A stretch of DNA of 64,000 nt, from contig CALZJE010000009.1 of the NCBI GenBank assembly GCA_945787715.1, positions 1 to 64,000 of the forward strand, given 5' to 3'. The stretch's first letter is position 1. Every line of letters starts with the position of its first letter. The notes under the pieces were generated by a model, which made no database searches, was not told where the DNA came from, and saw only the letters and a program-made list of their open reading frames with translations. Both the position numbers and the translations under genes were made by a program. Below are positions 1-64,000 of this stretch, piece after piece. This DNA is from an uncultured Ectothiorhodospiraceae bacterium. GTDB lineage: Bacteria; Pseudomonadota; Gammaproteobacteria; S012-40.

Positions 1-2
1 TT

Positions 3-112
3 GGAAATAAAGGATATCTGCTGAACTATACTGTTGGCAGCATGGATGCTGCCGTCAAGCTTATAAGGACATATTTACAGCGTGTATAATTCAGCAGGTA
101 TCCTTTAATTCC
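3..112. repeat. Palindromic (MITE-like) element: 29-bp imperfect terminal inverted repeats with an internal hairpin
   Basis: GGAAATAAAGGATATCTGCTGAACTATAC (3-31) versus reverse complement of 84-112 (GGAATTAAAGGATACCTGCTGAATTATAC), 26/29 identical by eye; internal GGCAGC-ATGGAT-GCTGCC hairpin at 36-53. Confidence 0.7.
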
Positions 113-137
113 GATTTATTAATATATGTGAGCTAAG

Positions 138-716
138 ATGGTTAAAGAGCTTCTCAGTGCTGTTGCTATTATACTAACATTTATAGTATTTATACCCTAC
201 ATACGCTCAATCCTGAGAGGAAAAACAAAGCCGCATGTATTTTCCTGGGTGATTTGGGGCTCCACCACATTTGTTGTTTTCCTGGCGCAACTTGCAGATA
301 ATGGAGGAGCTGGTGCCTGGCCAATAGGTGTTTCAGGTATTATCACACTATGTGTGGCGTTCTTGGCATATTTAAAAAAATCAGATAGCTCAATCACCAA
401 AGCAGATTGGCTGTTTTTTATATTAGCAATGACTTCCTTGCCGTTTTGGTATCTAACCTCTGATCCATTATGGGCGGTGATAATATTAACAACAGTAGAC
501 ATAATAGGATTTGGACCAACATTTAGGAAAGCATATAACCACCCGTTTGAGGAACAATTGACGTTTTACGCGATTTTCATAGTACGTAACTCTATCGCTA
601 TTTTAGCATTGGAACAGTATTCACTAACGACTGTTTTATTTCCTGCAGTTACAGCAGTAGCATGTCTATTGTTTATACTGATAACGATATATAGACGGCG
701 GCTGCTGACAACCTAA
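138..716 (+). CDS. Hypothetical multi-spanning membrane protein (PQ-loop/SWEET-like in appearance)
   Basis: 192-aa ORF with several hydrophobic segments; no firm family recognised. Confidence 0.6.
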   Translation: MVKELLSAVAIILTFIVFIPYIRSILRGKTKPHVFSWVIWGSTTFVVFLAQLADNGGAGAWPIGVSGIITLCVAFLAYLKKSDSSITKADWLFFILAMTSLPFWYLTSDPLWAVIILTTVDIIGFGPTFRKAYNHPFEEQLTFYAIFIVRNSIAILALEQYSLTTVLFPAVTAVACLLFILITIYRRRLLTT

Positions 717-896
717 TATCATGACAAAAATTTGGTAGATTTTTTAAATATGGCGATGATTTATTTTGCACACCCTAATTTCCAAATACAACGGGCAGTT
801 AAAAATCTCAATAGTATCATCGATATCAATATAATAATTAGAAAGTAAGGTATCAAGCAATAATATGCATGTGCCGTATAGTTTAGAGGATCATTT

Positions 897-1436
897 GTGA
901 GTATATTGCGTCAGTTTCAATTATTTTCTGAGTACAATCAACTAATGAATCAGCGACTTTATAATGCTGCTTCACAGTTATCTACTGATGATCTTCATAA
1001 AGATAAAGGCGCATTTTTTAAGTCGATTATGGGGACTTTGAACCATATATTGGTCGGCGATGTTGTTTGGTTAAAGAGATTCTCCTCACATCCATCGGCT
1101 GGACATGTTTTATCTCATATATCCAGTTTAGAAAAACCTAAATCACTTGATTCAATTCTCTATGTTGATTTCGAGCAGCTTAGGGAGGAAAGAGTAAAAA
1201 TAGACAAGATAATTATTGAATGGATAAATTCTTTATCTGAAAGTAATATTGAGGGATCAATTTCATATGAAAATATGGCTGGAACCAAATTCAACAAACC
1301 ATTTTCTAGCTTGATAAGTCACTTATTCCTTCATCAAGTTCATCATAGAGGACAAGTCACAACGCTACTTTCACAATCTGGTGTCGATTTTGGTGATACA
1401 GACTTAATTGAGATCATTAATGAAAGCACTACATAA
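897..1436 (+). CDS. DinB family protein
   Basis: 179-aa ORF; N-terminal YNxxMNxRLY, LNHILVGDxxWLKRF and C-terminal HLFLHQVHHRGQVTTLLSQSG typical of DinB/DUF664 fold; start probably GTG at 897. Confidence 0.85.
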   Translation: MSILRQFQLFSEYNQLMNQRLYNAASQLSTDDLHKDKGAFFKSIMGTLNHILVGDVVWLKRFSSHPSAGHVLSHISSLEKPKSLDSILYVDFEQLREERVKIDKIIIEWINSLSESNIEGSISYENMAGTKFNKPFSSLISHLFLHQVHHRGQVTTLLSQSGVDFGDTDLIEIINESTT

Positions 1437-1549
1437 TTAAGCAATAAAAAGTTATCATTCTAATCATGATAACTAACGCATTACCGCGATTAAAACATTT
1501 AATGCTCCTATTATTATGAATCAACAAAATTTAGAATGAGAAATTAAGT

Positions 1550-1882
1550 ATGGCGTGGGTTTATTTAATAGTAGCTGGTTTGTTTGAATGCGGGTGGGCA
1601 ATTGGCCTCAAATACACTGATGGCTTTACAAAACTGATTCCATCACTACTAACTATCTCAGCGATGGCCATTAGTTTTCTGTTGTTATCAATCGCCATGA
1701 AAACAATTCCCGTGGGTACGGTATATGCTGTATGGACAGGTATTGGTATTATAGGAGTCGCTGCACTTGGCATGCTTCTATTGGGTGAATCTCGGGATAT
1801 TATGAAAATAGTTTGCTTACTTCTCATTGTGTCCGGAATAGTAGGTCTCAAGCTGCTTTCATCCTCACCAGGGAATTCTTAA
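1550..1882 (+). CDS. sugE: SMR family guanidinium/quaternary ammonium exporter (SugE/Gdx)
   Basis: 110-aa; [27 protein letters not shown]...[26 protein letters not shown] is characteristic of SugE. Confidence 0.92.
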
Positions 1883-1919
1883 AAATCACATTAAGTCCGC
1901 TCACTGCTTTTGCGCTGAA

Positions 1920-2501
1920 ATGGAATATAGCTTTCCACAAAAATCAAATTTGCATAAGTTTTTCAACAGCGTGTTTATAACGTCTTTAAATATGAGAATC
2001 ATCGAATTTAAACAAGAAGATAATTGGATTGAAAAATTCGCTGATGAATCCAATCAGCTCAAGATGAAACTCGGCGACGTAGTTATTAAGATACACCACA
2101 TTGGTAGCACAGCTATCCCAGGAAATTTTGCAAAACCAACAATTGACATAATATTGGAAGTAAATTATATCGTAGACCTAGATGTAAAAGCAGCAATACT
2201 TAAGCAACTAAGGTATAAAGCTAAAGGTGAATTTGGTATAACTGGTCGGCGATATTTTCAAAAAGGCGGCGATATCCGGACACATCATATGCACGCGTTT
2301 GCATCTGGAAGCAAAGAAATCGCTCGCCTTCTTTTTTTCCGTGACTATCTTCGCGCTCATAAATTCAAGGCTAGTGAATATGAAACTCTCAAACTTAGCT
2401 TAGCGACGAAATTTAAATTTTCATCCGAAGAGTATACTCAAGGTAAAAAGGAACTCATTGAAAAATTAGAAAATGAAGCACTTGTTTGGGCCAACAGTTA
2501 A
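1920..2501 (+). CDS. GrpB family protein (UPF0157)
   Basis: IHHIGSTAIPG...KPTIDIILEV, HHMHAF, FRDYLRAH motifs; the real start may be the internal Met at 1992. Confidence 0.85.
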   Translation: MEYSFPQKSNLHKFFNSVFITSLNMRIIEFKQEDNWIEKFADESNQLKMKLGDVVIKIHHIGSTAIPGNFAKPTIDIILEVNYIVDLDVKAAILKQLRYKAKGEFGITGRRYFQKGGDIRTHHMHAFASGSKEIARLLFFRDYLRAHKFKASEYETLKLSLATKFKFSSEEYTQGKKELIEKLENEALVWANS

Positions 2502-2582
2502 TCAAATTATCGTAGTTCGAGCCTCAATAATAGCTACAGTTTGAGTTTGCTTTAATGCAGCACGAAGTACTACAAGGTTGAT

Positions 2583-3041
2583 TTATTCATTACTCAATTG
2601 ATGTACATCAGCTCTTTTTTCCCATCGAGAGAAGTGGCCATTTGTTGTTTCAATTGAGGTAACAACCCAACTGGAATTTGGACTCAACCATTGGAAATAA
2701 GCTGCTTTTTCCGCAACCTGTTCACCAAAATCTTGATCAGGAATATGGATTTTTAATTCATTTAACACCGTTTGAAAACTATCAGGCATTTTGGGGGATT
2801 TTGGCAAATACTCTTCGTTGGTTTGTAGCACAATTACCTTTACTCTTTCCCGTGTTTTTTTATCTTCATGCTCCTGCTGATAAAGCACGGAAATTTGCTT
2901 TGGCGTATTAAAAGTATAATCTTCCAGCATGCGTTCAACTTTGTCCGCTTTGGTTAATAAATGTTCGGGTTTCTCTCGCGTATCGACAGCAACAATAAAC
3001 ACCAAAATACCGATAATAATTGTAAAAAGCAGCATTTTCAT
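2583..3041 (-). CDS. Hypothetical protein with N-terminal TM/signal anchor
   Basis: 152-aa ORF with hydrophobic N-terminus, no recognised family. Confidence 0.55.
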   Translation of the reverse strand: MKMLLFTIIIGILVFIVAVDTREKPEHLLTKADKVERMLEDYTFNTPKQISVLYQQEHEDKKTRERVKVIVLQTNEEYLPKSPKMPDSFQTVLNELKIHIPDQDFGEQVAEKAAYFQWLSPNSSWVVTSIETTNGHFSRWEKRADVHQLSNE

Positions 3042-3401
3042 TGTATGAACTCTTAAACCTCAATCAAAAATCTATAAATTAGTTAGCGTAAACTCTAATA
3101 GGTGGAAGTAATTCTAATCAAAGAACAATCATAATTCACCCAGCCTATTATTACTCTATTGCAATTGAAACTTGCTAGTATTCTCAAACATTAAGTAGCG
3201 CGTCAGGCTTTCAGCTCTCATTCTACTAACGTTTACACCTCATAACCTAGAAAAATCAGTTGAACGGCGATTTCTAGCAATTTGTTTTTATAAAAATTCA
3301 GAAAGTTTCTATAAAAAGTTTCTTAACAATACCACATTCTGGTAACTTACTTTCTAGACAACCACATACCTATCCTTTTAAATACTTGAATTATCCAACT
3401 T

Positions 3402-3863
3402 GTGCAAGATGCAAATATGAACTTACAGACGCGAAATGGTATTAACCTAGATAAGGAGTGGTTGTATACACTTTATTGCACAACAATGAAAACTTATGTT
3501 GAAAAAACCTGGGGTTGGGACGAAGATTTCCAAAAAAATGCGTTTGAAACTCATTTACTGCCAGAAAGATTCCATATTGTTATGAAGTCGAGTATCGACG
3601 TTGGTGCTTATTTAATTTATGACAAAGGTGATCATGTGTGGCTCGAAATGTTACTAATAAATCCAGAGATGCAAAATCAGGGGATTGGTTCCTGGATAAT
3701 ACACAAGCTACAGAATAAATCAAAAGAAGCAAATAAACCTTTACAATTAAGTGTCATAAAGGTCAATCCTGTGCAATCATTTTATGATGGTCTGGGATTT
3801 TCTATTTATGATGAAGACGACTCATTTTATTATATGGAATGGACTCAAAAAACACAGTGCTGA
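3402..3863 (+). CDS. GNAT family N-acetyltransferase
   Basis: LEMLLINPEMQNQGIGSWIIHKLQNKSKE acetyl-CoA binding motif and ...NPVQSFYDGLGF. Confidence 0.88.
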   Translation: MQDANMNLQTRNGINLDKEWLYTLYCTTMKTYVEKTWGWDEDFQKNAFETHLLPERFHIVMKSSIDVGAYLIYDKGDHVWLEMLLINPEMQNQGIGSWIIHKLQNKSKEANKPLQLSVIKVNPVQSFYDGLGFSIYDEDDSFYYMEWTQKTQC

Positions 3864-3905
3864 ATTAGATTAATACGATCAGTAACACGTTTAAACTTAA
3901 AATCA

Positions 3906-3942
3906 TAAAAAAGAAACCCACAATTAAGTGGGCTTTTTTTAT
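3906..3942. terminator. Rho-independent terminator, probably bidirectional between the GNAT gene and parC
   Basis: CCCAC-AATTAA-GTGGG stem flanked by A-rich 5' and T-rich 3' runs. Confidence 0.75.
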
Positions 3943-3962
3943 TTCATGAACTTCATTGTCGT

Positions 3963-6227
3963 TTAAAACAAATCATCTCGTTCTTCTGAAAGAAAATCTA
4001 GTTTTTGAAATCCTCTTGGTAATTTCAAACCACGCTTACCACGCTCATTGAGATAATGATCAAGCTCTTTTCCTTTCAGAACTTTTGTTTTATTACCCGC
4101 ATGTAAAACAAGACGAGACTCCAGCCCCAAGACAACCATTGATCTAACATATTCTTCACCAGTTTCAAACTTAGCAGAAGTAATATTAATAAGTTTGACG
4201 CCTTTGCCTTTAGCTAGCAGTGGAAGCTCTGCGATTGAGAACACCAATAAATAGCCTGTATTTGTAGCTACAGCAAGCCATTCGTTTTCTGGATCAATCA
4301 CTCTGAGAGGCTGTTGGACCTTTCCACCCTTGGAAACAGTTATTGCTGCCTTACCTGCCTTGTTCTTAGTGTAGAGATCACTACATTTTGTCACAAAACC
4401 AAAACCAGCATTGCTTGATAATAAATAAGTATCGTTATCATCACCAGCAATTACACCGCAAAAATTTGAACCGCTGGTCGGTTTCAATCGACCACTTAAA
4501 GGTTCGCCATGACTTCTGGCTGAGGGAAATCCATGGCCAGGCAAACTGTAACTCCGACCAGTTGAATCAATAAAAATGACATTCTGATTCGTTTTCGCCT
4601 TGGCAGTGGCGAGAAATTTATCACCAGATTTGAAGCTCAGAGTATTCACGTCGAGGTCGTGACCTTTACCAGCTCGCACCCAGCCTTTTTCTGACAGTAT
4701 GACGGTAATAGGCTCTGATGGTAATAAAGCCGAAGGATCAAGCGCTTGAGCCGCTTCTCGTGCAATGATTGGTGAACGGCGATCATCACCAAATTCCTTG
4801 GCATCAGCTTGAATCTCTTTTTTCACCAATGTTTTCAGGCGTCGCTCGCTACCTAATATTTTTTCCAATTGATCGCGTTCAGCAGCAAGCTCATCCTGCT
4901 CACTCCTAATTTTCATCTCTTCCAGTTTTGCCAAATGGCGTAACTTTATTTCAAGAATCGCCTCAGCTTGTTCATCTGAAAGACTAAAGCGCTTCATCAA
5001 AACAGATTTTGGCTCATCTTCAGTTCGAATAATATGAATCACTTCATCAATATTCAAATAAGCGATAAGTAAACCATCGAGAATATGTAAACGTTTTAAA
5101 ACTTTATCAAGTCTATATTGCAACCGCTTACGAACCGTTTCAACACGGAAAGACAACCAATCAACCAATATTGTTCTTAGATCACGAACTTTAGGCCGCC
5201 CATCAATCCCGATCATGTTGAGATTAACTCGGAATGATTTTTCAAGATCCGTAGTGGCAAAGAGATGCGCCATTAAACCTTCGACCTCAACACGATTCGA
5301 TCTAGGTGTGATCACTAATCGTATCGGATTTTCATGATCAGATTCATCCCGCAAGTCTTCAACCATAGGCAGCTTTTTCGCCGTCATTTGTGCGGCTATC
5401 TGTTCAAGAATTTTGTTTCCTGATGTTTGGTATGGCAGTGCGGTAAGAATAATATCACCGTCTTCAATTTCGTATTTTGCACGCATACGAACACTACCAT
5501 TACCCTTGCGGTACATCTCTCGGATTTCGCTCTTAGAACTGATAATTTCTGCATCAGTCGGGTAATCAGGACCTTTGACTATATCGCAAATCTCATCAAA
5601 GTCAGCACTCGGATTATCCAATAGATGAATACAAGCTTCGGCAACTTCATTCAAATTATGTGGCGGAATATCGGTGGCCATACCCACTGCAATACCTTGA
5701 GCACCATTAAGTAGTACCACAGGTAGTCTTGCTGGCAGTATTTTTGGTTCTTCGAGTGTCCCATCAAAATTTGGAATCCAGTCAACAGTCCCCTGATCAA
5801 CTTCAGTCAAGAGAACTTGTGCGAATTTGGCAAGCTTTGCTTCTGTATAACGCATGGCTGCAAATGACTTAGGATCATCAGTCGAGCCCCAGTTCCCTTG
5901 CCCATCCACTAATGGATAACGAAAAGAGAACGGCTGTGCCATATGCACCATAGCTTCATAACACGCAGAATCACCATGTGGATGAAACTTACCCAACACA
6001 TCACCGATTGTTCGTGCAGATTTTTTAAATTTTGCCGTTGAGCGTAAACCCAGTTCGGACATCGCATAAATAATTCTACGTTGTACTGGTTTTAATCCAT
6101 CACCCAGATGCGGTAATGCACGATCAAGAATAACGTACATGGAGTAATCCAGATACGCTTTTTCTGTGTATTGATGTAACGGTTGTCTTTCAATCCCGTC
6201 TTCTGTTATTTCTATATCGTTACTCAT
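3963..6227 (-). CDS. parC: DNA topoisomerase IV subunit A
   Basis: 754-aa; [63 protein letters not shown]; adjacent to parE. Confidence 0.97.
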
Positions 6228-6244
6228 ATGCTACTTATTCTATA

Positions 6245-8128
6245 TTAAGTTTCTGCTAAATCGCCTTTACTTTCCAACCAGGTTTTTCGATCACTTGCCC
6301 GTTTTTTTGCAAGTAACATATCCATCGTTTCATTTGTTGCGTCATCTGCCTCAATCATTAGCTGAATAAGTCGACGAGTATCTGGATTCATTGTGGTTTC
6401 ACGCAATTGTAGAGGATTCATTTCACCCAAGCCTTTAAAGCGTTGCACATTGGGTTTACCGCGAATTTTTTCTGCCACTATTCGATCAAGCACACCTTTC
6501 TTTTCACTTTCATCCAGTGCGTAAAAAACCTGTTTACCAACATCAATTCGATACAAAGGAGGCGCGGCAACATATACATGACCTGCGGCAACCAATGGTT
6601 GGAAGTGTTTGACAAATAGCGCACACAATAGTGTAGCGATATGAGCTCCGTCAGAATCAGCATCGGCAAGTATACAAACTTTACCGTAACGTAAACCATT
6701 AAGGTTATCAGAGCCAGGATCAACCCCAATTGCTACTGCAATATCGTGAACCTCTTGAGACCCGAGAACTTGTTGAGAATCTACTTCCCAGGTGTTTAAT
6801 ATCTTGCCGCGTAACGGCATTACTGCTTGATTTGATCTATCACGTGCTTGTTTGGCAGAACCACCCGCTGAATCCCCTTCCACTAGGAAGAGTTCACTAC
6901 GGTGCGAATCTTGCGAAGAACAATCAGCCAATTTACCAGGCAGCGCAGGCCCTGAGGTGACCTTTTTACGAACAACTTTCTTCGCATCCCGCAAACGTTG
7001 TTGCGCATTGGAAATTGCCAATTCTGCAATCTTTTCACCGACATCAGCATTTTCACCAAGCCACAAACTAAACGCATCTTTAACAACACCTGTGACGAAT
7101 GTTGCGCATTCACGGGATGACAATCGTTCTTTAGTCTGCCCTGAAAACTGCGGATCAGCCAATTTGACGGATAAAATATAACTACAACGATCCCAAACAT
7201 CTTCAGGTGAAATTTTTACACCTCGGGGTAATAAACTCCGGAAGTCACAAAAATCGCGAATGGCCTCGGTTAACCCAGTTCGTAAACCGTTAACATGTGT
7301 ACCACCTTGCGCGGTAGGAATTAGATTCACATAACTTTCAGTGACCATGTCACCTTCTGGCAGCCAGACAACCGCCCACTCTGCCGCTTCGGTATTTCCA
7401 CTGATCGCTTCTGTAAATGGCGACTCTGGTAAGGTTTCGATATTACCCAACTCATCGCGAAGATAAGCACGTAATCCATCTTCATAAAACCATTCGAAAC
7501 TTTCTCCGGTTTTTTCGACATCGAATTTAACGCGCAAACCTGCACACATTACTGCTTTAGCGCGTAAAACATGTTTTAGCTGCGTAACAGAGAAATTGGG
7601 AGAGTCGAAATAACTACTATCTGGCCAAAAACGAAGACGCGTGCCTGTCTCTTTTTTAGCAACCTTGCCAATAACTTTTAGATTTTTTGTCTTTGCACCA
7701 TCGGCAAAAGTCATGTAATGCTCTTGCCCGCCACGCTTCACCCACACTTCCAGTTTTGTTGAAAGTGCGTTTACAACTGAGACACCCACGCCATGGAGGC
7801 CACCTGAAAACTCATAGTTATCATTAGTGAATTTTCCACCTGCATGAAGTTTAGTCATAATGACTTCAATACCGGGAATTTTTTCTCGTGGATGAATATC
7901 CACCGGCATACCGCGACCATCATCGCGAACTTCCAGTGAATTATCTTTATACAACGTGACACGGATCTCTGTAGCGTGACCTGCCATCGCTTCATCGACA
8001 CTGTTATCGATGACTTCTTGACCTAAATGATTAGGCCGAGTGGTGTCGGTGTACATACCAGGTCGTTTACGGACTGGCTCAAGTCCTGTAAGGACTTCAA
8101 TATCTGATGCGTTGTAGGTTTTTGCCAT
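6245..8128 (-). CDS. parE: DNA topoisomerase IV subunit B
   Basis: 627-aa; GLEPVRKRPGMYTDT, GGLHGVGVSVVNALS, LVEGDSAGGSAKQARDR, QRFKGLGEMNPLQL. Confidence 0.97.
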   Translation of the reverse strand: MAKTYNASDIEVLTGLEPVRKRPGMYTDTTRPNHLGQEVIDNSVDEAMAGHATEIRVTLYKDNSLEVRDDGRGMPVDIHPREKIPGIEVIMTKLHAGGKFTNDNYEFSGGLHGVGVSVVNALSTKLEVWVKRGGQEHYMTFADGAKTKNLKVIGKVAKKETGTRLRFWPDSSYFDSPNFSVTQLKHVLRAKAVMCAGLRVKFDVEKTGESFEWFYEDGLRAYLRDELGNIETLPESPFTEAISGNTEAAEWAVVWLPEGDMVTESYVNLIPTAQGGTHVNGLRTGLTEAIRDFCDFRSLLPRGVKISPEDVWDRCSYILSVKLADPQFSGQTKERLSSRECATFVTGVVKDAFSLWLGENADVGEKIAELAISNAQQRLRDAKKVVRKKVTSGPALPGKLADCSSQDSHRSELFLVEGDSAGGSAKQARDRSNQAVMPLRGKILNTWEVDSQQVLGSQEVHDIAVAIGVDPGSDNLNGLRYGKVCILADADSDGAHIATLLCALFVKHFQPLVAAGHVYVAAPPLYRIDVGKQVFYALDESEKKGVLDRIVAEKIRGKPNVQRFKGLGEMNPLQLRETTMNPDTRRLIQLMIEADDATNETMDMLLAKKRASDRKTWLESKGDLAET

Positions 8129-8471
8129 ATTATATTTCGTAGACGTTTACCGGGAGTTGAATCGTACTGTTACTATCCACCATCTTCAAGTCAAATTGAT
8201 ACCAATATTTCATATTTAGCTCATTTATTGATCGATAACAAATAAATCAATAGTTTTAGGGTGAGAACAATAAATACTTAGAAATCCTTCGTTTATCAAA
8301 TAAGGGATGAAAATAGTTTAGTAAACATGACAATTAAGCCAGAATTGCTAAAAATATGCCGTCTAATAATTAGATTATTTTTTACTCGTTTTTTTTATTC
8401 GTGATGTGATAAAAAGAAGCGACATTAGAGCGGGTAGGTAATAAAAGATTCCATTCACAGCGCTTTTGCTA

Positions 8472-9632
8472 TTATTTGAGATATGATGCTAAACGAGACA
8501 CGCCTAATTCCAACTGCTCCATTGAGCGCGTGTACGCAAAGCGGACATGCTCTTGGGCCAAATGCTTGCCAAAATCAATCCCTGGCGTTATAGCCACATT
8601 GATGTTTTCCAATAAGTCTTCTGCTAATTGAAAGCTGTTGCTGCTAAACCTGGCGCTATTCGCATAAAGATAAAAAGCCCCCTGTGGTTTACCTTTCATA
8701 CCGAAACCTAAATCATTTAATGCGTGATAAAGATAATCTCTACGCTCTTTAAACTCCTTTCGATAGGATTCTAGAATATCGAGTGTCGCAGGCTGAAAAG
8801 CTTCTAAAGCAGCATGCTGAGCAACAGTTGGTGCTGCAAGAAATATATTCTGTGCCAGACGATCAATGCTGTCGATAAACTCCGCAGGCGCAACCAGCCA
8901 ACCAACACGCCATCCTGTCATGCAAAAATATTTTGAAAAGCTATTAATGATGAAAACATTCTCACATCTACCAACAAATGATTTCACATCTTCGTCATAA
9001 ACAAGTCCATGGTAAATTTCATCGAGAATCAAATAAGCATTTTTTTGTTCTGCAAAAGCAGCAATATCATCCAATGTTTTAGTGTCAATTAACACACCCG
9101 TAGGATTAGACGGAGATGCGAGCATGATTGCCCGCGTATTATTTGTCCATTTGTTTTTTACATCATCAAGTGTGATCTCATAGTTATTTTGCTCATCAAG
9201 CTCAATAAATGTCGGTATCCCCCCGGCAATTTGAACAAAGTGTTTATTACAGGGATAACCAGGATCAGTTAAAATAACTTCATCACCGGGATTAATGACA
9301 ACACCACAAACCAATTGCAGTGCGCTCGAGGAGCCCGGAGCAACAACGATCCGGTTTTTATCAACATCAATACCATCGTTTGATTTATAAAAATTAGCAA
9401 TAGCTACGCGAAGCTCATTAAGCCCTAAAGCTGGTGTGTAATGAGTATATCCTTTATCAAGCGCATTAATTCCTGCCATTACAATAGGTGCTGGTGTATC
9501 AAAATCTGGCTCACCTATCTCCATATGAACAACTATTTTGCCTTGCGCTTCCAACTCTTTTGCACGAGCTAGCAGCTTCATCACATGAAACGGTGCGATA
9601 TGCTCCATCCGTGTAGCTATTGAATGCTTCAT
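8472..9632 (-). CDS. Pyridoxal-phosphate-dependent aminotransferase class I/II
   Basis: SNPTGVLIDTKTL, IINSFSKYFCMTGWRVGWLVAP PLP-lysine motif; overlaps the upstream HAD gene by 4 nt (ATGA-type). Confidence 0.9.
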   Translation of the reverse strand: MKHSIATRMEHIAPFHVMKLLARAKELEAQGKIVVHMEIGEPDFDTPAPIVMAGINALDKGYTHYTPALGLNELRVAIANFYKSNDGIDVDKNRIVVAPGSSSALQLVCGVVINPGDEVILTDPGYPCNKHFVQIAGGIPTFIELDEQNNYEITLDDVKNKWTNNTRAIMLASPSNPTGVLIDTKTLDDIAAFAEQKNAYLILDEIYHGLVYDEDVKSFVGRCENVFIINSFSKYFCMTGWRVGWLVAPAEFIDSIDRLAQNIFLAAPTVAQHAALEAFQPATLDILESYRKEFKERRDYLYHALNDLGFGMKGKPQGAFYLYANSARFSSNSFQLAEDLLENINVAITPGIDFGKHLAQEHVRFAYTRSMEQLELGVSRLASYLK

Positions 9633-10387
9633 GCTTTCACAAAATCCTTATGTAATTTTTTAATCGTTTCAATATCAATATATTCAGGAATATCTGCTTC
9701 CCCTTCAATTATCTTGCAAGGGACATCAGGATCACCCAATTGATCTACAACCAACATTGCACCTTCGAATTTATCGTTTTCAGTATAGTTATTAACAGTG
9801 ATTAATGTCGGTATGTTAATACAAGTCGCTGCAACAACACCGTTGTAAGAATCTTCAAGTGCAATACATTCTTGTGCTTTTAAATTCATTTTCCCCAATA
9901 CATATTCATAGACATCGGGTTTTGGCTTTTTGATAGGCACTACATCAGCTGCGGCAATCACATCAAACCAATCCAGAGCATCATCACCCATAGTTGCAGT
10001 AACCAGGTTATTAACGTTGCCAGGGCTTGTTGTAGTTGCAATTGCAATTCGTATGTTTGCTTTTTTTGCCTCATCAATAATTCGAGAGATACCAGCTCGT
10101 AGAGGAATAAGCTTTTGCTTGACCAAGCTTTGATAACGCTCATTTTTTGACTCATGTAACTTCACAACAAGATCTTGCTTGATTTCTTCATTTAAAAAAT
10201 CATTAACGTAATAACGAATGCGCTCTTTCCCGCCAGTGACTTTTAACAGTTTTGTATATAACTCAACAGTCCAATCCCAATTCAGCCCTTCTTGTTGAAA
10301 GGCATAATTGAAAGCCTGACGATGGGCCTCTTCTGTATTTGCTAAAGTCCCGTCTACATCAAATATAATTGCTTTTAATTCTGTCAT
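9629..10387 (-). CDS. HAD-superfamily hydrolase (CbbY/phosphoglycolate phosphatase-like)
   Basis: IIFDVDGTLANTEEAHRQAFN, KKPKPDVYEYVL, ALEDSYNGVVAA. Confidence 0.88.
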   Translation of the reverse strand: MTELKAIIFDVDGTLANTEEAHRQAFNYAFQQEGLNWDWTVELYTKLLKVTGGKERIRYYVNDFLNEEIKQDLVVKLHESKNERYQSLVKQKLIPLRAGISRIIDEAKKANIRIAIATTTSPGNVNNLVTATMGDDALDWFDVIAAADVVPIKKPKPDVYEYVLGKMNLKAQECIALEDSYNGVVAATCINIPTLITVNNYTENDKFEGAMLVVDQLGDPDVPCKIIEGEADIPEYIDIETIKKLHKDFVKA

Positions 10388-10647
10388 TCTATTAAACCTA
10401 TAATGAAAACTTTCTATAAATATTCAACTACTCAACACCAACAATTTTTCAATTATTGGGGCCTTCTCTACATAAATATTTTACACGAATATTCGTTTGT
10501 AATATCAATCTTTAATCATGTAAGTAATATATTAAAGGAACAATGTCAAAAGTTCGCTAATTAGCCAGAATATTTTATTGCGAGCATAGATAAATTCTGG
10601 TAAAAAGTCCTGTCCTTACGGATTCCGGCACTTATGGGAGACAATAC

Positions 10648-11091
10648 ATGGCCTCAACAAACAACCAGGCTGACAACAGTTTTAAAAATGACTTTACACC
10701 TTATACTGAAAAGAAAGGTGAGGAGTACATGAATGAAGATCAAGTAGAACACTTCAGAAAGATACTCAACGCTTGGAAAAAAGGCCTTATGGAAGAAGTA
10801 GACCGCACTGTGCACCATATGCAAGATGAGGCTGCTAATTTTCCTGATCCAAATGATCGTGCAACACAAGAGTCTGAATTCGCAATGGAGCTGAGGGCTC
10901 GTGATCGGGAACGAAAGTTAATTAAAAAAATAGACGAATCATTGGCTGAGCTAGACGAAGGCGAATATGGATATTGTCGTCAATGCGGCATCGATATAGG
11001 CATTCGCCGTTTGGAAGCTCGCCCAACTGCTACATTATGCATCGATTGTAAAACGCTAGACGAAATAAAGGAAAAACATATTGGTCGCTAG
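10648..11091 (+). CDS. dksA: RNA polymerase-binding transcription factor DksA
   Basis: [30 protein letters not shown]...[34 protein letters not shown] with 4-Cys zinc finger. Confidence 0.97.
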
Positions 11092-11110
11092 CCACAAATG
11101 ATTAACAAAC

Positions 11111-11140
11111 AAAAAAGGAACCTTGCTGGTTCCTTTTTTT
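11111..11140 (+). terminator. Rho-independent terminator downstream of dksA
   Basis: AAAAAAGGAACC-TTGCT-GGTTCCTTTTTTT. Confidence 0.88.
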
Positions 11141-11171
11141 ATAAACGCTAAAAAATATCAATTAATGGATA

Positions 11172-11468
11172 TTAAGCTGCTGGCCCTTCACCTTCTAAAT
11201 GTGATCGTAGTGCATTAGTATGTGCAAAGTTCATAATATATTGAAAAGCTGCTGGATTATCAGCCTCCAACGATGGATCAACAATCAGGCACTTTTCACC
11301 ATTTACAACACCTGGCTTTACACTTTCAGCATAGTGCAGCCGATGATCAGGTCCAAATGTACCCATATTTGCTGAAATTCTCTCAATCCAGTCACTAGGT
11401 CTAAATTTTTTTCCGTCTTCTCGTATACTTTCAATAACTAATTTTTCTGACATTGCGCGCTTACCCAC
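11172..11468 (-). CDS. DUF3579-like protein
   Basis: 98-aa; LVIESIREDGKKFRPSDWIERI...CLIVDPSLEADNPAAFQYIMNFAHTNAL. Confidence 0.75.
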   Translation of the reverse strand: MGKRAMSEKLVIESIREDGKKFRPSDWIERISANMGTFGPDHRLHYAESVKPGVVNGEKCLIVDPSLEADNPAAFQYIMNFAHTNALRSHLEGEGPAA

Positions 11469-11673
11469 ATAAAAAAATTAAAAACCTCATCTACAACGTT
11501 ATGCATTAGTTATCGACGGAGTCCTACTACTTTACAACATATTGTGAAACTCATAGTGTGACCAAGTTAACAGTTTCTTCTCATCTGCATTAATCCGGGT
11601 ATTTCATGATGTGCGAATTTATCACGCTGTAATTTGATTTTCTTATCGATTCCTACAGAGTAGCAAATACACG

Positions 11674-11755
11674 GGCAACGAGGAGCAGTTGCCTAGCGCC
11701 GGACTGGTGAGTCCAGTCACAGGACGATAAGTACTTGTACAATTGCAGAACAAGT
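11674..11755. other. Candidate structured RNA region with several (partly competing) hairpins
   Basis: GGCAAC-GAGGAGCA-GTTGCC (11674-11693); GGACT-GGTG-AGTCC (11701-11714) overlapping ACTGG/CCAGT and GTCC/GGAC alternatives; ACTTGT/ACAAGT (11733-11755). Confidence 0.35.
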
Positions 11756-11792
11756 GAGATAACGTAAAATTCATGAATTATCCGGATTAAAC

Positions 11793-12869
11793 TTACATAT
11801 TAGCTAAAATCGCTTTTTTAACCGATTCCAATGTAGCATCAACCGTGCGAATGCCACCTGAACACTGTGAAATTGCAGTATCAGGATCTTTCAATCCGTG
11901 GCCAGTTAAGGTGCATACGATTTTACTACCCTCAGGAATCTTTCCTGAATTAATGTCACGTATTGCGCCCGCTAATGATGTCGCAGATGCTGGCTCACAG
12001 AACACGCCCTCATTAGCACTTAACATCTTCTGAGCTGCTAGAATTTCTTCGTCGCTACACTCGTCAAACCATCCATTAGATTCTTTTTGTACATCCCATG
12101 CTTTATCCCACGACTGAGGGTGACCAATGCGAATTGCGGTTGCCACAGTTTCTGGGTCGTCTACCATTTCACCACGTAGGAACGGCGCAGCACCAGATGC
12201 TTGATAACCTACCATTTGCGGTCGTTTGCCCACAATTCCTTGATTGAAATATTCACTATACCCCATCCAATGAGCGGTGATATTACCTGCATTACCTACT
12301 GGTAGGCAGTGAAAATCAGGCGCACCTTCTAATTCTTCAACAATTTCAAAAGCCGCTGTTTTTTGGCCTTGAAGACGATATGGATTGATTGAATTCACAA
12401 TTGTTACAGGAACTTCATCACCAATCTCTTTGACGAGCTGCATACCGTCATCAAAATTACCTTTGATTTGGATGATCACTGATCCATGCATCATCGCTTG
12501 AGCGAGTTTACCCATTGCAATTTTGCCATCAGGAATTAATACAAACGCTGTTATGCCAGCTCTTGCAGCATAGGCAGCGGCAGACGCGGAAGTATTGCCA
12601 GTAGACGCACAAATAATTGCCTTACTACCGCCTTCCACTGCTTTAGTGACCGCCATAGTCATACCGCGATCTTTAAATGAACCAGTAGGATTCAAACCTT
12701 CATATTTCACATAGATATCGACATCTTTTTCCAATAAACGTGGAATATTACTCAAACGAATTAACGGCGTGTTTCCTTCACCTAAGCTGATAATTCTCGT
12801 ATCATCATGCACCGGTAAACGATCACGATAGTTATCAATTAGTCCTGTATAGCGTTTTCTAAATGGCAT
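11793..12869 (-). CDS. thrC: Threonine synthase
   Basis: [41 protein letters not shown]; next to hom. Confidence 0.96.
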
Positions 12870-12881
12870 TGGAAACCTCTT

Positions 12882-14198
12882 TTATTCTTTATCCAGCGTC
12901 TCTACACGAATACGTGTTAGCTGATCTTTTATACTATCCAGCGCTTCGATCTTTTCAATTGCGCTGATCATTTGTTTTTCATACACCTTGTGCGTCAGCA
13001 TTATTATTTGCACTTGAGTTTCAGCATTTTGAGGCTCTTTTTGAATAAGCGCTTCAATGGAAATTTCTGCATCCCCTAAAATCTGAGTAACTTCTGCTAA
13101 TACTCCAGGCTTATCATCTGCACTCATACGGAGATAATAAGCAGTTTGTATATCTTCAACGGGTAAAATGGGCGTATCATTGATTGAGTCAGGTTGAAAT
13201 GCCAGATGTGGAACGCGATTTTCGGGATCGGCCGTTAACGTTCTTACAACATCAATAATGTCTGCCACTACTGCAGAAGCTGTTGCTTCGGAACCAGCAC
13301 CCGCCCCGTAATAAAGTGTCGGGCCAACTGCATCACCTTTCACCAGCACTGCATTCATTACACCGTCAACATTGGCGATTAAACGTCGTTCAGGAATCAA
13401 TGTTGGATGAACACGCAACTCTATTCCGCTATCTGTTCGTTTAGCGATACCTAGATGTTTAATCCGATAGCCCAATTGCTCGGCATACGAAACGTCTTCT
13501 TGAGTAATTTTAGTGATGCCTTCGGTATATGCTTTTTCGAATTGAAGTGGAATACCAAAAGCAATGGAAGCCAGTATGGTTAATTTGTGTGCAGCGTCAA
13601 TCCCTTCTACATCAAACGTCGGATCAGCTTCAGCATATCCAAGTCGTTGGGCTTCTTGCAGTACATCTGAAAAATCTCGCCCTTTATCTCGCATTTCAGT
13701 AAGGATAAAGTTTCCGGTACCGTTGATAATCCCAGCTAGCCATTCAATACGGTTGCCAGATAATCCTTCTCGAATCGCCTTTATGATTGGAATACCTCCA
13801 GCAACTGCAGCCTCGAAAGCAACCATTACACCTTTTTTCTGCGCCGCATTAAATATCTCATTACCATATTTGGCAATCAGTGCTTTGTTCGCGGTTACAA
13901 CATGCTTACCGTTGGCAATTGCTTTCATCACAAGGTCGCGTGCTAGCTCTTCACCACCGATCAACTCAACAATAATATCAACTTCCGGATTTGCAACAAT
14001 GTCCTGAGGATTGTCCGTCAGCTGGATTTCACTGGTGTCACAACTTCGAGCACGGGTAATATCTCTTGCTGCCGCATGAGTTACTTGAATACCACGCCCT
14101 GCTCTTCGAAAAATTTCTTCAGCGTTACGAGAAAGAACATTAACTGTTCCTCCGCCAACGGTTCCTAATCCTAATATGCCAACCTTAACCGGGCCCAC
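12882..14198 (-). CDS. hom: Homoserine dehydrogenase with C-terminal ACT domain
   Basis: [47 protein letters not shown]-terminal ACT-type segment. Confidence 0.96.
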
Positions 14199-15393
14199 TA
14201 TTATCTCCCTTTAGTTCCTCAATTCGAAACATATCACGTATGCCTCGTATAGCTTGTCTTGTTCTGTGCGCGTTTTCAATCAACCCAAATCGCACATGAT
14301 CGTCACCATATTCACCAAAACCTACCCCAGGTGATACAGCTACTTTTGCGTGCTTTAACAACAACTTGGCAAATTCCAGTGAACCATGATGTCGATATTC
14401 CTCAGGTATTCTCGCCCAAACAAACATAGTGGCTTTCGGCTTTTCAACTTCCCAACCGATATGATTTAGGCCATCGCAAAGTACATCTCGACGATCTTTA
14501 TACATATTACAAATGTCTTGTACACAATCTTGCGGCCCTTCAAGTGCAGCGATTGCTGCGATTTGAATCGGCGTAAACGTACCATAATCCAAATAAGACT
14601 TTATACGCGCCAAGGCACTTACTAATACTTCGTTACCGCACATAAATCCAACACGCCAGCCCGGCATGTTATAACTTTTTGATAATGTAAAAAATTCTAC
14701 GGCAACATCTTTTGCGCCAGGAACTTGAAGTATCGATGGTGCTTTATAGCCATCAAATACAATGTCTGCGTAAGCAATATCATGAACTACCCAAATGTCA
14801 TGTTCTTTAGCAACTGCAATAACTTTTTCAAAAAAATCTAAATCAACACACTGTGTGGTCGGATTACCCGGAAAATTGAGCACTAACATTTTAGGCTTTG
14901 GCCAAGTATCTTTGATGGATTTTTCCAATTCTTCAAAGAAATCCACACCTGGAATCAGTGGGACATGACGTATATCAGCACCAGAAATGACAAAACCATA
15001 AGGATGGATTGGATATGCTGGATTTGGCACAAGTACGGTATCGCCCGTACCCAAGGTCGCAAGTGCTAAATGCGCAAGCCCTTCTTTTGAGCCAATTGTT
15101 ACAATTGCTTCTTTGTCCGCATCCAAATCAACATCAAATCGATCTTTATACCAATTGCATATCGCTTTGCGTAATCGAGGTATGCCTTTAGAAACGGAGT
15201 ATCGATGAGTATCTTTGCGTTGTGCAGCTTCAGTCAACTTATCAATAATATGTTGCGGTGTAGGTTGATCAGGATTACCCATTCCAAAGTCAACGATATC
15301 TTCACCACGGGAACGTGCTTGCGCTTTAAGTTCATTGACTATATTAAATACATACGGCGGTAATCGTTTGATGCGTTGAAAATCTGAAAACAC
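14185..15393 (-). CDS. alaC: Alanine-synthesising aminotransferase (AlaC type)
   Basis: [59 protein letters not shown]; directly upstream of hom with 14-nt overlap. Confidence 0.92.
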
Positions 15394-15738
15394 AGTCGCT
15401 TTTGCCTAATTTACTTTATTTTTTGAAGATTCACACAAAGGCGGCAACATTACTTGCGGCTAAGGTTTGTGTCAATCCCAATCCGAAGATATTTTAATTT
15501 CTTTAGTGAAAGAATTATACCTTATATCCACAACAGACAATGTTTCGATTACAATGATAAAAAACGTGTAACTACTCAGCGTATTCATCTTTTACTCCGT
15601 AATTGCGTTGTTTTTGTACTCGAATGGTCACATTTTAACTAACTGCTCACATTCTCCGCACAAAAACGCCTTGTTCTGTAGCAAAATCAAAACTCGCTGA
15701 GTAGATACAAAATATTTTAAAAGGATAAACTGAAAGAC

Positions 15739-16188
15739 ATGCAAATCAATCCGGATTTTAATACTGGCGTATATACCATTCGCTCATACCGTCCACATGA
15801 AATTGATATATTCTCTCCGATAAATATTTCAGAAATACAATCGCTTGAGGAAAAAAACAATACCGATGGAGAACGGCCAAAAAACTATAAAACGTTAAAT
15901 CAAAGTTTTATCGTCACGCCTAACAAATTGATTGAAAACTGGAGTGTAGAAAATCCTCATCTGCTAATTGAAGAACACTTTCAAGATTTGTTAGCACTAA
16001 AACCTGAAATGGTTATCGTAGGAACTGGTAAAAATATGCATTTTGCAGATAGCCTTTACACTTTGCCATTGTTACAAGCCGGAATAGGTGTTGAATTTAT
16101 GAACACTGCAGCAGCGTGTAGAACTTATAATTTTCTTGTATCAGATAGTCGAGATGTTGCTGCGGCAATTTTCATGATCAAAGATTGA
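15739..16188 (+). CDS. Mth938-like/DUF498 domain protein
   Basis: SFIVTPNKLIENW...LKPEMVIVGTGKNMHF...GIGVEFMNTAAACRTYNFLVSDSRDVAAAIFM. Confidence 0.85.
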   Translation: MQINPDFNTGVYTIRSYRPHEIDIFSPINISEIQSLEEKNNTDGERPKNYKTLNQSFIVTPNKLIENWSVENPHLLIEEHFQDLLALKPEMVIVGTGKNMHFADSLYTLPLLQAGIGVEFMNTAAACRTYNFLVSDSRDVAAAIFMIKD

Positions 16189-16216
16189 GCTACGGCAATT
16201 ATCAGTATGATAATCT

Positions 16217-17245
16217 TTAGTTAAAAACAGCTTCCGCAGAAAAGCCTTCGCGCTCCATGATATCTCGTAATTTAGCCAAGGCTTCTACCTGGATTTGCCT
16301 CACTCTTTCACGTGTAACACCTATTTCGTTACCCACCTCTTCCAATGTGGACATTTTACTTCCGTTCAAGCCAAATCGACCTTCAACAACCCGCTTTTGC
16401 TTATCATTTAACTGTTTCAACCAAATATCTAAATGCTTATTCAGGTCTTCGTCTTGTAGCAATACAGCAGGGTCGCCATTATTTTCATCAGCAATCCCAT
16501 CGAGTACCGATTTTTCAGAATCCTTGCTAACTGGTGTGTCAACCGAAGTTACTCGCTCATTTAGCCCCAAAATTCGTTTCACATCTTCAATAGGTTTATC
16601 TAAATGACGTGCAATCTCTTCCGGACTGGGTTCATGATCCTGAGATTGCGCAAAATGACGTGCAGCGCGAAGATAAGCATTTAATTCTTTAACAACATGA
16701 ATGGGAAGCCGAATAGTGCGGGTTTGGTTCATCAAACCACGCTCAATCGTTTGCCTAATCCACCAAGTTGCATAAGTAGAAAAGCGAAAACCTCTCTCAG
16801 GATCGTATTTTTCAACAGCATGGATAAGCCCTAGATTTCCTTCTTCAATTAAATCTAGAAATGCCAATCCTCTATTCATATAACGACGTGCAATTTTCAC
16901 AACCAAGCGCAAATTGCTTTCAATCATACGTTTGCGCGCTGCTTCCTCTCCTTTTTGAGCCAGGCGGGCAAAATATACCTCTTCTTCAGCAGATAAGAGC
17001 GGAGAATAACCAATTTCACTGAGGTACATTCTTGTCGCATCGAGCTGCCCGTCTGATGCTTCTTCTGATTTGGATTTGGATTTGCGTTTGCTTTTACTAG
17101 CGACTGGAGGATTAAGCTCAAGTGGTTCATTCTTTTCGAGGCCAGCATCATTAGTATGATCGCTTGTCAATTCATGAGTTTCTTCAATTGATTCTTTCTT
17201 AAGTTCGCTGACTTCCTGAGCCATCTTTAACCCTCCATAATTCAA
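16217..17245 (-). CDS. rpoS: RNA polymerase sigma factor RpoS
   Basis: [29 protein letters not shown]...[42 protein letters not shown]; downstream of nlpD. Likely start is the Met of MAQEVSEL. Confidence 0.96.
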
Positions 17246-18027
17246 TGAGACCTAGCCATTAAGAGACGCAAAGGATCAACAGGCTTTCCATTTCGGCGAA
17301 TTTCAAAATGGAGCTGCGCAAGATTATCTTGAGCTTTCCCCATTTGTGCAATTTTTTGCCCCTGACGAACAACATCCCCTTCGTTCACCAGAATTCGCTC
17401 GTTATGACCATAAGCACTAAGATATATTTTGTTGTGCTTAATAATAATTAAATTACCAAATCCTATTAACCCATTACCGCTATATACTACTTTTCCTGCA
17501 GCAGTTGCATAAATTGGCTGCCCACGTGTACCAACAATATTGATACCCTTTTTCCGCTCTGACAAATTTTTGTCCGAATTCCGCACTGTCCCGTTAGTGG
17601 GCCAATACCACTTTGAAACAGGATTGGAAAGCGCAACTTTATTACCTACAGATGGCGTTGACTTCTCTTTAACCGGTCGTTTTAAATTATTATTGGATGA
17701 CGACTTCTTATTACGCACTTCTTTTTTAGATGCAATGTGTTTTCTCTTTTTCTCCCACGAATCATCATCTTCCGGCGGGGTAACAATTAACCACTGGCCT
17801 TTGTTAATAACATATGGAGCCGGAATATTGTTCCATTCTGCTATGTCTTGGTAATCATGTCCATAGTAAAATCCGATGGAATATAATGTATCTCCTTTTT
17901 CAACTCGATGGTGCACAAAGCTACCACAACTACACAAAAACAATACCATTATGATTAGACAACATATATGGTAAATTTTATGATGGTTAATTGTAATTTG
18001 CCTGAAACTCATACATATAACACGCAC
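17242..18027 (-). CDS. nlpD: NlpD-like LysM + M23 peptidase-family lipoprotein
   Basis: Lipobox-like LFLCSCG, Lys[28 protein letters not shown], degenerate M23 domain ([39 protein letters not shown]); adjacent to rpoS. Confidence 0.93.
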
Positions 18028-18071
18028 TAATTAGCACCAAAATTACCTGTACTGCGTAGACAAGTTGTTAC

Positions 18072-18659
18072 TTAAACAAAACCACCCTTCACAGCAAAGT
18101 ACAGAGCAACAACAAGGATTACGACAAGCCAGCCAACAACTTCAATATACTTACGTAGCAACGGTTCAAATTTTGGGCCGCCCCAAGCAATCAAACTCGC
18201 GACCAGAAAAAAACGTGCACCTCGACCTATTATCGACATTATTAAAAATGGGATAATTGCCATTCCAACAACACCGGCTGCAATTGTAAATACTTTGTAC
18301 GGAATCGGACTGAAACCAGCGATTAATACAACCCATATTCCCCACTCAGTAAACCAAGCTTGTGCTTTTTCAAATCTAGCCCAGTAGCCAAAGTCTCTAA
18401 TTAATGGCTCAATCATTTCAAAAGCAAGATAACCCAACAAATAGCCAAAAACCCCGCCGAGCACTGAAAAAACAGTGGCAACAAAAGCAAACCATAAAGC
18501 ACGATGGCGGTTAGCTAGGCACATTGGTGCGAGCATCACATCGGTAGGAACAGGGAAAAAAACCGATTCAGAAAAACTTAGCGTTGATAGATACCAGGTT
18601 GCTCTTGGATGTTTTGATAATATTAGGGTTCGATCATAAAGAGGTGCGAATAGTTTCAT
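18072..18659 (-). CDS. YqaA family (SNARE-associated/DedA-related) membrane protein
   Basis: 195-aa; [49 protein letters not shown]. Confidence 0.88.
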
Positions 18660-19315
18660 CGCCGTACGCCACCTAATAAAGGCACAAAATGAACGCCATT
18701 CAACTCCTCTTCAATATAACCGCCTTCTTCACGTCGAATTTGACGAAGCATCTGAACGTTCTTACCACAAGGTATTAACATGCATCCACCGATTGATAAT
18801 TGATCCAATAATTCTTCCGGTATGCTTTCTGCTGCAGCAGTGACGATTATTCCATCAAAAGGCGCGTGTTCACGCCAACCGTCTGTACCATCATCGTATT
18901 TGTATTTTACATTTCGCAATTTCAACTCACGCAAACGTGAACGAGCTTTGAGCTGCAATGCCTGGATTCGCTCAACAGTAAAAACCTGATCCACCAACTG
19001 CGCTAGAATTGCTGTTTGATACCCAGAACCTGTCCCTATTTCTAGCACACTCTTTATGCCACTGTGTGACAATAGTGCTTCAGTCATTCGCGCAACAATA
19101 AAAGGTTGAGAGATAGTCTGGCCGTGACCAATTGGTAGCGCATCATCTTCATACGCGCGAGAAGCGAGCGCTTCATCGACAAAAATATGCCGAGGTGTGT
19201 TACGCATTACATTTAAAACAGCATCGCTTTTGATCCCCCTCTCTTGCATACGCTTGACTAACCTTTCACGAGTTCGTTGCGATGTCATGCCAATACCTTG
19301 TAAGCGCATATTCAT
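18656..19315 (-). CDS. pcm: Protein-L-isoaspartate O-methyltransferase
   Basis: [39 protein letters not shown]. Confidence 0.95.
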
Positions 19316-20067
19316 ACTTTGATTGCCTCAACCCAATCAGAAATAGTTTTGAGCAAATGATGCTGTGTTAAATCAACATGCATTGGTGTGACAGAAACAT
19401 AACCTTCTTTAATTGCATGAAAATCTGTTCCTGGTCCTGCATCCTGTTCTGCCCCAGCAGGCCCTACCCAATAGATATCTTTACCTCGAGGGTCTTTATC
19501 TTTATACACTGGCTCAGCTTTATGCCGATTACCTAAACGAGTTGACCTAAATCCTTTAATCTCTTCACGAGGCAGATCAGGCACGTTAATATTCAATATT
19601 GTATCCGTTGGGATAGGGTGCAATTTTATCTGTTCAATAATTTCTCGTGTTACAGTTGCGGCAGTCTGGTAATATTTCCCTTCCCAGCCAGCAAGAGAAA
19701 CTGCTATAGCAGGTAAACCAAGAAAGCGCCCTTCAATGGCAGCAGCAACCGTACCGGAATAGATAACATCATCTCCTAAATTTGCACCATAGTTGATACC
19801 AGAAACCACCATATCAGGCTCTTCATTCAACAGCCCTGTAAGCGCAAGATGAACACAATCGGTCGGTGTTCCATCCACATAGTAGATCCCATCTTCAACT
19901 AATGTTGCTCGAAGTGGGTTTTCAAGCGTTAGGGAACTGCTTGAAGCACTTCGATTTCGCTCAGGAGCTACAACAGTTAGACTCTCACTGATTTTTTTTA
20001 ATTCGTGCGTTAGCACGCGAATACCTGGGGCTAGGTATCCATCATCGTTACTAATTAATATTTTCAC
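19312..20067 (-). CDS. surE: 5'/3'-nucleotidase SurE
   Basis: [59 protein letters not shown]. Confidence 0.97.
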
Positions 20068-20318
20068 CTTTAATAACGCTCAATATGTTAATGGGTAGAT
20101 AGAAAGAAGGGATCGATAACACTCAGAAAAATACCAAGCGCTAAACCGCTCAAGCCTCAGTACAGGAAATCATTTTAAACACATAGTCAATTCAAATATC
20201 TATGATTGAAATTAATTCTGACTATACCACAAAGTCATATTAATGCTAAGCTGTTCGATTATTCAGCGCCGGATACCGAATTTCACACCTTGCTTAAAAG
20301 TTTTAACTACCATATAAC

Positions 20319-20858
20319 ATGAAGAAAAAAATAACTATTTCTAAAGAGGATCAAAACTTATTTCGCTCAGAAGTCAGTGATTCGAGACCACTAAAACCTC
20401 AAAATCGCGTTCACCATACTGCCATACGGCCACACAAAAAAGTGACTCATACTCACTTGCAAGATAACGCAGAAGAGATTTACTGTGTTTCCGATTTCAT
20501 CGACCCAAGTAATTATTGCACAAGTAATCAGCAGCTCAGCTTTAAGACCGCGGGCGTCCAAAACAGGCAATTCCAGAAGCTCAAACAAGGCCAGATAATG
20601 ATCGAAGAAATTCTCGATCTTCATGGCTTAACAATCGAGCAAGCAAGGAGCCGCGTCGATTTATTTATCGCTGACTGTATGAAATGCCATCTACGCTGTA
20701 TAATCATCATTCATGGCAAAGGAGGACGTGGTAAGCCACCCATGATAAAAACAATGGTCAATCATTGGTTGAAACAAATAAATGATATTATCGCATTTAC
20801 CTCAGCACAACCTTGTGACGGTGGTACTGGTGCTGTTTATGTACTACTAAGAAAATGA
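20319..20858 (+). CDS. Smr/MutS2 domain protein
   Basis: ILDLHGLTIEQARSRVDLFIADC...CIIIIHGKGGRGKPPMIKTMVNHWL...FTSAQPCDGGTGAVYVLLRK. Confidence 0.92.
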   Translation: MKKKITISKEDQNLFRSEVSDSRPLKPQNRVHHTAIRPHKKVTHTHLQDNAEEIYCVSDFIDPSNYCTSNQQLSFKTAGVQNRQFQKLKQGQIMIEEILDLHGLTIEQARSRVDLFIADCMKCHLRCIIIIHGKGGRGKPPMIKTMVNHWLKQINDIIAFTSAQPCDGGTGAVYVLLRK

Positions 20859-20973
20859 CCTTTAAAATTCAATGTATAAAAATCATTAGACAATCAGTTA
20901 TTATGCTTTATTATATTTTTCCCGTTGAAAGTTCATTGAATTAACATGAAGTAACGTTTTCAATAATACAACT

Positions 20974-21528
20974 ATGCCAAAGAAAATTATCAAACGCTAT
21001 TTACCGAGTGAAGAAACACTTAAAAATAGCAAATCACTTGGTGTTTTCGGTCGTACAATTTTTGCGTCCGACTTATGGCATCTAAATAAACGCTCTGTCA
21101 GCAGCGCTTTTTCGGTTGGCTTGTTCTGCGCCCTTATTCCAGTTCCATTTCAAATGGTGATAGCAGCTAGCATTGCTCTCTTGATGCGAGTAAACCTGCC
21201 GATATCGGTCGCGTTAGTGTGGCTAACAAATCCTATCACAATTCCCCCGGTGTTCTATTTCGCTTATCTTGTAGGCACATGGACTTTAGGAACACCGGTT
21301 AACGAGTTCCAGTTTGAGCTCTCTATTGACTGGCTTAAAGACGGCTTTTTATTAATCTGGCAACCGCTATTGCTGGGTTGCTTTATCTGCGCTACTGTAT
21401 TGTCTATTCTAGGGAACATTACTGTGAGAATATTGTGGCGTTTACATATTGTTAGAAATTGGCAAAACAGAAAGCTGAAAAGAATCAATCGAAAATTAAC
21501 GCAAATAAATCAATCAAACAATGAATAA
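20974..21528 (+). CDS. DUF2062 membrane protein
   Basis: SVSSAFSVGLFCALIPVPFQMVIAASIALLMRVNLPISVALVWLTNPITIPPVFYFAYLVG. Confidence 0.88.
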   Translation: MPKKIIKRYLPSEETLKNSKSLGVFGRTIFASDLWHLNKRSVSSAFSVGLFCALIPVPFQMVIAASIALLMRVNLPISVALVWLTNPITIPPVFYFAYLVGTWTLGTPVNEFQFELSIDWLKDGFLLIWQPLLLGCFICATVLSILGNITVRILWRLHIVRNWQNRKLKRINRKLTQINQSNNE

Positions 21529-22294
21529 ACCACTTCTCTTCTTTATTCCTTTTTTACTGACAGCATGTGATCAACATTTAAAACCCCATTATATACTTGA
21601 TAACTCCCCCATCTACCAGTACCAAGGTGGAGACCAATTACGTTATAGCGTACTCGATGATTCATCAATTAGTGGTGAAGGTGCACTAGGATTTTATTCA
21701 TTGGAATTTATCGATACGACTCAACTGCACCCGACAGCATCATTCCAAACATTACATGAGAGCTTTAGTGCTATCGAAAATTTCTCCCCCCCATTTGTCA
21801 CACGGCATGTATCATATAATGATGAGGGGGACATGGAGTTAACGGCCATCACAACTGGCGGCGAAGTGTTTTGGCTCTCAGAAGAGGGAGTTACCTCCAG
21901 CTCCATTTTGTATTTCGCACAAACCGAGGAAACACCACAGACTTACACCACAAGTAGAACGCTTCAAATTTGCAATGCAAACAGTTGTGAAAACAGCGGT
22001 GAAATTACCATCAAATACGCTTACAAAGGCAGCGAATTAGCCAAAACATCCTATGCCGACTTCGATACTCACGTTATTGGCATAAACATAGCAATAAACA
22101 TTATCCAAAATGCCCTATCAACCACCACTAAACTTTACACACTATCGGGAACAGAATGGATATACCCGCCACTTGGCGTTGTAAAATATGAGTACGATGT
22201 TACAAACAACACTGATCAAGTAAGCCTTAGACTTATAGGTCATCTATCTCAAACAAATATCAGCATACCAGAATCGCTAAATCAGACTGAATAA
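21521..22294 (+). CDS. Hypothetical lipoprotein
   Basis: Signal/lipobox MNKPLLFFIPFLLTAC; no recognised domain; overlaps the DUF2062 gene by 8 nt. Confidence 0.65.
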   Translation: MNKPLLFFIPFLLTACDQHLKPHYILDNSPIYQYQGGDQLRYSVLDDSSISGEGALGFYSLEFIDTTQLHPTASFQTLHESFSAIENFSPPFVTRHVSYNDEGDMELTAITTGGEVFWLSEEGVTSSSILYFAQTEETPQTYTTSRTLQICNANSCENSGEITIKYAYKGSELAKTSYADFDTHVIGINIAINIIQNALSTTTKLYTLSGTEWIYPPLGVVKYEYDVTNNTDQVSLRLIGHLSQTNISIPESLNQTE

Positions 22295-22332
22295 CGTTGT
22301 TTATGAACCGCTGACATTATCTTCACTCATTG

Positions 22333-22929
22333 TTAGCCTGCTGTTGTTTCACGCTGTTCAAGAAATTTCTCAATATCCTTCTTCAAGTTAGACTCAACCG
22401 AGCTAATCTCTTTTTTAGACTGAACCGCAGCTTTATTTTTTTGCTCGATCATAACTTTCTCGTCTGCCTTGCCAGTATAATGCTCTCTGGCAAGAAGCAA
22501 GGATTTACGAATATCAGAATGCCTATCAAGACCATTCCATTCACAAATTTTATCAATGGCTAATGAGAAAGCCTTGTCAACCCCATGCTTATCGATACTA
22601 ATTGTTGTGAAACGAGGGCTTTTTTCATTTGGCACCTTAATTCGCAGCTTGAATTCCCAAGCAGGTGTGCGCCCCTTACGTTGATTTAATACTTTGCTCA
22701 ATCCAACAATCTTTCCATCACTGTGGAAATATCGCTCTTCACTAATTTGTTGCCGTAAGAAAAAAGCAGTTTGTGCGGTCTTTAGTCGATTATCAATTTC
22801 CAAAGCTTTTTCATAAGCCCTATCAGGATCATTTTCGATACGCACATAATCCTGATGTTCGTTACCTCCCCACGCACGGGTAATACGGTAATACTCTCTT
22901 GTTCCATCTTTAAATAGTGTGATGCTCAA
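22333..22929 (-). CDS. Conserved-looking hypothetical protein (possible AP2/integrase-arm-like DNA-binding fold)
   Basis: 198-aa; LFKDGTREYYRITRAWGGNEHQDYVRIEND... N-terminus; fold suggestion is only by appearance. Confidence 0.5.
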   Translation of the reverse strand: MSITLFKDGTREYYRITRAWGGNEHQDYVRIENDPDRAYEKALEIDNRLKTAQTAFFLRQQISEERYFHSDGKIVGLSKVLNQRKGRTPAWEFKLRIKVPNEKSPRFTTISIDKHGVDKAFSLAIDKICEWNGLDRHSDIRKSLLLAREHYTGKADEKVMIEQKNKAAVQSKKEISSVESNLKKDIEKFLEQRETTAG

Positions 22930-23655
22930 TTACTTAACTCCAACATACGATCATTGAGATTATTAGTTACGATACTGCTATTGATGTAACCCCTAAATAT
23001 AGAAAGGAGTCCCAATCTCATGGAAAATTCAATCCGATATAAATATATTTACACATGCAATTGCTTACAAATAACGCAAAAAAGTAGCTTCAACGCTGAG
23101 ATACAGGCCGGTTAATTTCAACGGATAAACAGTTTGTGATTGATATTATTAAAATCCATGAGTAACTGAAAAGCTATCAAGAAAAACTTGACGTTTCCGC
23201 GAAAAAACTGGGACATTTAAATGTTACTAAGCATTATTTGATACGTCATGACTAGCTGAAACACCAATCACTTACAGAAAAAATCTAATTAAATATATTA
23301 ACATCAATTTATATAAATAGTAGCAGCTTTTCAATAAAAAACAAAATAAGCGCATAAAAAAATTATTTAGCCAATGCCGCACCTCAGTGGCCCAACACAC
23401 ATTTTCTGACCAATCCAGTTTAACTTAGTCATCGCTATAACTTCGTAAAATCTTGAATAACTCCGCAACAAAATGAACTGGCATTTAAATCGCTTTACAG
23501 CTTAACTACTCACATATATATACAGCCTTTATCCAGCAGTTTAGAGTAAAAGATCCATATTTAGGCTATTCTACCCTTTTGTATCTATAATTGATTTGTA
23601 CGACTAATACTGATAACTTTTTGATACTAATACCTACGCGAGAGATCATATTGTT

Positions 23656-25473
23656 ATGACTGAATGGACTACTGATTTCATTACACCAGAAAGCGCCCAA
23701 AACCTGCACAATCTTTTCCGGATTCGCACAGAACGCTCGCCAAGCAGTATTGCTTACCGCTATTTTGATGGCAATAAAAGTGAATGGTGTGAGTATACCT
23801 GGCAACAGTCTCTCGATCACATCGAACAATGGCGTGCTAGCCTAATTCACTCTGGTATTACAAAGGGTGACTCGGTGGGGATAATGTTGAGAAATTGTCC
23901 TGAATGGATTTTTCTTGAACAAGCATGCATGGCTGAAGGGATAATCAGTGTTCCTTTATACCCCAACGACAGAGCAGATAATGTCTCCTACATTACCAAT
24001 GAAGCAGAAATTAAGCTGATTTTGATTGAAGATCAAGTTCAGTGGAATACATTGCAACAAGCTCAGGGCGATTTCAAAAAAACACCTTCAGTCATCAGTA
24101 TATCTAAAATTAATCACGCTGAAGATTCTGCAATCAAATGTACATGTGCAGAACAATGGTTAAAAGAAGCTGCATCAACAAAGACTACTGACACTTATAA
24201 GAATATTGATCCGCGCTCTTTAGCAACGATTGTGTATACATCTGGAACGACAGGTCGACCGAAAGGCGTCATGTTAAGCCACTGGAATATTCTCAATAAT
24301 GCCTATTCCGGAATAAATTCAGTCACCGTCTATCACCAAGATCTCTTCCTATCATTCCTCCCTCTTTCTCACACATTAGAAAGAACTGTAGGTTACTACA
24401 TTCCAGTCATGACAGGAGCCACTGTTGCTTTTAGTCGTTCCATTCAACTATTGGCTGAAGACTTATTGCAAATTAAACCCACGATTCTCATTTCTGTTCC
24501 ACGAATTTATGAGCGGGTATATGGAAAAATCATCAACCAAGTAGCAGATAAGTCGCCAATTGCAAAAAAACTCTTTCAATGGACGGAGCAAATCGGCTGG
24601 GAAGTTTATGAACACAACCAGGGAAATCGAGGCGCAAGTTGGCGAATGATATTTTGGCCCATTCTCAATGCGCTTGTAGCAAAAAAAGTCTTGGCCAAGT
24701 TGGGTGGCAGGCTTCGTTTTAGCATCAGTGGTGGAGCCCCTCTGCCTGGAAAAATCAGCCATCTGTTTATCGCTTTTGGGCTACGTATATTACAAGGATA
24801 TGGATTAACCGAAACAAGCCCAATAATCAGCGTAAACAAACTAGATAACGACAAGCCTTCAAGTATTGGCATCCCATTACATGGTGTAGATGTGCGAATT
24901 GCAAAAAATAAAGAGCTGCAAACTAAAAGTGAAAGTGTCATGCTCGGCTACTGGAAAAATGAAGCGGCTACCAAAGAGATATTTACTGATGACGGCTGGT
25001 TAAAAAGCGGGGATTTAGCAAGAATGGAAGGTGATCACCTGTACATTACAGGTAGAATCAAGGAAATATTAGTGCTATCCAACGGTGAAAAAATTCCTCC
25101 AGTCGACATGGAAATCGCCATATGTATCGACCCACTATTTGAACAATCGATTGTTATTGGCGAAGGGAAACCCTTCCTCACAGCTGTTATTGTATTGGAT
25201 AAAGAACAATGGATACCAGTTGCAGAATCTTTTGGCCTGAATCCTGAGGACGAAAGCAGCTTAACAAACTCTCAATTGCGCAATTATGTTGTTAAAAAAG
25301 TCGCTGATTGTTTATCTGATTTTCCAGGATATGCTCAAATTCGACAAATTACTCTCAGCTTGGAACCCTGGACTGATGATAATTTTTTCCTTACAGCAGC
25401 TATGAAAATGCGACGCAAGACATTGTTAGAATATTTTGAAGATGATATCAACCACATGTACAAAGGGCATTAA
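23656..25473 (+). CDS. AMP-dependent long-chain acyl-CoA synthetase
   Basis: ATIVYTSGTTGRPKGVMLSHWNI, GYGLTETSPIISVN, DGWLKSGDLARMEGDHLYITGRIKEILVLSNGEKI. Confidence 0.93.
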   Translation: MTEWTTDFITPESAQNLHNLFRIRTERSPSSIAYRYFDGNKSEWCEYTWQQSLDHIEQWRASLIHSGITKGDSVGIMLRNCPEWIFLEQACMAEGIISVPLYPNDRADNVSYITNEAEIKLILIEDQVQWNTLQQAQGDFKKTPSVISISKINHAEDSAIKCTCAEQWLKEAASTKTTDTYKNIDPRSLATIVYTSGTTGRPKGVMLSHWNILNNAYSGINSVTVYHQDLFLSFLPLSHTLERTVGYYIPVMTGATVAFSRSIQLLAEDLLQIKPTILISVPRIYERVYGKIINQVADKSPIAKKLFQWTEQIGWEVYEHNQGNRGASWRMIFWPILNALVAKKVLAKLGGRLRFSISGGAPLPGKISHLFIAFGLRILQGYGLTETSPIISVNKLDNDKPSSIGIPLHGVDVRIAKNKELQTKSESVMLGYWKNEAATKEIFTDDGWLKSGDLARMEGDHLYITGRIKEILVLSNGEKIPPVDMEIAICIDPLFEQSIVIGEGKPFLTAVIVLDKEQWIPVAESFGLNPEDESSLTNSQLRNYVVKKVADCLSDFPGYAQIRQITLSLEPWTDDNFFLTAAMKMRRKTLLEYFEDDINHMYKGH

Positions 25474-25508
25474 TCCTTTGCAAGGATCCAGTTTACAAAA
25501 ATAAACGT

Positions 25509-25716
25509 ATAATCCTTGAAAACGTATTTATACGTGGAAATAGAATGTAGAATATTATTTAGAATCGTGTAATGGTTGTGTATCTTACCCTGGTTAGTGA
25601 AGCAATCTTTTTCATAGTTTTAGACAAAAGTATTAGACGAAATTACTAGGCAAAATAAGAGACTGAGTTACTGAGTGCTCTTACAGCATATTTCATAAAT
25701 CACCTGCTTATTCTAG
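25509..25716. repeat. Dispersed intergenic repeat, copy A (degenerate)
   Basis: 25536-25575 matches 50113-50152 in 34/40 positions; further shared blocks (CTGGTTAGTGAAGC, TTTTTCATA, AGGCAAAATAAGAGACTG, CTGCTTATTCTAGAAT). Confidence 0.7.
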
Positions 25717-25722
25717 AATAGT

Positions 25723-26673
25723 TTAATCTGTAATTTCGCTGACTGCTAAATTATTCATAATAGACACGAGTACTGAAATTATTCCTTTTTCAGACGCTGC
25801 ATGTCCGGCATCTCCGACCACTTTGAATTTTGCCTCCGGCCAGGCCTGATGAAGCTCCCAGGCAGTTTCCATTGGACAAATCATGTCATATCTTCCTTGA
25901 ACAATGAAAGCAGGTATATGCCTGATAGATTCAATATTATCTATTAACTGGTTTGGTGTCATAAACGCATTATTAACAAAATAATGGCACTCGATAAGTG
26001 CTACAGATAATGCAGTACGGGTATGGCTAAAATGATCGATGACTTCTTTACGTGCAGCTAAGCTTGCTGTTCGCCCTTCCCAAATAGACCACGCCTTCGC
26101 TGCTGCCATTCGCGCAATATCATTACTTCCGGTTAGAATATCATAATAAGCATTGACAATATCATTACGTTTATCCACGGGTACTGGTGCGATAAAATCT
26201 TGCCAATAATCAGGATAAATCTTACTGGCACCTAATTGATAGAACCAATCAATCTCCTTCTTCCGACAGAGAAATATTCCACGCAAAACCAATGCAAGTA
26301 CATTTTCAGGCTGCGCTTGTGCATAAACTAAGGCAAGCGTCGATCCCCAGGAACCACCAAACACGATCCATTTATCAATTTTCAGATTTTCTCGAATAGT
26401 CTCAATGTCTGCTACCAAATGCGAAGTGGTGTTATTTACAAGTGAAGCATGAGGTGTAGATTTACCACTGCCTCTTTGATCAAACAATACCATACGATAT
26501 TTCTCAGGATCGAAAAATCGACGATGATAAGGCTCTATTCCTGCACCTGGTCCACCGTGCAAGAATAAGACAGGAATTCCACTGGGTATACCACACTCTT
26601 CCACATAAAGCGTATGAATCGGATCAACTTGAAAGTTATGCTTTACATAAGGTTTAATATCTGGAAATAACAT
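25723..26673 (-). CDS. pip: Prolyl aminopeptidase (proline iminopeptidase)
   Basis: VEECGIPSGIPVLFLHGGPGAGIEPYHRRFFDPEKYRMVLFDQRGSGKSTPHA, FGGSWGSTLALVYAQ. Confidence 0.93.
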   Translation of the reverse strand: MLFPDIKPYVKHNFQVDPIHTLYVEECGIPSGIPVLFLHGGPGAGIEPYHRRFFDPEKYRMVLFDQRGSGKSTPHASLVNNTTSHLVADIETIRENLKIDKWIVFGGSWGSTLALVYAQAQPENVLALVLRGIFLCRKKEIDWFYQLGASKIYPDYWQDFIAPVPVDKRNDIVNAYYDILTGSNDIARMAAAKAWSIWEGRTASLAARKEVIDHFSHTRTALSVALIECHYFVNNAFMTPNQLIDNIESIRHIPAFIVQGRYDMICPMETAWELHQAWPEAKFKVVGDAGHAASEKGIISVLVSIMNNLAVSEITD

Positions 26674-26682
26674 TGCTGTCTC

Positions 26683-27717
26683 TTATTCGTTGTATTTTAA
26701 CTGCGTAATTTGCTTTTTAGGTCTACCTTTATTCTGACGCATATAATCACCACACGCAATTTCCATTTTCTGAAGAGCTGCCATCAATTGCGATTCCGAT
26801 AAATCCCTAAATCCTAAAGATTTAGCAACACGTTGATTAACACGCACATTAAAATATCGCGGATGTTTAGGCGGAATCAAGGGGTAACGCTGTGAAAGGA
26901 AAAACCGATTAACTAATTCTGCCGCTTCCTTCCCAAAATTTTCAGGCGTAGAAAATACAGCTGCAACCGCTCCCGCTCTAACAAATGCTTCAGAATACCC
27001 AATCACAGGAATATTGCGTTGATACGCCATGTATAAAAGCCATTTTGCATTATCAGCCATTTTCTTTATAAAAAGAGGCGTTGCTACTGCAATTCCTGTT
27101 CTATCCAGTACTTGAGGGATCGTTGTTATAGAAATATCTCCCTTATAAATTGATACCTTATTCAATTTATCATTAACATCTGAACGGAAACAATTTTCTA
27201 CATTATCAAATTTATTATTATATGGTGATTCACCAAAAACAGTAATTTCCCCTTGAGGATCAACTAAGTTAGCTAGCCCAATTTGTCGTTGAAAGGGCTG
27301 ATCCAGATATATTGCAGATCGAAAAGTATCAAACTCTGTTTGAAATTTTTTCCTCTCCAAATTAACTAAACTCAAATACGTTTGCTGGGGTAGTAGAACG
27401 CTAACAACCGGCGTTTTTACACCTGCTGACAGTATTTTTTCAGCCGCTTCTGATCCAATTGTTATAATCAAATCATAGCTGGTCGACAAAGCGAGGATAG
27501 TTTTTTGACTATCATCAACTTCAGATAAAACGAGAGAACGTAAATTCATCAAATCACTTTCAGATGTTATGAGAAATTGCTTAAATGCTAACTCTAAGTT
27601 TTGATACACGGCCATATCCGATGATTTAATTAGCAATATTTTATTTTCTTTAAATGCAGCTAAAGTTACCGAAGAATTCAACAAAATAAATATTAGAAAA
27701 ATATATCGTACAGACAC
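26683..27717 (-). CDS. Orphan ABC-type periplasmic substrate-binding protein (ABC_sub_bind/TrpX-like)
   Basis: 344-aa with signal peptide; YDLIITIGSEAAEKIL...TPVVSVLLP...RNIPVIGYSEAFVRAGAVAAVFSTPENFGKEAAEL; no permease/ATPase adjacent. Confidence 0.75.
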   Translation of the reverse strand: MSVRYIFLIFILLNSSVTLAAFKENKILLIKSSDMAVYQNLELAFKQFLITSESDLMNLRSLVLSEVDDSQKTILALSTSYDLIITIGSEAAEKILSAGVKTPVVSVLLPQQTYLSLVNLERKKFQTEFDTFRSAIYLDQPFQRQIGLANLVDPQGEITVFGESPYNNKFDNVENCFRSDVNDKLNKVSIYKGDISITTIPQVLDRTGIAVATPLFIKKMADNAKWLLYMAYQRNIPVIGYSEAFVRAGAVAAVFSTPENFGKEAAELVNRFFLSQRYPLIPPKHPRYFNVRVNQRVAKSLGFRDLSESQLMAALQKMEIACGDYMRQNKGRPKKQITQLKYNE

Positions 27718-27903
27718 GCTAACTCCTCCGTTCGCTTCTCAGATACACCTTAAAATAAATCCCGCCACACTTTAAATTTTTCAATCTAGCCATATTTAAA
27801 ACTCACCAACTAAAAGCACAAATAAATACTCATTTAATTCGCCGCAAAATACCCAAGTGCAGTTTGATTATATTCCCTGATAAATATTTAATATATTTGC
27901 ATC

Positions 27904-30615
27904 TCAAGCACGGGATATGGTCTCTTCAATCAACTCATCTTTCTCCTGCTTAAGCAACAAAACTTCGGTTTCTAACTGATCAAGTTTCAATATTACGTTG
28001 TCCTTATCATTTTCCGATATTGCTTGCTTTATCTCTTTAAGCGTAAACAACAAGCCAGTAAATTGATAATAACCAAGCAACCCTTCTAATTGGTGAATGC
28101 AATCTCGCGCTTCATCAGCATCAAGAGAAACAGAATATTCTTTAAGATATTTTACTTTTGACATAATATCGTCATGCAAACGTTTTTGCATATCTGTAGA
28201 ATCCAGAATATTTAGAAAACCTGATTTATCCATTTCATCTGGCGTTGTATAAACCCACTTATCTAACAATCGTCCCAAGCTCTCATTTGAAATGGGTTTA
28301 TATAACACGTCGTTAAACCCATAGTCACTGAGACTATCAATTTGTCTAAGCATAATATCAGCTGTAAATGCAATAACTGGCACGTCATCTTCAATCAGTT
28401 TTTCACGACGACACTTTAAAGCTAGCTCATAACCATCCATATCTGGCATATGAATATCGATAAAGAAGAGAATGAACTTCTTATTTGGGAGCAAATTTAA
28501 AATTTCTTTACCATTTGAACAACATGTAACCTGATAACCACGCTCTTCAAGCATTGCACTAATGAGGATAGAATTAAACTCATTATCTTCCGCAACTAAT
28601 ACTGGAAGCTCCCTTGTCGATTCTTTTTTTATGCTAAGGTATTTCTTCTCTGAATTACTTTCAGACGAAGATGAAATATTAAAAAATTCTACAATACGTT
28701 CATAGAGTTTATGTTTACGTATCGGCTTCTCCAGAACCATAACATCCCTGCGAATAGAGTAGTTTTTTTTCAACTTTTGATAATTACTACAAACTAATAT
28801 CAGACTATATTTAACATTGTACTTTTTAATTTCTTCAAGTATAAATTCCACCTGCTCAGTAGATGAATCTTCATACCCTAAACTGACTACAACTAAATCA
28901 AAATATAAAGTGGCATCACTTAATCTTTCATGCAACTCGCTGCAATTTTTTGCTACATACAAATTAACCTGCCATGATAAAAAATAATTTCTAATAGCTA
29001 AACGGGAGGCAGGATAAAGGTCGAATAATAAAACACTATACCCTGCTAACGACTTGCCAGTTATCCCTTTTGCCTCATAACCAACTTGACAAGGAAGCTC
29101 AAACCAAAAATTCGAGCCTTTCTGATAAGTTGACTCTACACCAATTCTTCCACCCATCAACTCAATAATGCGTTTAGATATCGCCAAACCCAGCCCTGCC
29201 CCCTCATACTGTCGACTTAAATTTGCATCCAATTGAGAGAACGCTTTAAATAATAATTTTTCCTTTTCTAACTGTATTCCTATTCCTGTGTCATTTACAA
29301 CAAATCGAATGATAGGTTTAGCTTTTTCATTACCAATAAGAGAGACTTTAACTGTTACTGCGCCATGGCTTGTAAATTTCAACGCATTACTAATGAGGTT
29401 ACTCAATACTTGATTAATTCTCAGGGAATCCCCAATCAGCGTACTTGGAACATCAAGGTCTATTAGTAGTACTAACTGCAACTCTTTAGCTCTGGCTAAG
29501 GGAGAAAACATACTAAGCATATCTTCCAAACAATCCCGCAAGTCAAAGGGCGTATTTTGAAACTGAACATCGGCTTTTTCCAATTTTGAAAAGCTCAAAA
29601 TATCGTCAATGACGGTCAATAGTTGAGAGCCTGCATGTTTAATGGTTCGTGTATACTCCTCCAATTCGTGCTTATTTTTTGTTTTTTCAATTAACCGAGT
29701 AAATCCAATAACTGCATTAAGCGGCGTACGAATTTCATGACTCATCTTCGCTAGAAATTCGCTTTTGGCATGAACAGCATCTTCTAATTCGTATTTTGCA
29801 TGTTCTAGCTCGGTATTTTTTTCTTCTAACGCGTTTATTGTATGGCGCAATGCAATTGTAGAAACTTCGATTTCATCTTTCATACGACCATGAGAAGCTT
29901 GAATGATTTCGGCCATAGCATTGATGCCAACCTGAAGACTACCTAATTCACCACTAGCGTTTTCATCGGTTCTTACTTCATAATCTCCCTTACCAATTGA
30001 TTCCACCATTCTCGTTAACGATAGAATAGGCGTTGAGACACGTATACCAATCCTGATTGCAACAAATATACAAACAAGCAGGATAGCAGCTACGAGTACA
30101 ACACTTGTTTCTATTATTTCCAATTGGCGTTGGTTCAAAGAGTGATGAGACATTTTAACTTCAACCCAACCCATAACCCGGCTGTTTTTTTCAATTGATT
30201 GATCATCTCCCACCCCAATCGGCAACAGTCGCGTAGAAACAACAGAAGAACGAAACGTAGTTAACTCATTGCCAAATGTTTCAACAGATTCTGGAGAATG
30301 ATTTTGCGAATAAGTATTCAAAACAAGACTTTCATTTTGATCATAAATGGTTACTGAAATCACTTCAGAATCATGCAGAATGGGCTGGGAAAGCAATTCT
30401 AGTAATTCAGTATTTTGTGTAAACAATCCAAATTCAACTGCAGGCGCAAAATTCTTTGTGATAAGCTCGCCTTTGTTCATTAGTGATGCGTTCACATCAT
30501 CAATTCGTGTCTTTATTAAATAGTATCCCAGTATAATTGCTAAAAGAATAACAGGAACTATCGCTAGGCCTAAAAGCTTTGCTCGAATATCAATATATCT
30601 TTTGTTCACTTTCAT
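27904..30615 (-). CDS. BarA-type hybrid sensor histidine kinase (HAMP-HisKA-HATPase-degenerate REC-REC-Hpt-like)
   Basis: KSEFLAKMSHEIRTPLNAVIGF (H box), GTGIGIQ/GAGLGLAISKRI, second REC FIDIHMPDMDGYELA...KPIS, C-terminal IHQLEGLLGYYQF Hpt-like segment. Confidence 0.93.
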   Translation of the reverse strand: MKVNKRYIDIRAKLLGLAIVPVILLAIILGYYLIKTRIDDVNASLMNKGELITKNFAPAVEFGLFTQNTELLELLSQPILHDSEVISVTIYDQNESLVLNTYSQNHSPESVETFGNELTTFRSSVVSTRLLPIGVGDDQSIEKNSRVMGWVEVKMSHHSLNQRQLEIIETSVVLVAAILLVCIFVAIRIGIRVSTPILSLTRMVESIGKGDYEVRTDENASGELGSLQVGINAMAEIIQASHGRMKDEIEVSTIALRHTINALEEKNTELEHAKYELEDAVHAKSEFLAKMSHEIRTPLNAVIGFTRLIEKTKNKHELEEYTRTIKHAGSQLLTVIDDILSFSKLEKADVQFQNTPFDLRDCLEDMLSMFSPLARAKELQLVLLIDLDVPSTLIGDSLRINQVLSNLISNALKFTSHGAVTVKVSLIGNEKAKPIIRFVVNDTGIGIQLEKEKLLFKAFSQLDANLSRQYEGAGLGLAISKRIIELMGGRIGVESTYQKGSNFWFELPCQVGYEAKGITGKSLAGYSVLLFDLYPASRLAIRNYFLSWQVNLYVAKNCSELHERLSDATLYFDLVVVSLGYEDSSTEQVEFILEEIKKYNVKYSLILVCSNYQKLKKNYSIRRDVMVLEKPIRKHKLYERIVEFFNISSSSESNSEKKYLSIKKESTRELPVLVAEDNEFNSILISAMLEERGYQVTCCSNGKEILNLLPNKKFILFFIDIHMPDMDGYELALKCRREKLIEDDVPVIAFTADIMLRQIDSLSDYGFNDVLYKPISNESLGRLLDKWVYTTPDEMDKSGFLNILDSTDMQKRLHDDIMSKVKYLKEYSVSLDADEARDCIHQLEGLLGYYQFTGLLFTLKEIKQAISENDKDNVILKLDQLETEVLLLKQEKDELIEETISRA

Positions 30616-30686
30616 TCAATGAATTCCGAATAATTTACCGCGATACAGTGCTTACACTTAATACCTGCAAGTAACTCATCAATTGT

Positions 30687-32810
30687 CTACCAGTCATATA
30701 CAACACTTAAAAATCCACGTCTCTCGAAGAGAGTTTCTTTCTGAACTTCAATATAGTTATCCAGAATATTTTGCAGAACAAGAGATATTTCAAATTTTTT
30801 CTCTTGCGATATTTTCTTTGTCCAAGAAAGCTTGGTATCGAGTCTATCCTGTTTAGGCAACGCACTACCATCTTGCAACCAATTAATTTCGGACATCCAA
30901 TAGTATGCAAAACTCCAATTCACACTTGACAACAATTGATAATTCGTTAAAACATTAAATGTGTGTGACGGAATCGAATCAGATATATCAACATACTCGG
31001 TTGTCAAATTACCTGTATTAAATTTTTTATGCCATTTAGCGTTAGTATCAAGATAAGAATGACCTAAATGCAAAAGGAACTTTGAGCCTGCCTGATAACT
31101 AATCTGGCTTTCTATTCCATAGGTTTCTGCTTTCGTATTATTCCCCCAAACCCAAGGATTTCCAAACACACTTTCATTGCTAGATTCCAGTATGCCGTCA
31201 GCAATATTTTCCCAAAACATTTTGACATCAAACGTTAATCCCCACAATGATGGCAGATATATATACCCGAACTCTATGGAATCAAGTTTTTCCGGTGCTA
31301 AATCACCTGCACTGATGTGAACAGGAATCCCAGGTGGATTTCCATCAACTTGACAGCATCCCAAATAAAGGTGATTTTCCAATATGGACGGTGTACGAAG
31401 AGCATGAGTGGCGCTCACCCTAAATATGTGAGAATTGGAAAATTTTGAATTTAATGCAATTCGAGGAGAGTAATAAACACCAATTTGATCGTTTCTTTCC
31501 ACCATTAAGCCTGAATTCATCACTAACCAATCACGAATATACCATTCAAGATTGACTGCAGCTCTAGCGCTCCTATCAGACACATATCCTTCTTTCGACA
31601 ATAGATATTTACTCTTTAAGCGATCAATACGGGCACCTGTACTCACCACAGAACGGAGATTTTGGAAAATCTTTTTTGTATATTGAAATTCAACATCAAA
31701 CCTTTCCGCTATTCCATGATAAATCCCCAATTGAACCTCTTGATTCACAACTGAACTAATCTCAATAGGCAATGCTTCTAATGGCGGGTTTCCAATAATA
31801 TCCCAATATAGAGCAGTAAACTGATCATCTTGCTTGTAATAATTGTGATAAATGCGCAAGCTTAGCTCATCATCACTATTCAATGCGCTCGTCCAACCAA
31901 GCGATTGATAACTACTTTCTATTTTTTTTGTTCGATGAGGATCACCTGAACTGCCATCGGCAAAGGTATCCATATTGCCTTCGCGAATACCTAGCTGAAT
32001 ATCTAGTCGATCGTTAATACTTGTTTGGTATCCACCTACAAAACGTAGGATAGATAGCGATTTGCTATCTTCAACTTCATCAAAACCTGGATCTTCCTGA
32101 TAACCTAAAGTAACTCGAAAATCCAGTTTGTTTAATGAATTGGCGAATCTCAATATTGTTTTTTTACTTGCGATGGTATCAGTGGCTGCTCTCCACTCGC
32201 CTTTTTCGACAAGATTTTTCGATCTTCCCACATCATGACTCCCGACAGTCGCCTGAACGCTAAATCCAGCATCTTGAAAAGGCTTTCGAGTAATTATATT
32301 TATCACACCTTTGAACGAATTCGCCCCGAATACTGGTGTATTGGAAGATCGAATCACCTCTATCTTTTCTATTTCACTGATATCTACAGGTAAACTCAAC
32401 CATTCGACAGTTGATAGCATCGGCATATAAACCGATCGCCCATCAATTAAAACCTGCAATCGCCGATCGTAATTCCCACTAAAACCATGGTAAGTTAAAC
32501 TCATCGCGATGCCATTAAAATAACCTACTTGAAAACCTGGCACTAAACGTAACAAGTCTCCTATTTCCTGAGCACCTGATGCATCAATCATTTTCTTTGT
32601 AATTACTGTTATTGCAGCGGGTGCAGCGTCTATGGGTTGCGACAATCGAGTAGCCGACAATACAACTGGAACCGACTCGAGATAATCAAGTTCCGTCAAC
32701 GCAAATGTTGGGCTAATATCATTTTTGGCTGAAGCAAAAATTGAACAAGAAACTAAAAAAAGGCTATAACAACATGCTGTCAGGATATTTGATGGGGTGG
32801 GTAATCGCAT
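30687..32810 (-). CDS. TonB-dependent outer membrane receptor
   Basis: Plug domain VPVVLSATRLSQPIDAAPAAITVITKKMIDASGAQEIGDLLRLVPGFQVG...IEKIEVIRSSNTPVFGANSFKGVINIITRKP and C-terminal beta-barrel signature ending in aromatic residue. Confidence 0.94.
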   Translation of the reverse strand: MRLPTPSNILTACCYSLFLVSCSIFASAKNDISPTFALTELDYLESVPVVLSATRLSQPIDAAPAAITVITKKMIDASGAQEIGDLLRLVPGFQVGYFNGIAMSLTYHGFSGNYDRRLQVLIDGRSVYMPMLSTVEWLSLPVDISEIEKIEVIRSSNTPVFGANSFKGVINIITRKPFQDAGFSVQATVGSHDVGRSKNLVEKGEWRAATDTIASKKTILRFANSLNKLDFRVTLGYQEDPGFDEVEDSKSLSILRFVGGYQTSINDRLDIQLGIREGNMDTFADGSSGDPHRTKKIESSYQSLGWTSALNSDDELSLRIYHNYYKQDDQFTALYWDIIGNPPLEALPIEISSVVNQEVQLGIYHGIAERFDVEFQYTKKIFQNLRSVVSTGARIDRLKSKYLLSKEGYVSDRSARAAVNLEWYIRDWLVMNSGLMVERNDQIGVYYSPRIALNSKFSNSHIFRVSATHALRTPSILENHLYLGCCQVDGNPPGIPVHISAGDLAPEKLDSIEFGYIYLPSLWGLTFDVKMFWENIADGILESSNESVFGNPWVWGNNTKAETYGIESQISYQAGSKFLLHLGHSYLDTNAKWHKKFNTGNLTTEYVDISDSIPSHTFNVLTNYQLLSSVNWSFAYYWMSEINWLQDGSALPKQDRLDTKLSWTKKISQEKKFEISLVLQNILDNYIEVQKETLFERRGFLSVVYDW

Positions 32811-32829
32811 TTAAAACTAATATTTTTAA

Positions 32830-33504
32830 TCAATTAAGTTTCGAAGACACTATCCCAAGCTCTCGAACTTTATTCAATGCTTCTGTACGATTAGATACAC
32901 TTAACAACTTATAGATATTTGTCACGTGAACCTTAATTGTCTTTTCAGATAATCCTAGTTGAACGCCAATGCCGCGATAAGTTTTCCCCTCTGCTAACAA
33001 ATAAATCACTTCCTTCTGCCGACGTGTTAACGTTTGGGGATTTTCATCAAGTTTCGTATTTCCCGGCTCATCTTCATCACCCTGTAACTCAGGCGGCTGA
33101 GACACACTTGGCCAGTACACCCCACCTTTCAAAACGCGCTGTATTGCTGCAATCATTTCATCGATTGCAACACTCTTAGGTATAAAGCCTGAAGCCCCTA
33201 AATGAATAGTTTTTGTTATGATGGCCATATCATTTTCAGCAGATAACACAACTAGAGGGATATCAGGCCAAGTGTCCGCAATTTTTGTAATAACCTGATA
33301 GGCATCGGTATTAGGCATGGAAAGATCAAACAGGATTAGATCGATAGATTTACGAGTATCTAAAACTTGTATAAGTGCGTTACCATTTTCTACTTCTATA
33401 GCAACCAAATTAGGAATAAAACCTTTTAAGGTATTAACAACTCCTTCTCTGACTAAAGCATGATCATCTGCAATCACAAACTGCACGTTTAATTCTCTCG
33501 CCAA
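32830..33504 (-). CDS. NarL/FixJ (LuxR-HTH) family response regulator
   Basis: REC with LILFDLSMPNTDAYQVI; HTH LTRRQKEVIYLLAEGKTYRGIGVQLGLSEKTIKVHVTNIYKLL. Confidence 0.94.
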   Translation of the reverse strand: MARELNVQFVIADDHALVREGVVNTLKGFIPNLVAIEVENGNALIQVLDTRKSIDLILFDLSMPNTDAYQVITKIADTWPDIPLVVLSAENDMAIITKTIHLGASGFIPKSVAIDEMIAAIQRVLKGGVYWPSVSQPPELQGDEDEPGNTKLDENPQTLTRRQKEVIYLLAEGKTYRGIGVQLGLSEKTIKVHVTNIYKLLSVSNRTEALNKVRELGIVSSKLN

Positions 33505-33709
33505 CTTTCATAATAAATAATCTGTTTTAACCCAAAAAAATCAGTTGGGTGTGAAATATAACGTAGTTTTTTCTAGATTTGTTAGAGTATGTTATATATT
33601 AAACTGATTGGAAGGAAAATATAATACAAGTATAGTGAGTTTTTTACTACTTTAAATAAGGGGGATAATTGATATTTCGACTTAGAAAACCTGGAGAGTA
33701 AACTTTTTT

Positions 33710-34428
33710 AGGTTAAATCTGACTTTTTCCATCTGATAACAGCCGTTATTTTATTCGCCTTACTATTGAATGAAATTTCACCGCGCAAAGTATTTAGCAA
33801 GAAAAAGCAGGAACCAACCCATGTCCTATAAAATACCCAACAAGAAAGTTCATCCCCCCCACGGACTGCGAGCAGCGATGACAAAATCACCATTAAACAA
33901 ATCTGCTGGGTTATGAAAAGCATGAAGAATGGGACTAGCGGTAACGCCTTTATTGACCAATTCTACATATATCTGATCAGCAAGCTTTTGCTCATCATTG
34001 ATTAGATTATGTACACGCAACAATTCTATGTTTTGCATCTGAATGGTTTGTGTTATCGCTCGAATCCGAGCCATGATATCTATTTTTGCTTTCAATACAG
34101 TTTGATTAAAAGGCTTGCGGATATAATCATCAGCTCCATTCTCCAAACATTTGGCCTGAGCTCTAACTCCTTTTAGAGCTGGTATGGTATAAAAATGATG
34201 GGGACGAAATGACAGCCTGCTTTTTCTTTAGTAAGCCGCCCCGCCCCATACTCCATCCATTACAGGCATCATAACGTCCATCAAAATGATATCAGGTTTT
34301 ATTTCAATAAAACACTCAGCAGCTTCCTTGCCATTGTTCGCTGTAATCACTTAATGAGAGTCTTTTTCTAAAAGATTCTGTAGAAAGATGATGTTCGGAA
34401 ATTCATCATCTACCGCAAGAATTCTCAT
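33710..34428 (-). pseudogene. Decayed receiver-PP2C (SpoIIE/RsbU-type) response regulator
   Basis: MRILAVDDEFPNIIFLQNLLEKDSH*VITANNGKEAAECFIEIKPDIILMDVMMPVMDG...(stop, frameshifts)...ENGADDYIRKPFNQTVLKAKI...NPADLFNGDFVIAARSPWGG then frame change at a 7-nt G tract into MNFLVGYFIGHGL. Confidence 0.88.
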
Positions 34429-34447
34429 CAAAGTGTCTCGTCAAACT

Positions 34448-34750
34448 TTATTGGATATCGAACAATTTTTGAAAATTCGCGATTGCCAATATTTTCTTAA
34501 TTTCTGGCTTACAATCAGTTATTTTGATATTCGCATTATCCCCACCAGCATGCTCTCTCAGTAAGAGCAGCATTCCAAGAGCGGAGCTATCCATATATTC
34601 TGCTTGAGACATATCCAACGTATACTCTGCTTTAGCATCATATTTCCGATACGCTTCGCGGAACTCAGTATGGTCGTTAAAATCAAATCGCCCTTTTATC
34701 GACAAGATTACGTTATCTCCGTTATTTGTTTCTCTGCTACTGACTGACAT
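34448..34750 (-). CDS. STAS-domain anti-sigma factor antagonist
   Basis: 100-aa; VILSIKGRFDFNDHTEFREAY...YTLDMSQAEYMDSSALGMLLLLREHAG. Confidence 0.92.
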   Translation of the reverse strand: MSVSSRETNNGDNVILSIKGRFDFNDHTEFREAYRKYDAKAEYTLDMSQAEYMDSSALGMLLLLREHAGGDNANIKITDCKPEIKKILAIANFQKLFDIQ

Positions 34751-34828
34751 AGCATCACTCCTTTGTTAATTGATATCAAACTTCATTTTAACTTATAAAC
34801 GCTCTAATTAATCATAGTTTACATAATT

Positions 34829-36034
34829 TTAAAACAATTCCACATCGCCCGCATCCATCGTTTTTTGAGTAACAATTTTCGAATCTTCATTCTCTTGGAG
34901 GTGTTTTAAGCTCTCCAGTTCTTGCTCGATTTCATTTAGTATTTCTTTCGCGCTATCGCGAGATATTTTACCATTCTTCAATAATTCAATTTTATGAATT
35001 GCCTGAGAAAAGCCATTTAATCGAATTTGAACATGCTCAACTAGCTGTCTAACGATATCTTCAAATTGCAGAGCTCTAACAGCAACCCCTACTTTTTGCG
35101 TAATATCTTCAGAACAATCTGACACCTGCTGAAGTGTATCGCCAATAAACTCATTTAACTTATCCATCTCTTGAAAAGTGATATCAACACGTTGTTTTGA
35201 TTCAATTGCAAACATCATATCTTTGGAAGCCATATGTTCAATAGTTTCTTGTGCATGTATAATATTGCCCATCGCACCTTTCATCAGCATGCTAATTTTT
35301 TCACTAAACTCGTTTGATCGAAGCGAAAGATTTCTCACCTCATCAGCAACCACTGCAAACCCTCTCCCTGCTTCACCTGCTCTAGCAGCTTCGATGGCAG
35401 CATTCAATGCCAGTAAATTTGTTTTATCCGCTATTGAACGGACGTCATCTAATAAGTTCTCTACTGCATTCATTTGCACGGCGACATCATCAATACCGTG
35501 CATAATCTGCATACTATCTTTACTTGTTGTTATCACTTGCTCCACAAAATAGTCCAATATGGTATTTGTCTCAGCAGCAAAATCAGTAAAACTCATTTTA
35601 TCCTTATCTGGCTCCTGATTTTCCATCCGCTCAGAATCTGTATTACTGTCTGTGGCTCTATCAATTAATTGCATAACCATTCTAAACTGCGCATTTGTCT
35701 GCTCATTTAGACCATTAAAACTTCCTTGTAAACTGTTTACCGCTTCTGATATTAAGGTGCGTGTACGGGATAGATCGGTATCTAAAATTGCCATTTCTTT
35801 ATTAAATAGAGACACAAAGTTTTTAATTGTTTGCATATCATCAATTTCTTCCTGATTTTCAGTATTTTTTTTCAGAAGAGAATCGTTCAGCAAACGATTT
35901 TTAGATCGCTCTTTTTTTAAGCAATAGAACCACACCAAGGTAATAAAGGAAATTGCCAAGATAGGATAAAGCTCATGGTGCACATAAAAATTAGCGCCAA
36001 AAGCGATTAAGCTAATGAAAAGGGGGAATATCAA
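34829..36034 (-). CDS. Methyl-accepting chemotaxis-like protein with N-terminal TM helices
   Basis: [50 protein letters not shown] hairpin signature; hydrophobic N-terminus. Confidence 0.92.
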
Positions 36035-36928
36035 AATACCTCTGCCTTCATCAAGAATATCTCATAACAGCTAAGTTATAATCATTAAAATCTCGCTTAT
36101 CTTATATTTGAATTCCATATTGTGATTTCAAATTTCGATAAACCCAACAACATAAGGAGAATTCCTTAAACATCTGAGCCGGTGAAAATAAGCGTATTTT
36201 CATATCTCCCGTTATCGGTAGCGGCACAATCAAACTTAACCATCCTACGTCAGATAAACTGTCACTTAACAAGTGATTAGTTGCTAGATCGTATCAGCTA
36301 GGAGAGCAGTAGTGACTATTTCCTGTACATTCATATCTCCAAACTCTAATAACGAAACGGCCAGTTTTTATAAATTCCAACAAATTGCGAAATATATAAG
36401 AATCTCATGAAGTTTGATTTTTTAACCATTAAGTTTTAATAAGGAAACTTCAAACTATAAATTGAGCATTCTAGAAATTAACGTTAAGTGATTTATTGCC
36501 AATCAGATAAAACCATTTGATAGCGAGCGATTGAAGAATGTTCTTTGTAGTATATCCAAAGCTACTAAAAAGTGAAAAAGCTGAAATAATTAAAATTCTG
36601 CACCATAATTTACTACTTCCCGTTACTTAGTAAAAAAACAGTATATATTGCTTCTACCTAACATATAGAAATACTCAAATTATTCTAAATGAAAATTCGT
36701 TAATTATTGCTGGGCCATCGAGCAGACAAGCTTTTATTCTTATTAAAGAATACTCTTCTCTATTGAAATACCAGAGTAATTTCCTCATGAATTATAATAG
36801 AATAAACCTATAATTCCCATAAAAAAATACTTGCACAATACATTAGTAATTTGGTATGTTTTTACTGCCGAACAAATAAGGCATTCACGTAAATATTAGC
36901 CATTAATTCTTCTAGAGGGGCAGAAAAA

Positions 36929-37039
36929 ATGCAAAAAGACGATCACATCATGAAACACGACATTGTTTATGTTGGGTATCTACTAATTATTTGTATAATC
37001 TTAGGAACACTTGTTTCGACTTTGTCTTTTCACGGTTAA
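36929..37039 (+). CDS. Single-TM microprotein P1 of a tandem paralogous family
   Basis: AGAGGGG SD at 36914-36920; MQKDDHIMKHDIVYVGYLLIICIILGTLVSTLSFHG*; not in the provided ORF track; followed by a terminator. Confidence 0.8.
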   Translation: MQKDDHIMKHDIVYVGYLLIICIILGTLVSTLSFHG

Positions 37040-37063
37040 GCCAAAGAAATAATAAGTACTGTT

Positions 37064-37097
37064 AAAAAAACGCAGCGTGTTAGCTGCGTTTTTTTTC
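37064..37097 (+). terminator. Rho-independent terminator after microprotein P1
   Basis: CGCAGC-GTGTTA-GCTGCG flanked by A7 and T8. Confidence 0.9.
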
Positions 37098-37203
37098 GTC
37101 TCTTTTAAAGCCATTCGATTAACCCAGCACCCTACTCAGTCAATACCCTCTTTTTTTATAGTAAAATTACTTGATATTAAAACATCTTGGATGTATCTTT
37201 ATA

Positions 37204-37244
37204 TTGTCAGTTATATATTACATGCGAGATATATTAACTGACAA
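37204..37244. promoter_or_regulatory. Inverted repeat upstream of microprotein P2 (operator or 5'-UTR hairpin)
   Basis: TTGTCAGTTA (37204-37213) / TAACTGACAA (37235-37244), arms extended by TATAT. Confidence 0.5.
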
Positions 37245-37278
37245 ACAGTACTATAAATTATATTTGGGAGTATTACTT

Positions 37279-37392
37279 ATGGCTAAAAAAAGAACTAGCG
37301 TAATGACGGAAGATGCATTGTATGTAGGATTTATTACTGTATTAACTGTGGCACTAACAATTCTTGGTGCAAGTTTGTCTTTCCATAGTTAA
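37279..37392 (+). CDS. Single-TM microprotein P2
   Basis: GGGAG SD at 37266-37270; MAKKRTSVMTEDALYVGFITVLTVALTILGASLSFHS*; the 73-aa track ORF starting at 37171 is this frame with a spurious upstream start. Confidence 0.85.
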   Translation: MAKKRTSVMTEDALYVGFITVLTVALTILGASLSFHS

Positions 37393-37440
37393 ATAATTCA
37401 GCAATAAATCAAATTTAGCTGAGTAAGCGACGTGAATGCA

Positions 37441-37480
37441 GGTAAAAAAGGTGATTCCCTCACTTATCATCTTTTTTACC
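37441..37480. terminator. Hairpin/terminator after microprotein P2
   Basis: GGTAAAAAAGGTGAT...ATCATCTTTTTTACC (one G-T wobble). Confidence 0.65.
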
Positions 37481-37724
37481 TATAAAACAAATAGATAGAA
37501 TAGATAAATGAAATAACCTAGTTATTGGATCAAGAATACCCCTCAAAATATGGGTATAAAATACCCTGCCATAGATAGGCTTAATAGCAAACCCATAATA
37601 TCTCTATGGTTGACTCCTTGACCAAACACTTCTGTGAGCCTATTGTTTTATCTAATCAGTATTTTTCACTGATTAAATAACAGTGCTTAATTAAATTTTC
37701 AACACTTTAAGAGGGAGAAGTGTA

Positions 37725-37838
37725 ATGGCTAAACAAAGAACAAATATTGCGGGCGATGATGCATATTATGTAATTTACCTTGCAGTAATATGGCTCATTC
37801 TAACGATCGTGATATCTAATTTATCGTTTCATGGCTAA
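37725..37838 (+). CDS. Single-TM microprotein P3
   Basis: GAGGGAGAAG SD immediately upstream; MAKQRTNIAGDDAYYVIYLAVIWLILTIVISNLSFHG*; not in ORF track. Confidence 0.85.
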   Translation: MAKQRTNIAGDDAYYVIYLAVIWLILTIVISNLSFHG

Positions 37839-37862
37839 CTAGTTTTACTTTTACGTGAATGC

Positions 37863-37894
37863 AAAAAAGAGCCGAATATCTCGGCTCTTTTTTT
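37863..37894. terminator. Bidirectional terminator between microprotein P3 and the YcgL-like gene
   Basis: AAAAAAGAGCCGA-ATATC-TCGGCTCTTTTTTT. Confidence 0.9.
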
Positions 37895-38126
37895 ATATTT
37901 TTGGCGGTAACTGAAGATGGAATCCTTGGGATCTAATATTAAATAAGACAACTTCAGGCTTTTCTCTCGCAAGTATTCTTTTTTCTGAAATATCTAACTC
38001 CATGACTAAGGATAGTTCGCCTAATAAATCACGAAGCGTCTGCGGCAATTCGCCTAATACCGTTTCTTTTTCAACAAAAAGATATGTCTCTTCTTTCTTC
38101 TTACTTTTAAAAATTTCACAAAGCAT
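37893..38126 (-). CDS. ycgL: YcgL domain protein
   Basis: 77-aa; MLCEIFKSKKKEETYLFVEKE...LPQTLRDLLGELSLVMELDISEKRILAREKPEVVLFNIRSQGFHLQLPP resembles E. coli YcgL. Confidence 0.85.
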   Translation of the reverse strand: MLCEIFKSKKKEETYLFVEKETVLGELPQTLRDLLGELSLVMELDISEKRILAREKPEVVLFNIRSQGFHLQLPPKI

Positions 38127-38481
38127 AATTCAAATCATCTATTTTCTAACTAACAAGCGACGCGGATTATACATGAGCCGATCATCAATAAACCACTTCT
38201 TTCAATATAAAAGATAAAGGCAATTTTTCAAGGTTATTGATTATTGCTTGGGCAATCATTTAGAAGTTGACTTAATATTTCAACTTTTTTCTGTAATTAA
38301 CATCTTTTAGCTTGCGTAAACCAAAAACATTTTATATGTTTAGGTAATTGGAGAGTAAAATACTCTGGTATTGTTTACCTTCATATTAACAGGGTAATTA
38401 TTTAATTCTAAACAAACAATTCACCCAGTAATTATATTGCTTTATGCAAGGCAATCATTTATAGATAGAGGGGTTTATATA

Positions 38482-38562
38482 ATGGGTAATGCAACTGTTC
38501 CAGTAGCTTTCATGGCCGTAATAATGCTAATGTACGTAGTTCTTCCACTAACTACTGCATAA
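38482..38562 (+). CDS. 26-aa single-TM microprotein P4
   Basis: GAGGGG SD at 38468-38473; MGNATVPVAFMAVIMLMYVVLPLTTA*; followed by a perfect 14-bp hairpin. Confidence 0.6.
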   Translation: MGNATVPVAFMAVIMLMYVVLPLTTA

Positions 38563-38577
38563 TCATTATATATTACA

Positions 38578-38612
38578 AGTTTGCATCATGCTCTATCGGC
38601 ATGATGCAAACT
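38578..38612 (+). other. Perfect 14-bp hairpin after microprotein P4 (no clear U-tract)
   Basis: AGTTTGCATCATGC-TCTATCG-GCATGATGCAAACT. Confidence 0.75.
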
Positions 38613-38912
38613 GCTTGAACGACAATTCATATTTTCCTTTCCTAAGTCAAAAAGAAAAAATTTCTACAAAGATTAACTGGCCGAGTAAGCATTCGAATCC
38701 ATCTAGCGTAGAAATAACTGCATCTATCAATCACCGAGCATTTCTTTAGCCGATAAGTCCTTTTTGGTATGGGCTGAATTATTTATCTACCTCTAAAAAC
38801 AACCCAAAAAATATAAGATGTTTTCCATTGTTTTCATACAAAAAAATGCTACACTTTAACTAAGTTAGTTTCACACTATTCTTAATTTATACTTAAACAG
38901 AGGGTAATTATT

Positions 38913-39131
38913 GTGGACGGAAATCTTATACCCGAAGTTAATGGTTGCTATCTAGATATGCGCTGCAGAATGTTTAAAGTGCGAATGTTAAGCTATCTGG
39001 ATAGAAAAGTAAGCTGTGTAGTGATAGAAGACACTAACGGGAATATCAAAACATTGAATATCAAAAATTGGCAAAACATGCAGCTTATTCCGTGCTGTAA
39101 AACAAGCAACGAAGTCCGCCATATTTCATAA
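38913..39131 (+). CDS. Hypothetical 72-aa Cys-containing small protein
   Basis: GTG start preceded by AGAGGG; MDGNLIPEVNGCYLDMRCRMFKVRMLSYLDRKVSCVVIEDTNGNIKTLNIKNWQNMQLIPCC... Confidence 0.5.
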   Translation: MDGNLIPEVNGCYLDMRCRMFKVRMLSYLDRKVSCVVIEDTNGNIKTLNIKNWQNMQLIPCCKTSNEVRHIS

Positions 39132-39206
39132 ATATTACGATTACAACCGTAAATATAGCATTGTGTGCTACCAGACAAGCTCCAGCAACACACATGCTTA
39201 AGTAAA

Positions 39207-41093
39207 TTAACTCATTTGAACAAATAAATCATTCAATCGCATGACAAATTCAGCAGGATCATCTAGATGGCCACCTTCTGCTAACAACGCTTGATCAAAT
39301 AATACATTAGCCCAATCATTAAAATTGTCCAAATCTCCCCCATTCAGTCGAATGATTAGTGGATGGGTAGGATTAACTTCCATAATAGGTAAGCTCGTAG
39401 GAACAGCATGTCCGGCGGACTTCAGCATACGCTGAAGATTAGCAGCCATTTCATCTTCATCAACAACCAAACAGCAAGGTGAGTTGGTTAAACGATGTGT
39501 TACTCGAACTTCCTTAACCTTCTCTTTCAACACTTCTTGCAATTTCTCTGTTAGATCTTTGGCTTCAGTAGCGGCTTTTTCTTTCGCTTCTTTCTCTTCG
39601 GAATCTTCCAGATCACCCAACTCTAAATCGCCTTTGGCAACAGAGTGAAAGGACTTACCATCAAAATCCGTCAAGTGACTCATCATCCACTCGTCAACAC
39701 GGTCACTCATTAGTAAGACTTCGATGCCTTTCTTCCGTAATACTTCCAAATGAGGGCTATTCTTAGCTGCAGCAAAGGATTCAGCAGTAATGTAGTAAAT
39801 TTTCTCCTGCCCTTCTTTCATTCGCTCAACATAGTCTTTTAGCGTAATGGTTTGCTCGGTACTGTCATCATGTGTAGATGAGAAACGTAACAGGTTTGCA
39901 ATTTTTTCTTTGTTTGAAAAATCTTCACCAGGTCCTTCTTTAAGCACCTGCCCGAACTCTTGCCATATCGTTGCGTATTTTTCTGCATCATTTTTCGCAA
40001 TATTTTCCAACAATCCGAGTACTTTCTTCACCGAAGCACCGCGCATTTTATCAATCAATTTATTATGCTGGAGAATTTCACGCGAAATATTTAACGGTAA
40101 ATCGTCAGAATCGATCAAACCACGAACAAAGCGTAGATAATCAGGCATTAAATGCTCTGCATCATCCATAATAAAAACACGCTTCACATATAATTTAATG
40201 CCTTGGCGGCGCTCTCTGTCCCACAAATCATATGGCGCTTTTTCAGGAATATAGAAAAGTGAAGTGTAAGACTGACTGCCTTCTACGTTAGTATGAATAT
40301 GGGCGGCAGGATCCTGAAAATCATGTGAGACATGTTTATAAAATTCATTATACTCTTGGTCAGAAATATCTGATTTTGCGCGTTTCCACAGCGCTGAAGC
40401 CTGATTGATGGTTTCCATCTGGCCTTTTTTGTCTTCTTCCTCAGAAGCCATTTCAATCGGTAAAGAGATATGATCAGAGTAACGTTGAATAATGTTTTTC
40501 AATCGAAAGGTATCAAGATACTCTTCATTACCATCAGACAGCTCTAGAATAATTTCTGTACCACGACTTGCTTTTTCGATTGTCTCCAGGGTGAACTCAC
40601 CTTCCCCTACAGAAACCCAGCGAACACCATGTTCAGCAGTCAAACCTGCACGTCGCGTGTTCACAGTAACTTGTTTTGCAATAATGAATGCTGAATAAAA
40701 TCCAACACCAAATTGACCAATCAATTGTGAATCCTTTGCTTGATCGCCAGTCAGTGAATCAAAGAACTGTTTTGTTCCAGATTTTGCAATTGTACCAATA
40801 TTATCAATGACTTCTTGGCGATTCATGCCGATACCATTGTCACGCAAAGTAATCGTCTTTGCGTCTTTATTAAATTCAATTTGAATTTTTAAATCGGGAT
40901 CATCTTCATACAGCGCATCATCAGTCAATGCTTCAAAACGCAATTTGTCACACGCATCCGATGCATTGGAAATCAACTCACGTAAAAAAATCTCTTTATT
41001 AGAATACAATGCGTTGATCATTAACTGAAGCAACTGCTTAACTTCAGTTTGAAATCCCATTGTCTCTTTATGTGCATCCACAGTTGTGCTCAC
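39207..41093 (-). CDS. htpG: Molecular chaperone HtpG (Hsp90)
   Basis: [83 protein letters not shown]. Confidence 0.98.
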
Positions 41094-41148
41094 TGTATAC
41101 TCCTTGATCTATTGACTATTTTTACTAGTAAAATCGAATGCCTATCTA

Positions 41149-41176
41149 ATTGGGGATTAATTTGTTAAGTTTCAAG
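41149..41176 (-). promoter_or_regulatory. Sigma32 (heat-shock)-type promoter of htpG
   Basis: Minus strand: CTTGAAA - 14 nt - CCCCAATTA, ~55 nt upstream of the htpG start; consensus CTTGAAA-N11-16-CCCCATNT. Confidence 0.85.
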
Positions 41177-41209
41177 CATGCATAAGCAATTAACAGACAG
41201 GATTTTGGA

Positions 41210-42688
41210 ATGCAGAGGTTTAACAGAATGAATCGTCCCGCACACAGTTTAAATAGTTATTCCATCACCACAGTTATTATTTCTCTAATATTTTTCAGTC
41301 ATTCTTTAATGGCGAAAACGGATATCGTTTCAACAACTGGTGATCAATCTGCATTATCACTAACCATTTATAACAGTAATTTGGCATTCGTCCGAGATAC
41401 ACGATCAATAACACTCAAGAAAGGTATCAATCAATTATCTCTTGAAGGTATCAGTGCAAACATTAAACCTGAGTCGGCAATTCTACGCTCAAAAGAGAAC
41501 AACAACTCAATCACAACGCTGGAACAGAGCTTCAATTATGATTTGCTAACACCGAAATTATTACTTGATAAATACGTGGGTAAAGATATAACTATTGTGA
41601 GAATTGATACCATAAATAATGAAGAGAAACACCTGAGCGCGACTGTTTTGAGCACTAAAGGTGGAGTTGTGCTTCAAGTTGGGAATAATATAGAGATAGG
41701 AATGCCTGAAAAAATCAAATTCCCAGCTCTTCCGGAAAATCTATTCAATAAGCCAACACTCGTTATTGAACTGGAAAATAATAAATCTTCATTACAAGAA
41801 CTAGAGCTTTCATATTTAACTAATGGCTTACAATGGCAAGCAGACTATATTGCAACCCTCAATGAACAAGAAAATAAAATTGACCTTCAAGCTCTTGTTA
41901 CAATAAGTAACCAAACAGGTGTTTCATATGAAAATACAGAATTACAACTGGTCGCAGGAGATGTAAACCAAGTCAATGAAAATATTATTCGGCGCTCCAG
42001 TGCAAAACTGATGAGTAGATCAATTGAATCTCTCGAACACAATGTACAAGCCGAAGCTATTTCAGACTTGTATCTATACTCACTTCCAAGAAAGACAAAT
42101 CTTCGTCAAAACCAAAGTAAACAGATTGCTCTCTTTACGAAGTCATCAATACCCGTTAAAAAAGACTATATTTTTACAGGTAAAGCGTATTATTACTATC
42201 AGCAAATTCCAGAAATATTCGAAAATATAAAAGCCTCTCGCAGATTAACATTACACAATAAAGAAAGTCACAACCTGGGAATCCCTTTACCAAAAGGCAT
42301 CGTTAGAAGTTATAAAGACGATGCAAACAATAGAAAACAATTTATTGGGGAAGATAAAATAAATCATATTGCCGCCGAAGAAAAATTCTCACTAAATCTC
42401 GGCAAAACATTTGACATCACAGCATCTAAAAAACAAGTAGAATTTAAAAAGCTATCAAGTTTAAGTAGTAGAGAAGTTATTACCGAGAGTAGCTATGAAA
42501 TTGAAGTGCAAAATAGTAAAAATAGCGCAGTTCAAGTTCATATCATCGAGCCCATCCCCGGTGATTGGCAAATAATAGAGACGAATTTCGCCCATCGAAA
42601 AATCCAAGCAAATCAAGTAAAGTGGGAGGTAACACTTGCTAAAAAAGGAAAAGTTTTACTTCAATACCGAGTGCGTATTAAGCAGTAG
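41210..42688 (+). CDS. DUF4139 domain protein (secreted)
   Basis: 492-aa, signal peptide, LTIYNSNLAFVRDTRSITLKKGINQLSLEGISANIKPESAIL; C-terminal ...YEIEVQNSKNSAVQVHIIEPIPGDWQI. Confidence 0.8.
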   Translation: MQRFNRMNRPAHSLNSYSITTVIISLIFFSHSLMAKTDIVSTTGDQSALSLTIYNSNLAFVRDTRSITLKKGINQLSLEGISANIKPESAILRSKENNNSITTLEQSFNYDLLTPKLLLDKYVGKDITIVRIDTINNEEKHLSATVLSTKGGVVLQVGNNIEIGMPEKIKFPALPENLFNKPTLVIELENNKSSLQELELSYLTNGLQWQADYIATLNEQENKIDLQALVTISNQTGVSYENTELQLVAGDVNQVNENIIRRSSAKLMSRSIESLEHNVQAEAISDLYLYSLPRKTNLRQNQSKQIALFTKSSIPVKKDYIFTGKAYYYYQQIPEIFENIKASRRLTLHNKESHNLGIPLPKGIVRSYKDDANNRKQFIGEDKINHIAAEEKFSLNLGKTFDITASKKQVEFKKLSSLSSREVITESSYEIEVQNSKNSAVQVHIIEPIPGDWQIIETNFAHRKIQANQVKWEVTLAKKGKVLLQYRVRIKQ

Positions 42689-42798
42689 CAAAAAATCATG
42701 ATATTTGACTACTAGGTAACCATCGGCATGCCCGTTACATTGACAATTAGGTGAATTCTCATAAGAATGAGATTCCCATTTACTGACGAGATTTTGTA

Positions 42799-45192
42799 AT
42801 GACCCACGTTTTATCTTTTTCTAAATTAGGCTTAAACGATATTTCGACAGTGGGAGGAAAAAATGCTTCCCTGGGTGAAATGTATCAAGCATTAAATCAT
42901 CAGGGTGTACGAGTACCTAACGGCTTCGCTGTAACCTCTGATGCGTATCGGTATTTTATTAATCATAATAATCTTGTCGAAAAAATTCAGTCCACCCTTC
43001 GCGATCTAGATACTCATGATTTGATAGCACTTAAAGAAGCTGGTGCAAAAATAAGGCACTGGATTCGTCAAGGCGAAATGCCAGAAGACCTTGCAAGAGA
43101 CATCCGTACGGCTTATCAAGAGCTCGAAAAGGAGTATGGCGATAATCTAGACGTAGCAGTGCGCAGTTCGGCAACCGCAGAAGACCTACCAGGCGCATCA
43201 TTCGCTGGTCAGCAAGAGACCTACCTGAACATTCAAGGTAGCCAAAATATTATCCATGCCTGTCAACACGTGTTCGCCTCACTCTTTACTAACCGCGCAA
43301 TTTCCTATCGTATTGACAAAGGATTCAGTAACACAGAAATTGCTATTTCAGTAGGCGTGCAAAAAATGGTACGCGCTGATAGTGGTTCTTCTGGTGTTAT
43401 GTTCACATTGGATACAGAATCAGGCTTCCGTGACGTAGTATTTATTACATCAGCTTATGGATTGGGAGAAAATGTCGTTCAAGGTAATGTAAATCCTGAT
43501 GAGTTCTATGTTTTTAAAACCACACTAGAAACTAAACATCGCCCGATTTTGAAGCGCCAGTTAGGAGATAAAGCTTTAAAAATGATTTACAGCAATGATG
43601 CTCTGGCGGGGCATTCAACAAAAAATGTTGCTGTAACTCCGGAAGAACAGCAACGCTTTTCAATCACTGACAATGAAGTGCTGCAACTTGCTCGTTATGC
43701 AGTCACCATCGAAAAACACTATTCCGAACGTGCTGGCAAGCTCCAACCTATGGATATTGAATGGGCAAAAGATGGTAAAAGTGGTGAACTATTTATCGTC
43801 CAGGCACGACCAGAAACAGTACAGGCAGATAAAAATTTACAAATACATGAAGATTTCAAACTTACCGAGCAAGGACGTTGCTTAGTTAAAGGCAAAAGTA
43901 TTGGCCATAAGATTGGTTCAGGCCCCGTGCGTATTATTGCAGAGGCAGCACAAATGCACGAAGTTCAACCAGGAGATGTACTTGTAACAGACATCACTGA
44001 TCCCGATTGGGAACCTGTTATGAAAATCGCTTCTGCTATCGTCACAAACCGTGGCGGCAGAACATGCCATGCCGCTATCGTCGCACGTGAACTGGGTATC
44101 CCCGCTATCGTGGGTTGTGGTAACGCCACACAAGTAATACAGCCTGATGAAATGGTTACTGTCTCCTGCGCTGAAGGTGATACCGGATATGTTTACGAAG
44201 GCAAGCTAGCCTATACTGTAAAACAGCATGACCTTGGAAAACTACCTCGACCTAAAACCAAAGTCATGGTTAATCTCGGTAATCCAGAGCATGCATTTGA
44301 TACATCACGACTACCCATTGATGGCGTTGGGCTTGCCCGGCTTGAATTTATTATTAACAACAGTATCCAAATTCATCCTCGCGCATTGTTGGATTACGAT
44401 AAAACTCCTCCAGAAGTTCAAAAGAAAATTGACTCAATCACCTCTGGTTATGCTGATAGAGTTTCATTTTATATCGATCGCCTGGCAGAAGGAGTCGGAC
44501 ACATCGCAGCGGCATTTTACCCGCGCCCTGTCATTGTGCGCATGAGCGATTTTAAATCTAACGAATATGCATCACTAATTGGTGGTGAACAGTTTGAATT
44601 GCACGAAGAAAATCCCATGATTGGTTTTCGTGGCGCTTCGCGTTACCCTTCAGAGTCTTTCGCTGATTGTTTTGCGCTGGAATGTGCTGCAATGAAAAAA
44701 GTACGAGAAGATATGGGACTGGATAATGTCGCACTCATGATCCCCTTTGTTCGTACAATTAACGAAAGTATAGACGTCCTTGAATCCATGGAAAAACACG
44801 GCTTAAAACGGGGAGAGAATGAATTAAAAATTTACCTTATGTGTGAAATACCTGCCAATGCTCTATTGGCTGACCAATTTCTCGAACACTTTGACGGATT
44901 CTCGATTGGCTCAAATGACCTGACTCAGTTAACGCTTGGTGTTGATAGAGATTCAGGTATCGTCCAAGATTTTGATGAACGAAATGAAGCCGTACTTAAA
45001 CTGATGGAAATGGCAATCACCGCCTGTAGAAAAAACGGCAAATATATCGGCATCTGTGGTCAAGCACCTTCCGATTACCCTGAAATCACCCACTGGCTGG
45101 TTGAAAAAGGAATAGAATCAATCTCTCTCAATCGAGATGCGGTAATACGCATGGTCGATGTGATGGTGAAAGCTGAAAGTAAAATAACCTGA
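42799..45192 (+). CDS. ppsA: Phosphoenolpyruvate synthase
   Basis: VGGKNASLGEMYQAL, VRSSATAEDLPGASFAGQQETYLN, TNRGGRTCHAAIVARELGIPAIVG, SIGSNDLTQLTLGVDRDS. Confidence 0.98.
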   Translation: MTHVLSFSKLGLNDISTVGGKNASLGEMYQALNHQGVRVPNGFAVTSDAYRYFINHNNLVEKIQSTLRDLDTHDLIALKEAGAKIRHWIRQGEMPEDLARDIRTAYQELEKEYGDNLDVAVRSSATAEDLPGASFAGQQETYLNIQGSQNIIHACQHVFASLFTNRAISYRIDKGFSNTEIAISVGVQKMVRADSGSSGVMFTLDTESGFRDVVFITSAYGLGENVVQGNVNPDEFYVFKTTLETKHRPILKRQLGDKALKMIYSNDALAGHSTKNVAVTPEEQQRFSITDNEVLQLARYAVTIEKHYSERAGKLQPMDIEWAKDGKSGELFIVQARPETVQADKNLQIHEDFKLTEQGRCLVKGKSIGHKIGSGPVRIIAEAAQMHEVQPGDVLVTDITDPDWEPVMKIASAIVTNRGGRTCHAAIVARELGIPAIVGCGNATQVIQPDEMVTVSCAEGDTGYVYEGKLAYTVKQHDLGKLPRPKTKVMVNLGNPEHAFDTSRLPIDGVGLARLEFIINNSIQIHPRALLDYDKTPPEVQKKIDSITSGYADRVSFYIDRLAEGVGHIAAAFYPRPVIVRMSDFKSNEYASLIGGEQFELHEENPMIGFRGASRYPSESFADCFALECAAMKKVREDMGLDNVALMIPFVRTINESIDVLESMEKHGLKRGENELKIYLMCEIPANALLADQFLEHFDGFSIGSNDLTQLTLGVDRDSGIVQDFDERNEAVLKLMEMAITACRKNGKYIGICGQAPSDYPEITHWLVEKGIESISLNRDAVIRMVDVMVKAESKIT

Positions 45193-45244
45193 TTCCCAAA
45201 TGACATAAATAACTTCTCTTTGCACAGCAATTCCCGTTAGAAAC

Positions 45245-45315
45245 GGAGTTGGGATTGATTTTGGAGTGACTTGGGCTAAGAATGCACTCGGAACGGAAAA
45301 ATCAATCCCAACTCC
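45245..45315. repeat. Long inverted repeat (perfect 18-bp arms) between ppsA and gpmI
   Basis: GGAGTTGGGATTGATTTT (45245-45262) / AAAATCAATCCCAACTCC (45298-45315), with inner GAGTG/CACTC. Confidence 0.8.
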
Positions 45316-45437
45316 TCTTCATGGAGTCATTAATGAGAACTACTGCTCTTTTGCATAGCTCAGGTGAATAGGCCACTTATTTGCATTTCTTTCTATTAAT
45401 CCCCATATAGAACGTAAATAAACAAGCGACTCAGGCA

Positions 45438-46967
45438 ATGACAAAAAATAAAGTACCAGGAAAACCAGCACTTCTCATCATTCTCGACGGATTCGGGTGG
45501 AGCAATTCGCACCAGAATAATGCAGTCAAGGAAGCATCAACCCCCAATTTTGATCACTACTTTACTGCAAATCCTTTTACTACTCTTGAGGCGTCTGGGG
45601 CTGCCGTTGGTTTACCTGATGGTCAAATGGGAAATTCAGAAGTTGGCCACATGACAATTGGCTGCGGAAAAGTTTTGTACCAAGACTTGGTAAAAATAAA
45701 CCAAAGCATTGAGTCGGGAAGTTTTTATGAAAACCCTACGCTTATAGATGCAGCTAGAGAGGCAAAACGACAAAATAGGCCACTTCATTTGCTCGGACTT
45801 GTCTCTGATGGTGGAGTACACAGCCACCTAGACCATCTAAAAGCCCTACTCACCTTTTGTAGCGAACAAAGAGTTAAACCTGTTCTGCACATGATTACCG
45901 ATGGGCGTGACACTTCTCCAAAATCTGCTTTAACTTTTCTTGAGCAAATTACCCCTTATTTGAAACAAGCGCATGGTGAAATAGCCACAATCAGTGGTCG
46001 ATACTATGCTATGGATCGAGATAAACGCTGGGACCGTATCGAAAAAGCCTGGCGCTGTCTCTGTTTTGCTCAAGGTGAGCAAGCCGAGACCGCGAAACAA
46101 GCTATCATTAATTCTTATGAACAAGGTATTACCGATGAATTTATTCTACCAACACATATTGCTGGGACTGAAACCATCGAGAAACAAGATCCGGTAATCT
46201 TTTTTAATTTCAGAAACGACAGAGCTCGACAACTGACTTACACGCTTGCCGGTAAAGTTTTCAAACCATTTGATCGAAACAATCACTCCGCAAGTCTTTA
46301 TTGTCTAACTGAATACGATCCTCAACTTTCTTTACCCGTCGCTTTCCCGCAAACGTTTCCAGACACAACCCTGGCAAATATTATAAGCCAAAATAACATT
46401 CGTCAGCTTCACTGTGCAGAGACAGAAAAATACGCGCATGTAACATTTTTTTTCAACGGTGGAAGAGAAGCTACACTCCCTGGAGAAGAGCGACAAATGA
46501 TTCCATCTCCCAATGTTGCTACTTATGATCTAGCCCCCGAAATGGCAGCAAAAGAACTCACTGATGAAGTAATTCAAGCCGTTGAAAGCGAAAGTTACGG
46601 ATTCGTTGTTGTTAATTATGCTAATGGAGACATGGTTGGTCATACAGCAATAAGAGAGAGCATACTCACTGCTGTGGAAACCCTAGATCACGAAGTTGGT
46701 AGGCTAATAAATGCTGCCACTCAACATAACTTCAGTGTTCTGCTGACTGCAGATCATGGAAACTGTGAAGAAATGGTCTCCTCATTACACGAGCCTCAAA
46801 CTCAACATACTAATAATCCGGTCCCCTGCGTCATTATCGATGATAGAGTAACCTCGCTTAACAATGACTGCGGCTTAAGCCATGTTGCACCTACGATATT
46901 AAAATTAATGGGATTAGAAGTTGATGAAAATATGGAGAAAAAACTGATTATTGCCAATAACATATAG
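45438..46967 (+). CDS. gpmI: 2,3-bisphosphoglycerate-independent phosphoglycerate mutase
   Basis: PALLIILDGFGWS, LPDGQMGNSEVGHMTIGCGKVLYQDLVKINQSI, LTADHGNCEEM. Confidence 0.97.
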   Translation: MTKNKVPGKPALLIILDGFGWSNSHQNNAVKEASTPNFDHYFTANPFTTLEASGAAVGLPDGQMGNSEVGHMTIGCGKVLYQDLVKINQSIESGSFYENPTLIDAAREAKRQNRPLHLLGLVSDGGVHSHLDHLKALLTFCSEQRVKPVLHMITDGRDTSPKSALTFLEQITPYLKQAHGEIATISGRYYAMDRDKRWDRIEKAWRCLCFAQGEQAETAKQAIINSYEQGITDEFILPTHIAGTETIEKQDPVIFFNFRNDRARQLTYTLAGKVFKPFDRNNHSASLYCLTEYDPQLSLPVAFPQTFPDTTLANIISQNNIRQLHCAETEKYAHVTFFFNGGREATLPGEERQMIPSPNVATYDLAPEMAAKELTDEVIQAVESESYGFVVVNYANGDMVGHTAIRESILTAVETLDHEVGRLINAATQHNFSVLLTADHGNCEEMVSSLHEPQTQHTNNPVPCVIIDDRVTSLNNDCGLSHVAPTILKLMGLEVDENMEKKLIIANNI

Positions 46968-47157
46968 TCTACAGCCCGTTTTTTCGTTGACGAAATATAC
47001 TTCGTCAACTTTATATCCAGATATCCCTTTTCACTTCTTTAACTTAAAACCATCCAATACTGGCTCCTAGCTCCTAAGAGACTCTCGGACTTAGGATGAA
47101 TCTGCTACGAAAAAGCTATACACTATAAACAAAGTTTAACGCCACAAGGCATCCATC

Positions 47158-49182
47158 ATGATTCACAAAAATACTCACAAAAAAAAATGTAGTGTTACCA
47201 AGCTAACTGCTATCTACAACATATTACTAACGTTGACATTACTAACAGCCTGTAATACATCCACTACAAACAAAGTTGAAAACGAAAATAATAAACCTGA
47301 TGGTGATTTGGCAACGAATGTTAAAGCGCTTCATTTCAAAACCTCGGAAGACCGTGCTATACAAATATTTCTCGGGGAAAGTGTTGTGAACATTCAACGT
47401 TTTTCCGTAACTTTAGACACGCAACCTAATTATGGAGAAATAAAGAATGACAACAATATGCTCTATACTTACATCCCTGACCCAAACTTTTATGGTGATG
47501 ACAGTTTCAAATTTACGGTAAAAGATGAACAAGGGTCTAGTATCCAAGAAACAGCAACAATCCAAGTCACACCCGTCAACGATGCACCTGTACTTATTAC
47601 ACGAAACTTTAACACAACAAAAAATCAAGCAACCGAACTGCATCTGCGAGCCACTGATATCGAGAATGATGAGGTCAGTTTTTTCGCAGCGAATACAACA
47701 ATATTGGGTGCAACATTAGACTGCAACAATAAAATTTGCACCTATACCCCACCAAAAGACGCTATTGGCCAAGATAGTTTTTCAATAACGTCGGTAGATA
47801 CGAATGGTGCAAAAGTCACTTCTACTGTGACAGTGAATATCACCTCATCGCAAGTAAATAAAAAAGCACAATTACGCAGCTTAAGTGGAGATTACTTAAG
47901 CCATGCAGATCTACTTGCTATCCCCGAAGTTTTAAATATTAACACATCACACGAAATCGAATTACACGCAATAGCAGGTGACAAGGCTATTCAATTAAAA
48001 TGGAAAATGAAAAACAATGCACTAATAAAAAAAATTGTCCGCAAACAAGGGAACTGTTCTCTTAATGATAACGATGGTACCTTTATTACCGAACGTATTA
48101 ACAACGATCAATTTATCGACCGCGATGCGGCACTTGTTAATGGTATTGAATATTGCTACACAGTTTTCACCCATGATGCGGGAAATAATCTTTTCCCGCT
48201 CGCGACAGTTAAAGTAATACCTATAATATCGGTAGCAAGATATCCGTTTTCCGGTGCTAATTGGAATGATTACATTCTAACCGATGGAACATCGATTAAT
48301 AAATTGTCTGACACCACCTGCCCAGCTAATGATTTATTTATCGAAAAGACAAGCTGCATCCACGCTGGCGAAATCCGGCAGTTCAAAATTCCCGGTCTAG
48401 ATAGCTGTGATGGAATCTCCATCAAGGACGCGTTAGATTCGTTCAATTGGACATGCAGCGACACAACATTTCCTATTCGTACAATATCCACAGGTTTAAA
48501 GAATAACAAAACACTTTCAGATCTCATCAGCTTTGACACTGCTAAATGGAAAACTAATTTCGTTACGATATCCGGTGATGAGTTCGCTTACAGCACCACG
48601 CCTGATGTTTGGTGGTCAAATTCGATCACCTCAGTAACATCAGATAATATTGACTCACATCAGCGCCTTACTTCACAAGGAACAATTTATATCATTGATC
48701 CAGCTAATTCAGTGAGTAATTATGCTATCAATGCCAATCACATCGGCTTATTAATAAGACCAGGTAGTACATTAATGGGTGCTGAAAAAGATATCTACCC
48801 AAGCTCAGTGATTACATTAAGTGCAATTAATGACGAACCTCATAGACGATCTTTCATTTGGATTGAAGGTGAAATTGATGCGCTCAATAATGAGAATGGA
48901 ATTTACGCTAACAAACTTTCTTATGGCGTATTCAATAATCTTGTGGTTTCCAATGCTCAAGAGAATGGATTAAAAATTGAAAACACGCTGAACTCTTATG
49001 CAAGAAATATCAAAATTTTAAATACATCAAGCATATCGACAGGTAATGATATTGTTATAAAAAATTCTAAAAAAGTCGCACTTTCACATATTGTAACCAG
49101 TGAATATTCCAATTGTGGTATATCAATAACTCACTCAAATCACATTACAATAACAAATAATACCTGTTCTATTTTGAAGTGA
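47158..49182 (+). CDS. Putative lipoprotein with cadherin-like (tandem Ig-like) repeats and C-terminal parallel beta-helix-like region
   Basis: Lipobox-like LLTAC; TYIPDPNFYGDDSFKFTVKDEQGSS...VTPVNDAPVLI; TYTPPKDAIGQDSFSITSVD; C-terminal GVFNNLVVSNAQENGLKIENTLNSYARNIKIL. Confidence 0.75.
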   Translation: MIHKNTHKKKCSVTKLTAIYNILLTLTLLTACNTSTTNKVENENNKPDGDLATNVKALHFKTSEDRAIQIFLGESVVNIQRFSVTLDTQPNYGEIKNDNNMLYTYIPDPNFYGDDSFKFTVKDEQGSSIQETATIQVTPVNDAPVLITRNFNTTKNQATELHLRATDIENDEVSFFAANTTILGATLDCNNKICTYTPPKDAIGQDSFSITSVDTNGAKVTSTVTVNITSSQVNKKAQLRSLSGDYLSHADLLAIPEVLNINTSHEIELHAIAGDKAIQLKWKMKNNALIKKIVRKQGNCSLNDNDGTFITERINNDQFIDRDAALVNGIEYCYTVFTHDAGNNLFPLATVKVIPIISVARYPFSGANWNDYILTDGTSINKLSDTTCPANDLFIEKTSCIHAGEIRQFKIPGLDSCDGISIKDALDSFNWTCSDTTFPIRTISTGLKNNKTLSDLISFDTAKWKTNFVTISGDEFAYSTTPDVWWSNSITSVTSDNIDSHQRLTSQGTIYIIDPANSVSNYAINANHIGLLIRPGSTLMGAEKDIYPSSVITLSAINDEPHRRSFIWIEGEIDALNNENGIYANKLSYGVFNNLVVSNAQENGLKIENTLNSYARNIKILNTSSISTGNDIVIKNSKKVALSHIVTSEYSNCGISITHSNHITITNNTCSILK

Positions 49183-49321
49183 TAACGTGATCTATGCAAA
49201 AAATATTGAATTGAGCAATATCGTAGATAAATCTCAAATAATACTAGGATTTTTTCAGATAAATACAATCATAAACGTCAGCCCAGAATAGACTGACGAG
49301 TCAACAATTCAATTTTTTAAG

Positions 49322-49681
49322 TTAAAGCAACTCTAATACACTTTCGGGTGGCCGACCAATCGCCGCTTTTTTATCATCAACCACGACAATTGGACGCTCG
49401 ATGAGTTTTGGAGTTTCATACATGGCCTGTATGAGCTGATCATTGCTCAAACTCTCGTCTTTAAGATTAAGTGATTTGTATTCATCTTCATTCTTGCGCA
49501 TTAAATCTCTTGGCTGCATTTTGAGCAACTTGAGTAGATGAGCAATGGTTTCTGTTGAAGGCGGTGTTTTCAAATATTCAACAATTGTTGGGGTAACACC
49601 ATTTTCTTCGAGTAGAGCTAGCGTCTGGCGGGATTTGCTACATCGGGGATTATGATAAATAGTAATGTTCAATTGAGCCAT
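49322..49681 (-). CDS. arsC: Arsenate reductase (ArsC, glutaredoxin-type)
   Basis: ITIYHNPRCSKSRQTLALLEENG...VEYLKTPPS...RKNEDEYKSLNL...LIERPIVVVDDKKAAIGRPPESVLELL. Confidence 0.94.
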   Translation of the reverse strand: MAQLNITIYHNPRCSKSRQTLALLEENGVTPTIVEYLKTPPSTETIAHLLKLLKMQPRDLMRKNEDEYKSLNLKDESLSNDQLIQAMYETPKLIERPIVVVDDKKAAIGRPPESVLELL

Positions 49682-49690
49682 TCTCCATTA

Positions 49691-49743
49691 TTCTAGAAAA
49701 AGCAGTTGGTGTTCTATTGCCACGTCCAACTGCTTTTTCTAGG
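49691..49743. repeat. Dispersed intergenic repeat, copy B (internally deleted miniature, inverted relative to C)
   Basis: CTAGAAAAAGCAGTTGG (49693-49709) / CCAACTGCTTTTTCTAG (49726-49742), perfect 17-bp arms; interior reverse complement ACGTGGCAATAGAAC matches the left interior of copies A/C. Confidence 0.85.
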
Positions 49744-49812
49744 ATTATTATTCAGTGTAATGAAGTTTATCAATTCTGCTAAACAACATAAACAATGAAG
49801 AAAGTTGGTGAT

Positions 49813-49890
49813 TTAGCCAATAATCGACATATAGCTAGCAAAGTAAAACATTGACACGCCAATGATTAAAGTACCAACAATTGCTTTCAT
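49813..49890 (-). CDS. 25-aa single-TM microprotein
   Basis: Minus strand AGGAAG SD then MKAIVGTLIIGVSMFYFASYMSIIG*; below the ORF-track length cutoff. Confidence 0.55.
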   Translation of the reverse strand: MKAIVGTLIIGVSMFYFASYMSIIG

Positions 49891-50088
49891 AAATTCTTCC
49901 TGAACATTAATTATCCGAATTAACAACACTTTCATTGTGAAACATAATGAGTAACCACAATTCCAGTTAACTTCCAATTCAATATCTTTACTTGGCTAAA
50001 ATATCCAACACTTTTTTCAGCGATAATTATGCCAAATCACTATCCATAATAATGATATGGCATTGAAATTTTAAAAATAATTCATATT

Positions 50089-50255
50089 ATCCTAGAAAAA
50101 GCAGTTGGACACGGAAATAGAACGTAGGATATTGTTTTGAATAGCGTAATGGAAAAAGTTGTCTTTACCTGGTTGGTGAAGCTAGCTTTTTTCATATAGC
50201 TAGGCGAAACAAGAGGCTGCGTTGTATTCCATGGATCAGCTGCTTTTTCTAGGAT
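50089..50255. repeat. Dispersed intergenic repeat, copy C
   Basis: ATCCTAGAAAAAGCAG (50089-50104) / CTGCTTTTTCTAGGAT (50240-50255), perfect 16-bp terminal inverted repeats. Confidence 0.85.
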
Positions 50256-50406
50256 TATGAATCAATCAGGATTGTGAAGAGATAGCAGAAAGGAGTGGAC
50301 AAAGTTCAAGTAAAAAAAGAATTTCACTTGCGCTTTAACCTTCAATATCTCACCAATTCGGCGCTCAGCAATATTCTCTAAACGCTGAATAATTTTGGCT
50401 AATATC

Positions 50407-51780
50407 CTAGGCGGTAGCGAGTGCCCTACTCACCATTTTGAACTCCGATGGCTCAAGATGATGACGATGCAATAGTTTATAAAATTCCGTTCGATTACGA
50501 TTTGCCAGACGCGCTGCTTGCGTCACATTACCACTGGTGAGTTGTAAGAGTTTAGTTAAATAGTCGCGTTCGAAGCGCTTCTTAGCTTCTGTTAAAGGCA
50601 TTATCTCTCCCGATTTACCTCGCAATGCTTTTAACACCAAACGTGCAGGCACAACCGGAGTTGTTGTTAGTGCGAAACTTTGCTCCACCACATTTTTAAG
50701 TTGGCGCACATTGCCAGGCCATTTAGCGGTCATCAAAAGTTCTAGCGCATCGGGAGCAAAAGACTTCACTTTTTTCTTAGTCTGCTCAGTCAGTTCTTTT
50801 AGAAAGTGCTTTGCAAGTAATGGTATATCTTCTCGTCGATCACACAGGCTTGGGATTTCCAGCGTAACTACATTTAATCGATAGTACAGATCTTCCCTGA
50901 AATTTCCCGTTTCCATCTCTTTATCAATGTCACAATGAGTGGCAGAAATAATACGAACATCAACGGGAACACTTTTCGTTGAGCCTACCGGCCTAACTTG
51001 ACGCTCTTGTAAAACGCGTAACAGCTTCACTTGTAAATTAAGCGGCATATCCCCAATTTCATCCAGAAAGACAGTGCCTTTATCCGCTGCTTGAAATAGC
51101 CCTTCATAATTTGCAGCTGCTCCCGTAAAAGCGCCTTTTGTATGACCAAATAACTCTGACTCTAATAGATTCTCAGGAATCGCAGCGCAATTGACAGCAA
51201 CAAAGTTTTGATCATGTCGAGTGCTCGCTTTATGAATTGCTTTAGCGAATAGCTCTTTACCTGTTCCACTTTCACCGTGGATAAACACACTGGTATCACT
51301 CTGTGAAAGCAATTTGGCATGGCTTAATAGTTCTTCCATATTACTACTACAAGTGATAATTTCTCTACGCCATTTATCATCTTTTTTAGTTGGCTCATCT
51401 TCAACATATGCGCTATTGATAGCGACAGCTTTTTCGATTTGAGCCAGTAGTTGTTTGCTATCAAACGGTTTTGCGAGAAACCCAAAAACGCCTTGTTTAG
51501 TTGCGTCAACAGCGTCGGGGATAGTGCCATGTGCAGTCATAATAATGACAGGTAATGCCGAATTAATTTTATGGAGTGCGTTAAACAATGACATACCATC
51601 CATGCCACCCATGCGTAGATCGGTAACCACAACTGCAGGTTTAATCAATGAAACCTGCACTATTGCTTTTTCGCCACTATCCACCGCAACAACATTATAG
51701 CCAGTGGCTTTTAATCGCATTGACAGCAATTTTAGAATATCATGATCGTCATCAACGACTAGTACTGTTTTCTTTTCCAT
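50407..51780 (-). CDS. glrR: Sigma54-dependent response regulator GlrR/QseF
   Basis: REC VVTDLRMGGMDGM; AAA+ HGESGTGKELFAKAIHKAS, ELFGHTKGAFTGA, C-terminal HTH; downstream of qseG and glrK. Confidence 0.93.
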   Translation of the reverse strand: MEKKTVLVVDDDHDILKLLSMRLKATGYNVVAVDSGEKAIVQVSLIKPAVVVTDLRMGGMDGMSLFNALHKINSALPVIIMTAHGTIPDAVDATKQGVFGFLAKPFDSKQLLAQIEKAVAINSAYVEDEPTKKDDKWRREIITCSSNMEELLSHAKLLSQSDTSVFIHGESGTGKELFAKAIHKASTRHDQNFVAVNCAAIPENLLESELFGHTKGAFTGAAANYEGLFQAADKGTVFLDEIGDMPLNLQVKLLRVLQERQVRPVGSTKSVPVDVRIISATHCDIDKEMETGNFREDLYYRLNVVTLEIPSLCDRREDIPLLAKHFLKELTEQTKKKVKSFAPDALELLMTAKWPGNVRQLKNVVEQSFALTTTPVVPARLVLKALRGKSGEIMPLTEAKKRFERDYLTKLLQLTSGNVTQAARLANRNRTEFYKLLHRHHLEPSEFKMVSRALATA

Positions 51781-51867
51781 TAATTCACCTTAAATAAAAC
51801 TGGGCTGGATAAATTTAATTGTTATTTTTTCCAGGCTGCTGATACGCTCTCAGCAGAATATTTATGC

Positions 51868-52458
51868 TTATTCTCTCGCATGAATACTATCTTCAATAGA
51901 CTTCAATGCATTTATTTGACTCTTTAAGTTTGTAACTTCTTTGTCCGCTTTCTTTTGCTTAGTAATCATCTGGTTAATTGTACGTTTTGCTTTCGTATTA
52001 CTCGCCAATATGGAATAAAGTGCTTGAGATAAGTTCACCAAATCCTTATCTTCAGATTTCATCCCGGTATTGTTAAATCTCGCTAATACTTTAAATGCCT
52101 CTTTTTCGCGACCTGTTTCCTGTAAGAGGATTAATACATAGTTCAAGGTGCTAAATAAAGTTTTATCCGCTTTATGTCTCATTCGTACGGCTTTTAATAC
52201 ACGGTTTCTCTCTTTTCGTGGTGTGCTCACATATTCGTTTATATTAAAGAACAGTTGAGTGATCTGGTTTTGATTGATCTCTTCACCACGTCGTACACGA
52301 TACAAAGTGTCGTTGATATTCACTACCTGGGTCATCGTTTTGTACTGCTCGACAGTCAGGTAACTCTCATCTCGTTTTAACCAATCTTTCATAGGGCATG
52401 CTGTTAACCCTAAAACACACACCACAATAATGACTAACCGGGGCATCAAACCGCCCAT
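51868..52458 (-). CDS. qseG: QseG-like lipoprotein
   Basis: Lipobox-like GLTAC; position between glrK and glrR. Confidence 0.7.
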   Translation of the reverse strand: MGGLMPRLVIIVVCVLGLTACPMKDWLKRDESYLTVEQYKTMTQVVNINDTLYRVRRGEEINQNQITQLFFNINEYVSTPRKERNRVLKAVRMRHKADKTLFSTLNYVLILLQETGREKEAFKVLARFNNTGMKSEDKDLVNLSQALYSILASNTKAKRTINQMITKQKKADKEVTNLKSQINALKSIEDSIHARE

Positions 52459-53918
52459 GCAAGCTCCTTTTCTGTTGTATCCAAAGGCAAAGTCACTCTA
52501 AAGTGGGCTCCATTCGTGGCATCGTCATATATGACTTCAATTTTTCCATTTTGTGCCTCAATAAATTCTTTAACAATAGATAATCCTAATCCACTACCGT
52601 GTATAAAGCCCGTTTCTGGAGGTTTGCCCGAATAAAATGCATTAAATATTTTATCTCTGTCGTCAATTGAAATACCTGGCCCCGAGTCCTTTACATCCAT
52701 AACTAGATCATTTTCTAACCGACGAAGCTCAATATTAATCATGCCCTCTTCTGGTGTAAATTTAATCGCATTGGAGAGCAGGTTATCTAGCACAACACGA
52801 AACTGCTCTTCATCAGCTTGAAAGGTCAGATCTTCACATTTCGCTTTAATTCGAATTTTTTTTGCGAGTAGGACGGCCTTTTGATCAGCCACCACATTAG
52901 AAATCACTTTTTTCGCACTTATACTACTATAACCTGATTTGAGATTCGCCTCATTAGGCATATTAAAACTGAGTAATTTTTCGATCATTTTTTGCAAGCT
53001 GATACTATTGCTCTTGAGTATTTCTGCAACTTCGCGTTGATGCTCGTTGAGTGTCCCGGTCACACCTTCCGACATCAATTCCGCACCTTCTCGGATCGAT
53101 GTTAAGGGTGTTTTTAGCTCATGTGATACATATTGGAGAAATTTTACTTTTTTATCTTCAAGATATTTCAATCGCTGGCGCAACCAATCAAGACGGTCTC
53201 CCAGAATTTCAATATCGCGAGGCCCCGACACCTGAATTTCACTTTCGAACTCGCCCTCACCCATTTTTCGCATTGCCGCATCAATCTGTTTCATCGGCTT
53301 CGCTAATAAACTGGTAAAAACAAAAATGAAGATCAAACTTGTCGGAATTAACATCATGGCTTCCCAAAACATTGCATCATTCGCTGAATCCGATAACTTA
53401 TTCATGATCTCCATTTCGCTATCAATTGCCAGATCACTTTTATCCAGCAGCACTTTTGCAACTTCAGTCATCGCAATAAAGTCTTGTGGATCGAGACTAA
53501 CCTCCTCTTTGTTTACTTTTTGTACCAATAGATCATGTAGAGTAGTAACAAGTAATGTTAAAGTATTAAGGTTTTCTTTTAAACGCGGATCAAGAGAAAC
53601 TTGTCGTAATTCTTCAGCAGTATTTAGATAGTTGTTATGTCTATCAAAATAGGTGTCGAGAAGGGAGTCATTACCTAAAATAAAATATTGGCGAACATTT
53701 CTCTCCATAGCTGTGGCCTGTTGCACCAATATTCGACTCAACTGCGTAGACTTAACCGCTCGATAAACTGCTTCCTGACTTTGCTCCGTCAATTTGTCTA
53801 CATAATAAACACCGGTGAAAACTGCGGCAACCAGAGGTGTTGCAACAAAAATAAATCCGATCAAAATGAGGCTATAAAAGGACTTAAGATAGGTTAAAAT
53901 ATTTTTTCCGCGGTTCAC
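52446..53918 (-). CDS. glrK: Sensor histidine kinase GlrK/QseE
   Basis: KVKFLQYVSHELKTPLTSIREGAELMSEGVTG; GPGISIDDRDKIFNAFYSGKPPETGFIHGSGLGLSIVKEF; synteny. Confidence 0.92.
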   Translation of the reverse strand: MNRGKNILTYLKSFYSLILIGFIFVATPLVAAVFTGVYYVDKLTEQSQEAVYRAVKSTQLSRILVQQATAMERNVRQYFILGNDSLLDTYFDRHNNYLNTAEELRQVSLDPRLKENLNTLTLLVTTLHDLLVQKVNKEEVSLDPQDFIAMTEVAKVLLDKSDLAIDSEMEIMNKLSDSANDAMFWEAMMLIPTSLIFIFVFTSLLAKPMKQIDAAMRKMGEGEFESEIQVSGPRDIEILGDRLDWLRQRLKYLEDKKVKFLQYVSHELKTPLTSIREGAELMSEGVTGTLNEHQREVAEILKSNSISLQKMIEKLLSFNMPNEANLKSGYSSISAKKVISNVVADQKAVLLAKKIRIKAKCEDLTFQADEEQFRVVLDNLLSNAIKFTPEEGMINIELRRLENDLVMDVKDSGPGISIDDRDKIFNAFYSGKPPETGFIHGSGLGLSIVKEFIEAQNGKIEVIYDDATNGAHFRVTLPLDTTEKELAWAV

Positions 53919-54347
53919 TATTGATAACCTCTTGTTTAACGGACTCTATTTTGTTGATATAGATATTCGTAGAGAAACCAATTGACCCATGATTTATGGC
54001 ACAATCATTTGATGCGCTTGGCTATACAAAAAAGCTTGCATCACCGACCAGTTAAAGATAATTTTTTTATTCGACAATTGCTCCATGCATTGCTCTACCT
54101 CCTGCGTCTATGCAGTCGTAAATTAATCAAAGCAATTTGCTCGCCTAGTGCGGCTACTGGTGGTTCACTCTAACTTCATGTTCAATTGATCTTTCTAGAT
54201 TAATTAACAAACTATATGTAACTGGATTAGCAAATTGTAACTGATGGCAATATCCTATAAACACCTAGTGTATCACTGATGTTTTTATCAGCGATAGAGT
54301 CTATGTAACATTTTCACGACAGGGGCATCTACTGGTTAATAAAGGGA

Positions 54348-55220
54348 GTGTTTATGCCATATATTTACCGAGTAGTTTTATCTGTTATTGTGATTTTCCA
54401 GCTCGTTTCCTGTGGAATCGAGCAACCAACAAATCAAACCAATGCACTCGCCGGAAAATTGATCATCACTGGCTCAAGTACCATTGCACCACTCGCTTCA
54501 GAACTGGCAAAAAAATTCGAAAAATTGCATCCTTCAGTGAAAGTTGATGTTCAAACTGGTGGTTCTTCACGCGGTATTGCTGATGTAAAACGGAAAGTTT
54601 CTCAAATAGGTATGGTCTCTCGCACACTCAAAGTATCAGAGTCTGATCTGGTAGGTCATGTGATTGCGAAAGATGGTATTAGTATTATTGTCCACAAAGA
54701 CAATCCACTAAACTCACTCACTTCTGATCAAGTAAAGGAAATCTTTCGCGGAGAAATCAGCCACTGGAGTTCATTATACGGTAACAACGAGGGTAGCAAT
54801 GAGGGTAACAACGATAAAATTACTGTGATCAATAAAGCTGAAGGTCGATCAACCCTAGAAGTCTTTTTGAAGTTCTTTCAGTTGAAGAACCGTGAAATAA
54901 AACCTGACATCATTATTGGCGATAATGAGCAGGGCATCAAGCTTGCCTCTCTTAACAAAAACGCCATCGCTTACGTATCAATTGGTACCGCTGAATACAG
55001 CGAACATTTAGGTATCAAGATTAAAACCATTGCTCTCGATGGCGTTGAAGCAACAACGGCAAACCTTGTTAACGGAACATTTCCGTTGAGCCGAGAACTT
55101 AACTTTATTACTCAAGGGGAAAGATCAAAACTTGCCTTAGCATTTCTCGATTACTCACTATCACCAGCTGCGTTTAACACCATAAAGGAATTCGGCTTTG
55201 TCCCCATTGAAGCGCGATAG
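54348..55220 (+). CDS. pstS: PstS family phosphate-binding lipoprotein
   Basis: Lipobox LVSCG; ITGSSTIAPLASELAKKFEKLHPSVKVDVQTGGSSRGIADV; followed by pstC, pstA, pstB. Confidence 0.92.
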   Translation: MFMPYIYRVVLSVIVIFQLVSCGIEQPTNQTNALAGKLIITGSSTIAPLASELAKKFEKLHPSVKVDVQTGGSSRGIADVKRKVSQIGMVSRTLKVSESDLVGHVIAKDGISIIVHKDNPLNSLTSDQVKEIFRGEISHWSSLYGNNEGSNEGNNDKITVINKAEGRSTLEVFLKFFQLKNREIKPDIIIGDNEQGIKLASLNKNAIAYVSIGTAEYSEHLGIKIKTIALDGVEATTANLVNGTFPLSRELNFITQGERSKLALAFLDYSLSPAAFNTIKEFGFVPIEAR

Positions 55221-56052
55221 ATATTTACATCTTGTATTAAAATTTTTTGCTTGTATATCAATAGTCAGCCTTTTCTTTGTTATATTTTTCCTGGTAACTG
55301 AATCATGGCGCATTATTGAGAGCACACCAGCCAGCAAATATATACTGGATGACGCTTGGCACCCGACTGAAGGAGAATTTTTCCTGCTACCGATGATTAT
55401 TGGTAGCCTCCTTGTCATGATCGGTGCGATGTTATTATCGATTCCTGTTGGAATATTTACTGCAATTTTATGGCAATTTTATGCACCAAGCTGGTTTTCT
55501 TCTATATTGGAACGTATTGTCGAAGTCTTATCCGGCATTCCTTCAGTAGTTTATGGTTTTTGGGGAATTATGATTATTGTTCCACTACTTGGAAAGTTCC
55601 AAGCTCCAGGAACCAGTCTGCTTGCGGGGATTATCGTACTCACACTTATAGTCTTACCCACCATCACTCTTGTTGCCAACAGCATATTCCAACAAGTCAA
55701 TAAACTTCACATTCAAAATGCAATAGCGCTAGGTTTATCGAGATTTACTATTATATGCCATATCATTTTTCCTCAAGCTAAACGTGGATTGCTCACTGGT
55801 GTCATTCTTCAGGCTGGCCGCGCAATTGGAGAAACACTGGCGGTATTAATGGTATGTGGAAATGTTGTGCAAATTCCTGGTAGTGTGTTTGAACCGGTGA
55901 GAACATTAACCAGTAATATTGCTCTGGAAATGGCTTATGCAATGGATATTCATCGCTCTGCATTATTTTTAAGTGGGTTAGTACTCATGATTGTTGTATT
56001 CATGTTGATCTTAATGACAGAAAGAATGAAAAACAGAGAAAATGCATTATGA
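55198..56052 (+). CDS. pstC: Phosphate ABC transporter permease PstC
   Basis: EVLSGIPSVVYGFWGIM, ALGLSRFTIICHIIFPQAKRGLLTGVILQAGRAIGETLAVLMVCGN; TTG start overlapping pstS. Confidence 0.93.
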   Translation: MSPLKRDRYLHLVLKFFACISIVSLFFVIFFLVTESWRIIESTPASKYILDDAWHPTEGEFFLLPMIIGSLLVMIGAMLLSIPVGIFTAILWQFYAPSWFSSILERIVEVLSGIPSVVYGFWGIMIIVPLLGKFQAPGTSLLAGIIVLTLIVLPTITLVANSIFQQVNKLHIQNAIALGLSRFTIICHIIFPQAKRGLLTGVILQAGRAIGETLAVLMVCGNVVQIPGSVFEPVRTLTSNIALEMAYAMDIHRSALFLSGLVLMIVVFMLILMTERMKNRENAL

Positions 56053-56909
56053 TTCGTCTCCCCACAAACCACAGTTTTCCTGATCGGTTATTAAAATTCT
56101 TCAGTTGGTTTTGCGGGTTATTATTACTTTTCTTTTTCATCTACCTCTTTTCAGATATTGCACAGCAAGGATTCTCTCAAGTTACATTCAAATTTTTAGT
56201 TACTGAGCCTCTGAGTGCCGGTCGTGCAGGTGGAATCGCGCCTATGCTCGTTTCTACTCTACTATTATTGACGCTTTGTCTGCTGGTATCCCTACCAATT
56301 GGAATAGCCAGTGCTATTTATCTCGCAGAATACACCGATGAAACCCAGTGGTTTTCACGTATCATTCAAACTAATTTAAATGTATTAGCCAGCGTACCTT
56401 CTATTGTGATGGGATTATTTGGTTATGCCTTTTTTGTTGTTGCATTAGGATTAGGGTTTTCTATTCTCGCAGGTGCTTTGACGCTTGCTTGCATGGTTCT
56501 ACCGCTTTTGATTCGAAATATTGAAGATAGCTTACGCAATATCCCTGATGAATATCGCATAAATGCAACTGCTTTGGGGCTATCTCGATTTCGAACAATT
56601 TTTCAAATACTGTTACCCATGGCAACCCGTGGAATACTGCTCGCTGTGATTCTCAGCATCGGTAGAGCGATGGCAGAAACTGCCGCACTACTCTATACAT
56701 CCGGTTATGTTTCTCGTATGCCCGAATCAGTATTAGATTCAGGACGAAGTTTAAGCGTACATATATTTGATCTATCCATGAATGTACCGGGTGGTGAGCA
56801 AAATGCGTACGCAAGTGCATTTACATTGATTGTTCTACTTTTAATGATTAACATCATTACACTTGGCCTATCGCGCAAAATTCAAAAAGGAGCTTTCAGT
56901 GAGCGCTAA
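56049..56909 (+). CDS. pstA: Phosphate ABC transporter permease PstA
   Basis: GGIAPMLVSTLLLLTLCLLVSLPIGIASAIYLAEY, LASVPSIVMGLFGYAFFV, RAMAETAALLYTSG. Confidence 0.93.
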   Translation: MIRLPTNHSFPDRLLKFFSWFCGLLLLFFFIYLFSDIAQQGFSQVTFKFLVTEPLSAGRAGGIAPMLVSTLLLLTLCLLVSLPIGIASAIYLAEYTDETQWFSRIIQTNLNVLASVPSIVMGLFGYAFFVVALGLGFSILAGALTLACMVLPLLIRNIEDSLRNIPDEYRINATALGLSRFRTIFQILLPMATRGILLAVILSIGRAMAETAALLYTSGYVSRMPESVLDSGRSLSVHIFDLSMNVPGGEQNAYASAFTLIVLLLMINIITLGLSRKIQKGAFSER

Positions 56910-57741
56910 CACTACTCATTCCCACTTAAAAGCAGTTCCTGAAAACTACAAAGCACCTCCGGGGATAGATAAGCTACCAGCCTATATTAATATTGAAAAA
57001 CTGAGTTTGAGTTACGACACACAAACCATTTTTGAGCCATTATCACTCCCTATCTATCAGAATCATATTAATGCACTCATAGGACCCTCGGGTTGTGGAA
57101 AAAGCAGCCTATTAAATACCATTGTTCGCCTAACCGATTATCAAAATAACGCCAAAATTAAAGGTCAAATTCACGTTAATAATAAAAACGTACTTGATGA
57201 CTCAACGGACCTTATATCACTACGACAAAACATAGGGATGATTTTTCAAAAACCAATGCCTTTCCCAATGTCTATTCGCAAAAACTTTGAACTTCCGTTA
57301 AAAGAACATGGCGTAAAAAACAAAGATGAGCTGGAGTATAAAATAGAAACAGCTTTAAAAGATGTTGGATTATGGGATGAAGTATCAACCCGACTTCATC
57401 AATCAGCAACTCAGTTGTCAGGCGGCCAACAACAACGATTGTGCATCGCAAGAATCCTGGCTCTAGAGCCGAAGGCTCTATTGATGGATGAACCGTGTAG
57501 TGCGTTAGATCCCATTGCAACAAAAGTCATTGAAGAACTAATCCTTAATCTCAAAGGAAAATATACCATACTCATTGTTACCCATAACCTTTCTCAAGCT
57601 AAACGTGTTGCCGACTATGTTGCATTCATGTGGTATCATCAAGGACACGGAAAATTGATCGAACATAATTATGCCGATGTTATTTTTAATAGCCCTTCAA
57701 ACCCAATCACGACTGCTTATGTTCAAGGTTTAACCGAGTAA
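56899..57741 (+). CDS. pstB: Phosphate ABC transporter ATP-binding protein PstB
   Basis: IGPSGCGKSSLLNTIVRL, GMIFQKPMPFPMSIRKNF, LSGGQQQRLCIARILALEPKALLMDEPCSALDPIAT; GTG at 56899 with AAGGAG is a better start than 56863. Confidence 0.94.
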   Translation: MSANTTHSHLKAVPENYKAPPGIDKLPAYINIEKLSLSYDTQTIFEPLSLPIYQNHINALIGPSGCGKSSLLNTIVRLTDYQNNAKIKGQIHVNNKNVLDDSTDLISLRQNIGMIFQKPMPFPMSIRKNFELPLKEHGVKNKDELEYKIETALKDVGLWDEVSTRLHQSATQLSGGQQQRLCIARILALEPKALLMDEPCSALDPIATKVIEELILNLKGKYTILIVTHNLSQAKRVADYVAFMWYHQGHGKLIEHNYADVIFNSPSNPITTAYVQGLTE

Positions 57742-57805
57742 AGCATGTTATTTTTAAACTGATAAAGAGTTCATATTCACCGAGCAATAGAGATTCGAGA
57801 GTCTA

Positions 57806-58546
57806 TTGAAAATTTTACACCTGACAGACTGCCATTTACACGATAACAAAAAAGAACGAAAAGCAGGATACGCGACCTATAATAGTCTGCAACGTGTCAT
57901 TAATCTGGCCAAAGTATCCGAATTAGATTTTGATGTTGTTATTGTAAGCGGTGATATCAGCCAAACTCCATCACCCACAAGTTATAAATTGTTTGAACAT
58001 CTCATCTCATCGCTAGATATACCTGTGCTTGCCGTACCCGGTAATCACGATAACGCTCACCAGCTACAAAGTGTTGTCGATAAATGCCCAATTGAGAAAG
58101 CCTGTTTTAAAATTATTAACGGCACACTCTTTCTGCTAATCAACAGCCAGATTAAAGATAAGGAACACGGTCAAATTAAAAAAGGTGACCTGGTACACAT
58201 TGAAAGTCTTTTAGAAAAACACAAGGAAAAACCAGCAGTAGTGATTATTCATCATCCGCCAGTATTAACCGGTTCAAGTTGGATGGATAAAATCGGATTA
58301 AGCAATAAAGAAGAATTTCTTAATACTCTGGCACACTACCCCAATGTAAAGACGATATTATTTGGCCATGTGCATCAGGAAATTGAGTCACAGTTTCAAC
58401 ATATGCGGCTCATGGGAACACCCTCGACCTGTTATCAATTTAAACCTGGAACAGAAAATATTGAATACGATGATAAAAAACCTGGCTTTCGATATTTAGA
58501 GCTTGATCAAACTGGTGATATTAAAACCTCCGTCCACCGGATATAA
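57806..58546 (+). CDS. Calcineurin-like metallophosphoesterase (CpdA-type)
   Basis: ILHLTDCHLH, VIVSGDISQTPSP, VPGNHDN, IIHHPPV, ILFGHVHQ; TTG start. Confidence 0.9.
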   Translation: MKILHLTDCHLHDNKKERKAGYATYNSLQRVINLAKVSELDFDVVIVSGDISQTPSPTSYKLFEHLISSLDIPVLAVPGNHDNAHQLQSVVDKCPIEKACFKIINGTLFLLINSQIKDKEHGQIKKGDLVHIESLLEKHKEKPAVVIIHHPPVLTGSSWMDKIGLSNKEEFLNTLAHYPNVKTILFGHVHQEIESQFQHMRLMGTPSTCYQFKPGTENIEYDDKKPGFRYLELDQTGDIKTSVHRI

Positions 58547-58549
58547 ATC

Positions 58550-59140
58550 ATGTTCGAAATCCGACAAACTCAATTAAAGAATTACATTTTCCCACTAATA
58601 ATCACAGTTATTGCGTTAAGCGTCACCTCAATTGGAGATAGTTTATCTGATATTCTCCAATACGATTCAAAAGCAATTGCAGAGGGAGAATGGTGGCGAA
58701 TCATCACTGCGCATATTGTACATTTAGGTTGGCCTCATCTCTGGCTTAACCTTGCAGGGCTAGTATTAATTTTTCTCTTCTTCGCTAACTGTGTGCCCAT
58801 TCCGTTTTGGTGGACCTCATTTTTTATCTGTGCATTGGGTATCAGTGTACTCGTCTATTTTCTGAATCCGGAAATCCGCTGGTATGTTGGCCTTTCAGGA
58901 GTTCTTCATGGTCTGTTTGTCATCGCTGGAATCATGAATATCCGAATACGAAAATGGGAAGGTATTTTTTTTAGTACTGCAATATTAGGAAAAGTTATCT
59001 ATGAACAGATAGCTGGCCCACTACCAGGATCAGAGAAAGCCGCAGGTGGACCGGTATTAGTGGATGCCCATTTTTATGGGGCATTAATCGGCGTGGTGTT
59101 GGGAATCTATCTATTTCTAAAGACAGTGAAAAAAGGTTAA
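58550..59140 (+). CDS. rrtA: Rhombosortase (rhomboid-family GlyGly-CTERM protease)
   Basis: EWWRIITAHIVHLGWPHLWLNLAGL, WYVGLSGVLHGLFV (catalytic Ser), VDAHFYGALIG (catalytic His). Confidence 0.88.
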   Translation: MFEIRQTQLKNYIFPLIITVIALSVTSIGDSLSDILQYDSKAIAEGEWWRIITAHIVHLGWPHLWLNLAGLVLIFLFFANCVPIPFWWTSFFICALGISVLVYFLNPEIRWYVGLSGVLHGLFVIAGIMNIRIRKWEGIFFSTAILGKVIYEQIAGPLPGSEKAAGGPVLVDAHFYGALIGVVLGIYLFLKTVKKG

Positions 59141-59226
59141 GTATTACTTTTCTGCCTCTAAACAAAACTCAGCAAGAATTTGAAAATTCGAGATTCGCTG
59201 CATACTAAGTTTTGTTTACTGGCGAG

Positions 59227-59679
59227 TTACTTTTTATTAGTTTCACTCAAGCGCGCCGCCAATATTTTTGCGACATTGCGCATAATAATATATCCAATTC
59301 GCGGATGTTTTTTTACCACATCATGAAGAATCTCAGAATAGAGTTGAAGAAGCACTGCGTCTTGAGAAATGACAGCTGAGGCAGTTCTTGGTACTTTTTT
59401 AACCAAGCCAATTTCACCTAATATTTCACCCGCTTTCATCACGTGTACAGTACCCACACCTGTCACGTTGATGTCAATTTCGCCACTAAGCAAGATATAC
59501 ATACTAGAACCATCATCGCCTTGCTTGAATAAAACATCGCCATTACGTGCAGCTGTACTACTGCACATCGCAAGCACCATTTTATACTCTTCATCCAAAA
59601 GCCCTTGCAAAACCGGTATCTTCTTTAGAATTTTAACCGCTTTAGCACGTGCTGCGACTTTTCCGGTGACATTCGCCAC
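59227..59679 (-). CDS. Cyclic nucleotide-binding (CRP-type sensor) domain protein, no HTH
   Basis: GDVLFKQGDDGSSMYILLSGEIDINVTG...MKAGEILGEIGLVKKVPRTASAVI. Confidence 0.88.
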   Translation of the reverse strand: MANVTGKVAARAKAVKILKKIPVLQGLLDEEYKMVLAMCSSTAARNGDVLFKQGDDGSSMYILLSGEIDINVTGVGTVHVMKAGEILGEIGLVKKVPRTASAVISQDAVLLQLYSEILHDVVKKHPRIGYIIMRNVAKILAARLSETNKK

Positions 59680-59822
59680 TAAGAAAGCTCCCTGTCAGTG
59701 TAGTAGTTCCGCACTAAACATCGGCATTGCAATGGGAAAACTGAAGGACGGTATAGGGAATTCCCCTTCTAATCACAATCGAGTAGTGGTTCAAAGGGGA
59801 AGAAGGAAAAACTCAGAAAAAA

Positions 59823-61337
59823 CTAACTAGCGTTATGAAGATCCATTACTTCATTATCACCAAGATTCTGTACTTTCTTGGCATTATCGTTACGTTTTTT
59901 CTGGATAGAATCAAGATAAGTTTGGTCAATATCGCCAGTAACATACTCACCGTTAAAACAGGATGCATCAAATCGCTCAACACCTAACTTATTTTTATGC
60001 ATAGTAGCTTCAATCATATCTTCGATATCTTGATAGACTAACCAGTCAGCACCAATAGCTTCAGCGATTTGTTTATCATTTCGGTCATGACCAATCAACT
60101 CTTCCGGCGATGGCATATCAATACCATAGACGTTGGGGAATCTTACCGGGGGCGCAGCTGAAGCGAAATAAACATTCTTTGCGCCACTTTCTCTTGCCAT
60201 TTGAATAATCTGTTTTGAGGTGGTGCCACGAACAATCGAATCATCCACTAAAAGAACATTCTTATCTTTAAATTCAAGATCAATAGCATTCAATTTTTGA
60301 CGAACCGATTTTTTGCGCTGTTTTTGACCAGGCATAATGAAGGTACGGCCAATGTAACGATTTTTAATGAATCCTTCGCGATACTTCACACCTAACGTAT
60401 TTGCAAGTTGCAGTGCAGAAGTTCGACTAGTATCTGGAATGGGAATCACAACATCAATGTCGTGATCAGGTCGTTCTTTGATTATTTTGTGAGCTAAAGC
60501 ATCCCCCATACGAAGGCGCGCTTTATAAACAGATATGCCATCAATGATGGAATCTGGACGAGCAAAATATACATACTCAAAAATACAGGGTGAATGAGTC
60601 GTATTTTCAGTACACTGTTTTAAAGTCAATGAACCGTCCAAGCCGATTATCGCTGCTTCACCCGGTGCCAAATCTCTGAGAAATTCAAAACCTAGAGCAT
60701 CAATGGCAACATTTTCTGATGCAAGCATATACTCCGTACCATTTTCAGTTTCACGTTTACCGAGCGATATTGGTCGAATACCATGCGGATCGCGAAAACC
60801 AACAATCCCATAATCAGTGATCATTGCAACAACCGCGTAAGCACCCTTACAGCGTTTATGCACGGCTGATACTGCTTCAAATATTTGATCCTGATCAATT
60901 TTCAGTTTACCCACACGTTGAAGTTCGTGAGCAAATATATTTAATAAAACTTCTGAATCAGAATCTGTATTGATATGGCGGAAATCTTCTTGATATACCT
61001 CATGCATCAATGTCGCAGTATTCGTCAAATTACCATTATGCGCCAGTGAAATGCCATAGGGAGAGTTTACATAAAAAGGTTGTGCTTCAGATGACGAAGA
61101 ACTTCCGGCCGTAGGATAGCGAACATGACCGATTCCCATTTTGCCACGCAATCGGTACATGTGGCGTTTATGAAACACATCTCTCACCAATCCGTTTGCT
61201 TTTCTAAGGTTCAAGCGCCCGTTTTCGCAAGTCATAATTCCTGCTGCATCTTGCCCTCGATGCTGTAAAACAGTAAGTGCATCATAAATCGATTGATTTA
61301 CATCTGAATTGGCAACTATGCCGACCACACCACACAT
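59823..61337 (-). CDS. purF: Amidophosphoribosyltransferase
   Basis: [71 protein letters not shown]. Confidence 0.97.
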
Positions 61338-61558
61338 TTATGTTCTCCAAGCCTGCTAAGGCGGTATTCTAAAAAGCGCGATTTTACATGACATATGGGA
61401 AATGCAAAAAGCTTATCGGTATTTTTTTTAAAATCTTCCAACAATTTAGACAAAAAGGTAAAAAAAAACAGATTCTGGCAGTGCCAAATGCTCAATCATC
61501 TGTCGGCAATGATACATGATTTATCACCACAATAATTGACTAATAAATGGGGATTTAG

Positions 61559-62053
61559 TCAATCATCAGACGCAAATTGTGTCGCAATATCTTTGGGAAA
61601 ATTACCTTGTAACCAGCTTGCTAAAGGATGAAAGTGCTCCAAGAATACCGACTCTTGCCAGAACTTCTCCTGTGGCAATGTAGTAACTCCGACGATAAGA
61701 ACGATAACTGAGACAATAACACCACCGCGAGCAAGACCAAACACAACACCAATCATACGATCGGTACCACTGAAGCCAGTCTTTTTTACAAGCTGAGCAA
61801 AAAAATAGTTAACCAGAGAAACTACAATAAGTGTTGATAAAAACAGGCCAACAAAAGCAACTAAAACACGGACTGAATCATTGATAATTTGATTTGCTAA
61901 TAAAATAGATGCATTTGGCGTGAAACTGATAGCAACCCAAACAGCTGCGACCCATGCAACAAGAGAAAGAACTTCACGCACGAAGCCGCGTAAGAAACTA
62001 ATCCCGGTAGAGATGAGCAAAATGGCAAGAATAATAATATCAACAGAATTCAT
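61559..62053 (-). CDS. cvpA: CvpA family protein
   Basis: IIILAILLISTGISFLRGFVREVLSLVAWVAA; upstream of purF. Confidence 0.93.
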   Translation of the reverse strand: MNSVDIIILAILLISTGISFLRGFVREVLSLVAWVAAVWVAISFTPNASILLANQIINDSVRVLVAFVGLFLSTLIVVSLVNYFFAQLVKKTGFSGTDRMIGVVFGLARGGVIVSVIVLIVGVTTLPQEKFWQESVFLEHFHPLASWLQGNFPKDIATQFASDD

Positions 62054-62306
62054 AAAAATTTGGAGTAAACTTTAACCGGTAGGCCGTAAAGCAATGATAT
62101 TTCGAATAATATGTCTGAATTAATATTACTGCTAATTGGATGAAAACCAATTACACGCAGTGTAAAACAAACTCAGCTAACTACTCAAATTCTAACAAAT
62201 TACAGTGAATTACAGAAGTTAATTAGTGAGTATTAAATGACATAAAGTTGCTTATATACGCTGGATTTTATGACAATGTAATGTCTTTCGACAGAATCTG
62301 TTTCTT

Positions 62307-62945
62307 TTATCGGCGCCTTACAATAAGCCCCTTCAAAGCAAACTCATTTTCCAATATTTTTTGTATTTCGTTTATTTTAGATTTTCGCAATTCAGGACCG
62401 ACACGAACACGCCAAATACTTCCATTTACAGTCTTTTGCTCATCAATATGAGAAACAAATCCTCGCTTTCTAATCTTGTCACGAAGAGCAATCGCGTTAG
62501 CCTGATCTTTAAAACTCGCGAGCTGTAACATCCAAGTATTTGTAATTTTTTCCGTAGTCGAAGGAATTCTTGTTGGTGCCACGTCACTTGGCTTGTGTTT
62601 GGGAGCCGACTCTTCAGGCTCTTCTTCAACAACCTCAATACGCTCTTGTGTTTCAGCAATTTCCCTTTTAATTTGTTCGGTAAATTCTTTCGACTTTGAA
62701 ACACCCTGCTCTTCAAACTTGCCAGACTCTTCATTTAATTGGAAGACGATTGTTGAAATTTCACCCGGAACTTCAGGTATAGGGGATTCACCAATTTTTC
62801 CAGGATTGATTCTGTCAGTCTCGAGAAATAGGGGAATGAAAATAATTCCCAGTGATATGAGGACTATTGCACCGACGATCCGTTGTGTGAGTGAATGATT
62901 TTTTTGATCAGCTTCCATCAGAATTCCCGTCAATATTCCCACCAA
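62307..62945 (-). CDS. dedD: SPOR-domain protein (DedD-like)
   Basis: QRIVGAIVLISLGIIFIPLFLE, C-terminal SPOR TWMLQLASFKDQANAIALRDKIRKRGFVSH...WRVRVGPE; between folC and cvpA. Confidence 0.87.
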   Translation of the reverse strand: MVGILTGILMEADQKNHSLTQRIVGAIVLISLGIIFIPLFLETDRINPGKIGESPIPEVPGEISTIVFQLNEESGKFEEQGVSKSKEFTEQIKREIAETQERIEVVEEEPEESAPKHKPSDVAPTRIPSTTEKITNTWMLQLASFKDQANAIALRDKIRKRGFVSHIDEQKTVNGSIWRVRVGPELRKSKINEIQKILENEFALKGLIVRRR

Positions 62946-64000
62946 GCAGGGGTAATGCTTCTGCCACTGTATAAAATGATCCGATGATAATTAACTTATC
63001 ATACTTTTCCAATTTTTCCTTTGCAGCATTAACCGCTTCGGTAACTGTATTTAAGCAAACAACATCCTTAAAATTTACACCCTGCTGTAAAACTTTTTCC
63101 TGCAAATTTTTCGCCGACAGGCCTCTGTCAACATCAAGGCCAGCAATATACCAGCGGTCAATGACTGGCTTTAAGGCTTCAACAATTTTCGGTACTGATT
63201 TATCCGCCAACATAGCAAGCACAACAGAATGATTTCCAATTTTGTGCATACTCTGTAAATTGTTGACAAAAGTGTGTATCCCATGGGGATTATGCGCCAC
63301 ATCTAAAATAATTATGCTTTCATTCGGCTGAGGAATGACTTGAAAACGTCCAGGTAACTGGCATTGCGCTAAACCAACTCTGATGTGATTCATACTTAAT
63401 GGTAAATCTTCTGCCAAACACTCTGTTGCCATTAATGCTGTTGCTGCATTTCGATATTGATGTTCACCTTTCAATCTCGGATGAGGTAGGCCAAATTTTT
63501 TACTATTCTGACTCCACCACTGCCAAGTCATATCTTGAATGGCAAATCCAAATTCACTACCGAGTTGAAGCAAGTTGAGTTGCTGCTCCGCCACTAGCTC
63601 ATCGATATTGCTTGGAGGATTATCATCTGCAAAAATGAGTGGCTTATTAGCTCGACCAATTCCAAATTTTTCAAAGGCAATTTTTTCTCGCGTATCGCCC
63701 AACCAGGATTCATGATCCAATTGAATATTTGTGACGACACTAACATCTGGTTCTACGAGATTCACTGCATCAAGGCGCCCGCCCAAACCAACTTCAAGAA
63801 TGGCAATGTCTAAATTATTATTTTGAAAAAGATCAAACGCAGCTAAAGTACCGAATTCAAAATAGGTAATGGAAACACCTTCGCGTGCAGTCTCCACATG
63901 ATCAAATACCTGACACAATACCTCATCAGAGACTGGCTCACCCTGCAAGCGAATTCGCTCGTTGTAATGTAAAAGATGTGGAGATGTATAAACGCCGACA
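62908..64000 (-). CDS. folC: Bifunctional folylpolyglutamate/dihydrofolate synthase, 5' end cut off by the window
   Basis: Reading frame continues past 63948 to the window edge (VGVYTSPHLLHYNERIRLQGE...); ITYFEFGTLAAFDLF, EVGLGGRLDAVN, DVAHNPHG. Confidence 0.95.
   Translation of the reverse strand, partial: VGVYTSPHLLHYNERIRLQGEPVSDEVLCQVFDHVETAREGVSITYFEFGTLAAFDLFQNNNLDIAILEVGLGGRLDAVNLVEPDVSVVTNIQLDHESWLGDTREKIAFEKFGIGRANKPLIFADDNPPSNIDELVAEQQLNLLQLGSEFGFAIQDMTWQWWSQNSKKFGLPHPRLKGEHQYRNAATALMATECLAEDLPLSMNHIRVGLAQCQLPGRFQVIPQPNESIIILDVAHNPHGIHTFVNNLQSMHKIGNHSVVLAMLADKSVPKIVEALKPVIDRWYIAGLDVDRGLSAKNLQEKVLQQGVNFKDVVCLNTVTEAVNAAKEKLEKYDKLIIIGSFYTVAEALPLLGGNIDGNSDGS

Follow-up and report, generated by a model that had tools for sequence, protein, structure and literature searches.

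The window analysed here, a 64,000-nucleotide stretch from an uncultured Ectothiorhodospiraceae bacterium, carries on its forward strand three paralogous short genes (P1, P2 and P3, Table 1), each encoding a microprotein with one predicted transmembrane (TM) helix. The peptides exist exactly as the original prediction had them, with the same coordinates, and the Tyr-to-LSFH spacing that it reported is indeed 18 residues in all three. The pattern D-x-x-Y-V...LSFH[GS]-stop with identical spacing is found in 3 of the 183 ATG ORFs of 30–45 residues in the window, against ~7e-7 occurrences expected over the whole window (a composition-only estimate), and is therefore not a product of chance. A genome search recovered a fourth family copy in the same genome (MSKKRTNVMADDAAYVIFLAATTIGLAVLGWSLAFHG, contig C2). 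AlphaFold2 models P2 as one helix spanning residues 8–36, with a core pLDDT >90.

The expression signals proposed for these genes are largely as described. Purine-rich Shine–Dalgarno (SD) sequences are seen, and the suggested hairpin or terminator of its own for each gene is strong for P1 and P3; that of P2 is an A/T-rich hairpin judged by eye, its loop being too long for the consensus terminator scan. The promoter of the A-type gene (P1 in the window) can be aligned in 8/8 genomes as TTGca-N17/18 plus an extended −10 element, with TTG, TTTG and TA as invariant columns. Inverted repeats lie in the leaders of P2 and P3; the P3 repeat has arms of 13 nt against a longest arm of 11 nt among 30 shuffles, whereas the arm length of the P2 repeat, taken alone, falls inside the shuffled range. 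Short and diverse inverted repeats also occur in B-type leaders of other genomes, and as regulatory elements these repeats are suggestive only; one common operator was rejected, given that the arms differ and mostly stay inside the shuffled range. Downstream lies a gene for a 26-residue microprotein (LP), and between this microprotein block and htpG is a further ORF of 72 residues with a GTG start.

Table 1. Features of the microprotein locus (positions in the window) and short peptides of the oxidase cluster (positions in L087, which is contig C15:27001–47000 of the same genome).
Feature	Position	Strand	Evidence or remark
P1 promoter TTGCAC-N18-TATGTT, extended −10 (TTTGG ahead)	36831..36860	+	alignment in eight genomes, seven genera
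P1, A-type microprotein, 36 aa, single TM helix (coding part 36929–37036, stop 37037–37039)	36929..37039	+	profile match E=2.3e-13; orthologues in seven relatives; codon-position pattern
P1 intrinsic terminator	37064..37095	+	terminator scan
Inverted repeat TTGTCAGTTA...TAACTGACAA, P2 leader, possible 5′ stem-loop or operator	37204..37244	+	
P2, B-type microprotein, 37 aa, single TM helix (coding part 37279–37389, stop ends at 37392)	37279..37392	+	profile match; AlphaFold2 helix
A/T-rich hairpin 3′ of P2, probable terminator	37441..37480	+	read by eye
Inverted repeat TTATCTAATCAGT...ACTGATTAAATAA, P3 leader	37648..37681	+	13-nt arms
P3, second B-type microprotein, 37 aa, single TM helix (coding part 37725–37835, stop ends at 37838)	37725..37838	+	profile match E=2.9e-15
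P3 intrinsic terminator	37863..37893	+	terminator scan
LP microprotein, 26 aa, MGNATVPVAFMAVIMLMYVVLPLTTA, companion of the A/B pair	38482..38562	+	own profile E=7.8e-12; orthologues
72-aa ORF, GTG start, VDGNLIPEVNGCYLDMRCRMFKVRMLSYLDRKVSCVVIEDTNGNIKTLNIKNW...	38913..39131	+	
29-aa peptide directly upstream of ccoN, MATFAGACGILLAFSSMWFSWYIMNKMKE	L087 12151–12240		
42-aa peptide, MVTEIGIN...	L087 2585–2713		
48-aa peptide after CcoP-like gene	L087 8841–8987		
32-aa peptide near cytochrome c genes	L087 16234–16332		

Conservation of the A–B pair and its LP companion

A tandem pair of these genes is present in 7/12 relatives of the same taxonomic family (G001, G002, G003, G004, G007, G008 and G009), which span seven genera, the window's own included; counting the window's genome, the carriers comprise eight genomes of seven genera, with the frame intact in all eight. 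One member of the pair is A-type (consensus xDDHIMKHDxxYxxYLAV..., “IMKHD”) and the other B-type (MAKxRTDIxxDDxxYVxYL..., “RTDIxxDD”), and the A–B order is constant across the pair-bearing relatives, B being duplicated in the window's genome as P2 and P3. The tandem of three thus holds for the window, but the unit that is conserved is the A–B pair with its 26-residue companion.

Mismatch rates at codon positions 1/2/3 are 0.42/0.22/0.62 for A and 0.47/0.32/0.68 for B, and the residue similarity of both exceeds that of all 200 column-permuted controls, a substitution pattern that, as judged from sequence, is that of selected coding sequence. The codon-position pattern, the orthologues and the promoter, SD and terminator signals bear out the proposal that these ORFs are selected coding genes with their own expression signals; on these comparisons, P1, P2 and P3 are genuine conserved genes of one family that gene finders have missed.

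The C-terminus behaves differently from what had been proposed. FH[GS] is present in the window's genome, G001 and G003 and absent from the orthologues of G002, G004, G007, G008 and G009, where the ends read MA (SMA), PH, GG, LV, SM, SL or LA; most members from other taxonomic families are also without it. LSFH[G/S] is consequently no constant family feature, and the suggestion that the terminal His serves as a metal or cofactor ligand falls with it, in that a residue of a tail not conserved in the family cannot provide the core function. Across 30 family sequences, the only invariant residues are Asp12 and Leu26 (P2 numbering).

LP constitutes a family separate from A/B, with [FVY]V[VIL]LP close to its end. 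Five further genomes have an orthologue next to their A/B pair, and a second, weaker copy occurs on contig C41 of the window's genome. The LP mismatch rates (0.37/0.16/0.64 at codon positions 1/2/3) resemble those of A/B; the corresponding permutation test of LP residue similarity, with 200 column-permuted controls, was not significant.

Co-occurrence with a divergent cbb3-type oxidase cluster

The genome of the window encodes a cbb3-type oxidase, with the His ligand pattern and Tyr region in CcoN and CxxCH in CcoO, on a contig (C15) other than that of P1–P3. The oxidase supercluster comprises genes for a CcoN-like COX1, CcoO, a CcoG-like protein and monohaem cytochromes c, alongside thioredoxin-like, FGE-sulfatase-like, spermidine synthase-like, MotA/ExbB-like and MotB-like genes. 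CcoN matches PF00115 (E=6e-73) and aligns over 430 residues with Pseudomonas stutzeri CcoN (3mk7_A, E=1e-60), keeping the His ligands and the active-site Tyr region; the COX1 domain, ligands and Tyr region are those of the C-family of haem-copper oxidases. Between the window's genome (L087:10692–12101) and a genome of a different taxonomic family (G096, C65:28321–29727), CcoN is 91% identical. We observe that this variant combines extreme conservation across families with a large distance from canonical CcoN; searching the open literature by phrase yielded no paper on a noncanonical or divergent cbb3 oxidase.

A profile built from the window's own taxonomic family only (A2) retrieved relatives encoded by short ORFs from other families within the class, 9/10 of these matches lying in CcoO-positive genomes; its long-frame matches (G258, G335, G391 and others) were chance matches within large ORFs and were dropped. 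With the improved profile (A5, E<=1e-4) the family is detected in 18/387 genomes of the class Gammaproteobacteria, 17 of which carry the divergent CcoO, itself present in 33/387. The association (Fisher p ~1e-19, nominal, since it presumes independent genomes and related genomes are not) extends to all eight family-bearing genomes unused in building A5 and, counted by taxonomic family, to 7/8 families (p ~4e-8, assuming ~150 families sampled). It also follows the oxidase subtype: among the 387 genomes, the peptide accompanies CcoO of >=68% identity in 11/11 cases and more distant CcoO in 6/22 (p 6e-5). The peptide is hence not universal for the enzyme, with 16/22 distant-subtype genomes having no detectable member, although short profiles can miss diverged members and these absences are accordingly uncertain. 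Two exceptions fit assembly gaps. G333, a 91% complete assembly, has neither ccoN nor ccoO, but its MotA-like gene is 63% identical to that of the cluster, and one of its small ORFs, next to a Bact_hydrolase-like ORF, is COX1-like; in G091, a weak match (E=0.007), a CcoN fragment sits at a contig end.

The two gene sets are also physically close in some lineages. A family copy lies ~15.4 kb from ccoO in G036, G096, G191 and G337, 8 kb away in G201 and 9 kb away in G230; placement in the cluster covers three taxonomic families and co-occurrence at least seven. In the window's family the trio lies near htpG and the oxidase cluster on a different contig, and here the link is one of co-occurrence only. 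In two other taxonomic families, five genomes have LP inside the cbb3 supercluster, at 6–9 kb from ccoO; LP and A/B, unrelated neighbours in the window's family, thus both belong to the oxidase cluster in other families.

Several further features were observed. The supercluster holds additional uncurated conserved microproteins in the window's genome (L087, Table 1), and peptides like these recur in other taxonomic families. A 43-residue peptide, M(D/E)ATWYEIL(I/V)WTLVPT...KDHFH(I/F)KPKA(G/P)V, is encoded directly upstream of a family member in three genomes, at L053:9845–9976, L054:10366–10497 and L060:9634–9765. COX1-like ORFs of 173–187 residues, matching the last third of COX1 only (profile ~300–434), occur in or near the cluster (L058:2600–3127, L096:16810–17334, L157:1363–1905 and G000:C15:41223–41546, G000 being the window's genome); ORFs of one kind have a Bact_hydrolase-like ORF after them and, in L058 and L096, LP before them. 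In many genomes the oxidase cluster also includes the MotA/ExbB-like and MotB/OmpA-like pair (L087:18524–19531 and neighbours), a combination that looks unusual at the locus of a terminal oxidase.

Candidate roles of the microproteins

CcoQ/FixQ and CcoH are small single-TM subunits of cbb3 oxidases. The P1–P3 family shares these two properties but has no Pfam match, and the CcoQ-like position in the oxidase cluster is filled by a separate peptide of 44–50 residues right after the CcoP-like gene. Closer in kind is CcoM, a 36-residue single-TM subunit of the P. stutzeri cbb3 oxidase (PDB 5djq chain N) that is connected with the stability of the enzyme (Kohlstaedt 2016, as cited in PMC10433244 and PMC8267372): it resembles P1–P3 in size, in its single helix, in being a stand-alone small peptide and in its tie to a cbb3-type oxidase, whereas P1–P3 have no detectable sequence similarity to it and come as several paralogues with a second peptide type. 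CydX, a 37-residue subunit of cytochrome bd oxidase (PMC4325964), is comparable in length and in serving a terminal oxidase as a single-helix supernumerary subunit (a role that P1–P3 would share), but belongs to another enzyme family, and the P1–P3 family gives no CydX-type match in Pfam or NCBIfam (30 members).

None of the 30 members of the P1–P3 family matches a Pfam or NCBIfam family; the best sub-threshold Pfam match of single members (E=0.0028 to DUF5964, 2/30 members) is regarded as noise. Searched with the A5 profile (hmmsearch), the PDB returned no chain at E<=10, although the 36-residue 5djq_N was in the library. Two other candidates were set aside: the Prli42 stressosome peptide (NF033880), whose single weak match to P1 (E=0.66, 9.8 bits against a cutoff of 27.5) is a chance one, and the extra helices of particulate methane/ammonia monooxygenase, PF02461 not being found in the window's genome (the control was silent too).

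The original prediction offered two roles, small accessory subunits of a membrane complex or type I toxin-like peptides, and it is the former that co-occurrence and co-localisation with the divergent cbb3 oxidase cluster favour. We consider it reasonably probable, from comparative sequence analysis, that P1, P2, P3 and the fourth copy are supernumerary or assembly subunits of this C-family haem-copper oxidase; the best explanation would make them CcoM/CydX-like in role while not homologous to either. Each peptide would be a single-span inner-membrane protein expressed from its own promoter, its helix (approximately residues 8–36) inserting in the membrane such that the conserved Asp just ahead of the helix and the mid-helix Leu make packing contacts with the oxidase or with membrane proteins accessory to it. 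An Asp at the membrane boundary and a helix Leu would be natural contact residues, and their packing may stabilise the oxidase complex or help it mature, a role played in other oxidases by CcoM and CydX. A, B and LP would then occupy different sites on one complex, the extra B copies being isoforms.

Counting against an oxidase subunit is the finding that the cluster copies mostly lie just upstream of the MotA/ExbB-like gene and not of ccoN or ccoO. The peptides could instead partner the proton-channel pair formed by the MotA/ExbB-like and MotB/OmpA-like proteins of the supercluster, the oxidase link being only indirect. In G036, G096, G191, G337 and G230 a copy precedes the MotA-like gene by 260–450 bp and shares its strand; the gene is present in 19/19 tested family-bearing genomes (the weak G091 included), and the five CcoO-positive genomes without it are also without the peptide. 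Its presence is not sufficient, however, many genomes having the gene and no detectable peptide (G005, G006, G034 and G117); another G230 copy and the G201 cluster copy are not upstream of it, and LP adjoins a COX1-like ORF instead. As oxidase and channel share one cluster, the two readings are not separated by these data, and we regard a channel partnership as unlikely, though a serious alternative.

It is rather unlikely that the co-occurrence merely mirrors shared ancestry, with the peptides serving another membrane process (e.g., redox or stress regulation) outside the oxidase system. The genomes are related, the peptides of the window's family lie near htpG and molybdate-transport genes, and members in G161 and G380 lie near birA/coaX-type genes; yet seven or more taxonomic families show the association, genomes outside the profile follow it too, and in three families it extends to placement in the cluster.

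Size, a single helix and stand-alone genes with their own promoter, terminator and leader inverted repeats would suit type I toxin-like hydrophobic peptides, but we hold this role to be very improbable: the A–B–LP order is kept across several genera, the substitution pattern is purifying, the promoter is conserved and presence tracks one respiratory cluster, unlike sporadic mobile modules; no antisense RNA gene was identified in the sequence, and no type I toxin family of the TisB, Hok or Ldr types in Pfam or NCBIfam was matched. That the ORFs are untranslated and alike through chance or recent non-coding duplication, an idea that their very small size and the want of a curated family might invite, is contradicted by the codon-position pattern, the intact frames and the conserved SD and promoter, and can practically be dismissed.

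A broader form of the oxidase-subunit reading is tentative. At least two single-helix families (the Asp-helix A/B family and the 26-residue LP), together with the cluster peptides of 29–48 residues, may build a multi-peptide shell or assembly scaffold on a cbb3 oxidase of this divergent type. The oxidase would also cooperate with the MotA/ExbB-like proton channel, and the respiratory complex would reach a subunit complexity far above that of known bacterial cbb3 enzymes; the A/B and LP families would, as part of this tentative proposal, be previously undescribed.

To our knowledge, few supernumerary subunits of bacterial terminal oxidases have been recognised, one reason being that very short ORFs escape gene finders. 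Comparative genomics here connects an uncurated microprotein family with a cbb3-type oxidase cluster that is divergent and at the same time highly conserved. Candidate subunits for biochemistry and structural studies can be listed directly from this link, which also indicates that microproteins associated with an enzyme, present in several copies, can be encoded away from its gene cluster.
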